A stretch of DNA of 64,000 bases from Rhodopirellula baltica SH 1 (GTDB lineage Bacteria > Planctomycetota > Planctomycetia > Pirellulales > Pirellulaceae): positions 2,542,001 through 2,606,000 of the forward strand of contig NC_005027.1 of assembly GCF_000196115.1 (NCBI RefSeq), in the 5' to 3' direction. The translations under genes were made by a program, and so were the position numbers. Of this stretch, positions 1-64,000 are shown one piece after another. The notes beneath the pieces are model-generated. The model did no database searches, was not told where the DNA came from, and was given only the letters and a program-made list of their open reading frames with translations. Position 1 is the stretch's first letter. The number at the start of each line of letters is the position of its first letter.

Positions 1-33
1 CGAGTGCTGTTCACGAACAGTGCTCGTTTTTTT
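1..33 (+). terminator. Intrinsic terminator of an upstream gene
   Basis: Bases 1-12 pair with 15-26 (two G-U wobbles), giving a stem of about 11-12 bp with a very short loop, followed at once by seven T residues (27-33). This is a classical Rho-independent terminator for a gene that ends left of the window. The first base of the stem is the window edge, so the stem may be longer. Confidence 0.75.
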
Positions 34-212
34 ATGCGCACTCGGCTCCCAGCTTCTCACCTGGGGGCAAGATTCAACCCAAGGCATTAGAACTCGATCG
101 TCGCCACTGTTGCTCCAGCCCTCAGTCTGCAAAATCGTAGAGTGTACGAGCACCGATCATGCAATTGGATTGCCGCCGCTCTCTTCCCTTTTCAACTCAA
201 CGAACTGTCACG

Positions 213-2972
213 ATGGTATCAGCCAATATTCTCGCTCTCGACGTCGACCAACTGAATCGTGATTGGCAGTGGATGCTCTCGGCACTGCAAAGCGTGCTGC
301 AACGCGGCGGCGATGAAAAGCTGGCCGAGCTGCTTCCCGTCCCCGGCTGCAAACTCGATCCTGCCAAGGCACCGGCTGATTCCGTTCAGCTCACACAGGC
401 GTATTCGATCGCGTTTCAATTGTTGAGCATGGCCGAACAAAGCTCTGCCGCACAGTTTCGCGATCGAATCGAATCCGAGTCAGGGATGGCTGATCTGCCG
501 GCGCTGTGGGGCGAGAGCCTGCAGCAATTGATCGATCGTGGATGGACCGCCGACATGATCGCCGCGGAACTCCCCTCGATGCGTGTCGAGCTGGTTTTGA
601 CCGCTCACCCTACCGAAGCGAAACGAGCGACGGTTCTGGCCCATCACCGTCGCTTGTTCCGTCGTTTCCAACTGCGACACCAAACCGATCTTCCACCATG
701 GCGACGGTCCGAAAACGAAGAAGCAATCGAATCGGTTCTGAGCATTTTGTGGCGAACGGGCGAGATCTACCTCGACAAGCCGGATTTGCAATCCGAACGC
801 CGCAACGTAATGGATTATTTGACGGTGGTCTTTCCAAAAGCCCTGCAACCGCTCGATCAACGACTGCGTCAGGCTTGGCGAGAAGTCGGCTTGAGCGAGA
901 AAGCAATCGCCGACCCTTTGGCTCTACCGCGACTGACATTTGGAACCTGGGTGGGCGGCGACCGCGACGGCCACCCATTGGTCACTCCCGAGGTGACCGA
1001 AGAGACGTTGATGCAACTGCGTCGCGGTGCAGTCGAACTGATGCGAGAAGAACTGATCCAGCTCGCTCGATTGACCAGTGTGTCCGCTTACTGGTTGCCA
1101 CCGACCAGCGATTTCTTGACCCGCATTGCGGAGCGAGCTCACGCGATGGGCCCGGCCGGTGCAGCCGCGATCGCTCGCAACCCGAACGAGCCTTGGCGTC
1201 AGTTCATCAACTTGATGTTGGCGAGCTTGCCGTCCGAGAAAACCATGATGAGCGGCAAGGAACAACACACCTACCAACGTTCGCGAGAATTACTCGCTGA
1301 CCTTCGCTGTTTGCACGAGAGCTTGGTCGCGGTCGACTTGGGTGACGTCGCCACGAGCGCCGTTGCACCGACAATGCGAATCGCTCAGACGTTTGGATTC
1401 CACTTGGCGGTGCTGGACATTCGCCAAAACAGTGCCAAGCACGACACCGCGATTGAACAATTGCTACGAGCCGCTGGCATGGCCGATTGGAAGTTCGCTA
1501 GCTGGGACGAAGACAAACGAATGAAGTTCCTCAATGAGGAACTCGCCAATTCACGTCCGTTGACTCACCCGGACTCCTCCGCCGGTGAAGAAGCCGACGC
1601 GGTGCTGGGTGCCTTGCGTGTTGTGACTCAGTATCGATCCAAACACGGTGCCGATGGATTGGGCGCGTTGATCGTCAGCATGACTCGCAAGACGTCCGAT
1701 TTGTTGGCGGTTTATCTGCTCGCTCGTGAAGTTGGCTTGTTGCAACGAACCGAGTCCGGTGCCGTTTGCCCATTGCCGGTTGTTCCGTTGTTCGAAACGA
1801 TTGACGATCTCGAACGGTCACCGGAAATCTACGATGGATTCCTTCAACACCCGATCACCCGAAACAGCTTGACCGCGATCGCACAGCGTGAAGGAGCGAC
1901 CGCTCCGGTTGGTCAAGTCATGATCGGGTACAGCGACAGCAACAAGGACGGCGGCATCTTGGCCAGCCTTGTTGGGTTGCGACACGCTCAACGAAAGCTG
2001 ACCCAAGTCGCTCGATCACACGGCGTTCGTGCGAGATTCTTCCACGGTCGCGGCGGCACAATCAGCCGTGGTGCAGGCCCGACACATCGTTTTATCAAAA
2101 GCCTTCCTGATCACACGATCGCCGGCGACATGCGATTGACGGAGCAAGGTGAAACGATCGCGCAGAAGTACGCTCACGAACCCACGGCCATCTACAACTT
2201 GGAATTGTTCTTGGCGGGAGTCACCCGAAAGTCACTCGCCGATTCGCGTTCGGAAGAACCCGATCACCCACTCGAACCAACGTTGGTCAAACTCGCTGCG
2301 TGGGCTCGGACCACTTATCACGAACTGCTTCACAGCGATGGATTCGTCGAGTTCTTCCGCGAAGCCACACCGATCGATGCGATCGAACAAAGTCGCATCG
2401 GTTCGCGTCCGGCTCGCCGAACCGGCCAGCAAACACTGGATGATTTGCGAGCGATCCCATGGGTATTCAGCTGGGGCCAAGCGCGTTGCTATTTGTCAGG
2501 TTGGTACGGAGTTGGAACGGCACTGAAGAAACTTCAAACGGAGTGCCCCGATGAATTCGACGCGGTGAAAGAAGCACTGCGAGATTGGGCGCCGCTGCAC
2601 TACTTGATCAGCAACGTTGCCACGAGTGTCACGGCGGTCGACATCGAAGTCATGAAGCAGTACGCGGCTTTGGTCGAAAATCCAGCCTTGCGAGAACGCT
2701 TCGTCACTGACATCGAAACTCAATGGAAACTGGCGTGCGAAATGGTCGAAGCCGTCTACGGCGGCCCCATGGAATCACAACGCCCCAATGTTCAGCGAAT
2801 GATCGCACTTCGAAGTGAAGGGCTGCGTTTGCTGCACCGCCAACAGATTTCGTTGCTGCAACGTTGGCGCAGCTACAACAAGATGGGCGAGCACACCCAA
2901 GCCGACGCGTTGTTGCCAGCTTTGTTGCTAAGCGTCAACGCGATTGCATCAGGGCTTGGGACGACCGGCTAA
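213..2972 (+). CDS. ppc: Phosphoenolpyruvate carboxylase
   Basis: Catalyses bicarbonate-dependent carboxylation of phosphoenolpyruvate to oxaloacetate, a cytoplasmic anaplerotic reaction feeding the TCA cycle. The 919-residue product has the usual family length. Diagnostic motifs are visible: TAHPTEAKR near residue 130 (catalytic His), GGDRDGHP, GYSDSNKDGG near residue 571, and the glycine-rich catalytic loop FHGRGGTISRGAGPTHRF near 609-626, followed by RLTEQGE. I chose the ATG at 213 (protein begins MVSANILALD). An in-frame ATG at 159 would add 18 residues of low-complexity sequence and is less likely. The C-terminus ends in GLGTTG rather than the more common NTG ending. The gene stands alone and its last 24 bases overlap the convergent membrane-protein gene ending at 2949. 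Confidence 0.97.
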   Translation: MVSANILALDVDQLNRDWQWMLSALQSVLQRGGDEKLAELLPVPGCKLDPAKAPADSVQLTQAYSIAFQLLSMAEQSSAAQFRDRIESESGMADLPALWGESLQQLIDRGWTADMIAAELPSMRVELVLTAHPTEAKRATVLAHHRRLFRRFQLRHQTDLPPWRRSENEEAIESVLSILWRTGEIYLDKPDLQSERRNVMDYLTVVFPKALQPLDQRLRQAWREVGLSEKAIADPLALPRLTFGTWVGGDRDGHPLVTPEVTEETLMQLRRGAVELMREELIQLARLTSVSAYWLPPTSDFLTRIAERAHAMGPAGAAAIARNPNEPWRQFINLMLASLPSEKTMMSGKEQHTYQRSRELLADLRCLHESLVAVDLGDVATSAVAPTMRIAQTFGFHLAVLDIRQNSAKHDTAIEQLLRAAGMADWKFASWDEDKRMKFLNEELANSRPLTHPDSSAGEEADAVLGALRVVTQYRSKHGADGLGALIVSMTRKTSDLLAVYLLAREVGLLQRTESGAVCPLPVVPLFETIDDLERSPEIYDGFLQHPITRNSLTAIAQREGATAPVGQVMIGYSDSNKDGGILASLVGLRHAQRKLTQVARSHGVRARFFHGRGGTISRGAGPTHRFIKSLPDHTIAGDMRLTEQGETIAQKYAHEPTAIYNLELFLAGVTRKSLADSRSEEPDHPLEPTLVKLAAWARTTYHELLHSDGFVEFFREATPIDAIEQSRIGSRPARRTGQQTLDDLRAIPWVFSWGQARCYLSGWYGVGTALKKLQTECPDEFDAVKEALRDWAPLHYLISNVATSVTAVDIEVMKQYAALVENPALRERFVTDIETQWKLACEMVEAVYGGPMESQRPNVQRMIALRSEGLRLLHRQQISLLQRWRSYNKMGEHTQADALLPALLLSVNAIASGLGTTG

Positions 2973-4391
2973 AGCGGGTGCCAACAACGCGGCCATCCAA
3001 AGAACCGTCAGCGTGGTCGGGAACGATTCGATAATCGTGTCTTCGACCAGTCCTGATACCAGGACATAGGTCAGCACGGTTCGAATCCATTCATAGGACG
3101 AGGTCGCTCCAAAAACGAGCGACCATCCCAGCATCAACACCATCACCGAGCAAGCGACAACGCCGGCCGAAAATGTGACGTGCAGCAACAAGTTGTGAGT
3201 CCCCGTTGCTTCACGGCTCATCACACTGGCGGCACTGTCCATGCCGTAGCCGGTGAGTGGCCGTTTGACGATGAACCCAATTGCTTCTTCCCAAATTGTT
3301 GTTCGACCGGTCAGTGATGTGAGCTCTTCGACGTCGCCACTCTTGGTGACCGCGCTGACCGCGGATTCTGAAAACGGCCCCTCACCAGTGAACAACGAGA
3401 TCGCGAGCACGAGCGATGCGGCCGATGCGATCCCTAGGATTCCCAATGCCAATCCACCCCGTCCATAAAGCCGATCAATCAGCAGAATTCCGCCAGCGGC
3501 AATCCCGGCAAGCATGGCAGTCCGGCTGAGCGTCGCAACAACGGTTGCTGCGGCCAAGATCATGATCGCGATCAGCACCAGTCGCTGCCACGGACCACGA
3601 ACTCCGACCGAGACCAACGTGTCGGTGCGTCCCAAGTACATCGCCACACCAACCAGCACAATTGCGATCGCCGTTTTCGCAATGTTGTTGGGGTGACCGG
3701 TGCCTCCCATCCGACGCACCGTTTCGGTCGCACTGATGAATTCTTCGAATGTGCCCATTTCGGGAACGAGAACAAACAGTCCCCACGTCACCAACATGTA
3801 CATCGATGTTCCCGCCACAATGGCCGCCAACAATTTTCGCGGTCCAAGCGTTGCCAAAGCCATCGCGGTGAACAACAAATAGCCGACAAAGATCATCGCC
3901 GATGCGCGACTGATCATCGCATTGCTTTCGATGGCGAACAAACTGGTGACGCAAAACAGCCCGCCCAGCGTGAGCAGGCCGATTCCAGGGAGGCTGCCGA
4001 GCAATTGACGCGTTCGCGGACTGAGCAGCACCGCGATTCCCCCCAAACCGGTCGCTGCCGCAGCGAGAGCAAGCTTTGCAAGCGTCAGCACGTTCAGGCT
4101 GCTGGTGGCGCGATCGAATTCCGCACTGGTTTTCGGTTCAATCGGATTGATGAACATGGCCAGCATCACGACCGCGAAAACGATCGTGGTGACCAAGCCT
4201 CCGCCGCCGGATCCAGACTCAGCAACACTGGAGGATGGTGGTTCCGATTCGCCAATCCGATCGCGGTCGCCGTCTTGATCGTTGTCGTCTGAAAACGCGT
4301 CTGCTTCCGTCGCATCATGGGAAACGACGACCGCGTCAGGTACCGAGGGATCGGTGCTCGAGAACTTTGGCTGAGAAGGCGAAGAGGACAT
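2949..4391 (-). CDS. O-antigen ligase/polymerase-like membrane protein
   Basis: Polytopic inner-membrane protein of about 480 residues, resembling the Wzy_C / O-antigen ligase (WaaL-like) superfamily, which polymerises or transfers polysaccharide on the periplasmic face. The first 70 residues are hydrophilic and acidic (Asp/Glu/Ser rich). About ten or eleven hydrophobic segments follow, and a large loop carries the sequence TSLTGRTTIWEEAIGFI, then TGYGMDS and GTHNLLLHV. The pattern TGRxxxW...TGxGxxS...xHNxxLH is typical of the family. ATG at 4391 (MSSSPSQPKF) leaves 8 bases after the upstream gene on the same strand; an in-frame start at 4421 would overlap that gene. The substrate cannot be told from sequence, and no glycosyltransferase cluster is adjacent. 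Confidence 0.8.
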   Translation of the reverse strand: MSSSPSQPKFSSTDPSVPDAVVVSHDATEADAFSDDNDQDGDRDRIGESEPPSSSVAESGSGGGGLVTTIVFAVVMLAMFINPIEPKTSAEFDRATSSLNVLTLAKLALAAAATGLGGIAVLLSPRTRQLLGSLPGIGLLTLGGLFCVTSLFAIESNAMISRASAMIFVGYLLFTAMALATLGPRKLLAAIVAGTSMYMLVTWGLFVLVPEMGTFEEFISATETVRRMGGTGHPNNIAKTAIAIVLVGVAMYLGRTDTLVSVGVRGPWQRLVLIAIMILAAATVVATLSRTAMLAGIAAGGILLIDRLYGRGGLALGILGIASAASLVLAISLFTGEGPFSESAVSAVTKSGDVEELTSLTGRTTIWEEAIGFIVKRPLTGYGMDSAASVMSREATGTHNLLLHVTFSAGVVACSVMVLMLGWSLVFGATSSYEWIRTVLTYVLVSGLVEDTIIESFPTTLTVLWMAALLAPALAGRPKP

Positions 4392-4399
4392 CAGGCCCA

Positions 4400-5137
4400 C
4401 TATAGACGTGGCATGTACCAATCAACCTGATTTTCTTGGTAGACGCGAAATTTCACACCGTGCGACCAGAGGTCAAAGTAGGGCTGGAACGGTTCTTCCA
4501 CGTCGACATGATCTCGATACAGCGGCCACATCAAGTGATCCCGGACCCCGGCGTCGCAACTGACAAAGTAGTACGGAGCACGAAGCGTTTCCGCAAACGG
4601 ATCAGGAATTGCGATGTCGGTGACCAACTTTTCGACAACGCCCTGAAACGCCTTCAGCAAATTGGTCTTCTCATGATCCTGCTTGGGATGTTTCGGCGGG
4701 ATGCCTTCCAAAACTCGATGCTTGGTGATCCCACGCAAACGTTCGGCTGCGTCCGGATGCCCAAGTTTCTCCGCCAACTCGGTCACTCGTTCCACCCAAT
4801 CCACCGCTTTCGATTCCACCATGGCTGGATCAATTGGATTGGGCGAACGAACCAAGAAAAAAGCATCTCGGCCGCCTTGAGGCCGACGGTCATCTCCGGC
4901 GACCTCGAACAAATGGCTCAATCGTTCCCGCAATTCGTCGCCACATTCGAGTTGGTCAAAGACACCATCCAAACCATTTCCATCGGGACGAAACGATTGA
5001 AAGAAGCCGACGAACTTGTCGTTCTCAAACACAGTGTCGTCCATGATCCCGACGGCTTCCCCCATGCGACGAAGCAACGCCTCCAGGCCGGGGTGATCGG
5101 GAGGAACGGCCGGGACGGAAGGCGGTTGCATGGACAT
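4400..5137 (-). CDS. Conserved-type hypothetical protein, 245 aa
   Basis: I do not recognise this family. The protein starts MSMQPPSVPAVPPDHPG and has no signal peptide or membrane segment. It is acidic and helix-rich in the first half and contains several aromatic motifs near the end (APYYFVSCDAG, LMWPLYRDHVDVEEPF, YFDLWSHGVKFRVYQ). The codon pattern and even reading through 738 bases look like a real gene. It precedes the O-antigen ligase-like gene with an 8-base gap, so the two are probably co-transcribed. No function is proposed. Confidence 0.7.
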   Translation of the reverse strand: MSMQPPSVPAVPPDHPGLEALLRRMGEAVGIMDDTVFENDKFVGFFQSFRPDGNGLDGVFDQLECGDELRERLSHLFEVAGDDRRPQGGRDAFFLVRSPNPIDPAMVESKAVDWVERVTELAEKLGHPDAAERLRGITKHRVLEGIPPKHPKQDHEKTNLLKAFQGVVEKLVTDIAIPDPFAETLRAPYYFVSCDAGVRDHLMWPLYRDHVDVEEPFQPYFDLWSHGVKFRVYQENQVDWYMPRL

Positions 5138-5902
5138 GTTTGCGAGCGATGGGGACGGGCTCGATCGATGAACGGAGCCACGGAAACGAAAGAGGCGGGA
5201 GGAACGCCGAAGAACTTGCCAGCATTCCCCTCATTTCTCAACCCGCGAAAAGCGAAAAGCAGGCAACGTGGCGTGCAAATTCGTGAAATCAGCAGCCGCA
5301 GCAATCCAGATTCGCATGCGCCGCAGATGCCCGCTGAGCGGCTGCTCGCCGGCGAGAAATTCGCGTTCGCCTGGTCGAATCTTCACGGAGACTCGATCAG
5401 GCTTGCCTATTTTCACACACCAGCGAGCAATTCGGCCCATTTAGACACCGATTAGCGGTGCCTGAACCTGCCTTAACGCGAAATTTGCAAAACGACGGTG
5501 CGGATACTTGCACGCATTTGCTGCAGTCCTAGAATCCCGCCCAGCCTGTCCGGTCAACGCGATCGGCACAGTTTGGCTACCCCCCCTTGGTGGGTAACCA
5601 GCTGCGTCAGACGTTTTCCTTTCGGGCCAAGGTCATTTCCATCGTCGATCAGGAAGTTATCGACTGGAGCCGACTTTCAGCGTTTAACGCGGACTCGCTG
5701 GAGCCTTCGAGAGGAACTCGAAAACGGTTTGGCGTGCTTCGCAGCACAAGCGTTTCGGCGGTACCACTCATCGAACTTTTCTTGAGCTAGGACGTGGTTT
5801 GCGGATGATCTGCAGCCCTCAGGATTCTGAGGCGGTCAGTCAATCGGTCGCCCAGCTCGAATGCCGGCATGTTGCCGCAACCGTCGACGCTTCACACGTT
5901 GT
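5138..5902. other. 765-base intergenic region, no gene seen
   Basis: This divergent spacer separates the 245-residue hypothetical gene from the thioredoxin-like gene. Small open frames exist in several phases but none shows a recognisable protein, a convincing ribosome binding site or consistent codon use. I see no tRNA, strong hairpin or repeat array. It probably contains the promoters of both flanking genes. Confidence 0.5.
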
Positions 5903-6361
5903 ATGAGGAAGCTTGGAATGCTGTCACTGTTCTTGGGTCTCACTATCGCAATGGCGCCTAGCGGCTCTGTTACGACCAACACCACCCACCAGGCGTCGAC
6001 TCAGACGCCAGATCAGAACTACACACTCGCCTACAAAAAATCGGTGGAGGAAGACAAGCCTCTGATGGTCGTGGTCGGTGCACCGTGGTGCCCCGCTTGC
6101 GAAACGTTGAAGAAAACAACCATCGCGAATATGCAGAACAGCGGAGAACTTGACGGAGTCAGTGTCGCTCTGGTCGACCGCGACGCGGAACCAGAACTGG
6201 CCAAGACTTTGATGGAAAACGAGAAGATGATTCCGCAAATCATCCTCTACAGCAAAACCGAAGACGGACGATGGAGTCGACGTAAATTGACCGGCTACCA
6301 ACCCGTTCAACCTGTCCGCTCGTTGATCAAACGAGTTACCGCCACCCTGGGTCGCGGTTAA
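5903..6361 (+). CDS. Exported thioredoxin-like protein
   Basis: A 152-residue protein with an N-terminal hydrophobic segment (MLSLFLGLTIAMAP) after a short basic stretch (MRKLG), so it is likely exported or membrane-anchored in the periplasm. The thioredoxin-fold active site is WCPAC at residues 62-66, preceded by LMVVVGAP, which fits the strand before the CxxC motif. Such proteins exchange or isomerise disulfides, and CPAC is a less usual active-site dipeptide. The conserved cis-Pro appears to be in MIPQIILYS. ATG 5903 was preferred over 5861, which would add 14 residues rich in Arg and Cys ahead of the signal sequence. A strong terminator follows. Confidence 0.82.
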   Translation: MRKLGMLSLFLGLTIAMAPSGSVTTNTTHQASTQTPDQNYTLAYKKSVEEDKPLMVVVGAPWCPACETLKKTTIANMQNSGELDGVSVALVDRDAEPELAKTLMENEKMIPQIILYSKTEDGRWSRRKLTGYQPVQPVRSLIKRVTATLGRG

Positions 6362-6420
6362 TCTGGACAACGTTTTGGAATGCCGGCTAGGCCGGTTCCA
6401 AACGATGAAGTGAATCATCG

Positions 6421-6460
6421 AAAAAGGCACGTGCGAGCATCTCTCGCACGTGCCTTTTTT
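6421..6460. terminator. Strong bidirectional intrinsic terminator
   Basis: A perfect 17-bp stem (6421-6437 with 6443-6459) encloses a 5-base loop. It is flanked by A5 on the left and T6 on the right, so it can work on both strands. It lies between the convergent thioredoxin-like and FHA genes and should end both transcripts. Confidence 0.93.
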
Positions 6461-6530
6461 CGTTTCGAAGTTGTCCGAACGATCCAGACCGCCCGACGTT
6501 CGCCAAGCGGTTCGCGATCAGAACGCCCGA

Positions 6531-6986
6531 TCAGTCTTCTGATTTCCGATTGAAGAATCCCTTCTTGGGATCTCGCCGACTGATGCCGGCACGATCCATC
6601 AACGAACTCTTCATGACCTCTTCGATGTAGTCATCATCCGCTGGTGGCGGGCCATATGCGCCCAACAACTGCGGTTCGTACTCCAACGTGTAATGGTGCT
6701 TGGCGATCGAGATTTTGCAATTGGGGTCGGCACGCTTCCGCATGATCGCCCGACCATCAACCTTCGTTCCGTTGCGACTGTTCAAGTCACGAATGAACCA
6801 ATAACCCTGTTCCAAGGTCATTCGGCAATGTTGGCTGGACACGTTCGAGAAGTCCAAGCAGATATCACAGTGTCGCCGCCGGCCGATCAACAGTTTGTCT
6901 TTGATCAGTGGAATCGGATCGCCGCCGCCCAAAGGCGTCAGTTGTCCGAATGCGCCAGCGAATCGAGGGGCGTCTTCAGCACTCAT
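6531..6986 (-). CDS. FHA domain protein
   Basis: A 151-residue cytoplasmic protein made almost entirely of one forkhead-associated domain, which binds phosphothreonine peptides produced by Ser/Thr kinases. The core motifs are in order: LLIGRRRHCDICL (GR), NVSSQHCRM (SxxH) and DLNSRNGTKVDG (NG). ATG at 6986 starts MSAEDAPRF. An upstream in-frame extension to 7283 is rich in low-complexity sequence and overlaps the divergent promoter region, so I exclude it. The C-terminal tail (PPPADDDYIEEVMKSS) is acidic and then basic, perhaps a docking tail. It may read signals from kinases such as the large one at 41453-46894, but the two are not linked. Confidence 0.9.
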   Translation of the reverse strand: MSAEDAPRFAGAFGQLTPLGGGDPIPLIKDKLLIGRRRHCDICLDFSNVSSQHCRMTLEQGYWFIRDLNSRNGTKVDGRAIMRKRADPNCKISIAKHHYTLEYEPQLLGAYGPPPADDDYIEEVMKSSLMDRAGISRRDPKKGFFNRKSED

Positions 6987-7269
6987 AGTGACATTGAGTT
7001 TCAAAGATGGGGGATGATGACTAGAAACGCTCCATTGTATTCTCGGGGTGAGCGTCAGACCAGACTTCACACCCCCCGCCGGGGAGCGTTCGAAGACAAT
7101 CGGTGGCCCTTTCTGCTTATTTTGACGCTTGTTCGGTTTGGAAGGATCGCGGAAATCGGGAGAAAGCGTCGCAATTGTCGACACCACGATCTTACCTGCC
7201 TCACCGTGGTCAGCTTTGCAGTTCTGCGTCGCCGCTTGGTTTCGATCGTTGCCGCGGTACAATTCGCCA

Positions 7270-8379
7270 ATGCATTCTTCCACCGACCACTCCGCTGGTT
7301 CAGATCCTGTTTCGGCCGCTATTTCCGATCAATCTCGATTGGCATGGCAAGCCGAAGGAGCGCGATTCAACGCGTTCGGGAAGGCTCTGCGCAGACGTCA
7401 TGGCGGGCGGGTTCAGCGGGTCAGCATCGACGCCGGGTTCACTTGTCCCAACGTTGACGGTGCGGTCACGACGGGAGGATGCAACTTCTGCGACAACCGA
7501 TCTTTCAGCCCATCGCGACGCATTCGATTGCAGAGGGTCGCGGACCAATTGACCGAACAGATTGGACGAGTTCAAAAGAGATACAGCGACGTCCGCGGCT
7601 ACATCGCTTATTTCCAGCCGGCCACCAACACGTACGCCCCCATCGACCAATTGCGTGAGATCTTTGATCTTGCGCTGAACTCGGACGATCGAATTGTGGG
7701 TCTGGCCGTTGGAACGCGTCCCGATTGTGTGCCCGACAGCGTTCTCGATCTCTTGCAAGAACTCGCGGTTGACCACGACGTGTCGCTTGAATTCGGCATG
7801 CAAACCGTTCACGACGAGTCGTTGGCTTGGATGAATCGTGCTCATACCCACGCGGACATGATCAACGCGATCGATCGAGCTCGTGATCGCGGCTTCGAAT
7901 GCTGTTCTCACATTATCTTGGGAGTTCCCCGCGAAGACCACGCGATGATGATGGAATCAGCGGTCGAAATTGGGCGATTGGGTTTTGACGCGATCAAGCT
8001 TCACAACCTGTACAGCGTTCGCGGCACACCGCTCGGCGAAGAGGTCTTGGCCGGCAAAGTCGAAATGATGCGACGCGAAGACTACGTTCGAACCGTGGTC
8101 GACTTCTTGGAACGCGTTCCGCCGGAAGTGATTGTGGAACGAGTCAGCGGAGACGCACCTCCAAACTATTTGATCGAACCCAAATGGTGCGCCGACAAAC
8201 AAAATATCCGCCGAGAGATCGAAGCCGAATTCGAACGTCGTGATTCACGGCAAGGCGACCGCTACGTGCCGCCCGAGGTGAAACCAAGCGATCGCCCTCG
8301 GCCCGCCGACGCCACACCGGAATCGATTCGCAATCGAATCGACACGCGAGGCCGATTGCCGGTACTGAAGATGCAGTGA
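7270..8379 (+). CDS. Radical SAM protein, TIGR01212/YhcC family
   Basis: A 369-residue protein of the TIGR01212 (YhcC-like) radical SAM family, related to Elp3-type enzymes. The 4Fe-4S ligands are C59, C71 and C74 in TCPNVDGAVTTGGCNFCD, with the long first gap typical of this family. Other family features seen are AYFQPATNTYAP, GTRPDCVPD, SLEFGMQTVHDESL and HIILGVPRED. The reaction is not established in general; tRNA or cofactor modification is a guess. ATG at 7270 gives MHSSTDHSAG; a longer frame from 7129 would cover the divergent promoter region and lacks family similarity. Its 3' end is close (28 bases) to the convergent gene at 8408. Confidence 0.9.
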   Translation: MHSSTDHSAGSDPVSAAISDQSRLAWQAEGARFNAFGKALRRRHGGRVQRVSIDAGFTCPNVDGAVTTGGCNFCDNRSFSPSRRIRLQRVADQLTEQIGRVQKRYSDVRGYIAYFQPATNTYAPIDQLREIFDLALNSDDRIVGLAVGTRPDCVPDSVLDLLQELAVDHDVSLEFGMQTVHDESLAWMNRAHTHADMINAIDRARDRGFECCSHIILGVPREDHAMMMESAVEIGRLGFDAIKLHNLYSVRGTPLGEEVLAGKVEMMRREDYVRTVVDFLERVPPEVIVERVSGDAPPNYLIEPKWCADKQNIRREIEAEFERRDSRQGDRYVPPEVKPSDRPRPADATPESIRNRIDTRGRLPVLKMQ

Positions 8380-8407
8380 CGCGGAGGGCATCGAAAACCA
8401 ATTGCCG

Positions 8408-9148
8408 TTACGCGGCAACTTGCGTTTCGGCGGGGTGGTTTTGAATCCAATGAGCGACCAATTGCTCGCATTGTCCAACCCAACTCTTCACTCGTCGCAA
8501 ACTGGGAACACCACGGTGCCCAACCAATCGTTGTCCGCGACTACTCAGGGAGAATCGTTCCAAATCTCGATGCAACACAGCCGCCGATTCGCGAGCCAAT
8601 GATGCGACGCTGCGGCGATGAATGGCGACCAGAATTAGTGCGTCACGCGGCATCATGCCGTCGATGGCAACGGCCAAACGGACCGCAGCCCGTAGCCGCT
8701 TGATCGAGCGAAGGGCTCGGCCGGGCGATTTGTAATGACGCGAAATCTGGTCTGGATTGCAGCAAGCCAAATCGCCCGCAGTCACCACGCCAACTTTTGC
8801 CAGCAAACGACACCGCTTCTCGTTGCAGATCTGCAGATGTTCGATCCGCATCGCAAAAATGCGTTCACGGTGACTGCTTCTCACTCGAGATGGCCGGTGA
8901 GTGGTGGCCAAACCAGGTGCGGGATCCGCCGGCATCGTGCTGGAAACCACTCGAGTTTCAACAGCGTTGGGCATCATGATGGATGCCGGAGCGGCAGTGG
9001 CTTGGACGGCCGTGGCCAGCTCCTCGGCCGCCGGTGGAAGCTGCAGCCGCAAGACCACATCGCGAGACGAATCGCCGCCTTGATTCAAAGGAATCGGCGA
9101 GACTGGAGACCGACGACGCAGAGGGAAGCGTTTCAAAAACTCGAACAT
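8408..9148 (-). CDS. Helix-hairpin-helix-like (DUF4332-type?) protein
   Basis: A 246-residue basic protein. The first 95 residues are low complexity, Pro/Ala/Arg rich, and probably disordered. Residues 100-246 contain two stretches that look like helix-hairpin-helix modules: IEHLQICNEKRCRLLAKVGV and then LARESAAVLHRDLERFSLSS. This pattern (gene-level HhH pairs with Cys and Arg) resembles DUF4332 proteins that planctomycetes carry in several copies, but I cannot confirm the family. A nucleic-acid contact is possible. An AGGAG sequence lies about 12 bases ahead of the ATG. Confidence 0.6.
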   Translation of the reverse strand: MFEFLKRFPLRRRSPVSPIPLNQGGDSSRDVVLRLQLPPAAEELATAVQATAAPASIMMPNAVETRVVSSTMPADPAPGLATTHRPSRVRSSHRERIFAMRIEHLQICNEKRCRLLAKVGVVTAGDLACCNPDQISRHYKSPGRALRSIKRLRAAVRLAVAIDGMMPRDALILVAIHRRSVASLARESAAVLHRDLERFSLSSRGQRLVGHRGVPSLRRVKSWVGQCEQLVAHWIQNHPAETQVAA

Positions 9149-9465
9149 AAGAGAAGACTCCTGGGAGGAAGCGATTCGAGAGGATTTTCGATACCAGAGC
9201 CTCAGGAATGTTTGCCACCCCAGTTACACGCCGTCGGCAGATGCGAACCGCGGTCCAGGCGAGCCTCAATCAATGGATCGCAGACCAATCGGCCAGCTTT
9301 TCCCTGCCCCAGGCCTGCGACACGAGCGTTGACTTCAAATTGATCGGGTTGAGGAAATGTTCAAAGATTGCTCAAGAAACTTCGAAGGAAGGCCGATTAT
9401 CTTCCCAGACGATCTAATTTCCGCGACCCTCAAGGTCATTCTTCGCCTGACGAAGCCTTCCCACC
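9149..9465. other. 317-base divergent spacer
   Basis: Separates the HhH-like gene (leftward) from the lipoprotein gene (rightward). It should hold both promoters. I see no RNA gene, strong hairpin or repeat. Confidence 0.5.
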
Positions 9466-10083
9466 ATGACACGCCCCACCAAACAAAAACTGAGCGGAAC
9501 TCTGCTTCTCACCTGTGTTGTGGCAGCCTTCTCCGTCATCGCGGGAGGATGTGCTCCGCTGCAACTCAGCGCACTGAAAATGCCCAGTATCAAAACACCC
9601 AAACTCAGCGAAATGAGTGGGCTGGCACCCGGTGGCGGTGATTCGGAATCGCGTTTCGACACGGTCGGTTCCGGGGCAATGATGACGACCGGAACATTCA
9701 ATGAAGAGGTCTATCACAAAGTTCGCGAAGCCAAAGCGAACTCCTCGATCGTGTTGCAAATCGTCGGCGACCAAACGCCCGTTCGCGTGCTCCCGCTGCC
9801 ACCGGCTTCGGGTGCGACCCCACAGGGCCCATCCGTCTTCGTCAGCACCTTGCTCAAGCAAACCGGGGTCGACAAACGATTCGGACGCATGGAAGCGGTG
9901 TTGTATCGACATTCAACCGATTCGGTCGAAGGTCATCGCATGGAAGTTCAATTCGCGGATCGTGGTGCCGGCGATGTTCGCCCAGAATCGGACTACGCAC
10001 TGCGTGCTGGCGACCGGTTGGTCGTCCGTGAAAGCCAAAGTGGCGGAATATCGTCATTAGTCGATATTGCGTTGCAGCGTTGA
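9466..10083 (+). CDS. Putative lipoprotein of unknown function
   Basis: A 205-residue protein with a type II signal peptide: basic start MTRPTKQK, hydrophobic core LLLTCVVAAFSVIA and lipobox AGGC, so Cys29 would be lipidated. After a Lys/Pro/Ser linker (MPSIKTPKLSEMSG) the folded part has alternating beta-type sequence (SSIVLQIVGDQTPVRVLPLPP) and ends in ALRAGDRLVVRESQSGG. That last motif recalls SLBB/polysaccharide-export type endings, where a protein is read as a barrel strand, but the match is too weak to assign. It ends 111 bases before the tmRNA. Confidence 0.75.
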   Translation: MTRPTKQKLSGTLLLTCVVAAFSVIAGGCAPLQLSALKMPSIKTPKLSEMSGLAPGGGDSESRFDTVGSGAMMTTGTFNEEVYHKVREAKANSSIVLQIVGDQTPVRVLPLPPASGATPQGPSVFVSTLLKQTGVDKRFGRMEAVLYRHSTDSVEGHRMEVQFADRGAGDVRPESDYALRAGDRLVVRESQSGGISSLVDIALQR

Positions 10084-10194
10084 TTTTGTCGACGTATCCC
10101 GACGTTTTGTGAACAATTCGCGTTGGAATTCATGACAAACCCCACGACGAACAGCGAACCATTCGGGTAGAATGAACGTCTGATGAAGAAGCAA

Positions 10195-10571
<377 letters not shown>

Positions 10572-10575
10572 CTTC

Positions 10576-10613
10576 AAAAGCCGAGTTGTGAGCAATCGCA
10601 ACTCGGCTTTTTC
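10576..10613 (+). terminator. Terminator of the tmRNA gene
   Basis: A perfect 13-bp stem (10576-10588 with 10599-10611) with a 10-base loop ends in a T run interrupted by one C. It begins five bases after the mature tmRNA 3' end. Confidence 0.93.
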
Positions 10614-10649
10614 TTTACCCCGTTCCAAGTGAGCCTGGCGTCCAGGCTG

Positions 10650-11402
10650 TCATGAACGCGACGTCGGTTCGCGAACCGGACGCACGTGATCCTCAAACGG
10701 GACATGACGTCGCCGAAAGGTTTCACCGTCGACGAATCGCGGGCGGCTGATTCGGTCCATTCGGAAGTGCCGAAAATCGTCACGAGCAGGATCCCAAGCC
10801 ACCAAATACCACAGCGGCGGCAAGATCAGCACGGCTTGCGGTTCCACCTTTCGACGCGTCTCAACACCTTTGGCGTCTCGGTACTGGAATTGAAGATGCA
10901 ATCGCCGGAGAAACGCGGTCTCGAATGCGGGCAACAGCGTCGGCGTCATCTTCCCCATGTTCGAGATGTCCACCTGCGGGGCAAGCGTCCCGACGTACAG
11001 ACATTTAAATAGTCGGCGTAAATCACGGATCTTGTCCGTCGGCAAAGCCTTCTCGATTTTCGCGAGCCCGGTATCCGCGAGCCCCAGAAACGGAATACTC
11101 CCGGTCGCACGCATCGCCGAAACGCTGATGATCAACGCGAAGACCTCCGAGACGGACAATCTCGCGGTGGTCAAAACCGATTGCGGATCGAGTTGCAATC
11201 CACCGCCGCGTCCCGGTTCCGAATGAATGGCAAAACCTTGGTCGCGAAGAGCACTGATGTCACGCAGCACAGTGCGTCGGGATGCCCCAACCTCTGTCAC
11301 CAATCCAGCGATCGTCATGGTTCCGTTGCGGCGAAGAAGACGCACGATCGCGTCTTGTCGAGGGCGAGCACTCAATTCACAAACCACATTCAATGGTGAC
11401 AC
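10650..11402 (-). CDS. HTH/WYL-domain transcriptional regulator
   Basis: A 250-residue cytoplasmic regulator of the YafY/DeoR-like class. Residues 12-60 form a winged helix-turn-helix (RQDAIVRLLRRNGTMTIAGL, then RRTVLRDISALRDQGF). The C-terminal half has the WYL ligand-binding domain with the signature PLWYLVAWDPARDDFRHFRM and DRIS. WYL domains usually sense a ligand, often nucleic acid, and several control DNA damage or defence genes; others control catabolism. The start codon is GTG at 11402. It is divergent from the epoxide-hydrolase-like gene with only 76 bases between them, so it probably controls that gene and itself. Confidence 0.88.
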   Translation of the reverse strand: MSPLNVVCELSARPRQDAIVRLLRRNGTMTIAGLVTEVGASRRTVLRDISALRDQGFAIHSEPGRGGGLQLDPQSVLTTARLSVSEVFALIISVSAMRATGSIPFLGLADTGLAKIEKALPTDKIRDLRRLFKCLYVGTLAPQVDISNMGKMTPTLLPAFETAFLRRLHLQFQYRDAKGVETRRKVEPQAVLILPPLWYLVAWDPARDDFRHFRMDRISRPRFVDGETFRRRHVPFEDHVRPVREPTSRS

Positions 11403-11478
11403 GTTTTGGCACCGTTTCGTTCTACGCTAAGCGTGCTCGTGTTCGCAAGCAGATTCCGAAGTTGCGACACACAACGAA

Positions 11479-12474
11479 ATGACCGCCCCAAAACAACCAG
11501 GTATTGGAATGACTATCTCGACCGCTTTTCCCAAACCCACTCTGATTTCAATCAACGGTGTGGAACTTGAAGTCTTCCAGGCGGGTCAAGAAAACGCCGG
11601 AAACCCAATCGTGCTTTGTCACGGTTGGCCGGAACATGCATTCTCTTGGCGTCACCAAATGTCCGCGCTCGCCACAGCCGGATTCCACGTCATCGCGCCC
11701 AACCAGCGCGGCTATGGAAACTCATCGTGTCCCACCGAAGTGACCGCCTACGACCTCGAGCATCTGGCGGGAGACCTTGTCGCACTTCTGGATCACTTCG
11801 GATACGACGATGCGACCTTCGTCGGTCACGACTGGGGCGCGATGGTGGTTTGGGGGCTGACTCTGTTGCATCCTCGCCGCGTGAATCGAGTGATCAACCT
11901 CGCGCTGCCTTACCAAGAGCGTGGCGACAAACCCTGGATTGAGTTTCTGGAAGAACTCTTCGGGAGCGACCACTACTTCGTTCATTTCAACCGGCGTCCC
12001 GGGGTTGCGGATACAGTGCTGAACGAAAACACGTCCCAGTTCCTTCGCAACCTGTTCCGTAAGAACGTGCCGCCGGCACCCCCCGAACCGGGCATGATGA
12101 TGATCAACCTTGCCAAAGCAGAAACGCCACGAGGCGAGCCGCTGATGAATGACGATGAACTGGCCGTCTTCATCTCCGCGTTTGAATCGACGGGATTCAC
12201 CAGCAGCATCAACTGGTATCGAAACCTGGATCGAAACTGGCGATTGTTGGCCGACGTCAATCCAATCATTCAGCAGCCCACACTGATGATCCATGGCGAC
12301 CGAGACATCATTCCCCAGTTCGAAAGACTGACCGAATACGTCCCCAACGCCGACGTGATCAACCTGGACTGCGGCCATTGGATCCAGCAAGAACAACCAG
12401 GGCAAACCAACCAAGCCATCTTGAACTGGCTAACGCAGCAACATGGCAATCAAGCAGGTGAGCAGAAGCCATGA
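11479..12474 (+). CDS. Alpha/beta hydrolase, epoxide hydrolase-like
   Basis: A 331-residue alpha/beta-fold enzyme. Motifs are HGWPE at 48-52 (oxyanion hole), GHDWG at 116-120 with D118 as nucleophile, a cap region with NWYRNLDRNW that supplies a Tyr as in epoxide hydrolases, GDRDIIP (acid) and CGHW (catalytic His). The Asp nucleophile points to an epoxide hydrolase or haloalkane/fluoroacetate dehalogenase rather than an esterase. The HGWPE and cap Tyr favour epoxide hydrolase. The start at 11479 was kept, but an internal Met at residue 11 is an alternative. The divergent WYL regulator suggests induction by a small molecule. Confidence 0.88.
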   Translation: MTAPKQPGIGMTISTAFPKPTLISINGVELEVFQAGQENAGNPIVLCHGWPEHAFSWRHQMSALATAGFHVIAPNQRGYGNSSCPTEVTAYDLEHLAGDLVALLDHFGYDDATFVGHDWGAMVVWGLTLLHPRRVNRVINLALPYQERGDKPWIEFLEELFGSDHYFVHFNRRPGVADTVLNENTSQFLRNLFRKNVPPAPPEPGMMMINLAKAETPRGEPLMNDDELAVFISAFESTGFTSSINWYRNLDRNWRLLADVNPIIQQPTLMIHGDRDIIPQFERLTEYVPNADVINLDCGHWIQQEQPGQTNQAILNWLTQQHGNQAGEQKP

Positions 12475-12574
12475 GATGAAACCGAACAGACCAGAACGGG
12501 CTCAACACGCATCCAAGTGTCAACGAGTGTGTGAGCCATTCAGGCGTACGCGAGGGTGCGGAGCCGAGCCAAAA

Positions 12575-12793
12575 AAATACCGGGAAACCCCACAGCGGCT
12601 CAAACTCGAACCGCCTTTCTCCTCGGGTGTCGTATCCGGGGCGTTTCTTTCCGCAGCCACTGCAAACGGGGCGACTTCGCGCGTGCGGCCTGATGCTGAT
12701 CCAGATCGCTTGGTTGTCCTCGCTCCAACGGATGCTTGTGTAGACAACCCCCTTTTGCTTTTCGGCTCGGTTGAGGATAGTTTTGAGCTGCAT
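12575..12793 (-). pseudogene. ISL3-family transposase, N-terminal fragment
   Basis: Reading leftward from the ATG at 12793, about 73 residues look like the zinc-ribbon N-terminus of an ISL3-type transposase: MQLKTILNRAEKQKG, then RPVCSGCGKKRPGYD with a CxxC pair, and FEFEPLWGFPVFF. Similarity stops there and the frame runs into sequence of a different, repeat-like character. The DDE catalytic part is absent, so this is debris of an insertion sequence. The second CxxC pair of the zinc finger is also missing. It marks past transposition at the left edge of the accessory segment. Confidence 0.7.
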
Positions 12794-12886
12794 CTTGTCG
12801 GTCCTGGGTTGTTGCTGAAGTGTTGCAACAACATCAATAGCTCAGTGTCCGGCAAGATGCATCTTTTTTGTGACGTGATTGCTGGA

Positions 12887-12962
12887 GCCCCTTCCGCCTC
12901 GCCTTCGCATCGGCCTGACACTGGCCCGGCCCAGGACGATGCGAAGGCGAGGCGGGAGGGGC
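12887..12962. repeat. Long inverted repeat (26-base arms)
   Basis: Bases 12887-12912 and 12937-12962 are complementary over 26 positions with one mismatch, separated by 24 bases. The transcript of either strand would form a very stable GC-rich hairpin. There is no T run, so it is not a plain terminator. It lies in a gene-poor stretch (12794-13105) between the transposase fragment and the end of the zinc-ribbon/HEPN gene, and looks like a mobile palindromic element. Nothing else was seen in that stretch. Confidence 0.8.
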
Positions 12963-13105
12963 GGCCCCATTCTGCTGAGCCCCGTGCCGAGGTCGACCCA
13001 CGCTCCCCCATTTCAACCAAGTCCCAAGACGTTTCCCCCCACCGATTCGGCGGAAGCGCCTCATTTCGCAAACGGAAAACCTCCGCTTTTTGTTTACCAA
13101 TCAGC

Positions 13106-15070
13106 TCAACGATCCTCTGTGGATCGATGTGGTTTCCATGGCGTCTCTGCCACTTGCGAATCAATATCTTCCACGAAGTTACGGACCTTGGAGATTGCGG
13201 AATCAATTTCCGGAACGGTAAGCGAAAGAACCCGCCCCTTCTTTGTGCGTCCATTGCGATGAACGATATTATGCCGTGCATTCACGATCCTCTGCAAATC
13301 GGCAAATGCGTCTCCGGTCGGAAACTTGACCTTCAGAACTTTCTTGAACAGTGGCTCAACTTTTGGCAGGTTATGAAACACTTGATCGACGAGATATTTT
13401 TTGACCACCGTTTGGCTGTGGATCTCCCAGTCAATTACCTCGTCTAGCTTGTATTTACGATCAGCGAAATCAGGAGTTGCTCTGGCGAAGCGATTTCGCA
13501 ACACCTTGCAACCTACCACTGTGTTAATGAACGTATCCGAAAGATATGTCTCCATCGACGCCACTACACCCGCGAAAACTTGGCGATACAGAACCTGCTG
13601 CAACGCCGCGTCAGGCGACTCAAGCAAAGCCAGTCGCGACAAGCTGTCGATGGAATCAGTGAAGGTCGCGTAGGAAGTTACGTTTTCTGAAATCGCACGG
13701 GCAAGGGCGTTTTCAAGTTTTCCTTTCCGAGCAAGTTTGTTGCATTCAGGGCACTGTCGGCGATTAACGCGATTCTGGACGGACTCCAACCAAACGTGCT
13801 CGGAGTTGACATCACATATCCACCATCGTTTGGTTGCGCTCTGACGAGTAACGTCGGCGGGAGTCACGTCACCGTTCTGGGTCGGATGCCATGTCGCAGC
13901 AATCTCGGCGTCTACTGCAGCTAAGCAAGTTTTTGAATCAGCTCGCAAACCGCTGCAAAAAGGACAGCCCGCACCTTTGGTGCGACGAAAAACGTGAGCT
14001 TGCCAGACATGCTCTGGCTCATTGGAACATTGCCACATCATTTTCTTAGAACTACCCGGCGACACGGTCATCGGATCAATGCCAGGATTAAGGGTAGGAT
14101 GCCATTCGGCAAGAAGCTCAGGATAGGTGTGACCGAACGACTCTTCTGCTCGAACGACACCTTGTCTCATTGGGCTAACACACATCAAGCACTTTCGCTG
14201 TCGACCGTGAACCTTTTTGATCGGATCCTGCCACTCGTGGCTAGGATCTTTGGGACACTGCCACCACACCTTCTCTTTAGAACCATGAGAAACGCTTTCC
14301 GGTGTTGTTGTCCCGTTCTTCGTTGGATGCCAGTAGTCCAACAGCTCTGGGGCAGTTTCGTTCAATCCCCGCCGTGTAGCGACCTTTCCTGATGATGAAT
14401 TCGCCGCCCTAAAAGTTCCTGAGCGACACACCGGACAGCTACCTTTGCCACGCTTTCGGGTTTCGATGGCAGCCCTCCACTCATGCTCTGGGTTTTCACG
14501 ACATTGCCACCAAACTCTCTCAGGATTGGAACTGGAAAACATTTCTGGCGTCAGCGAGCCATTTTTCGTTGGATGCCATTCCGCTGCCAATTGTGGAGAC
14601 TTGCGAGCTAACGAATTGTTGAGTTTCCGACATTGGGGACATTGGCTGCCTTCGGTTCGATTGGCAACTTCAGATTCCCACTCATGCGACGGGTCAGTCC
14701 GACATCGCCACCAAAGGCGTTTGTTCGACTTCGGCGCGAACTGCTCCGGTCGCGCGTCACCGTTCTTGGTCGGATGAAATTCAACAGCAACGTCGGGAAA
14801 CAACGCAACGATTGAATCCTCGGCAAGCACCTTCCGTCCTGAACAGTAGGGACAGCCTTGTTTCTTAATCGCTCGGGTTGCAACGCTAGCTTGCCAAAAA
14901 TGCCGGCGATCCTTTCTGCACCTCCACCAAGCCCGATAGCTACTATTGTATGGAACCTCATCCCGCTGGAACCTGATGTTCTTTGTTGGATCCCATTCTT
15001 CCGCGACCTCGAGTGAGTACGCCACCAATAGTGGCACGCGAATACCCGTATGTTGTAGCGTTCTGCCCAT
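13106..15070 (-). CDS. Six zinc-ribbon repeats fused to a HEPN-like domain
   Basis: A 654-residue protein of unknown function. Residues 14-447 hold six repeats of about 68 residues that resemble DUF4379 (probable zinc-ribbon). Each has E-[WF]-[HD]-P-T-x-N, then a WWxC-type motif, an H-x-W motif and a final CPxC-type pair (for example CPYC at 73-76, CPQC, CPVC, CLMC, CPFC, CPEC). Residues 450-654 are helical and carry RHNIVH at 599-604, an Rx4H motif as in HEPN RNases, preceded by SMETYLSDTF, as in RiboL-PSP-type HEPN domains. DUF4379 repeats are more often fused to nuclease folds, so a nucleic-acid effector or defence role is inferred. The ATG at 15070 abuts a TATAAT, so the true start may be GTG 15037 or 15025. 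Flanks contain IS and repeat remains; sample lines look less GC-rich than neighbours. Confidence 0.85.
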   Translation of the reverse strand: MGRTLQHTGIRVPLLVAYSLEVAEEWDPTKNIRFQRDEVPYNSSYRAWWRCRKDRRHFWQASVATRAIKKQGCPYCSGRKVLAEDSIVALFPDVAVEFHPTKNGDARPEQFAPKSNKRLWWRCRTDPSHEWESEVANRTEGSQCPQCRKLNNSLARKSPQLAAEWHPTKNGSLTPEMFSSSNPERVWWQCRENPEHEWRAAIETRKRGKGSCPVCRSGTFRAANSSSGKVATRRGLNETAPELLDYWHPTKNGTTTPESVSHGSKEKVWWQCPKDPSHEWQDPIKKVHGRQRKCLMCVSPMRQGVVRAEESFGHTYPELLAEWHPTLNPGIDPMTVSPGSSKKMMWQCSNEPEHVWQAHVFRRTKGAGCPFCSGLRADSKTCLAAVDAEIAATWHPTQNGDVTPADVTRQSATKRWWICDVNSEHVWLESVQNRVNRRQCPECNKLARKGKLENALARAISENVTSYATFTDSIDSLSRLALLESPDAALQQVLYRQVFAGVVASMETYLSDTFINTVVGCKVLRNRFARATPDFADRKYKLDEVIDWEIHSQTVVKKYLVDQVFHNLPKVEPLFKKVLKVKFPTGDAFADLQRIVNARHNIVHRNGRTKKGRVLSLTVPEIDSAISKVRNFVEDIDSQVAETPWKPHRSTEDR

Positions 15071-15076
15071 ATTATA
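15071..15076 (-). promoter_or_regulatory. Candidate -10 box of the zinc-ribbon/HEPN gene
   Basis: A perfect TATAAT on the minus strand lies immediately before the annotated ATG (15070-15068). No clear -35 box is seen at the right distance. If used, transcription would begin inside the first codons, implying a leaderless message from a downstream GTG, or that the match is chance. Confidence 0.35.
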
Positions 15077-15175
15077 TCCGTTGCGTTACACCACCAGTCA
15101 CTCAGCGTGGCGACAGTTTCGGCTTCGTTACTGCAAGCAGTCTATTTCTGCCTATTAAGCACGTGAGCGGGAGTC

Positions 15176-15263
15176 ATTGGGCTTGATCACGTAGCGGCGT
15201 CTCTCCGAGACGCTGTCATTTGCGAGTCTCAGAGAGACTCGCCTACGTGAGGTTTTACCCAAT
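15176..15263. repeat. Nested palindromic repeat (REP/BIME-like)
   Basis: Arms 15187-15213 and 15224-15250 are inverted copies with about five mismatches in 27 positions. Each arm is itself a small hairpin: GCGTCTC/GAGACGC around TCC, and GAGTCTC/GAGACTC around AGA. The outer sequence ATTGGG (15176-15181) also pairs with CCCAAT (15258-15263). This nested symmetry is what REP doublets or miniature non-autonomous elements show. It lies about 100 bases upstream of the zinc-ribbon/HEPN gene. Confidence 0.75.
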
Positions 15264-16049
15264 CATTCCTGCCGAGGTGCTTAGCTCATTGCGGTTGCAG
15301 CATGCTAACTTCATTGCCCCCCAGTCTACCAAGATCCCGTGCATTTCAGAAGAGACACATTCGCCGGCGTCAATTGCGACTTCTTCATGAGACGCATATC
15401 ACGCAGAAAATCGTTTGCATCACTATAGGAACCATCATATTCAGCAATAGACACGGGGTCGTCAAAAGACTGGGGGGCGTTGCTTGGCAGATGCCCCGTG
15501 ACCGCTCTTGCTTCGCCCCGAAACGGAAGCGGAAACTGTCTGACTTCGGACGGCCTTGTTTCGAATTTTCAGATGTGGGGAGTTCCCTTGCGACTTTGGT
15601 TTCGATTTCTTGCTTGGGTTTGTAAGTTGGTACGGCGTGCCGTTTGCGGATGCCGAATCCAACCACAAAAGATCGGCATAAAAAAGTAGCCCCTTCGTCT
15701 CGTTCGACCAGCGGAGATGGGCGGCGGAGCGACCGCTATTAACAGCGTGAGCGAACCACCTGTCGCCGCTCCGCGGCTTTGTTGTGCTGCGGTCGCCCAG
15801 GGGCCCTCGGGTTGAAAACCCGAGGCTGTCGAGTGTCACCGCTCGGCGGTTTGATCGGGGAGCGTTGAAACATGCTTCAACGCCTAAGACCAGACACGAT
15901 CACCATGCACCTCATTATCTAACCAACCACCATTCGTGATCCGTTCCCTGTTCAGCGTCTCTTCGATGCACCTCAAACGAACGAAGGATTCGGCACGTGA
16001 GATCGCCGACGGGTTGATCAGACAGGCGAATTTTTGTGCGAGCGTGAGT
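15264..16049. other. Gene-poor repeat-like region with coding remnants
   Basis: No intact gene is seen in 786 bases. Perfect small hairpins occur at about 15807-15827 (9-bp stem, CCTCGGGTT/AACCCGAGG) and 15863-15884 (8-bp stem). On the minus strand, a frame at 15462-15839 encodes a 125-residue product (GLLFYADLLWLDSASANG and so on) that reminds me of the Rhodopirellula-only repeated families such as DUF1589; I am not sure. In another minus frame near 15320-15540, a stretch with FDDPVSIAEYDGSYSDAND looks protein-like but is open at one end only. Both are probably decayed or repeat-derived. Confidence 0.4.
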
Positions 16050-17309
16050 TCATTTCCTTTCCTTCCAAGTGATCTTTGCGGTTTGCATTTCGATATCGAG
16101 AAAGACGCTCGCTGATTCAAACTCTCGCGTGTAAGCGGTGCCATCTTTCACCGCGGGTCCCTTGGGTGGCCCCAAGGGTTTGTCGTATTCAGGGAACCGG
16201 GTGAGTCACACGGCGCTGTCGTTGTTGTTCACGCTGTATCCATCATGAGGAAGGAAGTAGCTGTACTTTTCGGCGCAGATCAAGAACAGCGCCAAGCAAT
16301 ACTCCAGACGTGGCTGGATGTTGGCGCCCCGTGCCACTTTCTTGCGACTGTCATCAATCTTCAGCCCTGTGAGCGCCGCGTCACCCAGGCCAATCGACAT
16401 GGCGATGATCTTCCCCTGACGCGCCGCGGACTGAACGGCATCGATCCCTTTCGCCAAATACTCCACCCGTGTCAGGCCATTGGCCTGGCTCTCAATGCCT
16501 TCCAAGTAAGATCCATCAAAGTACCGCATCGTGTCCAAGCCAGAATCTGTCAGCCTGGCTCGGATGACATTGGCCAACAGCATCTTGTGGGGTGGAATCC
16601 GGTCCTTCAGATCTTGCATCATCGAGAAGTAGCCGTCGGTAACTTCCTGCTTCTTCTCGGCTCCGATCTCCGCACGAAGGTAGGCTGGCTCAAGGGCTTT
16701 GATGTTGCCATCCAAAAAGATCCCGTCGATCTCATCGTGGCTTGCCATTTCCACGCAGTGATCGACCCACCATCGACGGACATCAGGATTAGACAGGTCG
16801 TAGATTTCCCGAACGCCACGATGCAGCTTTCGGTTGCCGTCTTTGCCCTGCAGGAAGGCTCCGGGAATGTCCCTCAACCCGTCATTGGTCTTGTAGCCGG
16901 AATAGTTGCACATGACATTTCGGTAGTACAGAACACACGTGTCCTCGTTAACAGACTTGATCGCTTTGGCTGCCGCGAGAGACCCCGCCTCGGTGGATCC
17001 ATGAGTCCGACTCCCCGTGGTCTTCTCCAACGTGATCAAAGGGAATCCGCTCAATTAGTCCAACTCTTCGGGCGTGAAATCGGTCGCCTTTCGAATGTGC
17101 ATGTACAAAGGGACTCGATCCCAACTGAATGCAGGTCGAGGCGAAGCGGTGCGGTCGTGGACCGTTCCGTTACCTTCGTCGGATGCGGCAGGTGCGTTGT
17201 TCACTTCAGCGGCAAAACAACCGGTGAGCCAACACGCGGATACAACTATCACCACTGGCACGATGCATCGACTTCTTCTCATTCTGGATCTTCCTTTTGA
17301 GAGTTTCAT
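16050..17309 (-). pseudogene. Glycoside-hydrolase-like gene with two in-frame stops
   Basis: One continuous minus-strand frame of about 420 codons is interrupted by TAA at 17055-17057 and TGA at 16206-16208. The N-terminal part (from ATG 17309 or 17282) has a lipoprotein signal with lipobox LTGC. The middle part resembles putative glycoside hydrolases of planctomycetes (SGFPLITLEKTTGS, RWWVDHCVEMASHDEIDGIF, LDGN, EKYSYFLPHDGY). After the TGA the same frame continues as LTRFPEYDKPLGPPKGPA and ends at 16050. Protein-like sequence runs across both stops without frame change, so each looks like a point mutation (Tyr to TAA, Trp to TGA). A single start at TTG 17054 would give a shortened 282-residue product. 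Confidence 0.8.
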
Positions 17310-17626
17310 CCGTTGTTTTGAATTCTGCCGGAACTCACCGGCCAAGCACACTCATGGGTGAAACAGCAAACACGAGCGTCGCCCCAATCAGAACCGGAGA
17401 CTCATTCCATCGCTGGGTTTGGAAACGATTCTTCCTCTCGAATCGCGACAGGCGTTCGTGTGGGAAGTTGGCAACATCGTAGCGACTACCGTTTCCTGCC
17501 GCGTTCATAGCTCCTGTCCCGTCACGAGACGCACCCCGTGCGGACGCTCATGAGAAATGAACATCCAACACTACGAGGTGATTCGAATCACCTCTCAGAA
17601 GCAATTCAACCAAAAGCAAATGACAC

Positions 17627-18415
17627 ATGGACTTACGACTCAACGACAAAACAGCACTGATCACGGCTTCCTCCGGCGGAATCGGCATGGCCATTGCCAA
17701 AAGAATCGCGGCAGAAGGAGCGACGACGATCATCAACGCTCGCAGCACATCGAGCGTTGAGAAAGCGATCAATGAGATCCAAAAGGAACTGCCGGATGCG
17801 AAGTTGGTTGGACTGGTCGCCGACAACGGAACCGCGGAAGGCATCGCGACAACGACGGATGAACATCCCAACGTCGACATTCTCATCAACAATCTCGGTA
17901 TCTTTGAGCCGGTGGATTTTTTCGACCTGACCGACGATCAATGGAACGAGATCTTTGAGATCAACGTGATGAGCGGCGTGCGATTGGCCCGGCACTATTT
18001 GAAACGTATGCTCGATCAAAACTCCGGACGGATCGTGTTCATCAGCAGCGAATCGGCGATCGTGCCTTCACCAGAAATGGCGCATTACGCGATGACGAAA
18101 ACCGCCCAACTCACTCTTTCGCGAAGTCTTGCCCAACTCACGCAAGGAACGAACGTAACCGTGAATTCAGTCTTGCCAGGTTCGACAGCGACACCGGGCG
18201 TCCAGAAGTTTGTCGGTGATCTGTTTCCAGACGAAGAGTATGAGTCAGCCGAAAAGCGATTCATGGCGGAGAACCGTCCCACCTCGCTGATCCAACGACT
18301 GATCGATCCCGATGAGATCGCAAGCCTCGTCGCGTTTGTCTCCAGCCCGCTCGCTTCGGCCATCAACGGTGCCGCTCTGCGAAGCGATGGCGGCATCGTT
18401 CCAACGATCGCTTAA
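17627..18415 (+). CDS. SDR family oxidoreductase
   Basis: A 262-residue classical short-chain dehydrogenase/reductase with a Rossmann fold. The cofactor motif is TASSGGIG at residues 13-20, the NNLG motif follows in [10 protein letters not shown], the catalytic Ser is in FISSESA, and Y154 and K158 form YAMTK. NADP preference is plausible from the Arg/Ser after strand 2 (INARSTSS). The substrate is unknown. The ending [17 protein letters not shown] is typical for the family. The NmrA-like gene follows after 41 bases, and the two probably form an operon. Confidence 0.92.
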
Positions 18416-18456
18416 CCTTCGGGTGAACCACGCTCCTGGCATCAACAAGGAACTCG

Positions 18457-19305
18457 ATGATGAAGATTGCAATCACTTCCGCCAGCGGTCAACTGGGTGC
18501 TGCCATTGTGGAAGCTTCCGTCAAACTGGTCGGCGGCGACAATGTGATCGGATTGGCACGAACGCCGGAAAAAGCTAGCTCGCTCGGCATCGAAATCCGT
18601 CCTGGCGATTACAACTCGCCGGCGGACCTGGAGAACTCACTGCAAGGTATCGATTATCTCTTACTGGTGTCAGGGATGGACGCTCCCGAGAAACGCATCC
18701 AGCAACATCGCAACGTGATCGAAGCCGCCAAGCGTGCTGGTGTGAGCAAGATTGTTTACACCAGTATCCAAGGGGCCGAACAAGGAACTGCGTTCTCACC
18801 CGTCGTTCAAAGCAATCGCCAAACGGAGTCAGACGTCCGTGACAGTGGGCTCGCATGGGTGATCGGCCGCAATGGAATCTACATCGAACCCGACGTCGAA
18901 TACATCGATCAATACAAAGAACGCGGCGAAGTAGCCAACTGCGCCGGTGACGGAAAGTGCGGCTACACGACGCGGTCGGAACTCGCAGACGCCTACGCGA
19001 AAATGCTGACGGAATCAAAGCACAACGGGCAGGTTTACAACCTGCACGGCGAAGCGATCACGCAACAACAGTTGACGACATATCTCAACGAAACGTTCGG
19101 AACTGATCTGAGATACCGTCCGATGTCAGTCGACGAATATCGCGCCGACCGAACTGCCGAACTGGGCGAATTCCTTGGGGAAATCATCGCGGGGATTTAC
19201 GAAGGAATCCGCAATGGTGCGGTCGACAACGAAAGCCACTTCGCCCAAGCATCCGGGCGAGAGCATTTGGACTGGAAAACCTACTTTGACCAACTGAAGC
19301 GGTGA
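18457..19305 (+). CDS. NmrA/QorB-like NAD(P)-binding protein
   Basis: A 282-residue atypical SDR of the NmrA type. The glycine motif is TSASGQLGAAIV (TxxxGxxG), and residues 70-110 have the VYTSIQGAE strand. The general similarity is to E. coli YtfG-type quinone reductases (QorB), which use NADPH. The later region (HGEAITQQQLTTYLNETF) fits this family. It follows the SDR gene in the same direction, 41 bases downstream, so the two may act in the same redox step. Confidence 0.85.
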   Translation: MMKIAITSASGQLGAAIVEASVKLVGGDNVIGLARTPEKASSLGIEIRPGDYNSPADLENSLQGIDYLLLVSGMDAPEKRIQQHRNVIEAAKRAGVSKIVYTSIQGAEQGTAFSPVVQSNRQTESDVRDSGLAWVIGRNGIYIEPDVEYIDQYKERGEVANCAGDGKCGYTTRSELADAYAKMLTESKHNGQVYNLHGEAITQQQLTTYLNETFGTDLRYRPMSVDEYRADRTAELGEFLGEIIAGIYEGIRNGAVDNESHFAQASGREHLDWKTYFDQLKR

Positions 19306-19394
19306 GCCACTTCGCAAGGCTCGGACCAACGCGAGTTTGCACAAGCGAGTCTCGCAAAGGATTGCCGATAACATGCCGACGAACAGCAGATCAT

Positions 19395-20474
19395 TCAGGA
19401 ATCCGTTTCGTCCGTGTTGATTGACTCGGGCGCGATGACATGAACGCTTGATGAGAACTGTTCAATCGCGTCTTGTTGAACGGAATCATTCTCTGAGCGT
19501 TTTTCATAAGCATTCGTCTGCTTCCGAGTCCCTAGCTTGCCGATATGGACGACGGGCTCACCAGGCTTGACTGATGGCAAGGTGCTGGCCCCCAACACCA
19601 CACCGGAAAATGGTGCAAGCAATTGATTCTGGCCCTCGTTGAGCAAGCTGCAATTGGTTGCCAGTGGTTGATCTTTCTTGACCGTTTCTCCCGGTGCAAC
19701 ATGCATTTGCATCAGACCGCCACGCTCGGCACGAATCCATTTGGTGTGGCTGATGACTGTTTGCTTGATCGGCACATCAATTTCGCCGTCGACCATCTCC
19801 AGTTTCCGAAGCACGTTGAGGACACCACGCGTCATGCAGTCGATGACGGCGGATTCCATTCGCCAAACTTCACCGCCTTCGACGACGATCGTGGGAACGC
19901 CGCGATCAGTCGCTGATCGGCGAAGCGAGCCTTCCGGCCCGGGAGCATCCAGGATGATCCCTGCGCCGAATGCCTCTGCCATCTCAGCACACTTCGGATT
20001 GGACAAGTCCGCTCGAGCATTTGGATAGTTGGTGCGACGAACGGCGGCGGTGTGCAAGTCGATTCCGAAATCGCACGGTTCGATCAGCTGGTCAAAGATG
20101 GTCCGAGCCATCCGCGAGGACATGCTTCCCGTCTTTGACCCGGGAAAACAGCGATTCAAATCGCGACGGTCGGGTAGATAACGAGAGTGACGCTCGTACC
20201 CAAGGATATTGAGGACCGGAACCAGAATCAGCGTTCCGGAATGAAGTTCCCACGAAGCGTCGGAGAGGAGATGCCGGATTGCTCCGGTCCCGTTGAGTTC
20301 ATCGCCGTGCAGTGCCGCGGTGACAAACACTCGCGGCCCATCATGGATGCCGCGCCGGACGTGAATAGGGATCGTGATGTTCCGGCTGCTGTACGACTCC
20401 GAAATCGCCATCTCTGTGTTGAGACGCTCGCCGGGCTCAGGTTCGACGTCGGGAAACAGTTTGGGAGGGAACAT
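19395..20474 (-). CDS. Succinylglutamate desuccinylase/aspartoacylase family protein
   Basis: A 359-residue zinc-dependent carboxypeptidase-fold enzyme of the AstE/AspA family. The zinc ligands are H56 and E59 in LHGDELNG and H141 in DLHTA. RRDLNRCFPG matches the substrate-binding Asn-Arg motif. A C-terminal beta domain (residues about 260-330) includes APFSGVVLGA. Relatives remove acyl groups from amino acids or act as carboxypeptidases in RimK systems; no RimK gene is near. The ATG at 20474 (MFPPKLFPDVEPEPGE) was chosen; a start at 20546 adds 24 residues with no family match. Confidence 0.87.
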   Translation of the reverse strand: MFPPKLFPDVEPEPGERLNTEMAISESYSSRNITIPIHVRRGIHDGPRVFVTAALHGDELNGTGAIRHLLSDASWELHSGTLILVPVLNILGYERHSRYLPDRRDLNRCFPGSKTGSMSSRMARTIFDQLIEPCDFGIDLHTAAVRRTNYPNARADLSNPKCAEMAEAFGAGIILDAPGPEGSLRRSATDRGVPTIVVEGGEVWRMESAVIDCMTRGVLNVLRKLEMVDGEIDVPIKQTVISHTKWIRAERGGLMQMHVAPGETVKKDQPLATNCSLLNEGQNQLLAPFSGVVLGASTLPSVKPGEPVVHIGKLGTRKQTNAYEKRSENDSVQQDAIEQFSSSVHVIAPESINTDETDS

Positions 20475-21200
20475 AGTGGAAATCGATCGAAAATTCGTTG
20501 TGAGTGAAAAGTCGCGCAAACCATGGACGCTCAGCTGCATGAGCATCCAAAGAAGGACTTTGCTTTGTCTGATTGTGTTCTCTGCAAACCTACGATGAAA
20601 CGGGGGCCCATTTCAACACTTTGTTCGAGCGTTGTCGTGTTCTGGTCCATAGCTCGAAACGGGCTTTGCAAATGACAAAAGAGCCACTCTGCCGCCCGCT
20701 CCGTTGTTATGTAGAAACCTTGTGCATTCTTCGTTGGCGAAAGAGCCGTACACCGTCACCTTTTTCGCCCAATCAATGAGCGGGAAAGACGCATCCGGTA
20801 AATTTTGTGCCAAGCGTCCCATAGCCGATTCCGGCTAGAACACCTGACAATCGTTTCCCGACCGTTCCCAAGCGAAACCAACTCTACCATTGTGAGCCCT
20901 CTACAACCGTTGGTTCTCTGATCAACGGTGACGATTGCATCGAAGTCGTTGCAACTGCCTGGAAGTTCCGAATCTCAGCCCGTCGATCTGTTGCTTGGTC
21001 CTGGTGTGGTGCTTTTGCGAAGAATGGTCGTGATCCGGACTTCAATCTGACCGGTCTCACCTCGAATGATCTTTCGCCAATTGGGACACGGGGCAATTCT
21101 TCGAACTTGTCGAACCGGTCTCAACTCCGTATCGTATGCGGATCTGAGTCTTTGGTCGGACCTGCATTTCCTATTTAATTGTCTCCCGTTTGGGTGAACA
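20475..21200. other. 726-base intergenic region, no gene seen
   Basis: Lies between the divergent aspartoacylase-like gene and the His/Cys-rich gene. Short open frames on both strands do not look coding. No strong hairpin, RNA gene or repeat array was noticed. An AT-rich patch at about 21168-21180 may be part of the promoter of the His-rich gene. Confidence 0.5.
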
Positions 21201-21728
21201 GTGATCCCGTCGATCCGACCATTCACGACTTTCTTGCTCAGCGTCACGCTGTTGCTTGGCCATGCACCGGCTTGGTTGCATGTTGCCACGTGCAACCACG
21301 ACGTCTGTCATCATGGTCACTGCGATCACGGATATGTCTCTGACGGGCATTCAGCTCACGGGAATGCAGAATCCGGAAACGGCGAGCTCCTTCCGCCGAA
21401 GCACCCAGACGCTTTCGCGACGACGGACGACACTCATCAACGATGCTGCCATTTGCATGGTTGCACTGAAACGCAGCCGGCCTCGCCTCAGGGCGAATCG
21501 ATCGCAACTCCGGTTGAATTGGTCAAAGACGCCCCATCTCAGCACGATTCGCATTCATGCTGGATTTGCCAATCACTCGCCGCTCCCGTTGGCTTGATCG
21601 ATCATGATCAGGCGATCATTGCGTGCGAGTGGATTGAGTTTGTTTCTTGGCCGATATGCCATTCGGCGGATGTTGATCCGTCCATTTCTTGGCCGCCTCT
21701 GCGTGGCCCGCCTTTGCGTCTCGCCTGA
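21201..21728 (+). CDS. Exported His/Cys-rich protein
   Basis: A 175-residue protein starting with GTG. Residues 1-27 are a signal peptide (hydrophobic FLLSVTLLLGHAPAW). The mature part is very rich in His and Cys: a cluster HDVCHHGHCDHG near 32-43, then TDDTHQRCCHLHGC and HDSHSCWICQSLAAP. Such spacing suggests binding of zinc, copper or similar metals in the periplasm. I do not recognise a named family. It sits just upstream of the pseudopilin, lipoprotein and AztD-like genes in the same direction, so a shared role in metal handling is inferred. Confidence 0.7.
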   Translation: MIPSIRPFTTFLLSVTLLLGHAPAWLHVATCNHDVCHHGHCDHGYVSDGHSAHGNAESGNGELLPPKHPDAFATTDDTHQRCCHLHGCTETQPASPQGESIATPVELVKDAPSQHDSHSCWICQSLAAPVGLIDHDQAIIACEWIEFVSWPICHSADVDPSISWPPLRGPPLRLA

Positions 21729-22037
21729 GTTTCAGTCACTCCGCATTCGCTGTGCGCCTCGGTTTCCTGACCGAAGGTGCGTCCCATTGTTTGCTCGGTC
21801 GCGTCATCACTTTTGGCGGACGGGCAGATGCTGGCAAATGCGAAACCGCTCAACGTCCTGAAAAGGGTGGTTGCTGCTCGGTGTGACTGCGGGCTCGAAA
21901 CGCAATTCGATGCTTTCCATTGCCCCGCGTGTGCGTTTGCGACGAGCGGCGCCCGGTCCGACCAAACCTGTGTCGATCGACGTGCGCGCCGCGCGGGGCC
22001 TTTTAATCTTCCTGCGCACTCACTGAATTTGAATCAA
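21729..22037 (+). other. 309-base leader before the DUF1559 gene
   Basis: No separate gene is supported. An in-frame upstream extension of the DUF1559 protein exists from 21777 but it encodes no signal or family sequence. No strong hairpin or riboswitch-like fold was noticed by eye. Confidence 0.45.
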
Positions 22038-23093
22038 ATGATAACCACACCACTCCACACGCGTGACAGACATTCTCGCGGTGCGTTCACACTGGTCGAA
22101 TTGCTGGTGGTCATCGCCATCATCGGCATCTTGGTCGGTTTGCTCCTTCCTGCCGTTCAGGCCGCCCGCGAAGCGGCACGACGAATGTCATGCAGCAACC
22201 AGATGAAACAGATTGCACTGGCGACCCACAACTATGAGAGCTCGTTCAAGTGCATCCCTGCCATGACGGGATCAAGCAGCTATTCCGTGCAAGCTCGAGT
22301 CCTGCCATTCATCGAACAAGCTGGCCTGAGCGAACTGATTGACTTTGAGCAGCCACTGCTGGTCGGGCCTCCGTGGGCCGCAGCGTTCAACCCAAATCTC
22401 CGTGATGCGGTTGAAACCGTCGTGCCGACATTTCTTTGTGCGAGCGACGCTGGCGATCCAAAGTTCAGCACCACCTTTGCCGACGGGGCAACTGGATTCT
22501 CCGGCGGACTGAGCTACATGTTCAGCTACGGCAGCGGCACAGATACCAACTACGACGATCGCTATAAAACCGACGGAATGGTTTGGGAAAACTCGTGGGC
22601 GAAATTCCGTGACTGCTTGGACGGTACCAGTCAAACGGTTCTGTTGGCCGAAACGGTCATGGGCGACCAGACCAGCGGCTTGACCGAGCCCACGCCCGCC
22701 GGTCCACATCGCCGAATCGCAAATTGGAGCGGTACCAGCGGCAACACCGCACCCAACCCCGGATTTCTCGATGGCGGAACGCTGATTCTGAATCCTGATT
22801 TGGAGACGGTATTCCCAACGAAAATCAGCTCGTACACCGGTAACCGCGGCTCAACTTGGATTCGAGGCGTTCCGTACGCCACGGTGATCAATGGGTACAT
22901 GACGCCTAATTCGAGAATCCCCGACGTCGGCATGCACGGCAGAGGCTTCTATTCGTCGCGGTCGTATCACACCGGCGGATCGATGCACGCGATGCTTGAT
23001 GGCAGCGTTCATTTCATGACGGATTCAATCGACCGGACCTTGTATCACGCGTTGTTCTCGCGAGACGGACGGGAGGTTGTCCAGTGGCCGTGA
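22038..23093 (+). CDS. DUF1559 pseudopilin-like protein
   Basis: A 351-residue planctomycete-type protein with an N-terminal prepilin cleavage/methylation motif: a basic leader MITTPLHTRDRHSRG, then AFTLVELLVVIAIIGILVGL. Cleavage after Gly would leave a hydrophobic helix that anchors a secretion-pilus-like assembly or the membrane. The following QAAREAARRMSCSNQMKQIA and the ending (GGSMHAMLDGSVHFMTDSID) are the hallmark DUF1559 (SBP_bac_10) pattern. Planctomycetes carry dozens of these. ATG at 22038 was chosen; it overlaps the next gene by 10 bases, so translation is probably coupled. Confidence 0.93.
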   Translation: MITTPLHTRDRHSRGAFTLVELLVVIAIIGILVGLLLPAVQAAREAARRMSCSNQMKQIALATHNYESSFKCIPAMTGSSSYSVQARVLPFIEQAGLSELIDFEQPLLVGPPWAAAFNPNLRDAVETVVPTFLCASDAGDPKFSTTFADGATGFSGGLSYMFSYGSGTDTNYDDRYKTDGMVWENSWAKFRDCLDGTSQTVLLAETVMGDQTSGLTEPTPAGPHRRIANWSGTSGNTAPNPGFLDGGTLILNPDLETVFPTKISSYTGNRGSTWIRGVPYATVINGYMTPNSRIPDVGMHGRGFYSSRSYHTGGSMHAMLDGSVHFMTDSIDRTLYHALFSRDGREVVQWP

Positions 23094-23503
23094 TCGCTCG
23101 CGTCTCCATGTGGACGGCATGGTGCGCCGCCGTCGTTCTTGCTGGCTGTGATGCCTCAACGACCACGTCAACAAGTGAATCTGACACTTATGTGAAGATC
23201 CTTTACGACGGCAAACCGCTTGCGAACGTGCAGGTGTTGTTGAAGCAAACCGCCGACGGAACGCCGCTCGCTCGTGCCATCACCAACGAACGAGGCCTGG
23301 CATTCGTCACAGAATTACCAAGTCCTGAACCGGAGGATTACGTCGTCGCGATGGAATCCATCAGCGACGGCGGTTGGATGCTCAATCCTTCTGTGATGAA
23401 GAAGTTCAGCGACTCGCTTCGACTCAAACCTTTCTCCGAATCGCCTCAACAAACGATCGAACTGCCACGCCGCGCCGTTCAATCACTCGTATCCAAACAC
23501 TGA
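23084..23503 (+). CDS. Putative lipoprotein with a carboxypeptidase-regulatory-like fold
   Basis: A 139-residue lipoprotein with lipobox LAGC (Cys22) after a hydrophobic segment. The rest is a beta-sandwich-like segment: TYVKILYDGKPLANVQVLL and ITNERGLAFVTELPSPEPEDY, as in transthyretin- or carboxypeptidase-regulatory-like proteins that planctomycetes often encode after DUF1559 genes. Start choices are GTG 23084 or 23090, or ATG 23108. The first overlaps the DUF1559 stop, which argues for coupling. Confidence 0.75.
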   Translation: MAVIARVSMWTAWCAAVVLAGCDASTTTSTSESDTYVKILYDGKPLANVQVLLKQTADGTPLARAITNERGLAFVTELPSPEPEDYVVAMESISDGGWMLNPSVMKKFSDSLRLKPFSESPQQTIELPRRAVQSLVSKH

Positions 23504-23521
23504 AATCCGAAACAAACAATC

Positions 23522-24862
23522 ATGACCATTCGATCATTCATTTTGACCTTTGCCGCACTCTCGCTGATGGGCTCTTCGTCCGTTCACGCCGAAGGCCGCA
23601 CGATCGCTCGCCTCTTTTGGCAGGATCACCACAACGCCACGCTGAAGTGGGCAGACTTGCAAAAATCGAAGGACGGCTACTCGCTGTCTGAAAAAGACGT
23701 CAACGGTTTCCCCGACTTGGACACGGATGACCAAACACTGGTTCAGATGCAGGTCGACGACGGCTTGCTCGTTGTCGGCGTGCGTGACGAAGCCAATGGC
23801 GACATCGGCAGCGGATGGGTCGCGGTCGAAACTGGTGCAACGCAAGAAGAACACGGAGACCACTTCCATTGGCGTTTTCTCGAAGCACCATCTGTGCACT
23901 CCAAGGTGATTAATAGCGGCCAAGGCAACCCGGCTCATTTGTATCGCTACGGAACATCGTTCGTGATGGCGAACGATCAACGCAACGGGTTCACCGTTTT
24001 GGATTCAAAGAGCGTTCGAGATGCGAAGTCACCCACGGAAGCCGGACGGTTCTACGAGGGCGGTGGTGGCCACATCACGTTGGCGGTCGCCGAAGGAAAG
24101 GTTGCCTACAGCACCTGGATCGACCGAGAAGGCGAGAATGCTGGCCGCGTCGATGTGGTCGGATTAGCGGAGAATGCCGACAAAGGCTATCGCATCGCAT
24201 CCCCAACGGGAATTCTTCACGGAGCGACCTATTGCGGCGACAAAGTCTTCTTTGCCCCCAGCGACGGTGTGTGCTGGGTGCGCGCTGATTTGGATGTCGA
24301 CGATGCGGCAGATTCAATCACAGTGAATCACTTGGAAATCGGAACCGACTCAGACGGCAAACCGCTTCGAACTGGCGCGTTCGCGACGATCGATCACGCG
24401 GTTGTTTTTAGCAGCGGCAAAGCGGAGCAGTCGAAACTCTGTTTCATCGATGCGTCTTGTGACACTCTCAAAGTCCAATCATTGTCGATGGAACTGGCCA
24501 GCGATCAATCGCTGAAGACGCCTATCGTCGGCAAAGGATCAGGCGGCCGCCCCATCGCATTGTGCTTCGCGGAATCCAAAGAAGCACCGGAAAGCGATCA
24601 GCTCTATGTGGTCGACTTGGATCCTGATGGAAATGGTGACTACTCCGACGCAAAGGCTCGAGCCCCAATCGCGGTTGGACCGAGCCAGATCGAAGGGCAC
24701 TTTGGACATCACGACGCCGTGTTCCTTCCGCGTGGACGTCAAATCGCAGTGACCAACCCAGGTGACGCGAGCATTTGGGTGATCTCACTAAGCGATCAAT
24801 CAGTGGAAGCCAAGTTTGAATGCGAAGGCATGCCAACCAGCTTGGTTTCGATCTCTGACTGA
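23522..24862 (+). CDS. Secreted AztD-like (zinc metallochaperone?) protein
   Basis: A 446-residue protein with a signal peptide (LTFAALSLMGSSSVHA). Repeated beta-type blocks suggest a beta-propeller. His-rich motifs are placed as in AztD-type periplasmic zinc chaperones: EEHGDHFHWRF, GGGGHITLAV, ILHGATYCGD and EGHFGHHDAVF. AztD delivers zinc to the AztC/ABC importer in other bacteria. No aztABC genes are seen here. The cluster with a His/Cys-rich exported protein supports a metal role, but the assignment is by motif only. The last 67 bases overlap the convergent SGNH hydrolase gene. Confidence 0.6.
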   Translation: MTIRSFILTFAALSLMGSSSVHAEGRTIARLFWQDHHNATLKWADLQKSKDGYSLSEKDVNGFPDLDTDDQTLVQMQVDDGLLVVGVRDEANGDIGSGWVAVETGATQEEHGDHFHWRFLEAPSVHSKVINSGQGNPAHLYRYGTSFVMANDQRNGFTVLDSKSVRDAKSPTEAGRFYEGGGGHITLAVAEGKVAYSTWIDREGENAGRVDVVGLAENADKGYRIASPTGILHGATYCGDKVFFAPSDGVCWVRADLDVDDAADSITVNHLEIGTDSDGKPLRTGAFATIDHAVVFSSGKAEQSKLCFIDASCDTLKVQSLSMELASDQSLKTPIVGKGSGGRPIALCFAESKEAPESDQLYVVDLDPDGNGDYSDAKARAPIAVGPSQIEGHFGHHDAVFLPRGRQIAVTNPGDASIWVISLSDQSVEAKFECEGMPTSLVSISD

Positions 24863-25881
24863 AGCAGCCCCACGCGATCGACCGACGCCGGATCAATGTC
24901 CTTCTCAAGGCCTTGCTCCGGCGTTTGCTCGTTCAGGGCAGCTAGCGAATGCCGTTGATCGACAATGGCACGTAAGGACACCCTTCGAATCGCGTCATAG
25001 CCGCGATCGTTGGGATCTTCGATGTTGGTGTAAAACCAATACGTCGGGTCGTTCCATTCGTATGTGCTCCGCCAAAATTGGCGGCAATGCGAGCCGTGCC
25101 CCAGGAATGTCTGATGTAGCGGAACGACGTGAACGTGGTCGAACTGATTGGCAACACGTCCAATGACGCTGTTGTACTCCGCATGAATGGCCAAACCATC
25201 GGGCCAATCGGGGAGGAAAATGCTGGGTGCATCACCAACACCGTCCGTCGGATCATAGATGTCGCCCAAAAAGATCTGGCATCCGGCGGGAAAGCGATCG
25301 CTGATAGACCGCAACATCCGACTCAAACGAGATTCGAATGCGTCGATCCACGGTTGAGATTGTTCAAGCGATGCACCGTACATGGCTCCTTCTTCCGGCG
25401 GGCGGCGACCATAGCTGTGGATCAAATCATTCCCGCCGGAGGTCATCACCACTAATCCAAACACATCGTCGGGAAAGGGCTCCAATTCGGTCTCGATGAT
25501 GCGTTCGTGATCCAGCGAAGTCGAACCGGAGATTGCGACATTGGAAGCGGACAGATTCGGCAAAACCGCGGTCAGGTGCTTGCCTTCCATGTCCGGCCAT
25601 TCGTCCTTTGGGTTGACACGCAGCCGTTCGAAATAGGAATGCGAATTCGACTTCGCACCGAGACCACGCGTGACACTGTCACCAATCCCCAACAAATGAA
25701 CTCGATGATCCGTCCAAGTGCTCGCAAACGGTTCGGCATCAATTGCGGGCCCCGCTGGCCCGTCTCCAACCGGTCGACGAAGCTTGAATTCCACGTACGC
25801 GGGGACGCCAACAAAGACGATCAGCGCGATACTGAACAGCAAACGTCGACGCAGACGCAATGAGGTTTTCTTCGTACTCAT
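24796..25881 (-). CDS. SGNH/GDSL-type hydrolase, membrane-anchored
   Basis: A 361-residue protein with one N-terminal hydrophobic helix (LLFSIALIVFVGVPAYVEF) after a basic start, so it is probably anchored in or secreted through the membrane. The SGNH motifs are LLGIGDSVTRG (block I Ser), GGND (block III) and a downstream region that may hold the Asp-His pair. Such enzymes are esterases or acyltransferases on lipid, sugar or peptide substrates. Start at ATG 25881. It overlaps the AztD-like gene by 67 bases in a convergent arrangement. Confidence 0.82.
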   Translation of the reverse strand: MSTKKTSLRLRRRLLFSIALIVFVGVPAYVEFKLRRPVGDGPAGPAIDAEPFASTWTDHRVHLLGIGDSVTRGLGAKSNSHSYFERLRVNPKDEWPDMEGKHLTAVLPNLSASNVAISGSTSLDHERIIETELEPFPDDVFGLVVMTSGGNDLIHSYGRRPPEEGAMYGASLEQSQPWIDAFESRLSRMLRSISDRFPAGCQIFLGDIYDPTDGVGDAPSIFLPDWPDGLAIHAEYNSVIGRVANQFDHVHVVPLHQTFLGHGSHCRQFWRSTYEWNDPTYWFYTNIEDPNDRGYDAIRRVSLRAIVDQRHSLAALNEQTPEQGLEKDIDPASVDRVGLLQSEIETKLVGMPSHSNLASTD

Positions 25882-25982
25882 GACACCGCCTCAGGATTGA
25901 TGGACGTTTCGTTGCGACGAGAACCACGTCGCGTCAACTCGCTTCCACTGCATTCATCTTAACAATGTGCGTGAAAGGATTG

Positions 25983-27284
25983 TCAGTTGTCCAACGGTCT
26001 GGTTGGCATGGGCAGCAGACTCTGCGGCAAATCAATCAGAAACGCGGCTCCGCCCAAGGGACTGTCCTCGATGGTGACCTTGCCGCCCAAGCGGCGACAA
26101 ATCCGCCGAACGAGCGCCAACCCAAGTCCCGTGCCAGGCTGGGAATCACCGGAGAGTCGATGAAAAGGATCGAACACAAAATTGCGATCGGCAATGGGAA
26201 TGCCTGGCCCGTCGTCTTCCACTAGAAATTGCACGCGATTGGATTCGTTGGTGATACGAACGCGGACTTTTGAAACGGCGTATTTGCCAGCATTACCAAT
26301 GAGATTCCCCAGCGCCCGAACCAGCCCAGCTTCGTACGTCACTAAGTCAATGTCCTTTGAGCCGATCGGCCCATCGAACATGATGTCGGGATGCAATGGA
26401 GCATGCTGGCCGATCGCATCCATCGCGATTTTGTGAGCTGAGACACGCTCGCGTGGTGCGACTTGAGATTGTTCGTCGGTGCGAGTGTAGTTGAGCAGTT
26501 CGGCCACCAAGTCATCCAGTTTGTCGGTGGCTTCATCAATCGAATCAACTCGCTGATTTCGCTTCTCATCGTTATCTGCAGATCGCACCAATTCGGTCGC
26601 GAACTTGATGCGAGCCAGCGGTGTGCGAAATTCATGCGAAACTGCCTGCAACAATTCCTTTTGCGAGCTCAACAATGATTCGACTCGTTCAGCCATCGTG
26701 TTGAACGCGTCCACGATCGGAAAACTTCGACGACGACGCGTGTCTTTGATCCGCGCGGAGAAGTCACCGTCCGCGATGGCCAACGCCGTTCGCTCCACAC
26801 TGCGAAGCTGACTCGCGATTGGCCGCATTAAAATCGCGATGGCGATGGCGACCAACAAAAACACACTTCCCAAACCGAGAAGAATGTCGCTGCGTCGAGG
26901 GCCGGCAAAACGCGGGAGCGGACCAAGTTCGACGAGCAGCGATGTTCCAGTGAGCGCCACTTCGATGCTCTCTCCAGACAACACCGCTTCGCCATCGTCG
27001 AGACGCTGTGACAATCTCGTCGACAGCTTCCGCTGCGAACGATCGACCACCGCGACCGGGTAATCGAACCGAGCCTGAACTTTGGCAACCGTTTCGTCTA
27101 AGTTTTGCAAACCGCCCGCGGCGATTTCATCGCGAGCCAGCAGTGCACCACCGCTGAGCGCGCTCTCAATCACCGAAATATTCTGTGCTTCTGTAGTCCC
27201 ACGAAACACGTAGGCTTGAATGATCCAAGCACTGATCAAGATCAGTAGCACGCCGCAGTAGAACTGGATGAACAAACGAGTCAT
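25983..27284 (-). CDS. Sensor histidine kinase
   Basis: A 433-residue integral membrane kinase. Transmembrane segments are near 7-27 and 134-153, with a periplasmic sensor of about 105 residues between them. A HAMP domain (about 155-205) is followed by the H-box SHEFRTPL with His217, an N-box (NLIGNAGKYA), a G1 box (DDGPGIP) and a G2 box (GTGLGLAL). Architecture is like RstB-class kinases. No response regulator is adjacent, so its partner is unknown. It follows ribH after 86 bases on the same strand. Confidence 0.93.
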   Translation of the reverse strand: MTRLFIQFYCGVLLILISAWIIQAYVFRGTTEAQNISVIESALSGGALLARDEIAAGGLQNLDETVAKVQARFDYPVAVVDRSQRKLSTRLSQRLDDGEAVLSGESIEVALTGTSLLVELGPLPRFAGPRRSDILLGLGSVFLLVAIAIAILMRPIASQLRSVERTALAIADGDFSARIKDTRRRRSFPIVDAFNTMAERVESLLSSQKELLQAVSHEFRTPLARIKFATELVRSADNDEKRNQRVDSIDEATDKLDDLVAELLNYTRTDEQSQVAPRERVSAHKIAMDAIGQHAPLHPDIMFDGPIGSKDIDLVTYEAGLVRALGNLIGNAGKYAVSKVRVRITNESNRVQFLVEDDGPGIPIADRNFVFDPFHRLSGDSQPGTGLGLALVRRICRRLGGKVTIEDSPLGGAAFLIDLPQSLLPMPTRPLDN

Positions 27285-27370
27285 GCACGGCTCCGATCGC
27301 AGCGGTTGATTTCAGTCAACGCAGTATGATTCGCGGTGGCTCACACCCACGTTCCAATCAACCACGAATT

Positions 27371-27838
27371 TCAACGCATTTTGGTTTGCAAACGCAGCAT
27401 TTCCAGCATCGCATCAGCGGCCTCGTGGCCTTTGTTGCCCACCGCTCCGCCGCTGCGCTGGATCGCCTGTTCGACGGTATTGCATGTCAGCAAACCAAAG
27501 CCCACCGGACGACCGCTTCGAACCGCTTGCTCCATCAACGTGTCACTGACGGCGCGATTGATGTGTTCGTCGTGAGTGGTTTCGCCTTTGATCACGCAAC
27601 CGAGCGTGATCGCACCGATCACGTCAGCATGCTGAAACGCTTGCTCCACCGCCCAACACAACTCCCAAGCACCTGGTACACGAATCAACCATTGCTTGTC
27701 TTCAGGGATGCCGGCGTCGCTCAGCGATTGCAAAGCCGCCTGCACCATCGAGTCACAAATGTTCGCGTTGTAGCGGCTTGCGATGATCGCAACGCGTCCG
27801 CTGGGCAAGTTACCGGTGGTTCCATCAATGGAAGGCAT
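27371..27838 (-). CDS. ribH: 6,7-Dimethyl-8-ribityllumazine synthase
   Basis: A 155-residue enzyme that condenses 5-amino-6-ribitylaminouracil with 3,4-dihydroxybutanone phosphate in riboflavin synthesis, forming large oligomers. Family motifs are SRYN near the start, RVPGAWELCWAV, LGCVIKGETTHDEHIN and GFGLLTCNTVEQAIQR, ending in GNKGHEAA. The catalytic His lies in THDEH. The gene is 58 bases downstream of rho. No other rib genes are near and no FMN riboswitch was seen. Confidence 0.97.
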   Translation of the reverse strand: MPSIDGTTGNLPSGRVAIIASRYNANICDSMVQAALQSLSDAGIPEDKQWLIRVPGAWELCWAVEQAFQHADVIGAITLGCVIKGETTHDEHINRAVSDTLMEQAVRSGRPVGFGLLTCNTVEQAIQRSGGAVGNKGHEAADAMLEMLRLQTKMR

Positions 27839-27896
27839 TCAAATTCTCTGGGAAAGAATTGGAGTTGGGAGGATGGCGAATTGAGTCTGCGTCCGT

Positions 27897-29372
27897 TCAG
27901 TCTTGAGGATGAACGCTCATCAGAAACTCCGCGTTGTTTTGAGTTTTCCGCATGCGTTTGATCAATTCCGTCATGGAATCAACTGGCGAATGCTCCGCCA
28001 AATCGCGACGCAAAGTTTCGATCCGGCGATGCTCTTCTTGATCGAGCAACATCTCTTCGCGACGTGTTCCACTGCGAGTCAGGTCGATCGCGGGCCAAAC
28101 ACGGCGGGCCACCAAGTCTTGATCCAGAACGATTTCCAAGTTGCCGGTGCCCTTGAATTCTTCAAAGATCACATCGTCCATGCGGCTGCCGGTGTCGACC
28201 AACGCGGTTGCCAAAATCGTCAGCGAACCGCCTTCTTCGACTTTACGTGCGGAGCCGAAAATCGATTTCGGCTTTTGCATTGCTCCCGCGTCCAAGCCGC
28301 CTGTCAGCAGCTTGCCGGTTGCGGAATCACTGTCGCTGTTGAAAGCTCGCGCAAGGCGGGTGATCGAATCCAGGAAGATAACAACGTCGGTTCCCGATTC
28401 GACCATTCGCTTGGCTTTTTCGACCACCATCTGAGCGACTTGAATGTGTCGCGCCGGAGGCTCGTCAAAAGTACTGCTGATCACTTCGCACTGCGGCGAT
28501 TGGATCTCACGTTCCATGTCCGTCACCTCTTCGGGACGTTCATCGATCAACAGAACCACGACATAGGCATCGGGATAGTTGTTCAGCACTCCACGCGCGA
28601 GACTTTGCATCAACATGGTTTTACCGGCACGAGGCGGGCTGACAATCAAACCACGTTGACCAAATCCGATCGGCGTGAAGAGATCCACCACCCGCGTGCT
28701 GAGTTCTTGCGAGTCGTGTTCGGTCACGATGCGAGTGCGCGGATGCAGCGGCGTCAGATCGTCAAACGGTTTCTGCCGTTGTCGCTGCATCGGATCCGCG
28801 TGATTGATCGCTTCGATTCGCAGCAGAGCGAAGTAGCGTTCGTTTTCTTTTGGCGGACGAATCTGCCCGGCGACATGCGACCCGGTGTGCAGTCCGAAAC
28901 GTCGGATTTGGCTGGGTGACACATAGATGTCATCGGGACACGAAAGGTAGTGATACTGAGCGCTGCGCAAGAAACCAAACCCATCGGGCAAGATTTCAAG
29001 CGTGCCTTCGCCGTACATCAAACCGTTCGCGCTCATTCTCGCTTTCAGCAGACGGAAGACGAGCTCTTGTCGAGGAAGCGCCGCGATCTCTTGCAGCCCT
29101 TCGGTTTCGGCAAGAGCCAACAACTCGTCATGCTCAAGCTTTTGCAAATCGTTGATATTCAACGCTTGCTTGGGCGATTGATCTTTTGCTGGAATGCCGA
29201 CTCGACCGCCAGCACGCGTCACTTCGCTGACAATTTCTTCGGGCAACGAAAGCGGATCGCGTTCAGCGTCTAATTCGCGAACACGTTTATCGACATCTTT
29301 GTCTGGGTGGCGCATACGGCGATTGCTACGACGAGCATTGCGCGCCGGACCCGGCGTGGAGGAAGGTTCCAT
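27897..29372 (-). CDS. rho: Transcription termination factor Rho
   Basis: A 491-residue RNA-dependent ATPase helicase. The N-terminal 75 residues are basic and acidic and low complexity (an extra domain, common in planctomycetes and actinobacteria). The RNA-binding cold-shock-like domain contains [16 protein letters not shown]. The Walker A motif is PPRAGKT near 247-253, with [15 protein letters not shown] (Walker B) and [16 protein letters not shown] at 29372 ([10 protein letters not shown]) was chosen, but starts at 29426 and 29441 remain in frame. It is followed by ribH after 58 bases. Confidence 0.97.
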
Positions 29373-29484
29373 GAGGAGAGAACCAAATCGGTAGGATGAA
29401 AAGAGAGGAGGACGGATGAGAGCCATCCGGGAGGGGTGCAACGTTGGATGCCAACGTCACAGTTCATAGTTTAAACGAATGCAT

Positions 29485-29514
29485 GCCCCCTGTCAGGCGT
29501 AATTATGAGGGGGC
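29485..29514. other. Small hairpin between alkA and rho
   Basis: GCCCCCT (29485-29491) pairs with AGGGGGC (29508-29514) over seven positions, with a 16-base loop. No T run follows on either strand. It could be an RNA structure in the rho leader or a weak barrier after the glycosylase gene. Confidence 0.35.
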
Positions 29515-29626
29515 TGTGAAGATGGCGTCACAATCACCACAGAGCAACGGCTTCGGTCATTTGTGTGCCTTAGGCGACTTGGCGGAGGTTTTAGCCCGTA
29601 TCCGTGGTCGGCATCGCCACGTCTCG

Positions 29627-30343
29627 TTAGACATTGGAACCGTCGTTTAGGTTCAGAAGTCCACGGTTGTCCAGGTACAAAGCCCAAACCAATCGCGTCG
29701 CCATTGACCGGTAAGGACGCCACCGGTCCGCCCTCTGGATAATGGCATCGAAGTCGTCGTACTGGCCGCCGTCCAATTCCTCGACTCCCTTGAGCAGTCC
29801 CAGGTCGCCAAAAGGAAGAATGTCGGGACGGTTCAGTGCGGACATCAGGTAAACCTCCGCACTCCAACGGCCGATCCCCAGTCGCGCCGTCAGCTGATCC
29901 CGAGCCTCTTGGTCTGACATACCAGGAAGTCGATCGAGCACAAAACGGCCGTCCACGATGTCAGCGGCCAACTGATTCAGATAGCGATGCTTCTGCCGAC
30001 TGACGCCGCACGCTCGCGTTTGCTGAGCCGAAAGACGGACGATTCCCCGTGGTGTTAGCGGCCCCTCGAGAAGCTGCTGCAACTTGTGAAGAGTGGACTC
30101 TGCTGAGCGCAACGAAACCTGCTGCTCGAGGACGATCCGCGCCAACGTTTCAAATCCCGCGGGGCGTCGCCAGGACGGCGGATCGCCCAAGCGTCGCCAA
30201 ACCAAGTGCAGCGAAGGGTCCGTTTCCGCAAGCGCCAGAAGCGCTTCCATCCACCCTCCCTCCACCGGCCAAACGGCCTGCTTATTTTCTAGGCTCCGAC
30301 CACTGCCGGCTGCCCGCGACTTAGGCATGAATAGTTTTGGCAT
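29627..30343 (-). CDS. alkA: DNA-3-methyladenine glycosylase II, AlkA-like
   Basis: A 238-residue HhH-GPD base-excision glycosylase that removes alkylated bases. The helix-hairpin-helix is LGIGRWSAEVYLM near 155-167 and the catalytic Asp is D180 in ILPFGDLGL, as in the AlkA/Mpg2 family. It is a little shorter than E. coli AlkA because the N-terminal domain is reduced. The ARIVLEQQVS motif is also typical. Two ATGs near the start (30343 and 30328) are possible. Confidence 0.9.
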   Translation of the reverse strand: MPKLFMPKSRAAGSGRSLENKQAVWPVEGGWMEALLALAETDPSLHLVWRRLGDPPSWRRPAGFETLARIVLEQQVSLRSAESTLHKLQQLLEGPLTPRGIVRLSAQQTRACGVSRQKHRYLNQLAADIVDGRFVLDRLPGMSDQEARDQLTARLGIGRWSAEVYLMSALNRPDILPFGDLGLLKGVEELDGGQYDDFDAIIQRADRWRPYRSMATRLVWALYLDNRGLLNLNDGSNV

Positions 30344-30661
30344 GAGGCTCAGATTGAAAGGACCAACATTTCTTCAACTTTTAAACCGTTACCCACATGT
30401 CACTTACAACCTTTTCGAAGAATGCCATTTTGCTTTTGGCCCAAAGTGTGCCAATAGCCATCCTCCGAAAAGAAGTGCTTCCCAAAAGGACAACGCACGA
30501 CTCACGAGCGATTCAGGATGGCCCGGGCAGGAGTTGGACGGTGGACGGCGGCGCAGCACTTGGTTCGAAACGATTCGGCATGGTGAAAGATTCACTTTGG
30601 CAATGGGTGCCGAAGGCAACGTGTCGTGTCACACCAACTGTCTTACGAGAAGGAAGACCAC
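30344..30661. other. 318-base divergent spacer before the ammonium transporter
   Basis: Lies between alkA (leftward) and amt (rightward). GAGAAGGAAG just before the ATG at 30662 is a likely ribosome binding site. I looked for a sigma-54 -24/-12 element and saw only near matches with wrong spacing. No other feature seen. Confidence 0.5.
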
Positions 30662-32158
30662 ATGAGTTCGATCTCAGCATTTACAACACAAGAGCTTAGC
30701 GGCGGGCCGACAGGGTTCCGTTTCGCTTGGCTCACAATGGTTCTCCTTGTGGGGATGATGGGGATCGGCGGTTCACTCGCGTCGGTAGCTTCGGCTCAGG
30801 ACGAGCCAGCGGCTGCAACGGATACTGCAGAAGTCGCCGACGCGGGTGACGCTGATTCAGAGGAACCCGCGGCGGACGCGGGAGTAGGGTACGCCTTCGA
30901 CAATGGCTTCCTGTTTCTCTGTGCCGTTTTGGTTCTCTTCATGCAGGCCGGCTTCGCCATGGTCGAAGTGGGACTGAACTCCTCCAAGAACACCGTCAAC
31001 ATTCTCTCCAAGAACTTGATGGACTTGTCCGTCGGAGCGTTGCTGTTCTTCTTCGTCGGCTTCGGGTTGATGTACCCCGGCAGCTATGGCGACGTCACGA
31101 ACGGGTACTTCGCATTCGGCGGAACCGGGATCTATGACTCCAGCCCCGACCAAACATTCTCACCACAAGTCGATTGGTTCTTCCAAGCCGTCTTTGCCGC
31201 CACCGCCGCAACAATCGTTTCCGGTGCTGTTGCTGGCCGAATGAAATTCAATGCTTACTTGATATACAGCGCCATCCTCACCGGCTTGATCTACCCGATT
31301 AGCGGTTTCTGGAAATGGGGCGGCGGATGGTTGATGCAGTTCGGTGAACAAGCCGCTGACGGCAGCTTCGCAATGGGCTTCCAAGACTTTGCTGGTTCGG
31401 CCGTCGTTCACGCAGTCGGTGGTTTCGCTGGCTTGGCCGGTGCGATTTTCCTCGGCCCTCGCCTGGGTCGCTACACCGCCGAAGGCAAAAGCGTTCCATT
31501 GCCAGGTCACAACGTCGCTTTCGCTGCTCTGGGTGTGTTCATCCTGTGGGTGGGGTGGTACGGATTCAACCCTGGTAGCCAACTGGCTTTCCAATCTTCA
31601 GCTGACATTGACGCAACCGTCTTCATCGCTGTGAACACAACACTCGCCGCAGCTGCAGGTGTCATCGTTGCAACCGCTGTTTCTTGGGGCCTGTTCGGCA
31701 AACCAGACTTGACCATGGGCCTGAACGGTGCACTGGGCGGATTGGTTGGCATCACGGCATGCTGTGACGCGATGAGCAACTCGATGTCGATCGTCGTCGG
31801 TGCCGTTGCCGGTGCCTTGGTCGTGCTCAGCATTGTTGTTTTGGACAAAGTCAAAATCGACGATCCAGTCGGTGCTTTCCCTGTCCACGGCGTCTGTGGT
31901 GTTTGGGGCTGCATGGCTCTCGGCATCTTGCCAAACGCTCACCTCGAATCTGAGTCAACCAACTTCATGATTCAGTTGATCGGAACCGCTTCGATCTGTG
32001 CTTGGGCCTTCATCTCGATGTCGGTCGTCTTCGGTGTTCTCAAAGCTGTAGGCATGCTGCGAGTCTCGCCCCAAGAAGAACAAGCAGGCTTGGACATCAG
32101 CGAGCACGGAATGCACGCTTACCCATCGGACGCCGTCGCTGGCGGTTCGGTGATTTAG
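30662..32158 (+). CDS. amt: Ammonium transporter (Amt/MEP family)
   Basis: A 498-residue inner-membrane channel for ammonium. A cleavable or extra N-terminal segment (residues 15-45) is followed by an acidic Ala/Glu/Asp stretch (AATDTAEVADAGDADSEE), then eleven hydrophobic helices. Family motifs are MQAGFAMVEVGLNSSKN, FQDFAGSAVVHAVGG, WVGWYGFNPGS and GAFPVHGVCGVWG, including the paired pore His residues. The extended N-terminus is typical of Amt proteins made as precursors. A PII gene follows 353 bases downstream, the usual amt-glnK linkage. Confidence 0.95.
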   Translation: MSSISAFTTQELSGGPTGFRFAWLTMVLLVGMMGIGGSLASVASAQDEPAAATDTAEVADAGDADSEEPAADAGVGYAFDNGFLFLCAVLVLFMQAGFAMVEVGLNSSKNTVNILSKNLMDLSVGALLFFFVGFGLMYPGSYGDVTNGYFAFGGTGIYDSSPDQTFSPQVDWFFQAVFAATAATIVSGAVAGRMKFNAYLIYSAILTGLIYPISGFWKWGGGWLMQFGEQAADGSFAMGFQDFAGSAVVHAVGGFAGLAGAIFLGPRLGRYTAEGKSVPLPGHNVAFAALGVFILWVGWYGFNPGSQLAFQSSADIDATVFIAVNTTLAAAAGVIVATAVSWGLFGKPDLTMGLNGALGGLVGITACCDAMSNSMSIVVGAVAGALVVLSIVVLDKVKIDDPVGAFPVHGVCGVWGCMALGILPNAHLESESTNFMIQLIGTASICAWAFISMSVVFGVLKAVGMLRVSPQEEQAGLDISEHGMHAYPSDAVAGGSVI

Positions 32159-32261
32159 TTCTACCCACCGCAGTGATGTCGCCGGATGTGCCGTTACACA
32201 CCCGGCGGCGTCGCAGCGCGGTGCTTTTGAACTTCTCGGCTCTTGCCTGGGCCAGAAGAAG

Positions 32262-32319
32262 CCCCAATGGTCCGTGACAGGTGTCCGCCTCACCTGTTGC
32301 GGATCGGGGTCTTTTTTTT
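32262..32319 (+). terminator. Intrinsic terminator after the ammonium transporter
   Basis: A long imperfect stem (32262-32283 with 32291-32309; core ACAGGTG/CACCTGT and outer CCCC/GGGG) is followed by T8 (32312-32319). It separates amt from the downstream PII gene, so that gene probably has its own promoter in the 190 bases that follow. Confidence 0.85.
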
Positions 32320-32511
32320 GCGCTGACGGTGGCTTTGTCACCCGGTCTACGCGAAAAACATGCGATCGTCTAAATTCACTGGTTGGCGATCGATGCCATC
32401 AGCTTTCGGTCAGCGATCAGGAGCGGACCTGATTGCCGAAAGGGCACCTTCTTTGCCCGTTCGATTGGCTTGCTCGAATCGCCCGCACGCGACTTCTGGT
32501 TTGTACCGTCC

Positions 32512-32859
32512 ATGAAATTGATCATTGCCATCGTTCAGCCTTCCAAATTGGACGCCATCAAAGAGGCGTTGACTCGCGTGGAGGTGCACCGACTAACCGT
32601 CGTGGATTGCCAAGGGTTTGGACGTCAACGCGGCCAAACCGGATCCATGCGAGGCCGCGATTATGGCGTCAGCCTGCTACGCAAAGTGCAATTGCAAATC
32701 GGGGTCAACGAAGAGTTTGTTCAACCGACCATTGATGCAATCTTGGAAGGCGGACGTAGCGGAGAGAGCGGCGAAATTGGCGACGGAAAAATCTTCGTTC
32801 TGCCGATGGACGACTGCGTCCGGATCCGAACCGGCGAACGCGGCGGAGAAGCAATCTAG
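32512..32859 (+). CDS. glnK: PII nitrogen regulatory protein
   Basis: A 115-residue PII signal protein that binds ATP, ADP and 2-oxoglutarate and controls ammonium uptake and glutamine synthetase. It has the GFGRQRGQTG start of the T loop and Tyr51 in MRGRDYG, the site modified by uridylylation in other bacteria. The C-terminal IGDGKIFVLPMDDCVRIRTGE is diagnostic. Position 46 is Met rather than Tyr. ATG at 32512 gives the normal family length; a longer frame from 32383 is not supported. Linkage to amt favours the GlnK type, though GlnB cannot be excluded. Confidence 0.95.
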   Translation: MKLIIAIVQPSKLDAIKEALTRVEVHRLTVVDCQGFGRQRGQTGSMRGRDYGVSLLRKVQLQIGVNEEFVQPTIDAILEGGRSGESGEIGDGKIFVLPMDDCVRIRTGERGGEAI

Positions 32860-32951
32860 CGTTCGACCCAGGTGAGCTCGCCCCGTTTCGCGAATTCCAT
32901 CGTGGGACACGGAGAATGGTATCATCGCCTTTCCACTCGAAAGGACCCAAG

Positions 32952-33812
32952 ATGCCATTCAATTTGCCCCGCCTGCTCGCCTCCGTCCTCTGCCTTCCTC
33001 TTCTTTCCACCCTAGCACTCCCTTCCATCGGAGTTGCCCAGGAAGAAAATCCGCCGAGCGCGGATACCAGCGAAACGGCACAGCTTCCACCAACGGGACT
33101 TCATCTGTTCCTACTAGCCGGTCAGTCCAACATGGCCGGACGAGGAAAGATCGCCGACGAAGACCTACAACCTCACCCACGAGTTCTGGTCTTCAACAAA
33201 GCAGGTGAATGGGCCCCAGCGATCGCGCCACTTCATTTTGATAAACCAAGAATTGCCGGCGTGGGACTCGGCCGGACTTTCGCAATTGAATACGCGGAGA
33301 ACAATCCGCAGGCGACGGTTGGCTTGATTCCATGCGCTGTTGGCGGTTCATCGCTGGACGTCTGGCAACCGGGCGGTTTCCACGAATCAACCAACACGCA
33401 TCCCTACGACGATTGCATGAAGCGGATGCAACAAGCAATCGTGGCGGGCGAATTGAAAGGGATCCTTTGGCACCAAGGCGAATCGGATTCGAACCCAGCC
33501 CTATCAAAGACCTACCAATCCAAACTTAACGAACTCTTTGAACGATTTCGGACGGAGTTTGGCTCGCCCAACGTCCCCATCGTGATTGGGCAACTCGGGC
33601 AATTCACCGAAAAGCCCTGGGATGAGTCCCGTAAATTGGTCGACCAAGCGCATCGAACTTTACCCGATCGAATGACCAATACCGTTTTCGTCCATTCGGA
33701 TGGCCTTGGGCATAAAGGCGACCAAACCCATTTCTCTGCCGAGGCATATCGCGAATTTGGCCATCGTTACTTTCTCGCCTATCAACAACTCACTGGCTCA
33801 TCCAATGAATGA
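32952..33812 (+). CDS. Sialate O-acetylesterase-like secreted esterase (SASA/CE6)
   Basis: A 286-residue exported esterase of the SASA (DUF303/CE6) type. Residues 1-30 are a signal peptide ending at a VAQ cleavage site. The Ser nucleophile is S59 in LAGQSNMAGRG, with AVGGSSLDVW and WHQGESDSNP as the other blocks. Such enzymes remove acetyl groups from polysaccharides such as xylan. ATG 32952 was chosen; 32916 would precede the signal peptide. It overlaps the next gene by 8 bases (ATGAATGA), so translation is likely coupled. Together with the GH5 and GH16 genes it suggests degradation of an acetylated glycan. Confidence 0.88.
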   Translation: MPFNLPRLLASVLCLPLLSTLALPSIGVAQEENPPSADTSETAQLPPTGLHLFLLAGQSNMAGRGKIADEDLQPHPRVLVFNKAGEWAPAIAPLHFDKPRIAGVGLGRTFAIEYAENNPQATVGLIPCAVGGSSLDVWQPGGFHESTNTHPYDDCMKRMQQAIVAGELKGILWHQGESDSNPALSKTYQSKLNELFERFRTEFGSPNVPIVIGQLGQFTEKPWDESRKLVDQAHRTLPDRMTNTVFVHSDGLGHKGDQTHFSAEAYREFGHRYFLAYQQLTGSSNE

Positions 33813-34944
33813 TTCACGATGCCAAATCGAACGCGTTTCTAGGGCTCTCATCGCGTTGGTGATCACATTGGCGTTTACGGCCTCCAGCCACGCTGACGAA
33901 CCACTGAAACGATTGCGAGTCAGCGACGATGGCCGCATGTTTGTGACCGACGACTCCGAAAAGCCCTTCGCGATTTGGGGAGTGAACTACGACCACGACG
34001 AGTCCGGTCGTCTGCTAGACGAGTACTGGATCGATGAGTGGGACAAAGTGGTTGAGGACTTTGAAGAGATCAAACAACTGGGTGCCAATTGCGTTCGCAT
34101 TCATCTGCAAATCGGGCTTTACATGGAATCACCCGAGAAAGCTTCAGCAGCTCAAGCCAAGCAACTCGAACGTCTGCTCAAACTGGCAGACTCAAAGCAA
34201 CTGTACTTGGACATCACCGGTTTGGCCTGCTACCACAAATCAAACATTCCCGACTGGTTGAACGAACTGAGCGAAGCCGATCGCTGGAAGGCACAAGCGA
34301 TGTTTTGGTCCGAGGTTTCAAATGTTTGTTCAGGAAGCCCCGTCGTTTTCTGTTACGACTTGATGAACGAACCGATCCTGCCCGGGGAAAAACCCGAGTC
34401 AGATTGGTTGGCCGGCGAACTCGGTGGCAAGTTCTTTGTGCAACGACTGGCGTTGGACCGCATGGGAAGAAGCCGCGAGCAGATCGCAGAGGCCTGGGTC
34501 AACCAAATGGTCGACGCAATCCGCGAACAGGACTCCGACACGATGATCACTGTCGGCGTGATCCCGTGGGTGTTTGCATTTGGCGGGGGAAAGCCACTCT
34601 TCTATTCACCGACCGTTGGCAAACACCTGGACTTTGTATCGGTGCACTTTTATCCCGAAAAAGGGAAAATAGATCATGCATTGAAGTCATTGAAGGCTTA
34701 CGAAGTCGGCAAACCACTGGTCGTTGAAGAGATGTTTCCGATGAAAAGTGGAATCGATGAATTGACAACCTTTGTCCGTCAATCTCGGCCCCATGTCGAT
34801 GGCTGGATCAGTTTCTACTGGGGAGCAACCGCGGATGAGCTTCGCGCCAAAGAAGATGGAGGCATCGCAGAAGCGATCACCGCAAAATGGCTGAACACAT
34901 TCCAAGAACTGTCGTCGGAGATTCGATCTCAATCGGATCGCTGA
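33805..34944 (+). CDS. Glycoside hydrolase family 5-like protein (cellulase type)
   Basis: A 379-residue secreted TIM-barrel protein. A signal peptide precedes residue 28 (LIALVITLAFTASSHADE). The acid/base Glu is near residue 189 in YDLMNEPIL, and the nucleophile Glu near 308 in VVEEMFP, the two ends of the barrel in clan GH-A. FAIWGVNYDHDES near 55 is the usual first strand. The gene starts inside the end of the SASA esterase gene. Substrate could be a beta-mannan, cellulose or a related glycan, which the sequence does not settle. Confidence 0.82.
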   Translation: MNDSRCQIERVSRALIALVITLAFTASSHADEPLKRLRVSDDGRMFVTDDSEKPFAIWGVNYDHDESGRLLDEYWIDEWDKVVEDFEEIKQLGANCVRIHLQIGLYMESPEKASAAQAKQLERLLKLADSKQLYLDITGLACYHKSNIPDWLNELSEADRWKAQAMFWSEVSNVCSGSPVVFCYDLMNEPILPGEKPESDWLAGELGGKFFVQRLALDRMGRSREQIAEAWVNQMVDAIREQDSDTMITVGVIPWVFAFGGGKPLFYSPTVGKHLDFVSVHFYPEKGKIDHALKSLKAYEVGKPLVVEEMFPMKSGIDELTTFVRQSRPHVDGWISFYWGATADELRAKEDGGIAEAITAKWLNTFQELSSEIRSQSDR

Positions 34945-35118
34945 GTAAAAACACGCGTCTCCTCCGCCCGATAACGCGGCATTGGGTGGCATCAAACCGC
35001 GGGACGAAAGAGCTTTCAGACTCCATCCACCGATCTGAAGTGTGCCGTGATTTGGCCACCCGATCCTTCGTCGACTGATTGCAGATCAACAACCTTCGAA
35101 CCAACAGCGAACCATTCC

Positions 35119-36327
35119 ATGCGTCGATGCCCCCTCGGAGCGATCGCCCTCGCGTTCTCATTGCTTCCTACCGTGGTCGCCGAAGAACTGCCGACGATCA
35201 ACGACGAAAGAGCGAGTGAACGCTTCGAGTTTCGACTCACCTACAACGTTGATTTCTCTCAACCAGATGCTTTGAAACCCGAGGGTGGACTGCTTCGCCG
35301 AGAAGACATGGGCGTCAGCAACAATGCGGGACAGCACCGCCAAGGCGAAGGCCGACGCCACGCGGCGTGGTACGACCGGTATCAGGAACAGACTGCGATG
35401 GTCGAGAATGGTGTACTCATCCAACGTGGTTACGTTGCTGACTCGATTATCGATGGTTTTTCCAGCCGCGATGCTGGAGAATCACCGCGAAATTTTGCAT
35501 ACATCGATCCGGACCCAAACGACGCAGCCCGTGGCGAGGTGAACTTTGCGGACTTCGAAATCCACACTTCCTGGTTCGACACCTTCGCGCTGAAAAGCGT
35601 GGACGGCCAACAAGTTCCCGTCGAACGAACGGACCAACTGGTCGCCAAGAACCAATTTTGGGGCCAACCAGGCAAGACCGACACCGAATCTCCAAACATC
35701 AAATTTCAGCCGGGAACGTTCTTCGAAATCGAAATCAACTTCGAGGGCATGGAAGCGCTCGCCCACCGACATTCGTTTTGGTTGATGCCAGCTTCAGAGC
35801 AGAGCAAGGCTTACGACGATGATCCAGCCAACGGATTGGAGATCGATATCTACGAACACGAAATGGTCGTCGAGAAGGGATCCCCCGAAGCAGAACCCCG
35901 CAACAATATTTTGCTGATGAAATGCATCGGTGGCAAAACAGATCCGCCATCAACATTCAACGAACTTCGCGAAGATGGCAAAACGTCGATCGAGGTTCCA
36001 GACATCAACAAAGGCTGGCACAAAATCGGTTTGTTCTGGAGCAAAAAGGCCTTGATCTGGTTTGTCGACGGGAAAGCCGTGGTGCGAGACACCAAGCTGG
36101 TACCAACCGTGCCCATGTATTTGATCCTCTCGCGAGAAGCGAACACCGGCGCAGGCCTTTCAACTGACCACCAAAACCTTCGTGCCGATGGTGAGCGCAT
36201 TCCCATTGACGCGGGACTCTACGGCAGAAACGTTGCCACGCCCAAAAATCGTGACCTAATTAAACAGGGTCGCGATGAAGTTCGAGTTCGAAGCGTCCGC
36301 GCGTGGACGATTCAACCTCGGACTTAG
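35119..36327 (+). CDS. Secreted GH16-like glucanase/lectin-fold protein
   Basis: A 402-residue protein with a signal peptide (CPLGAIALAFSLLPTVVAEE). The motif LEIDIYEHE near residue 240 fits the ExDxxE catalytic signature of family 16 (laminarinase, agarase, carrageenase), in a jelly-roll fold. FEIEINFEG, HSFWLMPAS and SKKALIWFVDGKAV are beta-strand motifs typical of this fold. It follows the GH5 gene in the same direction after 174 bases. A sulfated or acetylated marine polysaccharide is a reasonable substrate, but the exact one is unknown. ATG 35119 was chosen over 35047 because the signal peptide begins there. Confidence 0.8.
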   Translation: MRRCPLGAIALAFSLLPTVVAEELPTINDERASERFEFRLTYNVDFSQPDALKPEGGLLRREDMGVSNNAGQHRQGEGRRHAAWYDRYQEQTAMVENGVLIQRGYVADSIIDGFSSRDAGESPRNFAYIDPDPNDAARGEVNFADFEIHTSWFDTFALKSVDGQQVPVERTDQLVAKNQFWGQPGKTDTESPNIKFQPGTFFEIEINFEGMEALAHRHSFWLMPASEQSKAYDDDPANGLEIDIYEHEMVVEKGSPEAEPRNNILLMKCIGGKTDPPSTFNELREDGKTSIEVPDINKGWHKIGLFWSKKALIWFVDGKAVVRDTKLVPTVPMYLILSREANTGAGLSTDHQNLRADGERIPIDAGLYGRNVATPKNRDLIKQGRDEVRVRSVRAWTIQPRT

Positions 36328-36405
36328 CCCCAGCAAGAAAATCGTATCTCTGCGATCATCGCGGACACAGATATCATCCGCTGCGAGTCTCACTGCGGGA
36401 AATAA

Positions 36406-36441
36406 AAAAGGGCATTGGCCCTCACGAGCCAACACCCTTTT
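36406..36441. terminator. Bidirectional terminator between GH16 and rimI
   Basis: AAAAGGG-CATTGGC (36406-36419) pairs with GCCAACACCCTTTT (36428-36441), with two wobble pairs and an 8-base loop. A/T runs flank both sides. It serves the two convergent genes. Confidence 0.8.
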
Positions 36442-36473
36442 GATTGATTCAGCAATTGCGAACTCGAGCGAGA

Positions 36474-37010
36474 TCAGCCCGCCATTCGCGTGATTCGATT
36501 GTGAGGTGCTGCCAATTCTTCCGCGGTCGGCTGGTAGCGGAACTGCATCAAGTAGGCGTCTTCGGTTGCGTCGTCATAGAAGTCACGCAAAACCGAGATG
36601 GCTTTGAAGCCAAGCGACTTGAAGAACAACTGTGCTTCCAAGTTCGTCTCACGAACTTCCAACATGATTCGGTTGCGACGTTCTTGGGACAGCTTGCCCA
36701 ACAATTTTCGCATCATCGTGTTGCCGATTCCGCGACGGCGATAGTCGCTGTGAACGGCGAAGTTCAGGATGTGCAAACGATTTTTGTGCAATTCATAAAT
36801 CATGAATCCGGCGACGCGTTCATCACATTCGGCCACCATGCCGATGCAATTGCGTTGGCGGAGACATCGGATGAAGTCATCCTCGGACCAAGCGAACTCA
36901 AAGCAGTTGGTCTCAATCCCCAAGACATCCGGCATATCGCGGCGAATCATCCAGCGGATATGTGCGGCCTGCCCAGTCGAACTCAGGCCAGTTTTTTGCG
37001 TGTTTTCCAC
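36474..37010 (-). CDS. rimI: RimI-like N-acetyltransferase
   Basis: A 178-residue GNAT acetyltransferase that likely acetylates the N-terminus of ribosomal protein S18 or another protein. The acetyl-CoA motif is SDYRRRGIGNTMMRKLL, followed by LEVRETNLEAQLFFKSLGFK, the RimI signature. I chose a GTG start at 37010 because GGAAGGGAG precedes it by six bases; an ATG at 36950 would drop about 20 residues. A longer frame from 37178 has no ribosome binding site. It is not next to tsaB or tsaD. Confidence 0.8.
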   Translation of the reverse strand: MENTQKTGLSSTGQAAHIRWMIRRDMPDVLGIETNCFEFAWSEDDFIRCLRQRNCIGMVAECDERVAGFMIYELHKNRLHILNFAVHSDYRRRGIGNTMMRKLLGKLSQERRNRIMLEVRETNLEAQLFFKSLGFKAISVLRDFYDDATEDAYLMQFRYQPTAEELAAPHNRITRMAG

Positions 37011-37225
37011 GTCGGACTCCCTTCCGGTTCTGTGAAGATCGCATCGCCGTTTGCGGGGGCCTTCCTGGCTCACCGGCGATGAGGCCAAAATTAGCAGAAC
37101 CCTTTGACCGCACCAAGATGAAATTCCATTGCGAATTTTCGCATTCAAAATGGCAATCGAGGCAAAATACGTCGTCAAATGCAGCAGTTAGAGAAACTAC
37201 GCAGTCCGTTGCCGAAAACGGTTGA

Positions 37226-37915
37226 TCAATCGGTGGTCGGATTGTTTTGGTGCCAAGACACATGATCGAGCGACATTCGCACGCTCTCCAAGCGATAATC
37301 CGGAGCGGTCAGTGGAGGATCGTGCTCAATGACATAGCTCGCAATTTCATCGGTCTGATGAGCCAATTGCCAATCGACTTCTTCCACCGATGGCAAGAAA
37401 CGATCAAGAAATGATCGATTGACGATGTAGCTGTATGCACCAGTGATTTCGTCAGGGGGACACATCAGCAGATGCGGAGCGACAAGCCGATTCAGGTTGG
37501 CTTGGCTAGAAAACTGCGGGTTGTTGTAGGACAGATGACAAAGGTCCCACTCAATCTCATCGGGGATATCGACGTCATCCAAAAAGCGAAAGAAATCCGG
37601 ATGAATCGTGACGTCGTCCTCCAGAATAATGATCGGCAACTGATGTTCGGCTCGATCGTAGAACTGAATGTGCGACAGAGTGCACGCGGCTGTTCCCCAA
37701 AGATGTTGCAAATCCGTTCGCCAGCGTCCCTGCAACACGTCCGGAAGTCCTCGATGCTCGAAGTCTTCCGTTTGCGGCGTTTTCGCTTGGATGATTTGCG
37801 AATTCCGAAAACCAGCACGACGCAAATGTTGTTCAACTTGGTTGACACGGTCACGCGACTGCTCGTCGAGCGTGCTGATGACAAACGTCGGTGTGTCTTC
37901 GTCAATGTTTTTCAT
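37226..37915 (-). CDS. Glycosyltransferase family 25-like protein
   Basis: A 229-residue soluble glycosyltransferase resembling LPS galactosyltransferases of family GT25. It has the motif TPTFVISTLDEQSRDR at the start, WGTAACTLSHIQFY and PIIILEDDV, where the paired Asp residues bind metal and sugar nucleotide, and later GAYSYIVNRSF. ATG at 37915 leaves 7 bases after the stop of the upstream gene; a TTG at 37933 would overlap it. Likely acts with the upstream transferase on a cell-surface glycan. Confidence 0.82.
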   Translation of the reverse strand: MKNIDEDTPTFVISTLDEQSRDRVNQVEQHLRRAGFRNSQIIQAKTPQTEDFEHRGLPDVLQGRWRTDLQHLWGTAACTLSHIQFYDRAEHQLPIIILEDDVTIHPDFFRFLDDVDIPDEIEWDLCHLSYNNPQFSSQANLNRLVAPHLLMCPPDEITGAYSYIVNRSFLDRFLPSVEEVDWQLAHQTDEIASYVIEHDPPLTAPDYRLESVRMSLDHVSWHQNNPTTD

Positions 37916-37922
37916 AAACGGC

Positions 37923-39296
37923 TCATCGAACAATCGCGAATTGTGTCAGCGATCGAGCATTCCCGTGCACAACCGGTATCAAATGACCGGATCGATTGAC
38001 GACAAGGCCATCTGGCATGACGCGAACTTCGCCACGCTGACGGTCGTGCACGCAGTAGTTCCAGTCCTCCGGAACTTCGATCCAACGTGTTGGGTCACTG
38101 TGGCAATAAAGATTCAACGCAGTTTGGTCACCCCAATCCGTGGTGCCACGTAGAGCGTTGTCTCGCAACAGAATCGCTTCGCCAAAATATCGGCTTAGAG
38201 TTCGGGCCGTTCCGGCGCCGAATCCGCTGTTGAGAAACGGATTGGAAGCAAACAGTTCAAACGCACGTCGCCGCATCGTGGGATTTTCGATCGTACGCGT
38301 CCATCCGCGAATGGCGTTGTTAGAAGGAAAACCGCGAGGCTCTCGGACCGCCAGAATCTTGTCTGGGTACTGTTGGGTGTGCTGCCAAAGCGAATCCAGT
38401 CGGCCCTGGAACAACACGTCGCCCGCATCCCAGTATGCCACTGGTGTTTCGGCAGGCAGCTCCGACACGATGTCTCGAAAATCAACCAGACGTCTGACGG
38501 GAGGAAGTTGACCGTTGTACCGCCGGCGAATGAATCGCACGTTCGGTAAGCGTTGGATTCGATCCATTTCGGTCGGGTACAAACCGTATCCGACCGCGAT
38601 GACTTCTTGATTGTTGCCAGCAGCTCGAAGTGTTCGCAGAAACACATTCTGGAAACGGTAGATATCGCGGCGATTGAACGCGACCAAAACTTTCGCGTTC
38701 TTGATCGCTTCGGGATCATCCAAAGCAATTGAAGATTTCACAGAAGACAAATTGCCCGTCTCGCAGCATCCGCAGGATTGACGAGCTGACAAGTGCCATG
38801 CTCTGGCACCGCTTAAATAGTCGATTCTCGCGCCGCGACGGCGGATGTCTTCGCACCGGCAAAGACATTCGCACTTCCCAGGTTCCCATCGAAATGGATC
38901 TCGCAGCAACGCAGATCGGCGAAACAAGGTCGCCCCCATCGCCACATGTCGCGAATGTCGATGGGATGATGATTCGCCCAAGTAGTCAGCCGCAAACGCT
39001 CCGTAGTTGGATCGCGCAATCAATCCATGGTGCAAACGAGAGACGCAGTCCTTGGCGAGAACAACATCGTCATCCAAAAACATCAAAAACTCAGATCGTG
39101 ATCGACGGACCGCCTCATTCCGCGTTCGAGCAATCGTGGCGATTCGACTGGCATCGCCAACGAGAGGCTGCCCAACGACGCGGTGCACGTTCAATCGAAC
39201 ACCGACCTGCGAGTTGATCGCATCGCGAACCGAATCGTGGAGCGGACCGTCGTCTCGGGTCAGCAACGCCAGATCGATTGAAGGCAAAGAATTCAT
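37923..39296 (-). CDS. Two-domain glycosyltransferase
   Basis: A 457-residue protein. The N-terminal domain is of GT2 type: DLALLTRDDGPLHDSVRDAI, ARTRNEAVRRSRSEFLMFLDDDVV (DxD-type metal site) and MGATLFRR. A Cys/Arg-rich patch (ECLCRCEDIRRRG, SCGCCETG) separates it from a second domain that begins near 205 with VLVAFNRRDIYRFQNVF and includes VAYWDAGDVLF, which also looks like a sugar-nucleotide site. So two transferase activities may be fused. The gene is 9 bases downstream of the small unknown protein and 7 bases upstream of the GT25-like gene, an operon-like arrangement. Confidence 0.8.
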   Translation of the reverse strand: MNSLPSIDLALLTRDDGPLHDSVRDAINSQVGVRLNVHRVVGQPLVGDASRIATIARTRNEAVRRSRSEFLMFLDDDVVLAKDCVSRLHHGLIARSNYGAFAADYLGESSSHRHSRHVAMGATLFRRSALLRDPFRWEPGKCECLCRCEDIRRRGARIDYLSGARAWHLSARQSCGCCETGNLSSVKSSIALDDPEAIKNAKVLVAFNRRDIYRFQNVFLRTLRAAGNNQEVIAVGYGLYPTEMDRIQRLPNVRFIRRRYNGQLPPVRRLVDFRDIVSELPAETPVAYWDAGDVLFQGRLDSLWQHTQQYPDKILAVREPRGFPSNNAIRGWTRTIENPTMRRRAFELFASNPFLNSGFGAGTARTLSRYFGEAILLRDNALRGTTDWGDQTALNLYCHSDPTRWIEVPEDWNYCVHDRQRGEVRVMPDGLVVNRSGHLIPVVHGNARSLTQFAIVR

Positions 39297-39305
39297 CGAT
39301 CCGCC

Positions 39306-39773
39306 TCAGTGACAACCAGCGGTATTCCCCGGTGGATCCATGTTGTAGTGGTTGACCGAGCGGTCCTCCGGAAGCGGCGGGTAAAACTCTGCGCTTTCCG
39401 CCGCGGTCATGCCAGCTTCCATTTCGAGAAGTGATTGCCCGCTTTCTCGAACGAAGAGAATGCCTTCCACCTTCGTCCGGTCCAGCATCAATTGAGCCTT
39501 CTGGCCGAGCTGAATGCCTTCGAACCACTCTCCCTTATCGAAATCGACATCCGTCGGCGACTTGGGAACGAACAGAGACTTCACGTCGCTCGGAAAGAAT
39601 GTTCGTTTGATTGAAAGCTTCGGCGACAACTTTTGATGCGCGACCACCAGCATTGGATAAGTGCCATCATCGCATTTCTCAAACGAGATGGTGGCGAGCT
39701 CAGGAAACCGAGGCGGAATGGAAATGGTGCCTGACAAAGCCATCGCACGAAGTTGCTCGGGACTTTTACTCAT
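39306..39773 (-). CDS. Small unknown protein encoded with glycosyltransferases
   Basis: A 155-residue cytoplasmic protein of no recognised family. ATG at 39773 gives MSKSPEQLRAMALSGTIS. The body is beta-rich (MLVVAHQKLSPKLSIKRTFF, KVEGILFVRESGQSLLEM) and the C-terminus ends MDPPGNTAGCH, with an unusual final Cys-His. It begins the unit small protein, two-domain transferase, GT25, all on the minus strand with gaps under 10 bases. It could be an accessory or a substrate of the transferases; this is inference. Confidence 0.55.
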   Translation of the reverse strand: MSKSPEQLRAMALSGTISIPPRFPELATISFEKCDDGTYPMLVVAHQKLSPKLSIKRTFFPSDVKSLFVPKSPTDVDFDKGEWFEGIQLGQKAQLMLDRTKVEGILFVRESGQSLLEMEAGMTAAESAEFYPPLPEDRSVNHYNMDPPGNTAGCH

Positions 39774-39934
39774 GATGTTGGCCTCGGATAAGATACTAAT
39801 GGACGGTTCGTTAGCCCCACTGGAATGGAAGGCTATTCCTTTTCGACACGGCATGCAAGTTTCCGAGCATGTGTTGAGCGAGAACGGGCCAACGTTTTTC
39901 GTTTCTTCCCGCCGATCTTCCATTTGGTGAACTT

Positions 39935-41452
39935 ATGCATCTGCGTTTCTGGTTGTTCTGCCTCGCACTGGTCTACGGTTCTTCTTGCCAAGTTGAACTG
40001 GCCGCTCAAACCGAAACTCAGACTGGTGTTCTGCTGATTCCAGAGGACGTTTACGACCAAATCCCAACGAGAGCAGCTCTTCGCGCACCCTCTGCTCCAA
40101 CGACGGAGTCTGCCGAGACCGTTGGCCGGCCCGACGTACTGAGCAACGTTGCACCTTTACCGGACGTCCCGCCGGGCAACGATTCAGTGTTGATGGTCCC
40201 TGCGGCGGATGCGATGTATAGCGCAGCACCGGGGATCGATCAAAATTGGGGACCGAACGATTCCATTGAGCTACCTGACCGCGTCGACCTGCGTGAGTAT
40301 CTTCCAACGCCGGGCAAACAATCTCAGAACGATTGTGTGGCTTGGGCAGTTGCCTATTCGGCCTACTCCTGCCAAATCGGTCAGGAACGTCGACGCAAAC
40401 CAACGTTCGCCAGCGACCAATTCAGCCCCAAGTATGTCTACGACAATCTCTCCAGCGACGGAGGTGGACTAACCATCCTTCAAGCCGTCAACTTTCTAAA
40501 GCTGAATGGTTGTGCATCACGAGCAAACCTGGAGACACCGAACGGACCAATCTCATCCCGCGCCGTCGTGGAAGCCAACACCTTCAAATTGATGGACAAC
40601 GCACGGGCACGCAACTTGAACGATATCAAGCTGTATTTGTACGAGGGTTATCCGGTTGTTTTGGTCGTTCGAATGAAAGGCGATTTTCGCGACGACGCTG
40701 CGTTGTCTTCACCTTATCTTTGGACCAACGATCCGTCAGACGATGTGAACCACCACGCCGTCACGGCCGTCGGCTATGACGATCAAAAAAAGTCACTCTT
40801 GCTGATGAATTCATGGGGAACACAGTGGAAAGACCAGGGATACTGTTGGGCATCCTACGACAACTTCACGACAATCGGCCAAAACAATTGGTGCGCAGAA
40901 GCCCACGTGTTGAAGGTCAAGAAAAGTGCCCCCTTCGATGCCTGGATGGCTCAACAAGATAGCGACGGTCCAGCCAATCCATTCGGTCCACCACCAACGA
41001 TTCTCTGGCGTCACTTCTCACTAAAGAACGATCGCAAAGTCTACGAAGACAACCAGCTCATATCGCCGTCTTCGTGGAAAGTGGACGGTTTGGCTTGCAA
41101 CGCCAAGAACCTATTCCTACTTGCACGTGATCAGACCGTCTATCAGATGAACGATGACCTGTCTGGTGTGAGCTGGTCGCATCTGAGTCGATCACCACTG
41201 GACGATGAAAAGGTGTGCATGATGGCCGCCGTCAAATCCCACGCCCTACATGTCTTGACCGAAAATCAAACGCTCTACAAATTCGAATCCGAATCAGCCA
41301 ATTGGCGAACCGTTTCTTTGCCACAAAACGATTTGAAACCGATCGACCTGAGAACGATCAATGACAAGATCCGAGTGATCACCGATAAAGGAACGGTCTA
41401 TCAGCAACAACCGGATGGCGAATGGAACGAACTGAAGCAAGTTCAGCCGTGA
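39935..41452 (+). CDS. Secreted papain-like (C1A) cysteine protease with C-terminal propeller-like domain
   Basis: A 505-residue protein with a signal peptide (WLFCLALVYGSSC, possible lipobox-like Cys). After a Pro/Ala-rich region of about 75 residues, the protease domain has Gln and Cys134 in GKQSQNDCVAWAVAYSAY, the catalytic His274 in VNHHAVTAVGYD and Asn292 in LLMNSWGTQWKDQGYCW. Residues about 345-505 contain repeats like LIWR/KVYEDNQLISPSSW, DQTVYQMNDDL and NQTLYKFE, as in tectonin or propeller repeats. It probably acts outside the cell on proteins or as a surface-bound enzyme. Its stop directly abuts the stop of the large kinase gene on the other strand. Confidence 0.88.
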   Translation: MHLRFWLFCLALVYGSSCQVELAAQTETQTGVLLIPEDVYDQIPTRAALRAPSAPTTESAETVGRPDVLSNVAPLPDVPPGNDSVLMVPAADAMYSAAPGIDQNWGPNDSIELPDRVDLREYLPTPGKQSQNDCVAWAVAYSAYSCQIGQERRRKPTFASDQFSPKYVYDNLSSDGGGLTILQAVNFLKLNGCASRANLETPNGPISSRAVVEANTFKLMDNARARNLNDIKLYLYEGYPVVLVVRMKGDFRDDAALSSPYLWTNDPSDDVNHHAVTAVGYDDQKKSLLLMNSWGTQWKDQGYCWASYDNFTTIGQNNWCAEAHVLKVKKSAPFDAWMAQQDSDGPANPFGPPPTILWRHFSLKNDRKVYEDNQLISPSSWKVDGLACNAKNLFLLARDQTVYQMNDDLSGVSWSHLSRSPLDDEKVCMMAAVKSHALHVLTENQTLYKFESESANWRTVSLPQNDLKPIDLRTINDKIRVITDKGTVYQQQPDGEWNELKQVQP

Positions 41453-44400
41453 TCATTTAGCCCCTGTTTCGTCAATTTTCAATGTCCTCGCGACACGAAA
41501 CCCGAGATAGGGATGGAACGTGTAGAGCTTTTCTTGCTCTCGTTTGGCCGATCGCATGGTCGTTGCGATGTAGAAAACCGCACTGCCTCGAGCGACTCGA
41601 TATGCAGATTGGTTGTCGATCAAACCATCGCTGTTGTCGACAATCATCCGTTTGTTATGACGACGTGATGAATCATGTGTTTCGCACCACTCCATCACAT
41701 TGCCGAGCGTGTCGAAAAGTCCAAACGAGTTAGGAAGCAGTTGCCGGACCGGTCGGAACAAAACCTGCGCTGATTTTGCAGAACTCTCCGTCGTCCAGGC
41801 GTATTGTGGCAGTAGCTCGGGAGCATACCCGTAGTAACGCGGCGTGTTGGTTCCTGCTCGGCATGCAAATTCCCATTCGGCTTCCGTTGGCAATCGATAC
41901 CCGGTGCGTTCCAAGAAGTTCTTCGGTCTCTTGATCCCTCCAGGCGACTGATAGTCTCGCTGGATCTCCTCGATCGATGGGTAACACATTTCCGCTTCCG
42001 GAACATGTTCCTGCTCGCTCAGCCAGCGACAATATTTAATTGCATCAAACCATCCAACTGAGGTCATCGGACAATCGGGCTGGGTCGTGTACTGGGTCGC
42101 ATAACTTGCATCGGGATCAAATCGACGGAATTGCTCCAGGGTGACTTCCGAATCCGAGATCGCAAATGATCGTGGAATCTTTGTTTGAATGGGAACTTCC
42201 AACGAGTGATCCCGAAACAATTCGTGTCCGGGCGACCCCATCACAAAATCAACCGGCCCGCGAAGATGAACCATGGTCTGGCCTTGTCCATTCCGGTTCC
42301 AGATTGGCGAGAACTCATCATCGCTGAGATTCACTTCACCCGGCTGCAATCCGGGATCCACCTGGGGTGATTCCGCGAAATCGATTCTTTTTGTGACCGA
42401 ATCCCAGCCCCAACGATTGGCCAGGTAACGACAAATCGAATGCAGAGATGCGTTCGGGTCATTGCTTCCCCATTCCTCGATCATCGACTTGAGTGCTCGC
42501 AATTCGTGAACTGGCAACTGTTCAGGTCGATACCGAGCCAACGAGGCAATCAACGCAACGCGACGGGACATGCTGGATTCAATGCGAAGTTGTTTCAGCA
42601 GCAAAGACGGCGGCACACTCAAAGATGCCATCCGATCGATCAAAAAGGATCGCAACCGAGGATCGCCCGCGTCCTCGAGTGCCTTCCAAAGATGATTGGC
42701 CGATCCAAGACGCGTCAACGCGACAATAGCGTTGGCCTTCCGGCTGGCAACATGGTCTTTTTGCTCATCCGAAACAATCGGACGGCTCCAAACAGACGCC
42801 GCGACGGTCTCGTCGCTATCCTCCACCAAAGACAAACTGGTCAGTCGAAACCCATCTGCCGCTAAACGTTTTGATTCCGCCAAATGCTCGCCCGGAGGCA
42901 GTCGATTGAGTGTCCGCGATTCGTGGGTCCCACCGTTCCACCAAACTGCCGAATAGCTGATCGTGTCTTCGTCAAATTCACCCGGTGGATTCAATCGAAT
43001 GTCGGTTTGGTATTTCTCGAGCTGCAATCGCGATCGAAAATGGTAAGGACTATCATTCCATGTGTCCTCAGCCATTGGAGGTGACACCAATCGATGACGA
43101 ACGGAACTGTAACGATCGTTCCCATTGGGATCACGCCGCTTCAGGTTGGACTTCGGCACGAACCCACCTTCGATGAGCGGCCCCCACCCCTTTGATTGAT
43201 GCTCTGAATCAGAAAGCCCCAAGTAAATTTTTGCGTCAATGGTGTCGCGGGGGAGTTCCGTCCAAAGAACACCATACTCCTGCAGTGCATCAGATTCTGG
43301 GATGTCGCTGGACGTCAGATGATCAGGAATGGCAGTCACGTCGCAAGGATAGAACGAATCATCCCGCATTGATTGCTGGAGTGTATCAATCGACTCTCGG
43401 TCAACGCCGCGAGTGAATTTCCAATCCAGCCCATCGCGTTTGAAAGCGGCTGCCAAGTACGGCTCGTCTCCAATCGCGTAAACGCGGACGCATGCCGGTC
43501 GATAGGAACAGCTCTGCAACTGACGAGCGATCGATTCAAAATCATCGAGTCGACATTTCTGAATCATCGCGAAATCTTGGGTGACAAACCCATCCAGCGA
43601 TTGAATCTGTTCATTCAGTCCTGCGTCTACCTCTTTGAACAAGCCACCTGGACTGTCGTCGATCCACTTCGGCTCGGCCTCCAACATCAACTCATCGTTG
43701 AGCGATTGCGAGACGTAACCTGGGTTCTCCATCGCCACTGACAACAGCAACTCAAACTCGTCCTTCTCCGCGACGACGAGCAAATCCTTCAGGATGGGAT
43801 CGAGCGGCTCGATGCATTTCGAGATCAAAAACGCCGCGTTCAATCGAACATCGCCGTCTTGCCCGGATGGGTCGGCGTCGGTTGACGGGTCAAAGTACTT
43901 GGATGCGGGCTGAACAATGTGTCGGGCAATTTTTGTGAAGCCCGGTGTGAGCTCACCAACTCGCGTTGGGTTTTGATTCACGATGGCTTCCACCAATCGC
44001 GAAGCATGACTTTCCCAAAGCGAGTTTTCCGCATCCAGCTGAGACAGCACCCAAGCGAATCGCAATTGTTGATCTTCGTCCAAAGCCTGAGATTGATATC
44101 GTGACCAGAGCATGTTTTTGGCGATATCGGATTGCAACCGAAGTCGCTCGGCAATCACCCCGAGCGTGTCCGGCCCCGATTGCGGAATCGCATCCACCAA
44201 TGGCTTGACCTGCGTCGAGTCGTCTTGCACCAACGCCAGTCTCGCAGCCAAAATTTCCCGAGGTGTTTTGGACGCATCATTCAAAACGGCTTTCAACCGA
44301 GGGTGTGCCTCGTCACGAACCAGTTGAATGGTGTTGATCACGTCCGGCATCATTTCCATGTCGGCCGCCAACAAACGAGACACCGTTGAATCCGTTCGTT

Positions 44401-46894
44401 GTTTCGCCAAGCGATTCGACATGTCGTTGTTAATCGCCGTGACCGCCAGTCCCGCGATCAAGAGAACGATTGCGGCGAAGGCCCATCGTGTGCCGTGATA
44501 GCGAGCTGATGCGGCCATCAGCTTGGACTGGTCTTCTGTCCGCTGTGCCGACTGGGTCAACGCGAGAAAACGAATGTATTCCAAACCGCTGGGTAAGAAC
44601 CGATTCTCGCGATTACTTTTCCAGTACTCGGTGAGATCGTTCAAACGAAGACGAGCCCGGCCCCGAACAGTTTGACGATCGCTCTGAGTCAACCAATCAC
44701 GGATTGGCTCCACCAAAAAGTCGTGTGTGAGTTGATAACAACGCAGCGTTGAATCGGATTCCACGCCGTCCATCGCCGCCGTGGGCGTGATCAACCGAAG
44801 TTCTCCATCGAGAGCCTCGATCAATTCTTCGAAGTTTTCATCATCCAGCGACGCAACCTGCTGAAGCCGATCGACGTCTTTCATTTGACCTTTGATTTTC
44901 GTGCCGCGTTCGGGCAGCAACTCAGCCAAAACCGCTTTCGCGGGATCACGCAGACGACGATGGTGCGGCGAAGCGTTTGATCCTTCAAACGTTGATTGCA
45001 GATATCCGATGTCGATGCCTTCGGTGCCACCGAACTCAGCCAGCGTCTTCAGGTTCCATTCGCGTCCCTTCAGCATTTGCGCCAGAACGGCCAAGTGAAT
45101 CGAGATCACCTTTCCGTTTTCTTGAACGGCATCAACGATGCTATCGATGAACTTCTTTTGCTCGTCCGTGATACGACTCAAATCATTGGGCAAACAGCCA
45201 TACGCTCTCCCAAATTCGGTCAAGACATAGCGTGCGTGACGCAAATCGAAACGATCCACCGCGATGCAATTGACATCTTGAACCAGACGCAAATCCAGCT
45301 CGTGAAAGAACTGCGTGGCGGGCATCCAAAAGTCGTCCCGGATCAGCAGCAAGCATTGCACGTTGGCTCCGTCGCACTGCCGAATTGCATCGACAAGCAC
45401 TTCGTCTCGAATTTTTGGGTGGGCGTGCAACCACTGTTCGAACTGATCAACAATGACCAGCACTTTCTTGCCGCCGCTAACGCCCTTTTTCCGCAGCGAC
45501 GACATCGCACCGATGAGCGTTGACTCAGCCGCAGTGCTCGAATCCAGTTTTTGAAGTGCCGAAAGCAATCGAGATTCAGTGTGTTTCGCGTTCGCTTCCA
45601 CCGAAACGACTTCGACCGCTGGATCCAATAGAGGAACCAATCCTGCCTGCATCAGGGAAGACTTTCCTGATCCAGACGGCCCATAAATCAATGCAACGCG
45701 AAAAGCATCTTCGGCTTCGCGAGCATCGATTCGAATTTTGAGCTGACGCAGGACTTCAGGAACTCCGTGTGCATCTCGGGCTCCTGGAACCAATTGCAAA
45801 AAGAACCTGCGATCGTGGCGATCAAACGCCCGCAGGCCTTTCGGGATGACACGTGATTCTGATTCATCTCCCTTCGCGTTAGCCTCGACGCCGGGTGGTG
45901 CCCACTGATTGGCAACCGGTACGAACTCAGCCGATAGATCATCGGTGTAGTCGACCGTGGTTTCATTCGATTGAAATGTGCGTAGATCAGCCGCCATCGC
46001 GGCTGCGTTCGAATAGCGATCCGACACTCGTTGGGCCAACGCTTTCAAACAAATGCGTTCAAGCTCAATCGGCAATTGTGGGTTGAACTGGCGAAGCGGC
46101 GTCGGCTCTGCGCGAACAATGTCCTGCAGCAACTGCTGGCTGGATCCACCACCAAAGGGGCGACGACCAACCAGCAATTCGTACAACACGATCCCCAATG
46201 CAAAAATATCGGCGCGACCATCGACGAGGTGGCCTTCCCCGCGTGCTTGCTCCGGACTCATGTAGGAATATGTTCCAATCAGTAACCCAGCTCGGGTTGG
46301 ACGCGGCGCGTCATCGCTCATCGCCAGTCCAAAATCTGTCAACCAGGCTCGATCCTGAGTGTCGATAAGGATGTTGCTCGGTTTGACATCGCGGTGGACC
46401 AAGCCATTCGAATGTGCGTGGTCCAAGGCGTCGGCAATGGACGCGGTCCAAATCAGCCCTTCCTCAAGCGACGGTTTGCCCTTGAGAATTCGCTCTCGCA
46501 GATCGACGCCTTGGATGAATCGCGAGACGACAAAGAACGGAAACTGATCCGATTTGCCAACGTCATAAACCGGAACGATGTTGGGGTGATCCAGTTTCGC
46601 GACCATCCGAGCTTCGGACGACCACTGAAATTCATCGTTGACGTCATCCAATGATCGTAGCGGAACTTTGATTGCGACGTCGCGATTGAGCGACTCATCC
46701 TTCGCATGAAAGACCGAGCCGAAGCCACCGCTTCCGATACGCCGAACGACCCGATAACGCCCAATCCAATCGGGCGTTTCGATCTTAGGAAGCGACTTGC
46801 CCGAAGCAATGGTTGCGTCCACCTGAGACGTCTCGGATGGACGTCCCGTGTTGCCAGGTTGAGTAACGCTTGGAAGGTCCGATTCGGAAGTCAA
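41453..46894 (-). CDS. Ser/Thr kinase - STAND-like NTPase - TM - SUMF1-fold protein (1813 aa)
   Basis: Multi-domain membrane protein. Kinase at about 47-305 with GSGGFGSVF, VHRDVKPSN (166-174) and DFG near 187. A P-loop domain at about 375-740 has GPSGSGKS (405-412) and VLVIVDQFEQW (478-488), similar to STAND-type AAA domains fused to kinases. One transmembrane helix at about 803-822 places the last 990 residues in the periplasm, where HEAT-like and RPACVRVYAIGDEPYLAA-type (BTRD1-like) repeats precede a SUMF1/FGE-sulfatase fold at about 1548-1800. The C-terminal core reads RGSAVFYIATTMRSAKR and lacks the two catalytic Cys of true formylglycine-generating enzymes. Start is TTG at 46894 with GAGG 8 bases upstream. 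It may sense a surface signal and phosphorylate a cytoplasmic target. Confidence 0.85.
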   Translation of the reverse strand: MTSESDLPSVTQPGNTGRPSETSQVDATIASGKSLPKIETPDWIGRYRVVRRIGSGGFGSVFHAKDESLNRDVAIKVPLRSLDDVNDEFQWSSEARMVAKLDHPNIVPVYDVGKSDQFPFFVVSRFIQGVDLRERILKGKPSLEEGLIWTASIADALDHAHSNGLVHRDVKPSNILIDTQDRAWLTDFGLAMSDDAPRPTRAGLLIGTYSYMSPEQARGEGHLVDGRADIFALGIVLYELLVGRRPFGGGSSQQLLQDIVRAEPTPLRQFNPQLPIELERICLKALAQRVSDRYSNAAAMAADLRTFQSNETTVDYTDDLSAEFVPVANQWAPPGVEANAKGDESESRVIPKGLRAFDRHDRRFFLQLVPGARDAHGVPEVLRQLKIRIDAREAEDAFRVALIYGPSGSGKSSLMQAGLVPLLDPAVEVVSVEANAKHTESRLLSALQKLDSSTAAESTLIGAMSSLRKKGVSGGKKVLVIVDQFEQWLHAHPKIRDEVLVDAIRQCDGANVQCLLLIRDDFWMPATQFFHELDLRLVQDVNCIAVDRFDLRHARYVLTEFGRAYGCLPNDLSRITDEQKKFIDSIVDAVQENGKVISIHLAVLAQMLKGREWNLKTLAEFGGTEGIDIGYLQSTFEGSNASPHHRRLRDPAKAVLAELLPERGTKIKGQMKDVDRLQQVASLDDENFEELIEALDGELRLITPTAAMDGVESDSTLRCYQLTHDFLVEPIRDWLTQSDRQTVRGRARLRLNDLTEYWKSNRENRFLPSGLEYIRFLALTQSAQRTEDQSKLMAASARYHGTRWAFAAIVLLIAGLAVTAINNDMSNRLAKQRTDSTVSRLLAADMEMMPDVINTIQLVRDEAHPRLKAVLNDASKTPREILAARLALVQDDSTQVKPLVDAIPQSGPDTLGVIAERLRLQSDIAKNMLWSRYQSQALDEDQQLRFAWVLSQLDAENSLWESHASRLVEAIVNQNPTRVGELTPGFTKIARHIVQPASKYFDPSTDADPSGQDGDVRLNAAFLISKCIEPLDPILKDLLVVAEKDEFELLLSVAMENPGYVSQSLNDELMLEAEPKWIDDSPGGLFKEVDAGLNEQIQSLDGFVTQDFAMIQKCRLDDFESIARQLQSCSYRPACVRVYAIGDEPYLAAAFKRDGLDWKFTRGVDRESIDTLQQSMRDDSFYPCDVTAIPDHLTSSDIPESDALQEYGVLWTELPRDTIDAKIYLGLSDSEHQSKGWGPLIEGGFVPKSNLKRRDPNGNDRYSSVRHRLVSPPMAEDTWNDSPYHFRSRLQLEKYQTDIRLNPPGEFDEDTISYSAVWWNGGTHESRTLNRLPPGEHLAESKRLAADGFRLTSLSLVEDSDETVAASVWSRPIVSDEQKDHVASRKANAIVALTRLGSANHLWKALEDAGDPRLRSFLIDRMASLSVPPSLLLKQLRIESSMSRRVALIASLARYRPEQLPVHELRALKSMIEEWGSNDPNASLHSICRYLANRWGWDSVTKRIDFAESPQVDPGLQPGEVNLSDDEFSPIWNRNGQGQTMVHLRGPVDFVMGSPGHELFRDHSLEVPIQTKIPRSFAISDSEVTLEQFRRFDPDASYATQYTTQPDCPMTSVGWFDAIKYCRWLSEQEHVPEAEMCYPSIEEIQRDYQSPGGIKRPKNFLERTGYRLPTEAEWEFACRAGTNTPRYYGYAPELLPQYAWTTESSAKSAQVLFRPVRQLLPNSFGLFDTLGNVMEWCETHDSSRRHNKRMIVDNSDGLIDNQSAYRVARGSAVFYIATTMRSAKREQEKLYTFHPYLGFRVARTLKIDETGAK

Positions 46895-47033
46895 ACCTTC
46901 ATCCTCATTGAAAGTGCCAACAAACCGCGGATGGTGCGATGCACCGTTTTCCGCAGGTGTCTAGCTTACCCCACTTCGACATCCGAAGTGTTGGGCTGGC
47001 ACGAAAATGAGACGCCGAAAGCTTCTGAACGAA

Positions 47034-47747
47034 CTACGGCCGACCGAATCGCAGAAAGTAATTCTCGTCAAAGCCATCCAGCTTGACTTCTTCTCGAAAC
47101 ACAAACCCGGCGGCTTCGATCTCTTTGCGGAATGTCTCTTTGCCAGCTCGTACGTGACCCATCGTCCATTCACGGGACTTGCCTTCGATTCGCTCAAAGT
47201 CGATCACAACCAATTGCCCACCGGGCTTCATCGCATCGAAGATTGACTTCAACGAATTCGCGGGATACTCAAAGTGATGGTAGACATCACAAACAAATGC
47301 CGCGGTGATGCTATTCGGCGGAAGACAAATGTCATCGGGCAATCCGAGGACGGGCGTGACATTGCCGAGACGTTTGAGCTCGGAAATTCGACTGACACGC
47401 TCGATAAATTTCGGAGCAATATCGATCGCGAAAATCCAGCCGTCTTTTCCAACGGCATCGCTGAACGGTTCCAAAAACAAACCGGTCCCGGTGCCGACGT
47501 CCGCCACCTGATCGCCGGGCTTCAATTTCATTGCCGCGACGATCTGGTCTTTGGCCGCGTAGACTTCGCGGCTTTCTACTTCAAAACGTTGCAACCAAGC
47601 GTCGACGTCCAATTCGGGATCCAGGAAAGCATCGTTGATTCCTGGATTGATCGAATCAGAGACCGTTTCTTGCGCATTCGAGTCGTTCGAATGCACACTA
47701 CAAATCACAGCGAGAACTGCGAGGCAAAAGCGTTGCAACGTCATCAT
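47034..47747 (-). CDS. Exported SAM-dependent methyltransferase-like protein
   Basis: A 237-residue class I methyltransferase fold: VADVGTGTGLFLEPF (motif I), IFAIDIAPKF (motif II) and DVYHHFEYPANSL (motif IV region). A signal peptide-like start (FCLAVLAVICSVHSNDSNA) suggests export, which is odd for an enzyme needing SAM; planctomycetes have many such cases. The target is unknown. It follows the DUF1080 gene after 2 bases on the same strand, so they are co-transcribed. Confidence 0.83.
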   Translation of the reverse strand: MMTLQRFCLAVLAVICSVHSNDSNAQETVSDSINPGINDAFLDPELDVDAWLQRFEVESREVYAAKDQIVAAMKLKPGDQVADVGTGTGLFLEPFSDAVGKDGWIFAIDIAPKFIERVSRISELKRLGNVTPVLGLPDDICLPPNSITAAFVCDVYHHFEYPANSLKSIFDAMKPGGQLVVIDFERIEGKSREWTMGHVRAGKETFRKEIEAAGFVFREEVKLDGFDENYFLRFGRP

Positions 47748-47749
47748 TT

Positions 47750-48526
47750 TCAGTCCAATGATTTGAAGCGGATGTCTTTGAATTCAGCCCACATCGGTTT
47801 GCCAGCGTGCAGTTGCAACGCAAGTTTGCCATCGAGCAATTTCAGTTCGGGTTGCTCGTCGGTGAAGTCAAGGATCAACTTTCCGTTTAGGAAATGCTGG
47901 ATGTGGTTGCCTTTGCCGATGATGACGACTTCGTTCCAGCCATCCAATTGGAAGAGTTTTTGGAACTCAGCTTCATCCATGAAGTTCTCCAGCACCTGCT
48001 TCTTTCCGTCTTTCCAAGCTGCCTTTTCGCCGACCATGCAGATCCGGCCGCGGCGGCCACCTTCGTCGTAAATGAATCCCGCGATGTTGGGGAAGTTCAT
48101 CTCGTTGCGAAGCTCATGCTGGTAACCACGGACAACCCACTCGTTACGAGCCGATTTGTCGGTGATGTGTTTGGAGCGATACTGAATTCCCGAGTTGTTC
48201 GTCGCGTTGCAGCGGAACGACAAGCGGACTTCGAAGTTCTTTGTGTTGCCGTCTTCCCAAATCAAAAACGTGTTGCCATTGGCTTTGTTTTCGGGAGTGG
48301 TTTCGCCGTGGATGACGCCATCGCGAACCGACCACAATCGATCATCGCCGCTCCATCCGGTCAGATCTTTGCCGTTGAAGATCGATGTCAAACCGCTTTC
48401 GGCGGGTGGCGTGACGGGCGATTCAGCGCGAACGGAGACGACACTGGCCAACGTCAGTGCGAGGCAAAATGCAATCGTCGTCAACTTGTTGGGCGCCAGG
48501 GTGTTTGCGAAAAGCAATTTTGTCAT
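47750..48526 (-). CDS. DUF1080 (3-keto-disaccharide hydrolase-type) secreted protein
   Basis: A 258-residue secreted protein with a signal sequence (LTTIAFCLALTLASVVSVRAE). It carries the DUF1080 pattern: GLTSIFNGKDLTGWSGDD, FEVRLSFRCN, NSGIQYRSKH and WNEVVIIGKGNHIQHFLNGK, a jelly-roll with concanavalin-like features. Members act on 3-keto sugars or bind glycans. ATG at 48526 was chosen; a longer frame from 48610 includes the G-rich leader. It precedes the methyltransferase by 2 bases. Confidence 0.9.
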   Translation of the reverse strand: MTKLLFANTLAPNKLTTIAFCLALTLASVVSVRAESPVTPPAESGLTSIFNGKDLTGWSGDDRLWSVRDGVIHGETTPENKANGNTFLIWEDGNTKNFEVRLSFRCNATNNSGIQYRSKHITDKSARNEWVVRGYQHELRNEMNFPNIAGFIYDEGGRRGRICMVGEKAAWKDGKKQVLENFMDEAEFQKLFQLDGWNEVVIIGKGNHIQHFLNGKLILDFTDEQPELKLLDGKLALQLHAGKPMWAEFKDIRFKSLD

Positions 48527-48542
48527 CGAGGTGGGATCCAAT

Positions 48543-48560
48543 GGGAGGGAGGGGAGGGGG
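48543..48560 (+). promoter_or_regulatory. G-rich tract, possible G-quadruplex
   Basis: The plus strand has four runs of 3, 3, 4 and 5 G residues separated by single A residues, within 18 bases. It lies 16-34 bases ahead of the DUF1080 start codon, so the message of that gene would carry a C-rich tract and the DNA template strand the G tract. Confidence 0.4.
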
Positions 48561-49005
48561 AGATCAAATTTGATCCACGAGAGTATGATTGAACGCAACG
48601 CCGTCGCCAACCATCGAGGCTATCGCGGTCAGAATTCTTTGATCGTTGAAGAATTGCCGCTACACGAGGCTGCTCAGAATCGCAGCAGGTTGACCGAGCC
48701 CCAAAACCTCAAACAGGCGTCATCGAACTGATTTTCCGCACCCAAAACGTGCCCGCATAGTTCGCCCAATCGCCTCAGGCAGATTGTCTTGGACAGCGTT
48801 TGGCATATTCTAAGCGAATGCCTGGTCCCAGAATTGCTTCGTGCAATTCTTTCGGCCAAAGTGCCGCCTAGGCGAACCACGGGTTCGACTCGCATGGTTG
48901 CGAGGCCTGAACGATCTGCACCGGCCGCTGCTGACGCGGGGCCAACCGACGGATTTTGATCCGAGAGGTTCACGGTGGAGTACTTTCAAACAAGGAATGA
49001 TGCCA
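48561..49005. other. Divergent spacer between DUF1080 and MaoC-like genes
   Basis: About 445 bases with no gene recognised. It probably contains both promoters. The DUF1080 side holds the G-rich tract. Nothing else of note. Confidence 0.5.
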
Positions 49006-49572
49006 ATGTCCGATTCGACTCCAATTCAGAATGCGATCATCCCATCGCAGAATGCGACTCGCCCGGACCCAGTCGTCATCGCGAAAGATTCCCCGGAACC
49101 GACCGAGACGCTCTACTGCGAAGATTTGCAAGTCGGTAATGAGTGGCTGAGCCCCTGGCGGACCATCACGGCGGACGATGTCCGAGCGTTTTCAGTACTG
49201 ACCGGCGACTTTGATCCACTGCATGACGAAGACGAAAACGGCGAAAGCCTCATGCCGAAGTCGCCGTTCGGCCGCCCGGTAGCACATGGTTTATTGGGAT
49301 TGAGCGTGCTGGCGGGATTGTCGACCGAATACCCACGTGCCGCGACTTTGGCTTTGGTGTCGGTCAGCGATTGGAACTTCGACAACCCGGTCTTCTTTGG
49401 CGAACGAGTTCGCGTGGTCACAACCGTCGAATCCACCGAAGCCCACGGACGTCGCGCCGCGAAAATCACTTGGCATCGTCAATTGATCAGCGACGATGGC
49501 CGAACGTTGCAGCAAGGCAAGTTTGTGACTCTGGTCGCATCGAACAAACGTTACCGTCGACAACCTCGCTGA
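49006..49572 (+). CDS. MaoC-like hotdog-fold dehydratase
   Basis: A 188-residue protein with the (R)-hydratase hotdog motif: DDVRAFSVLTGDFDPLHDED, then GRPVAHGLLGLSVLAGL. These enzymes hydrate enoyl-CoA or act on acyl carriers. I chose ATG 49006 because AAGGA lies about 10 bases upstream; the ATGs at 48997 and 48841 are alternatives (at 48997 the AAGGA would abut the codon). It stands alone. Confidence 0.82.
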   Translation: MSDSTPIQNAIIPSQNATRPDPVVIAKDSPEPTETLYCEDLQVGNEWLSPWRTITADDVRAFSVLTGDFDPLHDEDENGESLMPKSPFGRPVAHGLLGLSVLAGLSTEYPRAATLALVSVSDWNFDNPVFFGERVRVVTTVESTEAHGRRAAKITWHRQLISDDGRTLQQGKFVTLVASNKRYRRQPR

Positions 49573-49618
49573 TACAAATCGCCAGCGTCACCCGAAGCGA
49601 TCCACCGTCTGGCAGAAT

Positions 49619-51112
49619 TTATCGGTGGATGAATTGTTTCGCGGCGAAGCACGCCAACGCCGCTAGCGTCGCGGTTGGATTACCGATCGTGGGCTCAGCC
49701 AAGACTGACGCATCCACAACTCGCAAGTTGGACATTCCGCGAACCGAGAAATCGGAGTCCACAACGCTTCCCAGAGCACAAGTTCCAGCGGGGTGATAAA
49801 GCGTTTGTGAATAGCGAGCCATCGCCGCACAAATGGCATCGTCGGTTTGTCGCTTTGCACCCGGAATCATTTCGGATCGAAGCCACTGATCGAGCATCGA
49901 TTGCTTGACCAAATCCCGGACCCAGCGAACTCCTTCGAGCAACTCGACTCGATCACGGTCGTCGTTCCAATAACCGGCATCGATAATCGTTTCGTCATCG
50001 CTCCATCGAATGCGGCCTCGCGATAGCGGACGCGTCACGTTGACACCGATGGTCATCGCCCCGCGCCGAGTGTCTTTGGGGAACCGAAGGTAGTCAGTTG
50101 GTGTCACGTGCAATTGCCATCGTTGCTCCGCATCTAAGCCACCACACTCGGCAATGTTACAAGCGATCGGACCACCACCGGTGTGTTGCCACTTTGCCAA
50201 AGCCGCCATTTCAGGATCCGCATCGGAGAACGCACCGCCATCATGGGAATGAACCATGGGCATGATCAGATGGTCGTGCAGGTTGCCACCGATATTTGAA
50301 TCATCGATTCCACTTCGATGCAGCAACGTTGGCGATCCGATCGCGCCGAGTGCCGAAATGACTTCGACGCTGCTTGCAATTGAACTCGTCGCTCCATCAG
50401 CCCAACCAATCCCGGTGACCGTGTCACCCTCGATTCGCACCGACAACACGTTGGATCTGACAATTCGAATCAGTTTTGACGCTTCAGGATCGGTACGTTG
50501 CAGATCTGAGATTGCACTCGCGGCCGTCCACCGCCGACCGTTTCGATTCAGCCGATCGTAGACGTGAAAGTCTTGATCCGAACCATTCGAAACGGAATCC
50601 AAAAACGCCCTGCTGGTGGGACTGATCCAACGAGCACGCTCGGGACGAACGATTTCACGAGCTCGCTCAAACGCCACACGAAGTTGTCGCTCCGTGTCGA
50701 CTATGACATCCGCGTTCTGTGGTTGTTCCCCAACAAGCGAATCGGCTAGCGATTGAAAGTCTGCATCAGTTGGCGGGAACCAAATCATCGAGTTGATTCG
50801 CCCACTGCCACCCAAACCTTTTCCACGTGGCCAAGGAAGGGACCGACCAGCCAACTCGGCCGATGGTTGAGTTTGATATTGGTAGTCCGCTTTTCCGCCA
50901 AGCAAACGCAGCCAGCGAATCGGTCGTTGCTCATCTCTTTGCGGAACGTCATCGCATGGGGCTTCGACAACCCATACGCATGGAGCGTCAGACCCCAGTC
51001 GAGATTGCAGTGAAATGGCCAACTCGTGAGCCAGGATCAGGCCGCATAAACCGCCACCCAGAATCACCGTCCCGTGAGAAAACTGATCCGGTCGTTCCGC
51101 CTCCATCGGCAT
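49619..51112 (-). CDS. GMC oxidoreductase
   Basis: A 497-residue flavoenzyme of the glucose-methanol-choline family. The dinucleotide motif is VILGGGLCGLILAHEL near residue 17, GKGLGGSGRINSMIW is the second FAD region, and YHPAGTCALG together with EPTIGNPTATL is the C-terminal active-site block, where His is the base. Substrate is an alcohol but otherwise unknown. ATG 51112 overlaps the TGA of the MBL hydrolase gene upstream (TGATG), so the pair is translated together. Confidence 0.88.
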   Translation of the reverse strand: MPMEAERPDQFSHGTVILGGGLCGLILAHELAISLQSRLGSDAPCVWVVEAPCDDVPQRDEQRPIRWLRLLGGKADYQYQTQPSAELAGRSLPWPRGKGLGGSGRINSMIWFPPTDADFQSLADSLVGEQPQNADVIVDTERQLRVAFERAREIVRPERARWISPTSRAFLDSVSNGSDQDFHVYDRLNRNGRRWTAASAISDLQRTDPEASKLIRIVRSNVLSVRIEGDTVTGIGWADGATSSIASSVEVISALGAIGSPTLLHRSGIDDSNIGGNLHDHLIMPMVHSHDGGAFSDADPEMAALAKWQHTGGGPIACNIAECGGLDAEQRWQLHVTPTDYLRFPKDTRRGAMTIGVNVTRPLSRGRIRWSDDETIIDAGYWNDDRDRVELLEGVRWVRDLVKQSMLDQWLRSEMIPGAKRQTDDAICAAMARYSQTLYHPAGTCALGSVVDSDFSVRGMSNLRVVDASVLAEPTIGNPTATLAALACFAAKQFIHR

Positions 51113-51915
51113 CACTCCGTCGGAGTTTGCAAACCCTCGGGCAAAATGCCTTGCTCGACCTCGTCGTCCCATTCGTTCATCAGCGGCCAATCTTCCGCGA
51201 GCGTCCCGAAGTCGGCCATGTGCAAGTAACCACTGACCCGCTCGATGACTTTGTCCAGCATCGCGTTGTCTTTCGCGAAAACCGGGCCGTGACTGGGTGC
51301 CAACCACTTCACATCGCTATCACGGATGCGGGTGAGCGATTTGATGAACGAGCGAATGTCGCTTCCGTGGTGAGCATCAATCGCGCCGATGCAACCGTCT
51401 CGATAAAGATTGTCACCGGACAACAACACGTCGCCGATCCGGAATGCAAGTTGACTGTCGGTATGCCCGGGCGTGTGCCAGACTTCGATTTCTTTTTTGC
51501 CGACGGTGATGATGTCTCCGTCGTTGATTTGGTTTTCGATCTCAACGGGAGGCATTGCCATCTTCAGGTTTTGCGCCTCGATGACCGCCAACGTCTTGAG
51601 CGTGTCGCCCGTGGTCAGCGGTTCAACCGCGTTGGGATGCGCCGAGATGGTCGTCTTCAGAATTTGCTTGGCTTTCGCCAATCCCTGGATGTGGTCGACG
51701 TCGGCGTGAGTGGCGACCAGCGTTTTGCAACGCGAGAGCGGAAAGTCCAATCCGCGAATGATTTCGACGAAGTCATCGACGGTCTCTTCGTAACCAATGT
51801 CGATCAGGATCCATTCATCGGAATCATGGACCAAGTAGACGTTGCACCCAAGCACTTCACCGGCTTGGAAGTTCAACTCGATCACGCCGGGAAACAGGGG
51901 TTTTCTTGCGAGCAT
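51112..51915 (-). CDS. MBL-fold metallo-hydrolase
   Basis: A 267-residue metallo-beta-lactamase-fold enzyme. The metal site is THADVDHIQG (HxxxDH form of HxHxDH, with the first His shifted) and VWHTPGHTDSQLAFRIGD, and later LAPSHGPVF. Roles include hydrolase of thioesters, lactones or nucleotides. A stop-start overlap couples it to the GMC oxidoreductase downstream, so both may act on the same pathway. Confidence 0.88.
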   Translation of the reverse strand: MLARKPLFPGVIELNFQAGEVLGCNVYLVHDSDEWILIDIGYEETVDDFVEIIRGLDFPLSRCKTLVATHADVDHIQGLAKAKQILKTTISAHPNAVEPLTTGDTLKTLAVIEAQNLKMAMPPVEIENQINDGDIITVGKKEIEVWHTPGHTDSQLAFRIGDVLLSGDNLYRDGCIGAIDAHHGSDIRSFIKSLTRIRDSDVKWLAPSHGPVFAKDNAMLDKVIERVSGYLHMADFGTLAEDWPLMNEWDDEVEQGILPEGLQTPTE

Positions 51916-52174
51916 ATTGGGTTGCGAAAAGACGGAGCGGACGGAGAAAAGCAGTCGCCGAGGCGGACTCCGGAGCGAATGTTGTAGGGCGAATCCAGGA
52001 TTTTGTCACTGCCCATCTCGCACCCCAATCGGTTCGCGTCACCTTGCGTGCACTCAACGACCGGCGACACTGGGGCGACGCCTTCGGTGCGAGCCATGGT
52101 CGAAGGCCAGCGGTGCAAAACACACGCACGCGGCATCGGTGTCGACCGAGCCCGAAACTACCGGATTGAGGACC

Positions 52175-53677
52175 ATGCTTCACGCCATCGTTTTTGTTTG
52201 TGCATTGTTGCTCGTTGGCGTTTGGTTGCGTCAACAAGTCGCATGGTTTCGCTTGGGATTGATTCCCGCATCCTTGATCGCTGGATTTCTCGGATTGGCG
52301 GTCATCCAGTGGTTTCACTGGAACGAGCGTGACACGATGCAGCCCATCGTGTCCGCCCTCGGACCGTGGCCGTCAACCTTGATTGCCGTCGTTTTCGCCG
52401 CGATGTTGCTGGGTAAAAGCCCCCAAGATCCATCGTCGACCAATCGGCATCTGGTTCGAGACGTCATGCAACAAGGCCTGATGGTTTGGATCATCGTGTT
52501 GGGTCAAACCGTGGTGGGACTCTGGGTCACGTGGTTGTGGGTCGGACCGCAGTTCGATTTACCATCCTCCGCCGGCATGTTGATCGAAACCGGCTTCGCT
52601 GGTGGACACGGCACCGCCGCGGCAATGGGCGACGTGTTCAAGCACGCTTCGATCGGCTGGGACGAGGGGTTGGATTTGGGCGTCATGATGGCGACCGGTG
52701 GACTGGTCTACGGATTGGTTTCAGGCATCATTTGGATCCAATTGGCCGTCCGACTGGGATGGATCCAAGTTGAAAGTTCCGCCGAGATCTCACCCAACGA
52801 CGCATCTCAAACCGCAGACTCATTCGAAACCGCAAAAGCGTCCGACGAACCACACGCGGAAACGAATCCCCAGCCAGCATCAATTGGACGGGCGCGAATC
52901 GATGGAAGCGTGATCGATCCGTTGTTGTTGCAAATCATTTGGCTGGCACTCGCAATGGGCATCGGTGTTGCGATGCAATCCGGAGTGGGCTGGGCCGCGG
53001 AGGCTTTTGGCACGCATTCAGTCGCCCAATCCGCCGAACCGACCACGGCGGAACTCAGCGGACCTGCCGATGCGGGTGAGTCTCAACTGCGTTCTCGATT
53101 GACGCTGGCCAGCATCGTAGGGTCGTTTCCGTTGTTCATTTACACCTTGTTCGGCGGATTGATCGTGCGAGTTCTGCTCCGGGCGATCGGGCAGGTCCGC
53201 TTGATTGACGAAACAACGATCCACCGAATTTCAGGAACCTCGATGGATTTGTTGGTCGTTGCCGCCGTCGCGACTCTGAATTTGGCCGCCGTGGCGTCTT
53301 TGTGGATGCCTTTGGTCATTCTCTTTGTGGCCGGATCGATCTGGTCGACGTTCTGCCTGCTGTTTCTTTCGAGAAAAATTTTGCCCGCTGAAAAATGGTT
53401 CCCGCTGGGTTTGATCAACTTTGGAATGTCGACGGGCACGACCGCGACCGGATTTGTACTGTTGCGAGTCGTCGATCCTGATCTGAAGTCGGGTGCGGCC
53501 GAGGATTACGCGTTGGCGGCTCCTTTGTCAGCACCCTTCGTTGGCGGTGGCATGATCACCGTTGCGATGCCCTTGGTCGTCCTTTCTCGAATTTCCGTGG
53601 TTTGGCCAGCCCTATTGCTGGCGACTTTGCTGGTGGTGCTGATCGTTCTGGGGATTCGATCGAGACGATCCTGCTGA
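52175..53677 (+). CDS. GltS-like sodium/glutamate-type symporter
   Basis: A 500-residue inner-membrane protein with about ten or eleven hydrophobic helices and a central hydrophilic loop (residues 205-240, SAEISPNDASQTADSFETAK and so on). GFAGGHGTAAAMG near 145 and the second-half NFGMSTGTTATGFVLLR are the inverted-repeat hallmark of GltS sodium/glutamate symporters. The C-terminus has the repeat APLSAPFVGGGMI. ATG 52175 was chosen; an upstream frame from 51842 includes low-similarity sequence. Substrate is probably glutamate or a related acid. Confidence 0.85.
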   Translation: MLHAIVFVCALLLVGVWLRQQVAWFRLGLIPASLIAGFLGLAVIQWFHWNERDTMQPIVSALGPWPSTLIAVVFAAMLLGKSPQDPSSTNRHLVRDVMQQGLMVWIIVLGQTVVGLWVTWLWVGPQFDLPSSAGMLIETGFAGGHGTAAAMGDVFKHASIGWDEGLDLGVMMATGGLVYGLVSGIIWIQLAVRLGWIQVESSAEISPNDASQTADSFETAKASDEPHAETNPQPASIGRARIDGSVIDPLLLQIIWLALAMGIGVAMQSGVGWAAEAFGTHSVAQSAEPTTAELSGPADAGESQLRSRLTLASIVGSFPLFIYTLFGGLIVRVLLRAIGQVRLIDETTIHRISGTSMDLLVVAAVATLNLAAVASLWMPLVILFVAGSIWSTFCLLFLSRKILPAEKWFPLGLINFGMSTGTTATGFVLLRVVDPDLKSGAAEDYALAAPLSAPFVGGGMITVAMPLVVLSRISVVWPALLLATLLVVLIVLGIRSRRSC

Positions 53678-53697
53678 CCCTTCGAAACCGTCATTTG

Positions 53698-53722
53698 ACC
53701 CGCCCGATTGGTGGCGGGTTTG
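53698..53722 (+). terminator. Weak terminator-like hairpin after the GltS-like gene
   Basis: ACCCGCC (53698-53704) pairs with GGCGGGT (53713-53719), loop 8. Only TTT follows, so it is a weak candidate. Confidence 0.45.
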
Positions 53723-53812
53723 GCAAACCAGGCAGTTCAGCGAATTGCGTTCTGGCCTCTCATCGGTAGACTGTAGTTTCCTCGCCCCAGCGATCACCTC
53801 ATTGCAGATTTC

Positions 53813-55426
53813 ATGGCTGAATTGAATCACGAATGCGGCGTTGCCGCGATCTACCACCTTTCTGGTCGCGGGCGCAGCCCGGTGTGCACGGACGATGGAC
53901 CGCGACAAATTTCGCGTCTGTTGCCCCGCATGTTGCTCGACATCCAAAATCGCGGGCAGCTTGCCGCTGGGATGTCCACGTTCGACCCCGATCGTCCCGC
54001 GCTGCTGAAAACGCGGCGTGATGTCGGAACGGTGACGGAAGTCTTCCGCCTGAATCATCGGGCCAAAGCCGAATCGTTGATGAAATCGCTGGCCGGTCGC
54101 GCCGCCATCGGACACGTTCGCTACGCCACCTGTGGCGCCGATGACCGGAACTACGCTCAACCTTTCGAGCGACGGCATATCCATAAACGCAAATGGTTCA
54201 GCTTCTGCTTCAATGGCCAACTGGCCAATTACACCCTTTTGAAGCAGCGGTTGCTCGCCGATGGCGATCACCACTTGGCACTCGACACCGACACCGAAAT
54301 CATTCTCCACGAGATCGCTCGATTGCTATCGCAGTCGCAGGAACGAGTCGACTGGATCGACGTCCTGAAACAGGTCACGGCCGGTTTCGACGGTGCCTAC
54401 TCAATGGCATTGTTGACCGCAGAAGGTGAGATGTTGGTCGCTCGCGACCCATTGGGCATCAAACCGATGTGCTACATCCACGAAGGCCCGCTGTTTGCCT
54501 GTGCCAGCGAAAGCGTCGCTCTTTTGAATCTCGGGTTCGAACCAGATCAAATTCGATCGTTGCCTCCTGGTCATGCGATCTTGATTGATCCTGACGAAGG
54601 TTTCCGGATGGAACGATTCGCGGAACCCGAAACGCCCAAACACTGCTTCTTTGAATGGATCTATTTCGCCAACGTCGCCAGCACGCTGGACGACCGAAGC
54701 GTCTATCTTTCGCGAACCAACTTGGGTCGTGAACTGGCCACCGCGGAACGTGAGTTCGGTCGAGTTCCGTTGGACGATCCAGACACGATCATTGTGCCGG
54801 TTCCTGACACCAGCAAAGCTGCCGCAGACTCGATGGCCTATGAATTATCGATCCCATGCCGCGAAGGCTTGATCCGCAACCGATATGCCGGGCGGACATT
54901 CATCGAAGGCGGTCGCGCTCGCAAAGCAAAGGCGGCGGCAAAGTACACGCCGCTTCGCGAAGTCTTGCAAGGGAAACGAGTCATCCTGGTGGAGGACTCC
55001 ATCGTTCGAAGCACGACCATGAACGCGTTGCTGGATCGTATTCGTGACGTTGGTGGCGCGAAGGAAATCCACGTTCGCGTGGCTTGCCCGCCGATCGTTG
55101 CTCCGTGCTTCTACGGAATCGACATGAGCACGATCGATCAATTGATCGCGCCGAAGTACTTCTCGTTGACCGGTGAACTGGACGAAGAATCGCAGCAACG
55201 GATGGCCGACGATCTCGGTGCTGATTCGCTGCAATACTTGCCAGTATCCGCAATCGCACGAGCCATCAACTTGCCGGAGGAACACCTCTGTCAGGCTTGC
55301 GTGACGGGCAAATACCCAACGCCTATCGGCCAGCACCTGTATCAGATTGCATGCGACAATCGTGGGGCGAGAGTCAACAATCAGCGAACCTACGAGCAAC
55401 TCGCTGCGGCTGTTGCCGGACAGTGA
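53813..55426 (+). CDS. purF: Amidophosphoribosyltransferase (PurF type)
   Basis: A 537-residue enzyme that transfers the glutamine amide to PRPP, first step of purine synthesis. The N-terminal nucleophile is Cys8 in LNHECGVAAIYH after a short propeptide. The class II glutamine amidotransferase domain spans to about 250, and the PRPP loop is VILVEDSIVRSTT near 393. Three cysteine sites, KHCFFEWIYF, APCFYGIDM and HLCQACVTGKYP, match the 4Fe-4S ligands of the B. subtilis enzyme. It stands alone, outside a purine operon. Confidence 0.94.
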   Translation: MAELNHECGVAAIYHLSGRGRSPVCTDDGPRQISRLLPRMLLDIQNRGQLAAGMSTFDPDRPALLKTRRDVGTVTEVFRLNHRAKAESLMKSLAGRAAIGHVRYATCGADDRNYAQPFERRHIHKRKWFSFCFNGQLANYTLLKQRLLADGDHHLALDTDTEIILHEIARLLSQSQERVDWIDVLKQVTAGFDGAYSMALLTAEGEMLVARDPLGIKPMCYIHEGPLFACASESVALLNLGFEPDQIRSLPPGHAILIDPDEGFRMERFAEPETPKHCFFEWIYFANVASTLDDRSVYLSRTNLGRELATAEREFGRVPLDDPDTIIVPVPDTSKAAADSMAYELSIPCREGLIRNRYAGRTFIEGGRARKAKAAAKYTPLREVLQGKRVILVEDSIVRSTTMNALLDRIRDVGGAKEIHVRVACPPIVAPCFYGIDMSTIDQLIAPKYFSLTGELDEESQQRMADDLGADSLQYLPVSAIARAINLPEEHLCQACVTGKYPTPIGQHLYQIACDNRGARVNNQRTYEQLAAAVAGQ

Positions 55427-55473
55427 TGCAGACTGGTTGAATCCAGATTGGTTGCTGAGTACGGAATCGAATT

Positions 55474-55503
55474 GAGAGCTTGATCGCAAATGGATCAGCT
55501 CTC
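55474..55503. terminator. Hairpin between convergent purF and ypdA
   Basis: GAGAGC plus TGATC pair with GATCA plus GCTCTC (11 base pairs, one bulge), loop of 7. No T run on either side, and it overlaps the last codons of the YpdA-like gene. It may end transcription weakly. Confidence 0.35.
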
Positions 55504-56625
55504 TGGATTCATCTCAATTTGACGGTTCAGCTCAGGCGTGGCTGACGGTTTCGCTTGTCTCTTTGCATCCGTGTTGCGACTGCCGATACCATACTCCAAC
55601 AAGTGCTTGGTGATCTTCGCCGCATGCACATGACAGTTCTCGAGGAATACTTGGTACTTGCTGCTTTGCGTGCCACCGACGGCGGTTCCAGCGACGTAGA
55701 TACCCGGCAATTCGGTTTCCATTGTCTCGTCGTTGTAGATCGGTTTGCCGCCAGGATCTTCCATACGAATTCCCAGCTGCTTGAACAAGGTTTTGTCTTG
55801 TTCGTAGCCGATCAGCGTTAGCACATCGTCGAAATGCATGTGCAACGTGTGATGCCGCCCGTCAGGCAACGTCTGATCCAAATCGACTCGTTCCGGCGTG
55901 ATCGCGGTCACTCGGCTTTCAAACAAAGCTTCGATCGCTTTGCTTCGAATCAGACCATCGATCTCCGGACGCAGCCAATACTTGATGCTGGCCTCTGGCA
56001 GTTCTTCTCGATGATAACTCAACGTGACTTTTGCACCGACGCGGTGCAAACGGATAGCGGCTTCGACTGCGCTGTTGCGACCGCCGACGATCAGCACGCG
56101 ACGCCCGTGATAGTGGTGAGCTTCACGTAAGTAACCGTCGACATGCGGTAGATCTTCACCGGGAACATTCAATCGATTCGGATGGTCCGTTCCACCAATC
56201 GCCAGCACCACCGCCGATGCTTCGATCCACTTCGAACGGACTTGAACCTGCCAGCGACGAGGGTCATCCGGCCGAGCTTCGATTTTGTCGACCTTCGAAA
56301 ACGTTTCCACCGGAACATCAAACTGATCGACGACACTTCGCAAGTAGTTGAGGTACTCTTCCCGGCTCGCTTTCGCTTGGTCAATCGTGTTCAACGGAAC
56401 GCCGGCAATTGAGATGCGGTCGTTGCTGCTGAACCATCGCGTTTGGGGTGCCCACCACGAGATCGTGTGACCGAGCGGTCCGGCCTCGAAAACCAACGCA
56501 TCAATCCCGTTTCGACGCATCTCAATCGCCGTTTCGATTCCGATGGGTCCGCCGCCAACCACCACCACGTCGCAAACGCGATTGGGTTCGTGCGGTGCGG
56601 GATCGGTGGATTCAGATGGTTTCAC
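55495..56625 (-). CDS. ypdA: YpdA-like NAD(P)-binding flavoenzyme
   Basis: A 376-residue thioredoxin reductase-like flavoprotein resembling YpdA, a bacillithiol disulfide reductase of Firmicutes. FAD motif is VVVVGGGPIGIETAIEM near 20, NAD(P)H motif is VLIVGGRNSAVEAAIRL near 180, and the family ending GIYVAGTAVGGTQSSKYQVF is clear. A CxxC active-site pair of classic thioredoxin reductase is not present, as in YpdA. Which thiol it reduces in planctomycetes is unknown. It converges on purF, 68 bases apart. Confidence 0.83.
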   Translation of the reverse strand: MKPSESTDPAPHEPNRVCDVVVVGGGPIGIETAIEMRRNGIDALVFEAGPLGHTISWWAPQTRWFSSNDRISIAGVPLNTIDQAKASREEYLNYLRSVVDQFDVPVETFSKVDKIEARPDDPRRWQVQVRSKWIEASAVVLAIGGTDHPNRLNVPGEDLPHVDGYLREAHHYHGRRVLIVGGRNSAVEAAIRLHRVGAKVTLSYHREELPEASIKYWLRPEIDGLIRSKAIEALFESRVTAITPERVDLDQTLPDGRHHTLHMHFDDVLTLIGYEQDKTLFKQLGIRMEDPGGKPIYNDETMETELPGIYVAGTAVGGTQSSKYQVFLENCHVHAAKITKHLLEYGIGSRNTDAKRQAKPSATPELNRQIEMNPES

Positions 56626-56837
56626 GAGTCAGTCTGTGCTGGAACGATTGAATTGATATCGCGCGGATCACGTTTCCGAACGAACGCGGTTCATTTTCAG
56701 GACTTGGCAACCGCCCGGAATGCGATGAATCCGATGACGATCAAACACGCTATAGTCTAGCAAAATTCGGGTTGGTTCGAATCGTTTTTCGAGTCCCCGT
56801 TTGTTTCAACTCTCTGCCACCTGCACGAGCGATTCTC

Positions 56838-57761
56838 ATGATGCAACTTGGTTTTGTCAGCGCCATCTTGCCAGAATACGATCTGGAAGAAGTCTTCGCC
56901 GTCGCGAGCCAGTGTGGCTACGAATGTGTCGAGGTCATGTGCTGGCCGCCGGGCAAAGCAGAACGTCGGTACGCGGGAACGACGCACATCGATGTCAACG
57001 ATCTGACCGACAAACGTATCGAAGAGATTCAGTCCCTTTGCCAGCGATACGATGTCGCAATCAGTTCCTTGGGCTACTACCCCAATCCGTTGTCACCCGA
57101 CGAGTCCGAGTCAAAGGTAGCAGCAGAACACTTGATCCGATTGATCGGGGCGTCCTCTCAACTGGGAATCGGCCGCGTGACCACGTTCGTTGGCCGCGAT
57201 CCGAAGAAAACGATCGACGACAACTGGCCCCGTGTTGAAAACGTTTGGGGCCCCATCATCGAAGCGGCCGAGAAGTCCGACGTTCGAATCGGCATCGAAA
57301 ATTGCCCCATGTTTTTCTCCGACGACGAATGGCCCGGCGGAAAGAATTTGGCGATCAGTCCGGCGGTATGGCGACGAATGTTTGAGACATTCCCGAGCGA
57401 ACACTTCGGACTGAATTACGATCCATCTCATCCAGTGTTCATGCACATGGATTACCTGACGCCAATGCGAGCCTTCGCAGATCGTTTGGTTCATGTCCAC
57501 GCAAAAGACGTTCGCGTCGACCAAATGATGCTGGACCAAGTCGGAGTGTTTGCCAATCCAAATGAATGGCACACACCAAAGCTACCAGGACTCGGACAAG
57601 TCGATTGGGGGCAGTTCTTTTCGATCCTGACCGACACTGGATACAGTGGACCTGTTTGCGTGGAAGTTGAAGACCGTGCTTACGAAGGCTCGATCGAGAA
57701 TCGAATTCGAGCTTTGAAACAAAGCCACGATTATCTTCGGAACTACTTGCCAAGGATGTAA
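56838..57761 (+). CDS. Sugar phosphate isomerase/epimerase-like TIM-barrel protein
   Basis: A 307-residue TIM-barrel protein of the xylose isomerase/AP-endonuclease 2 family. VEVMCWPPG near 35, [10 protein letters not shown] near 155 and [10 protein letters not shown] and HVHAKDVRV supply the likely metal ligands Glu, Asp, His and Glu (VCVEVEDR). Substrate is unknown, perhaps a ketose or inositol derivative. ATG 56838 and 56841 are both possible starts. Confidence 0.87.
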
Positions 57762-57793
57762 CGGGTCGCCCCGGACGGGTACGGCGTGAGAGT

Positions 57794-57909
57794 GCATTGC
57801 AAAGTGCAATTTGTTCAATGCAAATTGCAAAGTATTTCCGGCCTGGCAAGCCACCTGTTTAACCGACCTGCGATTGCCAATTTGCAATGTCCATTTTGCA
57901 ATTTGCAAT
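57794..57909. repeat. Inverted repeat rich in TTGCAA motifs
   Basis: The left half (57795-57832) and right half (57876-57909) are roughly inverted copies made of ATTGCAA and TTGCAAT units (for example ATTGCAAAGTGCAATTTG and CAATTTGCAATGTCCA). The whole would fold into a large AT-rich hairpin with a GC-rich loop. It occupies most of the 332-base gap between the isomerase and the Uup gene and resembles a short mobile palindromic element. Confidence 0.65.
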
Positions 57910-58093
57910 CACCTCGCCCCACATTGCGATCACGCCACATCGCCCCGGAAGAGGCCGTCGTGGGAGATGCAGCGTTGTTGCGCCGCGTACGCGATCGCTT
58001 GAAAGTAAACTCGGTGCAAAGAAACTTGGAAGTTGATCGCTGCCCGACGGAACAGTTGGGGACAACTGTTCTACTCTGGTGCTGCACTTGGGC

Positions 58094-59971
58094 TCAATGA
58101 GCTTCGAGCGCTTCCCAACGTTCATAAGACTGGGCAAGTTCCTCTTCCTTCACCTTCAACTCCTCACTCTTCTTGGCGATCACATCGCCGCCGGATTGAT
58201 AGAACTCGGGAGCGGCCATCTCTTCGTGAATCGCCGCGATCTCTGCCTCGAGCTTTTCAATTTTCCCCGGCAACAATTTCAATTCTCGTTGGTCGTTGTA
58301 GGAAAGCTTGACCGCCTTCGCGGCAGGCTTTGAAGTGGCGTTGTTTTTGGCGTCGGGATTCGACGTCGCCTTTTTGCCACTCACTTTTCCGGAACCCGAT
58401 TCAGCGCGTCGTCGCTTGGCGACCGCTTCCCAGTCGTCGTAACCGCCGACGTATTCGTTGACAATTCCCGGATCGGAGTCGTCGTCGAAAACCAGCGTGC
58501 TGGTCACGACATTGTTCAAGAACGTCCGGTCGTGGCTGACCATCAACAGTGTGCCGTCGAAGCCGACCAATTGCTCCTCAAGTAATTCCAGTGTCTCGGC
58601 ATCCAAGTCGTTGGTCGGTTCGTCCAACACGATGACATTGGCGGGCTGGGTCATCAGTTTGGCCAACAAAGCACGATTGCGTTCTCCACCGGACAAGAAC
58701 TTGACTTGTGTTCGAGCCCTTTCGGGCGTGAAGAGGTAATCCTGCAGATAGCCCATGATGTGCTTTGTCGCGTTGCCCACCTGAATCTTGTCACTGCCCT
58801 CGCCCACGTTTTCTTGGACGGTGAGCTCTGGATCCAGCGTGTCTCGCAATTGATCAAAGTAGGCGATCTTCAGGTTCGTTCCCAATCGCACCGAGCCCGA
58901 AGTTGGCTCCAGCTTGCCCAAGATCAACTTCAGCAAGGTCGACTTACCAGCACCGTTGGGGCCAATGATTCCAATCTTGTCCCCACGCATGATCAAAGAC
59001 GAAAAGTCGCGAATGATCACACGGTCGGTTCCGGGATAAGTGAACGACACATTGTCGAGTTTGGTGACCAAGGCACCTCCGCGTTCAGCGACTTGCAGGT
59101 TGAGCTTGGCTTTGCCCTCAAGACTGCGGCGTTGGTTGGCCTCGTTCCGCATCGCCTTCAGCGCTCGCACGCGACCTTCGTTACGGGTCCGTCGAGCCTT
59201 GATGCCCTGTCGAATCCAGACCTCTTCTTCGGCGAGGCGTTTGTCGAACAAAGCGTTTTGTTTTTCTTCCGCATCCAAGGCGGCAGCTTTGCGTTGAAGA
59301 AACGTTTGGTAGTCGCACGTCCAATCGAACAAACGCCCGCGATCAATTTCCCAAATACGATTCGCGAGCGATTGCAAAAACGACCGGTCGTGAGTGATGA
59401 ACATCAGCGTGCCGGACCATCGACTTAGGAAGTCTTCGAGCCAAATGATGGATTGAATGTCCAAGTGGTTCGTCGGCTCGTCGAGCAACAGCATGTCAGG
59501 TTCGCTGGCAATAGCCCGCGCCAACAACACCCGCCGCCGCATGCCACTGGACAAGCTTTCAAAAGCAGTCGCCGGATCCAAGTTCATCCGCGAAAGTGTT
59601 TCCTCGATCTTTTGCTCGATCTCCCATGGTTCCCAGGTGCCATGGTCGGTTGGTCCAAGCGCGGTGCCCAATCCGGCGGTCGTTCCCATTTTGGAAAACT
59701 GTTCGGCCGGCAACGTCATGATGTCTTGGACGGTCCCTTTGACATTCTGCGGAACGTCTTGAGTCAACCGAGCCAAACGAACATTCGGGTCCAAAATCAC
59801 TTGGCCGTTGTCAGGCGTGACGTCGCCCGACAACATTTTCAAGAGCGTGGTTTTGCCCGCTCCATTGCGACCGAGCAAACCGATGCGTTGCCCTCGTTCG
59901 ATACGTGCGGAAACCCCGTCCAGCAAAGCTGGACCGCGAAAACCGATGGTCAAATCATCCAGTGAAATCAT
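58094..59971 (-). CDS. uup: ABC-F ATPase, Uup-like
   Basis: A 625-residue cytoplasmic protein with two ABC domains and no membrane segments. First domain: GRNGAGKTT near 34-42, SSGMRRRVLLARAI, LLDEPTNHLD. Second: GPNGAGKSTLL near 340, FLSGGERNRALLAKL and VLDEPTNDLD. A Lys/Ala/Ser linker and a C-terminal coiled coil (about 560-625, KIEKLEAEIAAIHEEM) match Uup, which acts on DNA repair or ribosome problems. It starts inside the stop of the upstream ABC gene (ATGA), so the two are coupled. Confidence 0.9.
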   Translation of the reverse strand: MISLDDLTIGFRGPALLDGVSARIERGQRIGLLGRNGAGKTTLLKMLSGDVTPDNGQVILDPNVRLARLTQDVPQNVKGTVQDIMTLPAEQFSKMGTTAGLGTALGPTDHGTWEPWEIEQKIEETLSRMNLDPATAFESLSSGMRRRVLLARAIASEPDMLLLDEPTNHLDIQSIIWLEDFLSRWSGTLMFITHDRSFLQSLANRIWEIDRGRLFDWTCDYQTFLQRKAAALDAEEKQNALFDKRLAEEEVWIRQGIKARRTRNEGRVRALKAMRNEANQRRSLEGKAKLNLQVAERGGALVTKLDNVSFTYPGTDRVIIRDFSSLIMRGDKIGIIGPNGAGKSTLLKLILGKLEPTSGSVRLGTNLKIAYFDQLRDTLDPELTVQENVGEGSDKIQVGNATKHIMGYLQDYLFTPERARTQVKFLSGGERNRALLAKLMTQPANVIVLDEPTNDLDAETLELLEEQLVGFDGTLLMVSHDRTFLNNVVTSTLVFDDDSDPGIVNEYVGGYDDWEAVAKRRRAESGSGKVSGKKATSNPDAKNNATSKPAAKAVKLSYNDQRELKLLPGKIEKLEAEIAAIHEEMAAPEFYQSGGDVIAKKSEELKVKEEELAQSYERWEALEAH

Positions 59972-60987
59972 ACTGTCGCGGTGCTTTCGGTAGCGTCGTT
60001 GGTGGAATCGTCCATGGATTCACGGAATAGATCTGCAATCACATCTTCGAGAGGCGGGTCTTCAACGACCACATCCTCGATTGCATGGTCCCGTAATGTT
60101 TCGGCCAGCAATTTGGGCACTTCGGCCCGCGGAACGCGATAGGTCAACTTCGGCCAATTCTCGTCGACCACTTCGCCAAGACGTTCCGGTCGGGTCAGGT
60201 TCTCCGACGCCGCGAATTGCAGCGTGACCAGCTTGTACCCGCTGAACTTATCGACGATTCCCGACAGCGAACCATCGTATTGAATGGTGCCCTGAGCAAT
60301 CACGACAACGCGACGACACAAAGCCGCGACATCCTTCATGTAGTGGCTGGTCAATAAGATCGTGATCTTGCGTTTCTCTTGATAGTACCGAAGAAACTTT
60401 TGAATGTTGTGTTGGGCGATCACGTCTAGGCCAATGGTTGGCTCATCCAAGAACAACACCTCGGGACTGTGCAGCAACGCCGCGATCAGTTCCATCTTCA
60501 TGCGTTCCCCAAGCGACAATTCTCGAACAGGTTGATCGAGTAACCGAGTCACGTCGAGCAGATCGCTGATTTCATCCAAGCGAGTTTTGAATTCGCCTTC
60601 GGGAATGCCATAAATGTGTTGATGCAACCGATACGATTCGCGGGCCGGCAAATCCCACCACAATTGATTTTTTTGTCCCATCACCAACGCGAACCGGCGG
60701 CGGTATCCGTCTTTTCGTTCCCACGGAACATACCCCATGACGCTGGCGGTGCCGGAGGTCGGTTGAATGACTCCGCTCAGCAGCTTCAACGTGGTCGTTT
60801 TGCCGGCACCATTGGGTCCCAAGAAAGCGACAAACTCGCCTTGCTCGACCTGCAGATCAATCCCGCGAACGGCCGTGACCTCGCGAAATTCACGGTGGAA
60901 CAGACCGCGAATGCTGCCTCCGATTCCTTCGCGTTTCTGGTAAACGCGGTACTTCTTTGTCAAATCGCGGACTTCAATGATCGACAT
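59968..60987 (-). CDS. ABC-2 type transporter ATP-binding protein
   Basis: A 339-residue ABC ATPase: GPNGAGKTTTLKLLSG near 57 (Walker A), LSLGERMKMELIAALL (signature), VLFLDEPTIGLDV (Walker B) and a C-terminal extension of about 90 residues found in ABC-2 drug or lipid exporters of the YadG/VE type. No ABC-2 permease gene is adjacent in the window, so the partner is missing or elsewhere. ATG 60987 (MSIIEVRDLTKKY) was chosen; 61071 adds a membrane-like stretch with no family match. Stop overlaps the start of the Uup-like gene. Confidence 0.88.
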   Translation of the reverse strand: MSIIEVRDLTKKYRVYQKREGIGGSIRGLFHREFREVTAVRGIDLQVEQGEFVAFLGPNGAGKTTTLKLLSGVIQPTSGTASVMGYVPWERKDGYRRRFALVMGQKNQLWWDLPARESYRLHQHIYGIPEGEFKTRLDEISDLLDVTRLLDQPVRELSLGERMKMELIAALLHSPEVLFLDEPTIGLDVIAQHNIQKFLRYYQEKRKITILLTSHYMKDVAALCRRVVVIAQGTIQYDGSLSGIVDKFSGYKLVTLQFAASENLTRPERLGEVVDENWPKLTYRVPRAEVPKLLAETLRDHAIEDVVVEDPPLEDVIADLFRESMDDSTNDATESTATV

Positions 60988-61119
60988 GAGTAGGACTTGC
61001 AGGAAGAGGTGCGATTGCGGTCGCAAAAACCGGCCATTGTAAGGACAGTTTGCGATCCCGCGAGGCGGCACCCACCCCCAGCGAACACGCTTTTGGAATT
61101 CCCCGGCAAATTGGGTGAA

Positions 61120-62748
61120 TCAGTCCCAAACCATCTCGATTCGTGACGTCTTACTCGACAAACGATCAAACAATTCGCTGGCAGTTGAACGAGACAACAT
61201 GGGCAGCCTGTAAACGTGGTCCGCTGGGCCCGCCGCCGCGGTATCAATTCGAAGCGTTTGCATGTTCCAACGGCGATCAAACGGCGTTTCCGAACAACTG
61301 ACGGATTGGATTCGATCGTAGAACGTGCAGCTCACCTTTCGATCCCAAAATCCTTCGCGAATGACGACGCCTTCTCCCGACGGCAATTCCGCGAATCCAA
61401 AGTGACGATGTCGACGCTGAGCAACCCAAATGTGCAGCGGAATGAGAACCGCCGCGACCAACAATCCCAGTGTCCAGGCATACGGAAAATCGAACAAGAC
61501 ATACGCCAGCCAACCGGCCAGAATGCTGATTCCCTGAGCCCGCAGGCTGGATTTCCGCCGCATCCGTTTCAGCGCCCGTTGGTCGAGCGATTGCCACTCG
61601 AGCGAACTTTCCGACCACTTTAGCCCTGGTCGCAGTTGCTCCACCAATTCGTCCAAACTTGATTCGGGGATGATTGGAACGAACCAGCGACGGGTGACGG
61701 TGGTCGCGGCGTCTTCGTTTTGCTTGCCAGCACCACCAGCGGTTTCAATTCGAATCGACGCCAGCTTCATCCAGCGTTGCAAGGGCGAGCGATGAATGCT
61801 GATCCACTGAATACGCCGACGCGGAACCGTCGCGGATACACGCGTCAGCAACCCACACGAAAGCTGCAAATTTTCGTCGCGAAGTTCGAGACGATAACCG
61901 TAGAACCGCAGCACATACCACGCGATCCCAAGCAAACGAATTGCCACCAACACGAGCAACAATGCCCCGATCCAAAGCAGCCATGATTCCCACCAACTGG
62001 TTTGCATTGCGGTGACATCCACGCTGCGGGATGACCGCAGACTTCTCGCAATCCGACGAGCAAAGTCATCGTCGGGGCCAAGCATTTGCGAGAGAACCCC
62101 GATGACGATCCCGACCATCACAAAGCCACGGTTGCTGGCCAACCCCGCTTGCACCAACCACTTCAGCGGAATTTCCAGCAACGTCGTGCTCGCCGAAACC
62201 GGCGCAAGATCCACCGGAACATTCGCACTCGCCGGGACAGCGTGGGTCGTTTCACTTGCGCTTGCATTGGACGTCTTCACCTCACCGAGAGCTGGTGCCT
62301 GCTGACGCGCCGCTTCAATTTGTCCACGCAGTGAATCGACCTCACTGAGTGAAAGCACTTTGAGGATCGCCTCGGGTTCCGTTCCGCTGGCGGTTTCGAC
62401 TCGCACCTCCGCAACGCCCAAGATGCGATGGAACACGTTTTGTACGAGGTCCACGTTCTGTATTCGAACGACCGGCACGTTGCGTCTGGATTTGAAGAAA
62501 ACCCCAGACGTCACGATCAACTCGCCTTGCGTCAACTGATAGCGATAAAACCAGTATCGGATGAATCCAATCATCCCGAACCCCGCGACCATCACCGCGA
62601 GAAAGCCATACGCTCCTAAGAACCCGAGCCAGCTTGATTGGGCACCGTTCCAAGCAACCAAGGCAAGAGGAAGGATCGTGCGTTTCAACACCGCGACAGC
62701 TTGAAAGATGATCGAAATTGGATGCAGCGGTTTCGGTTCCGATCTCAT
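61120..62748 (-). CDS. Large PH-domain membrane protein (YdbT-like)
   Basis: A 542-residue membrane protein with several bacterial PH (bPH2) domains. Hydrophobic pairs occur near 18-60, 205-225, 250-285 and 400-440, each followed by bPH2 core sequence such as LTQGELIVTSGVFFKSRRNVPV, VRIQNVDLVQNVF, LELRDENLQLSCGLL and GEGVVIREGFWDRKVSC. Such YdbT proteins pair with YdbS. Function is unknown, linked to membrane stress or bacteriocin resistance in some bacteria. It overlaps the YdbS-like gene by 4 bases (ATGA). Confidence 0.87.
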   Translation of the reverse strand: MRSEPKPLHPISIIFQAVAVLKRTILPLALVAWNGAQSSWLGFLGAYGFLAVMVAGFGMIGFIRYWFYRYQLTQGELIVTSGVFFKSRRNVPVVRIQNVDLVQNVFHRILGVAEVRVETASGTEPEAILKVLSLSEVDSLRGQIEAARQQAPALGEVKTSNASASETTHAVPASANVPVDLAPVSASTTLLEIPLKWLVQAGLASNRGFVMVGIVIGVLSQMLGPDDDFARRIARSLRSSRSVDVTAMQTSWWESWLLWIGALLLVLVAIRLLGIAWYVLRFYGYRLELRDENLQLSCGLLTRVSATVPRRRIQWISIHRSPLQRWMKLASIRIETAGGAGKQNEDAATTVTRRWFVPIIPESSLDELVEQLRPGLKWSESSLEWQSLDQRALKRMRRKSSLRAQGISILAGWLAYVLFDFPYAWTLGLLVAAVLIPLHIWVAQRRHRHFGFAELPSGEGVVIREGFWDRKVSCTFYDRIQSVSCSETPFDRRWNMQTLRIDTAAAGPADHVYRLPMLSRSTASELFDRLSSKTSRIEMVWD

Positions 62749-63410
62749 TCGGTCACCACTTGTTCAGTCGAGACGATCACTTCCCAGTGGCCGCTCGTCA
62801 ACGCATCTCGCAATTGATCCGCGGTTTCGGCATTGAGGTTCTCGAGCTGAACCGAAGAGTTCTTCGTTCCCGCGGTGTGAATCACCAACGTCGCCAAAGA
62901 ATACATCCGCTGCAAAGGCCCCTGCTCGATGTCGCTGTGTTGCATTCGCGAATGCGGGACCACAATTCGATGTCGCCACCAAACGCCACGGCGAATTTCC
63001 AAACCATGTTCGCTGATCTTCCAAGAGGCACAACGGTGGGCCGCTTTGGGATAGATCCAACCGCCGTAAACGACCGCGGCAAAAAGCACCAGGCAACCAA
63101 ACACAACGCCTGCCAAAACCTCTGGCGTCGCTGGCGAGACGAACAAAGGAACAATCATCCCAATCAGACAAACCACCCCGACGATGACAATGAAGATTCC
63201 GCCGACAAACCTCTCTAAACGAAGAGCTTCCATAGGCAGGGATTGGTAGGACGCGTCGCCATCCACCGTCACCGAACCACTGGGCCGCGTGACCTCCGGT
63301 ACGTCTTGCTGCTCGTTTGCAGCTGCTTCCTCTGCCATTGAATCGACACTGACCGGCGCAGTCTCGACGATTGCTTCATCGCTGGAATTCGGGGCGGGTT
63401 CGGTGTTCAT
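62745..63410 (-). CDS. Bacterial PH-domain protein (YdbS-like)
   Basis: A 221-residue protein: an acidic Ser/Glu-rich N-terminus, two hydrophobic helices near 68-115 and one bPH2 domain (ISEHGLEIRRGVWWRHRIVV, SRMQHSDIEQGPLQRM). The YdbS/YdbT pair is typically encoded together, as here with a 4-base overlap. ATG 63410 is preferred over 63434. The divergent cytochrome-type gene starts 296 bases upstream. Confidence 0.87.
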   Translation of the reverse strand: MNTEPAPNSSDEAIVETAPVSVDSMAEEAAANEQQDVPEVTRPSGSVTVDGDASYQSLPMEALRLERFVGGIFIVIVGVVCLIGMIVPLFVSPATPEVLAGVVFGCLVLFAAVVYGGWIYPKAAHRCASWKISEHGLEIRRGVWWRHRIVVPHSRMQHSDIEQGPLQRMYSLATLVIHTAGTKNSSVQLENLNAETADQLRDALTSGHWEVIVSTEQVVTE

Positions 63411-63706
63411 GGGTCGAGTCACTTTGGGGGGCAAGTCGGTCTGACTTGAAATCTCTATAGGTTGTTTTCCAGCGTGCCAAAGCTAGCGGAAGGCTTGTTT
63501 CGCTACACAAATCGCAGTCAACACTCGTCACTCGACGCGATTCCAACACGTCAATGTTCACCGAACAATCTTCCGTGCTTTATCGAAATGCCGGGGTCAT
63601 TCAAGTTGGAGGATGGAACTGGATTGGCTAGACTGAGGTTCCCTCCTGCGGACAATTCCACCAGACCCGCGAACTTCCCCACCTTTAGCCGTTTGAGCAT
63701 CCATTG

Positions 63707-64000
63707 ATGTTCCCCGCGATGCCGTTCGCCCGAGCTCCAATCTGCTGCTTCGTTTTGATTGCGTTGGTTGCTGCGCCGACGCATTCCTTCGGCGATGAAG
63801 ATCCATTCGCCGCGTGGCGAAATGAATATGAAACCGCAATCTATCCGATTTTGGATCAGGCCTGTTCGGAGTGCCATCGGGGCGCGGACGCCGAAGGATT
63901 TGACCTGGAACAATTCGGTGCGAGCGACAAACTGCAAAAGAACGCGACCGTTTGGGAAGAAGTCGCCAAACGCGTGCGACTCAATGAGATGCCACCCGAA
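63707..64000 (+). CDS. Secreted planctomycete cytochrome-type protein (5' part)
   Basis: Ninety-eight codons are visible and the gene runs off the window edge. A signal peptide (APICCFVLIALVAAPTHSFG) is followed by YPILDQACSECHRGADAEG with a CxxCH haem motif at residues 53-57, and then EVAKRVRLNEMPPE, typical of the PSCyt-type N-terminal cytochrome of large planctomycete proteins (often DUF1592/DUF1588). The full protein is therefore probably 600 residues or more. ATG 63707 is the likely start, right after TTG. Confidence 0.85.
   Translation, partial: MFPAMPFARAPICCFVLIALVAAPTHSFGDEDPFAAWRNEYETAIYPILDQACSECHRGADAEGFDLEQFGASDKLQKNATVWEEVAKRVRLNEMPPE

Follow-up and report, generated by a model that had tools for sequence, protein, structure and literature searches.

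In Rhodopirellula baltica SH 1, a giant protein uniting a kinase, a STAND NTPase and an FGE-type domain (kinase-STAND-FGE, labelled KSF here) belongs to a gene cassette together with a small protein that carries a cysteine in its C-terminal tail (the tail protein) and a two-domain glycosyltransferase. The window analysed is a stretch of 64,000 nucleotides (contig NC_005027.1, positions 2,542,001 to 2,606,000), in which a tmRNA gene with the tag AEENFALAA was also noted at 10195–10572. The giant alone is of a known type; what is new is its cassette partners. The best explanation for the whole, which could well be right but is held tentatively, is that the tail protein resembles a RiPP precursor and is the substrate of the glycosyltransferase, and that the giant is a membrane receptor or regulator of the product.

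Among 24 loci encoding the glycosyltransferase, from 23 genomes, the tail-protein gene is adjacent in all 24 and the giant is present in 21; where loci were found with the glycosyltransferase or the tail protein alone as query, the giant accompanies them in 11 of 14. Two matches, L097 (G022, E 4.9e-4) and L098 (the second match in G007, E 1.6e-5), were dropped before counting as generic glycosyltransferases. In a set of 60 genomes, 10 have the tail protein, and these are also the ones with the glycosyltransferase (apart from one weak generic glycosyltransferase match); KSF is adjacent in each, and the five members of the genus without KSF also lack both partners. The genes for KSF, the tail protein and the glycosyltransferase stay together even where the convergent protease gene described below is missing (L050, and L054/L108 from another genus), and synteny of the region is stable across Rhodopirellula. 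Two largely shared order-level samples yielded the glycosyltransferase in 9/396 and the tail protein in 9/386 genomes, the nine genomes being the same, and the tail protein was found in 15 of 241 genomes of a family sample. A class sample searched with the glycosyltransferase profile (E<=1e-25) gave nine loci in 8/387 genomes. Six of these are new (L145–L150), five from family f22, which is not represented in the profile, and one from the genus of G711; all six carry the tail protein and KSF on the same strand, the KSF of L145 breaking off where its FGE domain starts, because the contig ends there. All cassette genes lie on one strand in L146–L150 and, including the protease, in L125 and L145. 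These counts are lower bounds, as an early tail-protein profile (A1) gave matches in no more than 2 of 392 genomes of a phylum sample; the divergent f22 tail proteins were found through the glycosyltransferase alone.

The loci without a giant are those of G068 and G819, where the contig extends less than 0.7 kb upstream of the tail-protein gene, and that of G180 (L107), where the glycosyltransferase is truncated (approximately 170 matched residues) and no KSF was found in the 5.4 kb upstream. With its divergent tail protein, whose end carries three GEC motifs, the G180 locus is possibly a decaying cassette. A kinase with a hydrophobic stretch and, by eye, WD40-like repeats is convergent to the glycosyltransferase in G068 (L106:4470-7694), as is an ORF judged WD40-like by eye in G180 (L107:70-1530); these are possibly an alternative receptor. 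G955 carries two cassettes (L147 and L148, on contigs C1 and C2), the second on a contig of 131.7 kb, possibly a plasmid.

Kinase-STAND-FGE fusions recur in Planctomycetes, and KSF-like middle parts were found in 24 of 60 relatives. At 22 KSF-like loci outside the cassette (five of them on contigs of less than 10 kb), the tail-protein and glycosyltransferase profiles gave no match at E<=1 with filters off; the basic function of the giant therefore does not need either partner, and the cassette represents a subgroup. In a tree of 36 rows, from which L145–L150 were left out and L054 and L066 were dropped as duplicates of L108 and L046, the cassette KSFs cluster, with three changes compared with a shuffled mean of 11.8 and none of 500 shuffles as low. 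The tree is compatible with a single origin of the cassette KSFs but equally with more than one.

A search of 12 other genomes of the genus found full-length KSF orthologues in seven, and the kinase, nSTAND1 and FGE domains are among the best conserved parts. All four cassette genes tested are under purifying selection. Against the two closest orthologues, dN/dS is approximately 0.07–0.08 for KSF, which shows that this ORF is not a chance one, 0.07 for the tail protein (0.13 against a third orthologue), 0.09–0.11 for the two-domain glycosyltransferase and 0.10–0.12 for the protease.

KSF is encoded by a single ORF with a TTG start (41453–46894, minus strand; 1813 aa). Its N-terminal Ser/Thr kinase domain (aa 47–300; 45995–46756, minus strand) matches Pfam Pkinase at 2.5e-42 and has intact catalytic motifs (VAIK, HRDVKPSN and DFG). 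It is followed by an nSTAND1 NTPase (aa 352–763; 44606–45841, minus strand), matched by PF20703 at 7.3e-22 (79 bits against a curated cut-off of 27.1), with a P-loop, the Walker A motif GPSGSGKS at aa 405, and a DQFE box (VIVDQFE). The kinase motifs and P-loop of the original prediction are thereby borne out, as is the STAND identity that it proposed for aa 360–745. The Walker A motif is kept in all 21 cassette giants; VAIK and DFG are kept in 20/20, and the HRD box in 19/20, of those whose N-terminus lies on the contig. Two of the 21 are cut by contig ends, L099 having no N-terminal kinase part and L145 stopping at the start of the FGE domain. The strongest hydrophobic stretch past the P-loop (aa 804–822; 44429–44485, minus strand) is a likely transmembrane helix by plain hydropathy, and fits the single helix that had been predicted. 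By plain hydropathy, the strongest hydrophobic stretch in the L126 giant lies elsewhere.

The repeats claimed beyond this helix correspond to a helical solenoid and two BTRD1-like units in an AF2 model of residues 790–1813, which was built from an alignment of seven sequences and is poor in its FGE part. The alpha-solenoid (approximately aa 849–1074; 43673–44350, minus strand) is modelled confidently, with ten-residue pLDDT means mostly of 82–90, and has weak ARM/HEAT-like matches. The two beta-alpha-beta units, at approximately aa 1108–1164 (43403–43573, minus strand; pLDDT means ~49–73) and aa 1316–1372 (42779–42949, minus strand; ~31–70), are of lower confidence, and coincide with BTRD1 matches in KSF or its relatives. 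At the place matching the first unit, Pfam BTRD1 is over the cut-off in L125 and L105 and just under it in L126; for the second, it scores 22.3 bits at KSF 1332–1370, just below the cut-off of 23. A fold search with the model returned, among the 50 matches listed, only generic helical-solenoid ones (TM-scores 0.07–0.18 by query length).

At the C-terminus is an FGE-sulfatase/C-type-lectin-like domain (aa 1549–1803; 41486–42250, minus strand), which matches PF03781 at 1.4e-35 (123.6 bits against a cut-off of 23.3). When the last 285 residues were compared with PDB sequences, the best match was TvpA (7.5e-15), and FGE, PorK/GldK and PvdO were also matched. None of 34 aligned FGE domains, which come from cassette and non-cassette proteins (two rows being duplicates), has the FGE-type pair CxxxxC at its C-terminal motif. 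Nor does such a pair occur among the final 80 residues of any of the 20 cassette giants with a C-terminus within the contig (L145, the 21st, is cut). An active formylglycine-generating enzyme is thus rejected, and the predicted SUMF1/FGE fold devoid of its two catalytic cysteines is upheld; inactivity as an FGE therefore characterises the family as a whole and does not single out this gene. The last 44 residues of the domain are 80–95% identical in the five closest orthologues, where this edge is about as conserved as the remaining domain or more so, and 52–57% identical in the two farthest. No reverse transcriptase gene adjoins KSF, the two RVT_1 matches lying approximately 107 kb and 2.15 Mb away. 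With the lectin-type 'variable' edge conserved, the part that varies in lectin-fold proteins diversified by a diversity-generating retroelement (DGR), and no reverse transcriptase as neighbour, the domain was rejected as a DGR target. The sequence evidence fits the predicted layout, in which the kinase and STAND NTPase lie in the cytoplasm and a single hydrophobic helix connects them to a lectin-like end that has no FGE cysteine pair. As the kinase depends on ATP from the cytoplasm, the solenoid-BTRD1-FGE part would be expected outside.

The tail protein (39306–39773, minus strand; longest ORF 39306–39923) has 155 residues counted from a conserved Met, conservation starting at 39773. By eye it has no signal peptide, and comparisons with Pfam (14 members), NCBIfam (five) and PDB profiles gave matches at chance level only; none of the members scanned matched a model of RiPP or glycocin precursors, and an AF2 model has a pLDDT of 39.5. 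Seven residues are invariant among 17 members (T16, P20, P24, F68, V108, A124 and C154), the last of them within the C-terminal tail AGCH (39309–39320, minus strand). A GxTAAE motif precedes the tail in 17 of 24 tail proteins, TAAE being missing in the other seven, and a cysteine lies within the last 25 residues in all 24. In 14 representatives, Cys occupies 27/350 tail positions compared with 22/1933 body positions (Fisher p 8e-11, kinship ignored); when the Cys-richest tail is removed, the counts are 21/325 and 20/1793 (p 6e-8, kinship again ignored). The tails are otherwise unalignable between lineages. Within the genus they have AGC and then H, D, R or W (or have PCQ), whereas other lineages have forms such as TCCH, TYCC, GECKTPGECRSVGEC and ASGCDDASGCDDA, and the tails of G711 and G1090 are rich in Gly and Cys. 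The Cys motif is multiplied in several tails (twice SQCDDGFLDR, twice ASGCDD, three times GEC). Multiplied Cys motifs, a conserved body and an adjacent modifying enzyme resemble RiPP precursors, and the tail is accordingly proposed as the glycosyltransferase substrate. Judged from alignments, the family would follow the RiPP-precursor pattern of conserved leader, variable core and adjacent modifying enzyme, although weakly so in Rhodopirellula. There the tail is short with little variation, and the last 35 residues contain one Cys in six of eight members and two in the other two.

The two-domain glycosyltransferase (37923–39296, minus strand) has a GT2 N-terminal and a GT8-like C-terminal domain. 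All 13 members scanned match Glycos_transf_2 at E<=0.5 (best 2.8e-10), whereas the similarity of the C-terminal domain to GT8 is weak (8/13 at E<=0.5, best 0.001). Its motif CECxCxCxD contains a CECxCxC core that is invariant in 15 aligned members and present in seven of seven further ones; the aligned set ends in HGNA, which L148 and L150 lack. No signal peptide was seen by eye. A PDB search with the profile (E<=1) listed eight chains, none of which is named as an S-glycosyltransferase. Directly downstream in the window is a GT25-type glycosyltransferase gene (37226–37915, minus strand), and a GT25-type gene occupies this position in 13 of the 21 giant-bearing cassettes. The GT25 proteins of the window, seven other loci of the genus, L104 and L126 form a homologous set, and GT25 genes are also present in L105, L108 and L127. 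In G040 (L099:4656-7220), the place of GT25 is taken by a fusion of the two-domain enzyme to a PF11051 mannosyltransferase, in an 854-aa frame. A further glycosyltransferase is encoded in 14 of the 21 giant-bearing cassettes.

A papain-like C1 cysteine protease with a signal peptide (by eye) is encoded on the plus strand (39935–41452), convergent with KSF and with abutting stop codons (TGA at 41450–41452; 41453–41455 is the complement of TGA). The catalytic C, H and N are conserved in 10/10 aligned members, and signal peptides were recognised by eye in those with a complete N-terminus. Residues ~370–505 contain repeat-like segments, propeller- or tectonin-like by eye, which can be aligned in all 10. 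In G711 and G1090 the genes run in line, in the order protease, tail protein, glycosyltransferase and KSF. An association of such giants with proteases, which the original prediction had suggested surveying, was found in part: the exported protease is a real member of the cassette, but an optional one, present in 11 of 21 giant-bearing cassettes. As an obligate partner it was rejected, since one locus of the genus itself, L050, has no protease gene, and the giant there lies directly upstream of the tail protein.

Under the best explanation, a cytoplasmic tail protein would present its variable, Cys-bearing C-terminal tail by means of a conserved leader-like body, and the two-domain glycosyltransferase would attach sugar to this tail, the Cys or its vicinity being the likeliest site. 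The GT25 or PF11051-type enzymes may help in this in some lineages, and in some the exported protease may process the product. The outer solenoid-BTRD1-FGE module of KSF would bind the product, or an envelope glycan carrying it, and a signal would pass through the nSTAND1 switch to the Ser/Thr kinase output. The predicted layout is most naturally read as ligand sensing by the outer part, a role that we infer from it. The weak points of the proposal are that no exporter was recognised among recurrent gene families flanking 19 cassette loci (limited flanks, some cut by contig ends), that the tail protein shows no signal peptide by eye, and that the Rhodopirellula tail is nearly constant, which sets it apart from a typical, diversified core peptide. 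The negative comparisons with RiPP and glycocin precursor models and with named S-glycosyltransferases, the seven tail proteins without TAAE, the differing hydropathy of L126 and the 22 KSF-like loci without partners count against it as well.

The main rival, a serious possibility if a less probable one, is control of an envelope glycan. The glycosyltransferases would make a glycan or polysaccharide of the cell surface, with the tail protein as an adaptor or regulator in the cytosol whose Cys serves in binding or holds a metal, and the giant would sense the state of the envelope and tune the glycosyltransferases by phosphorylation. GT2, GT8, GT25 and PF11051 families are linked to glycan synthesis, and enzymes of all these types are present in the cassettes; the want of a visible signal peptide in the tail protein, and the near-constancy of its tail within Rhodopirellula, would also suit an adaptor. 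However, no family pointing to polysaccharide export or sugar-nucleotide supply was seen to recur in the cassette flanks, and Cys tails that are multiplied and vary from lineage to lineage suggest a substrate for modification more than a surface for binding. A further rival, with the FGE domain as an enzyme of non-FGE chemistry acting on the tail-protein Cys in the way that the FGE-fold enzymes FGE and EgtB act on cysteine, is suggested by the invariant Cys of the cassette partner. It is nevertheless very unlikely, given the missing pair in all 34 domains, the absence of a DinB-type domain among the Pfam matches and a predicted topology that puts the domain across the membrane from the tail protein.

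The same architecture raises the question of a STAND-type anti-phage or conflict system, in which the FGE end would sense the invader, nSTAND1 would be an oligomerizing switch and the kinase the effector. The combination of nSTAND1 and FGE is a putative conflict architecture in the available portions of PMC10907252 and PMC8195603, and kinase models of PADLOC match KSF. The effector-STAND-sensor layout of Avs/NACHT-like systems is indeed present, but with a likely transmembrane helix between NTPase and FGE domain; all 25 PADLOC matches listed, of 37, fall in the kinase region, and the neighbours scanned contained no recognisable EAD adaptors or defence genes. Together with the conserved sensor edge, stable synteny across Rhodopirellula and the fixed partnership with the glycosyltransferase and tail protein, this makes such a system distinctly improbable, and the link to conflict systems drawn in the original prediction is not supported. 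That prediction also missed the co-inheritance of the giant with the tail protein and glycosyltransferases. A sensor of antigens diversified by a DGR is hardly credible: the C-type-lectin FGE fold and the best PDB match, TvpA, would suit it, whereas the conserved edge and the distance of the nearest reverse transcriptase matches speak against it.

Kinase-nSTAND1-TM fusions, including TM-WD40 types, occur in Planctomycetes and other complex bacteria. With its kinase, nSTAND1, likely TM helix and subsequent binding module, KSF is a member of this broad kind, and differs by its FGE/BTRD1 outer module and by the fixed linkage of its subgroup to the tail protein and glycosyltransferase. In the portions available of two sources (PMC10907252, PMC8195603), nSTAND1-FGE conflict proteins, some of them DGR-diversified, have EAD or peptidase partners and often DGRs. 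KSF shares nSTAND1 and a C-terminal FGE/CLec domain with them as described there, and differs in its likely TM helix, its kinase, the lack of a DGR, the conserved edge and the glycosyltransferase/tail-protein partnership. FGS domains and kinases are also described together in ternary systems in the accessible part of PMC7159879. Glycocins (sublancin, glycocin F), as far as the available text of PMC12457901 presents them, are similar in combining a small ribosomal protein, Cys near its C-terminus and a GT2-family glycosyltransferase alongside. The cassette differs from them in its twin-domain glycosyltransferase and in that no peptidase-ABC transporter was recognised in the same limited, partly contig-cut flanks of 19 loci, no leader cleavage site of the double-Gly type was seen by eye in the tail proteins, and most tail proteins have too few cysteines for nested disulfides. 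A like logic, with precursor, modifying enzyme and membrane kinase side by side, is found in the ComQXPA quorum-sensing locus as portrayed in the available part of PMC4008528, which has a histidine kinase and a prenyl transferase in place of a Ser/Thr kinase-STAND protein and a sugar transferase; no response regulator was recognised in the cassette, and release of a peptide is putative here. The glycosyltransferase/tail-protein cassette is not described in the available portions of PMC10907252, PMC8195603, PMC7159879 or PMC12457901, nor was a description of it found in the titles and abstract openings of the open-licence literature.

Taken to its full extent, the proposal would amount to glycopeptide signalling in planctomycetes, with a Cys-tailed ribosomal precursor, a twin-domain glycosyltransferase that puts sugar on the tail, an exported protease of the papain type and, as dedicated receptor, a giant whose lectin-like ectodomain acts on a eukaryotic-type Ser/Thr kinase by way of the STAND switch; in this complete form it is rather doubtful. 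For giant kinase-STAND-FGE proteins we know of no identified input. The fixed partnership with a probable substrate and a sugar transferase is a first concrete candidate for what one subgroup of KSF proteins senses or controls, and the cassette offers a new candidate class of ribosomal peptides or proteins bearing sugar.
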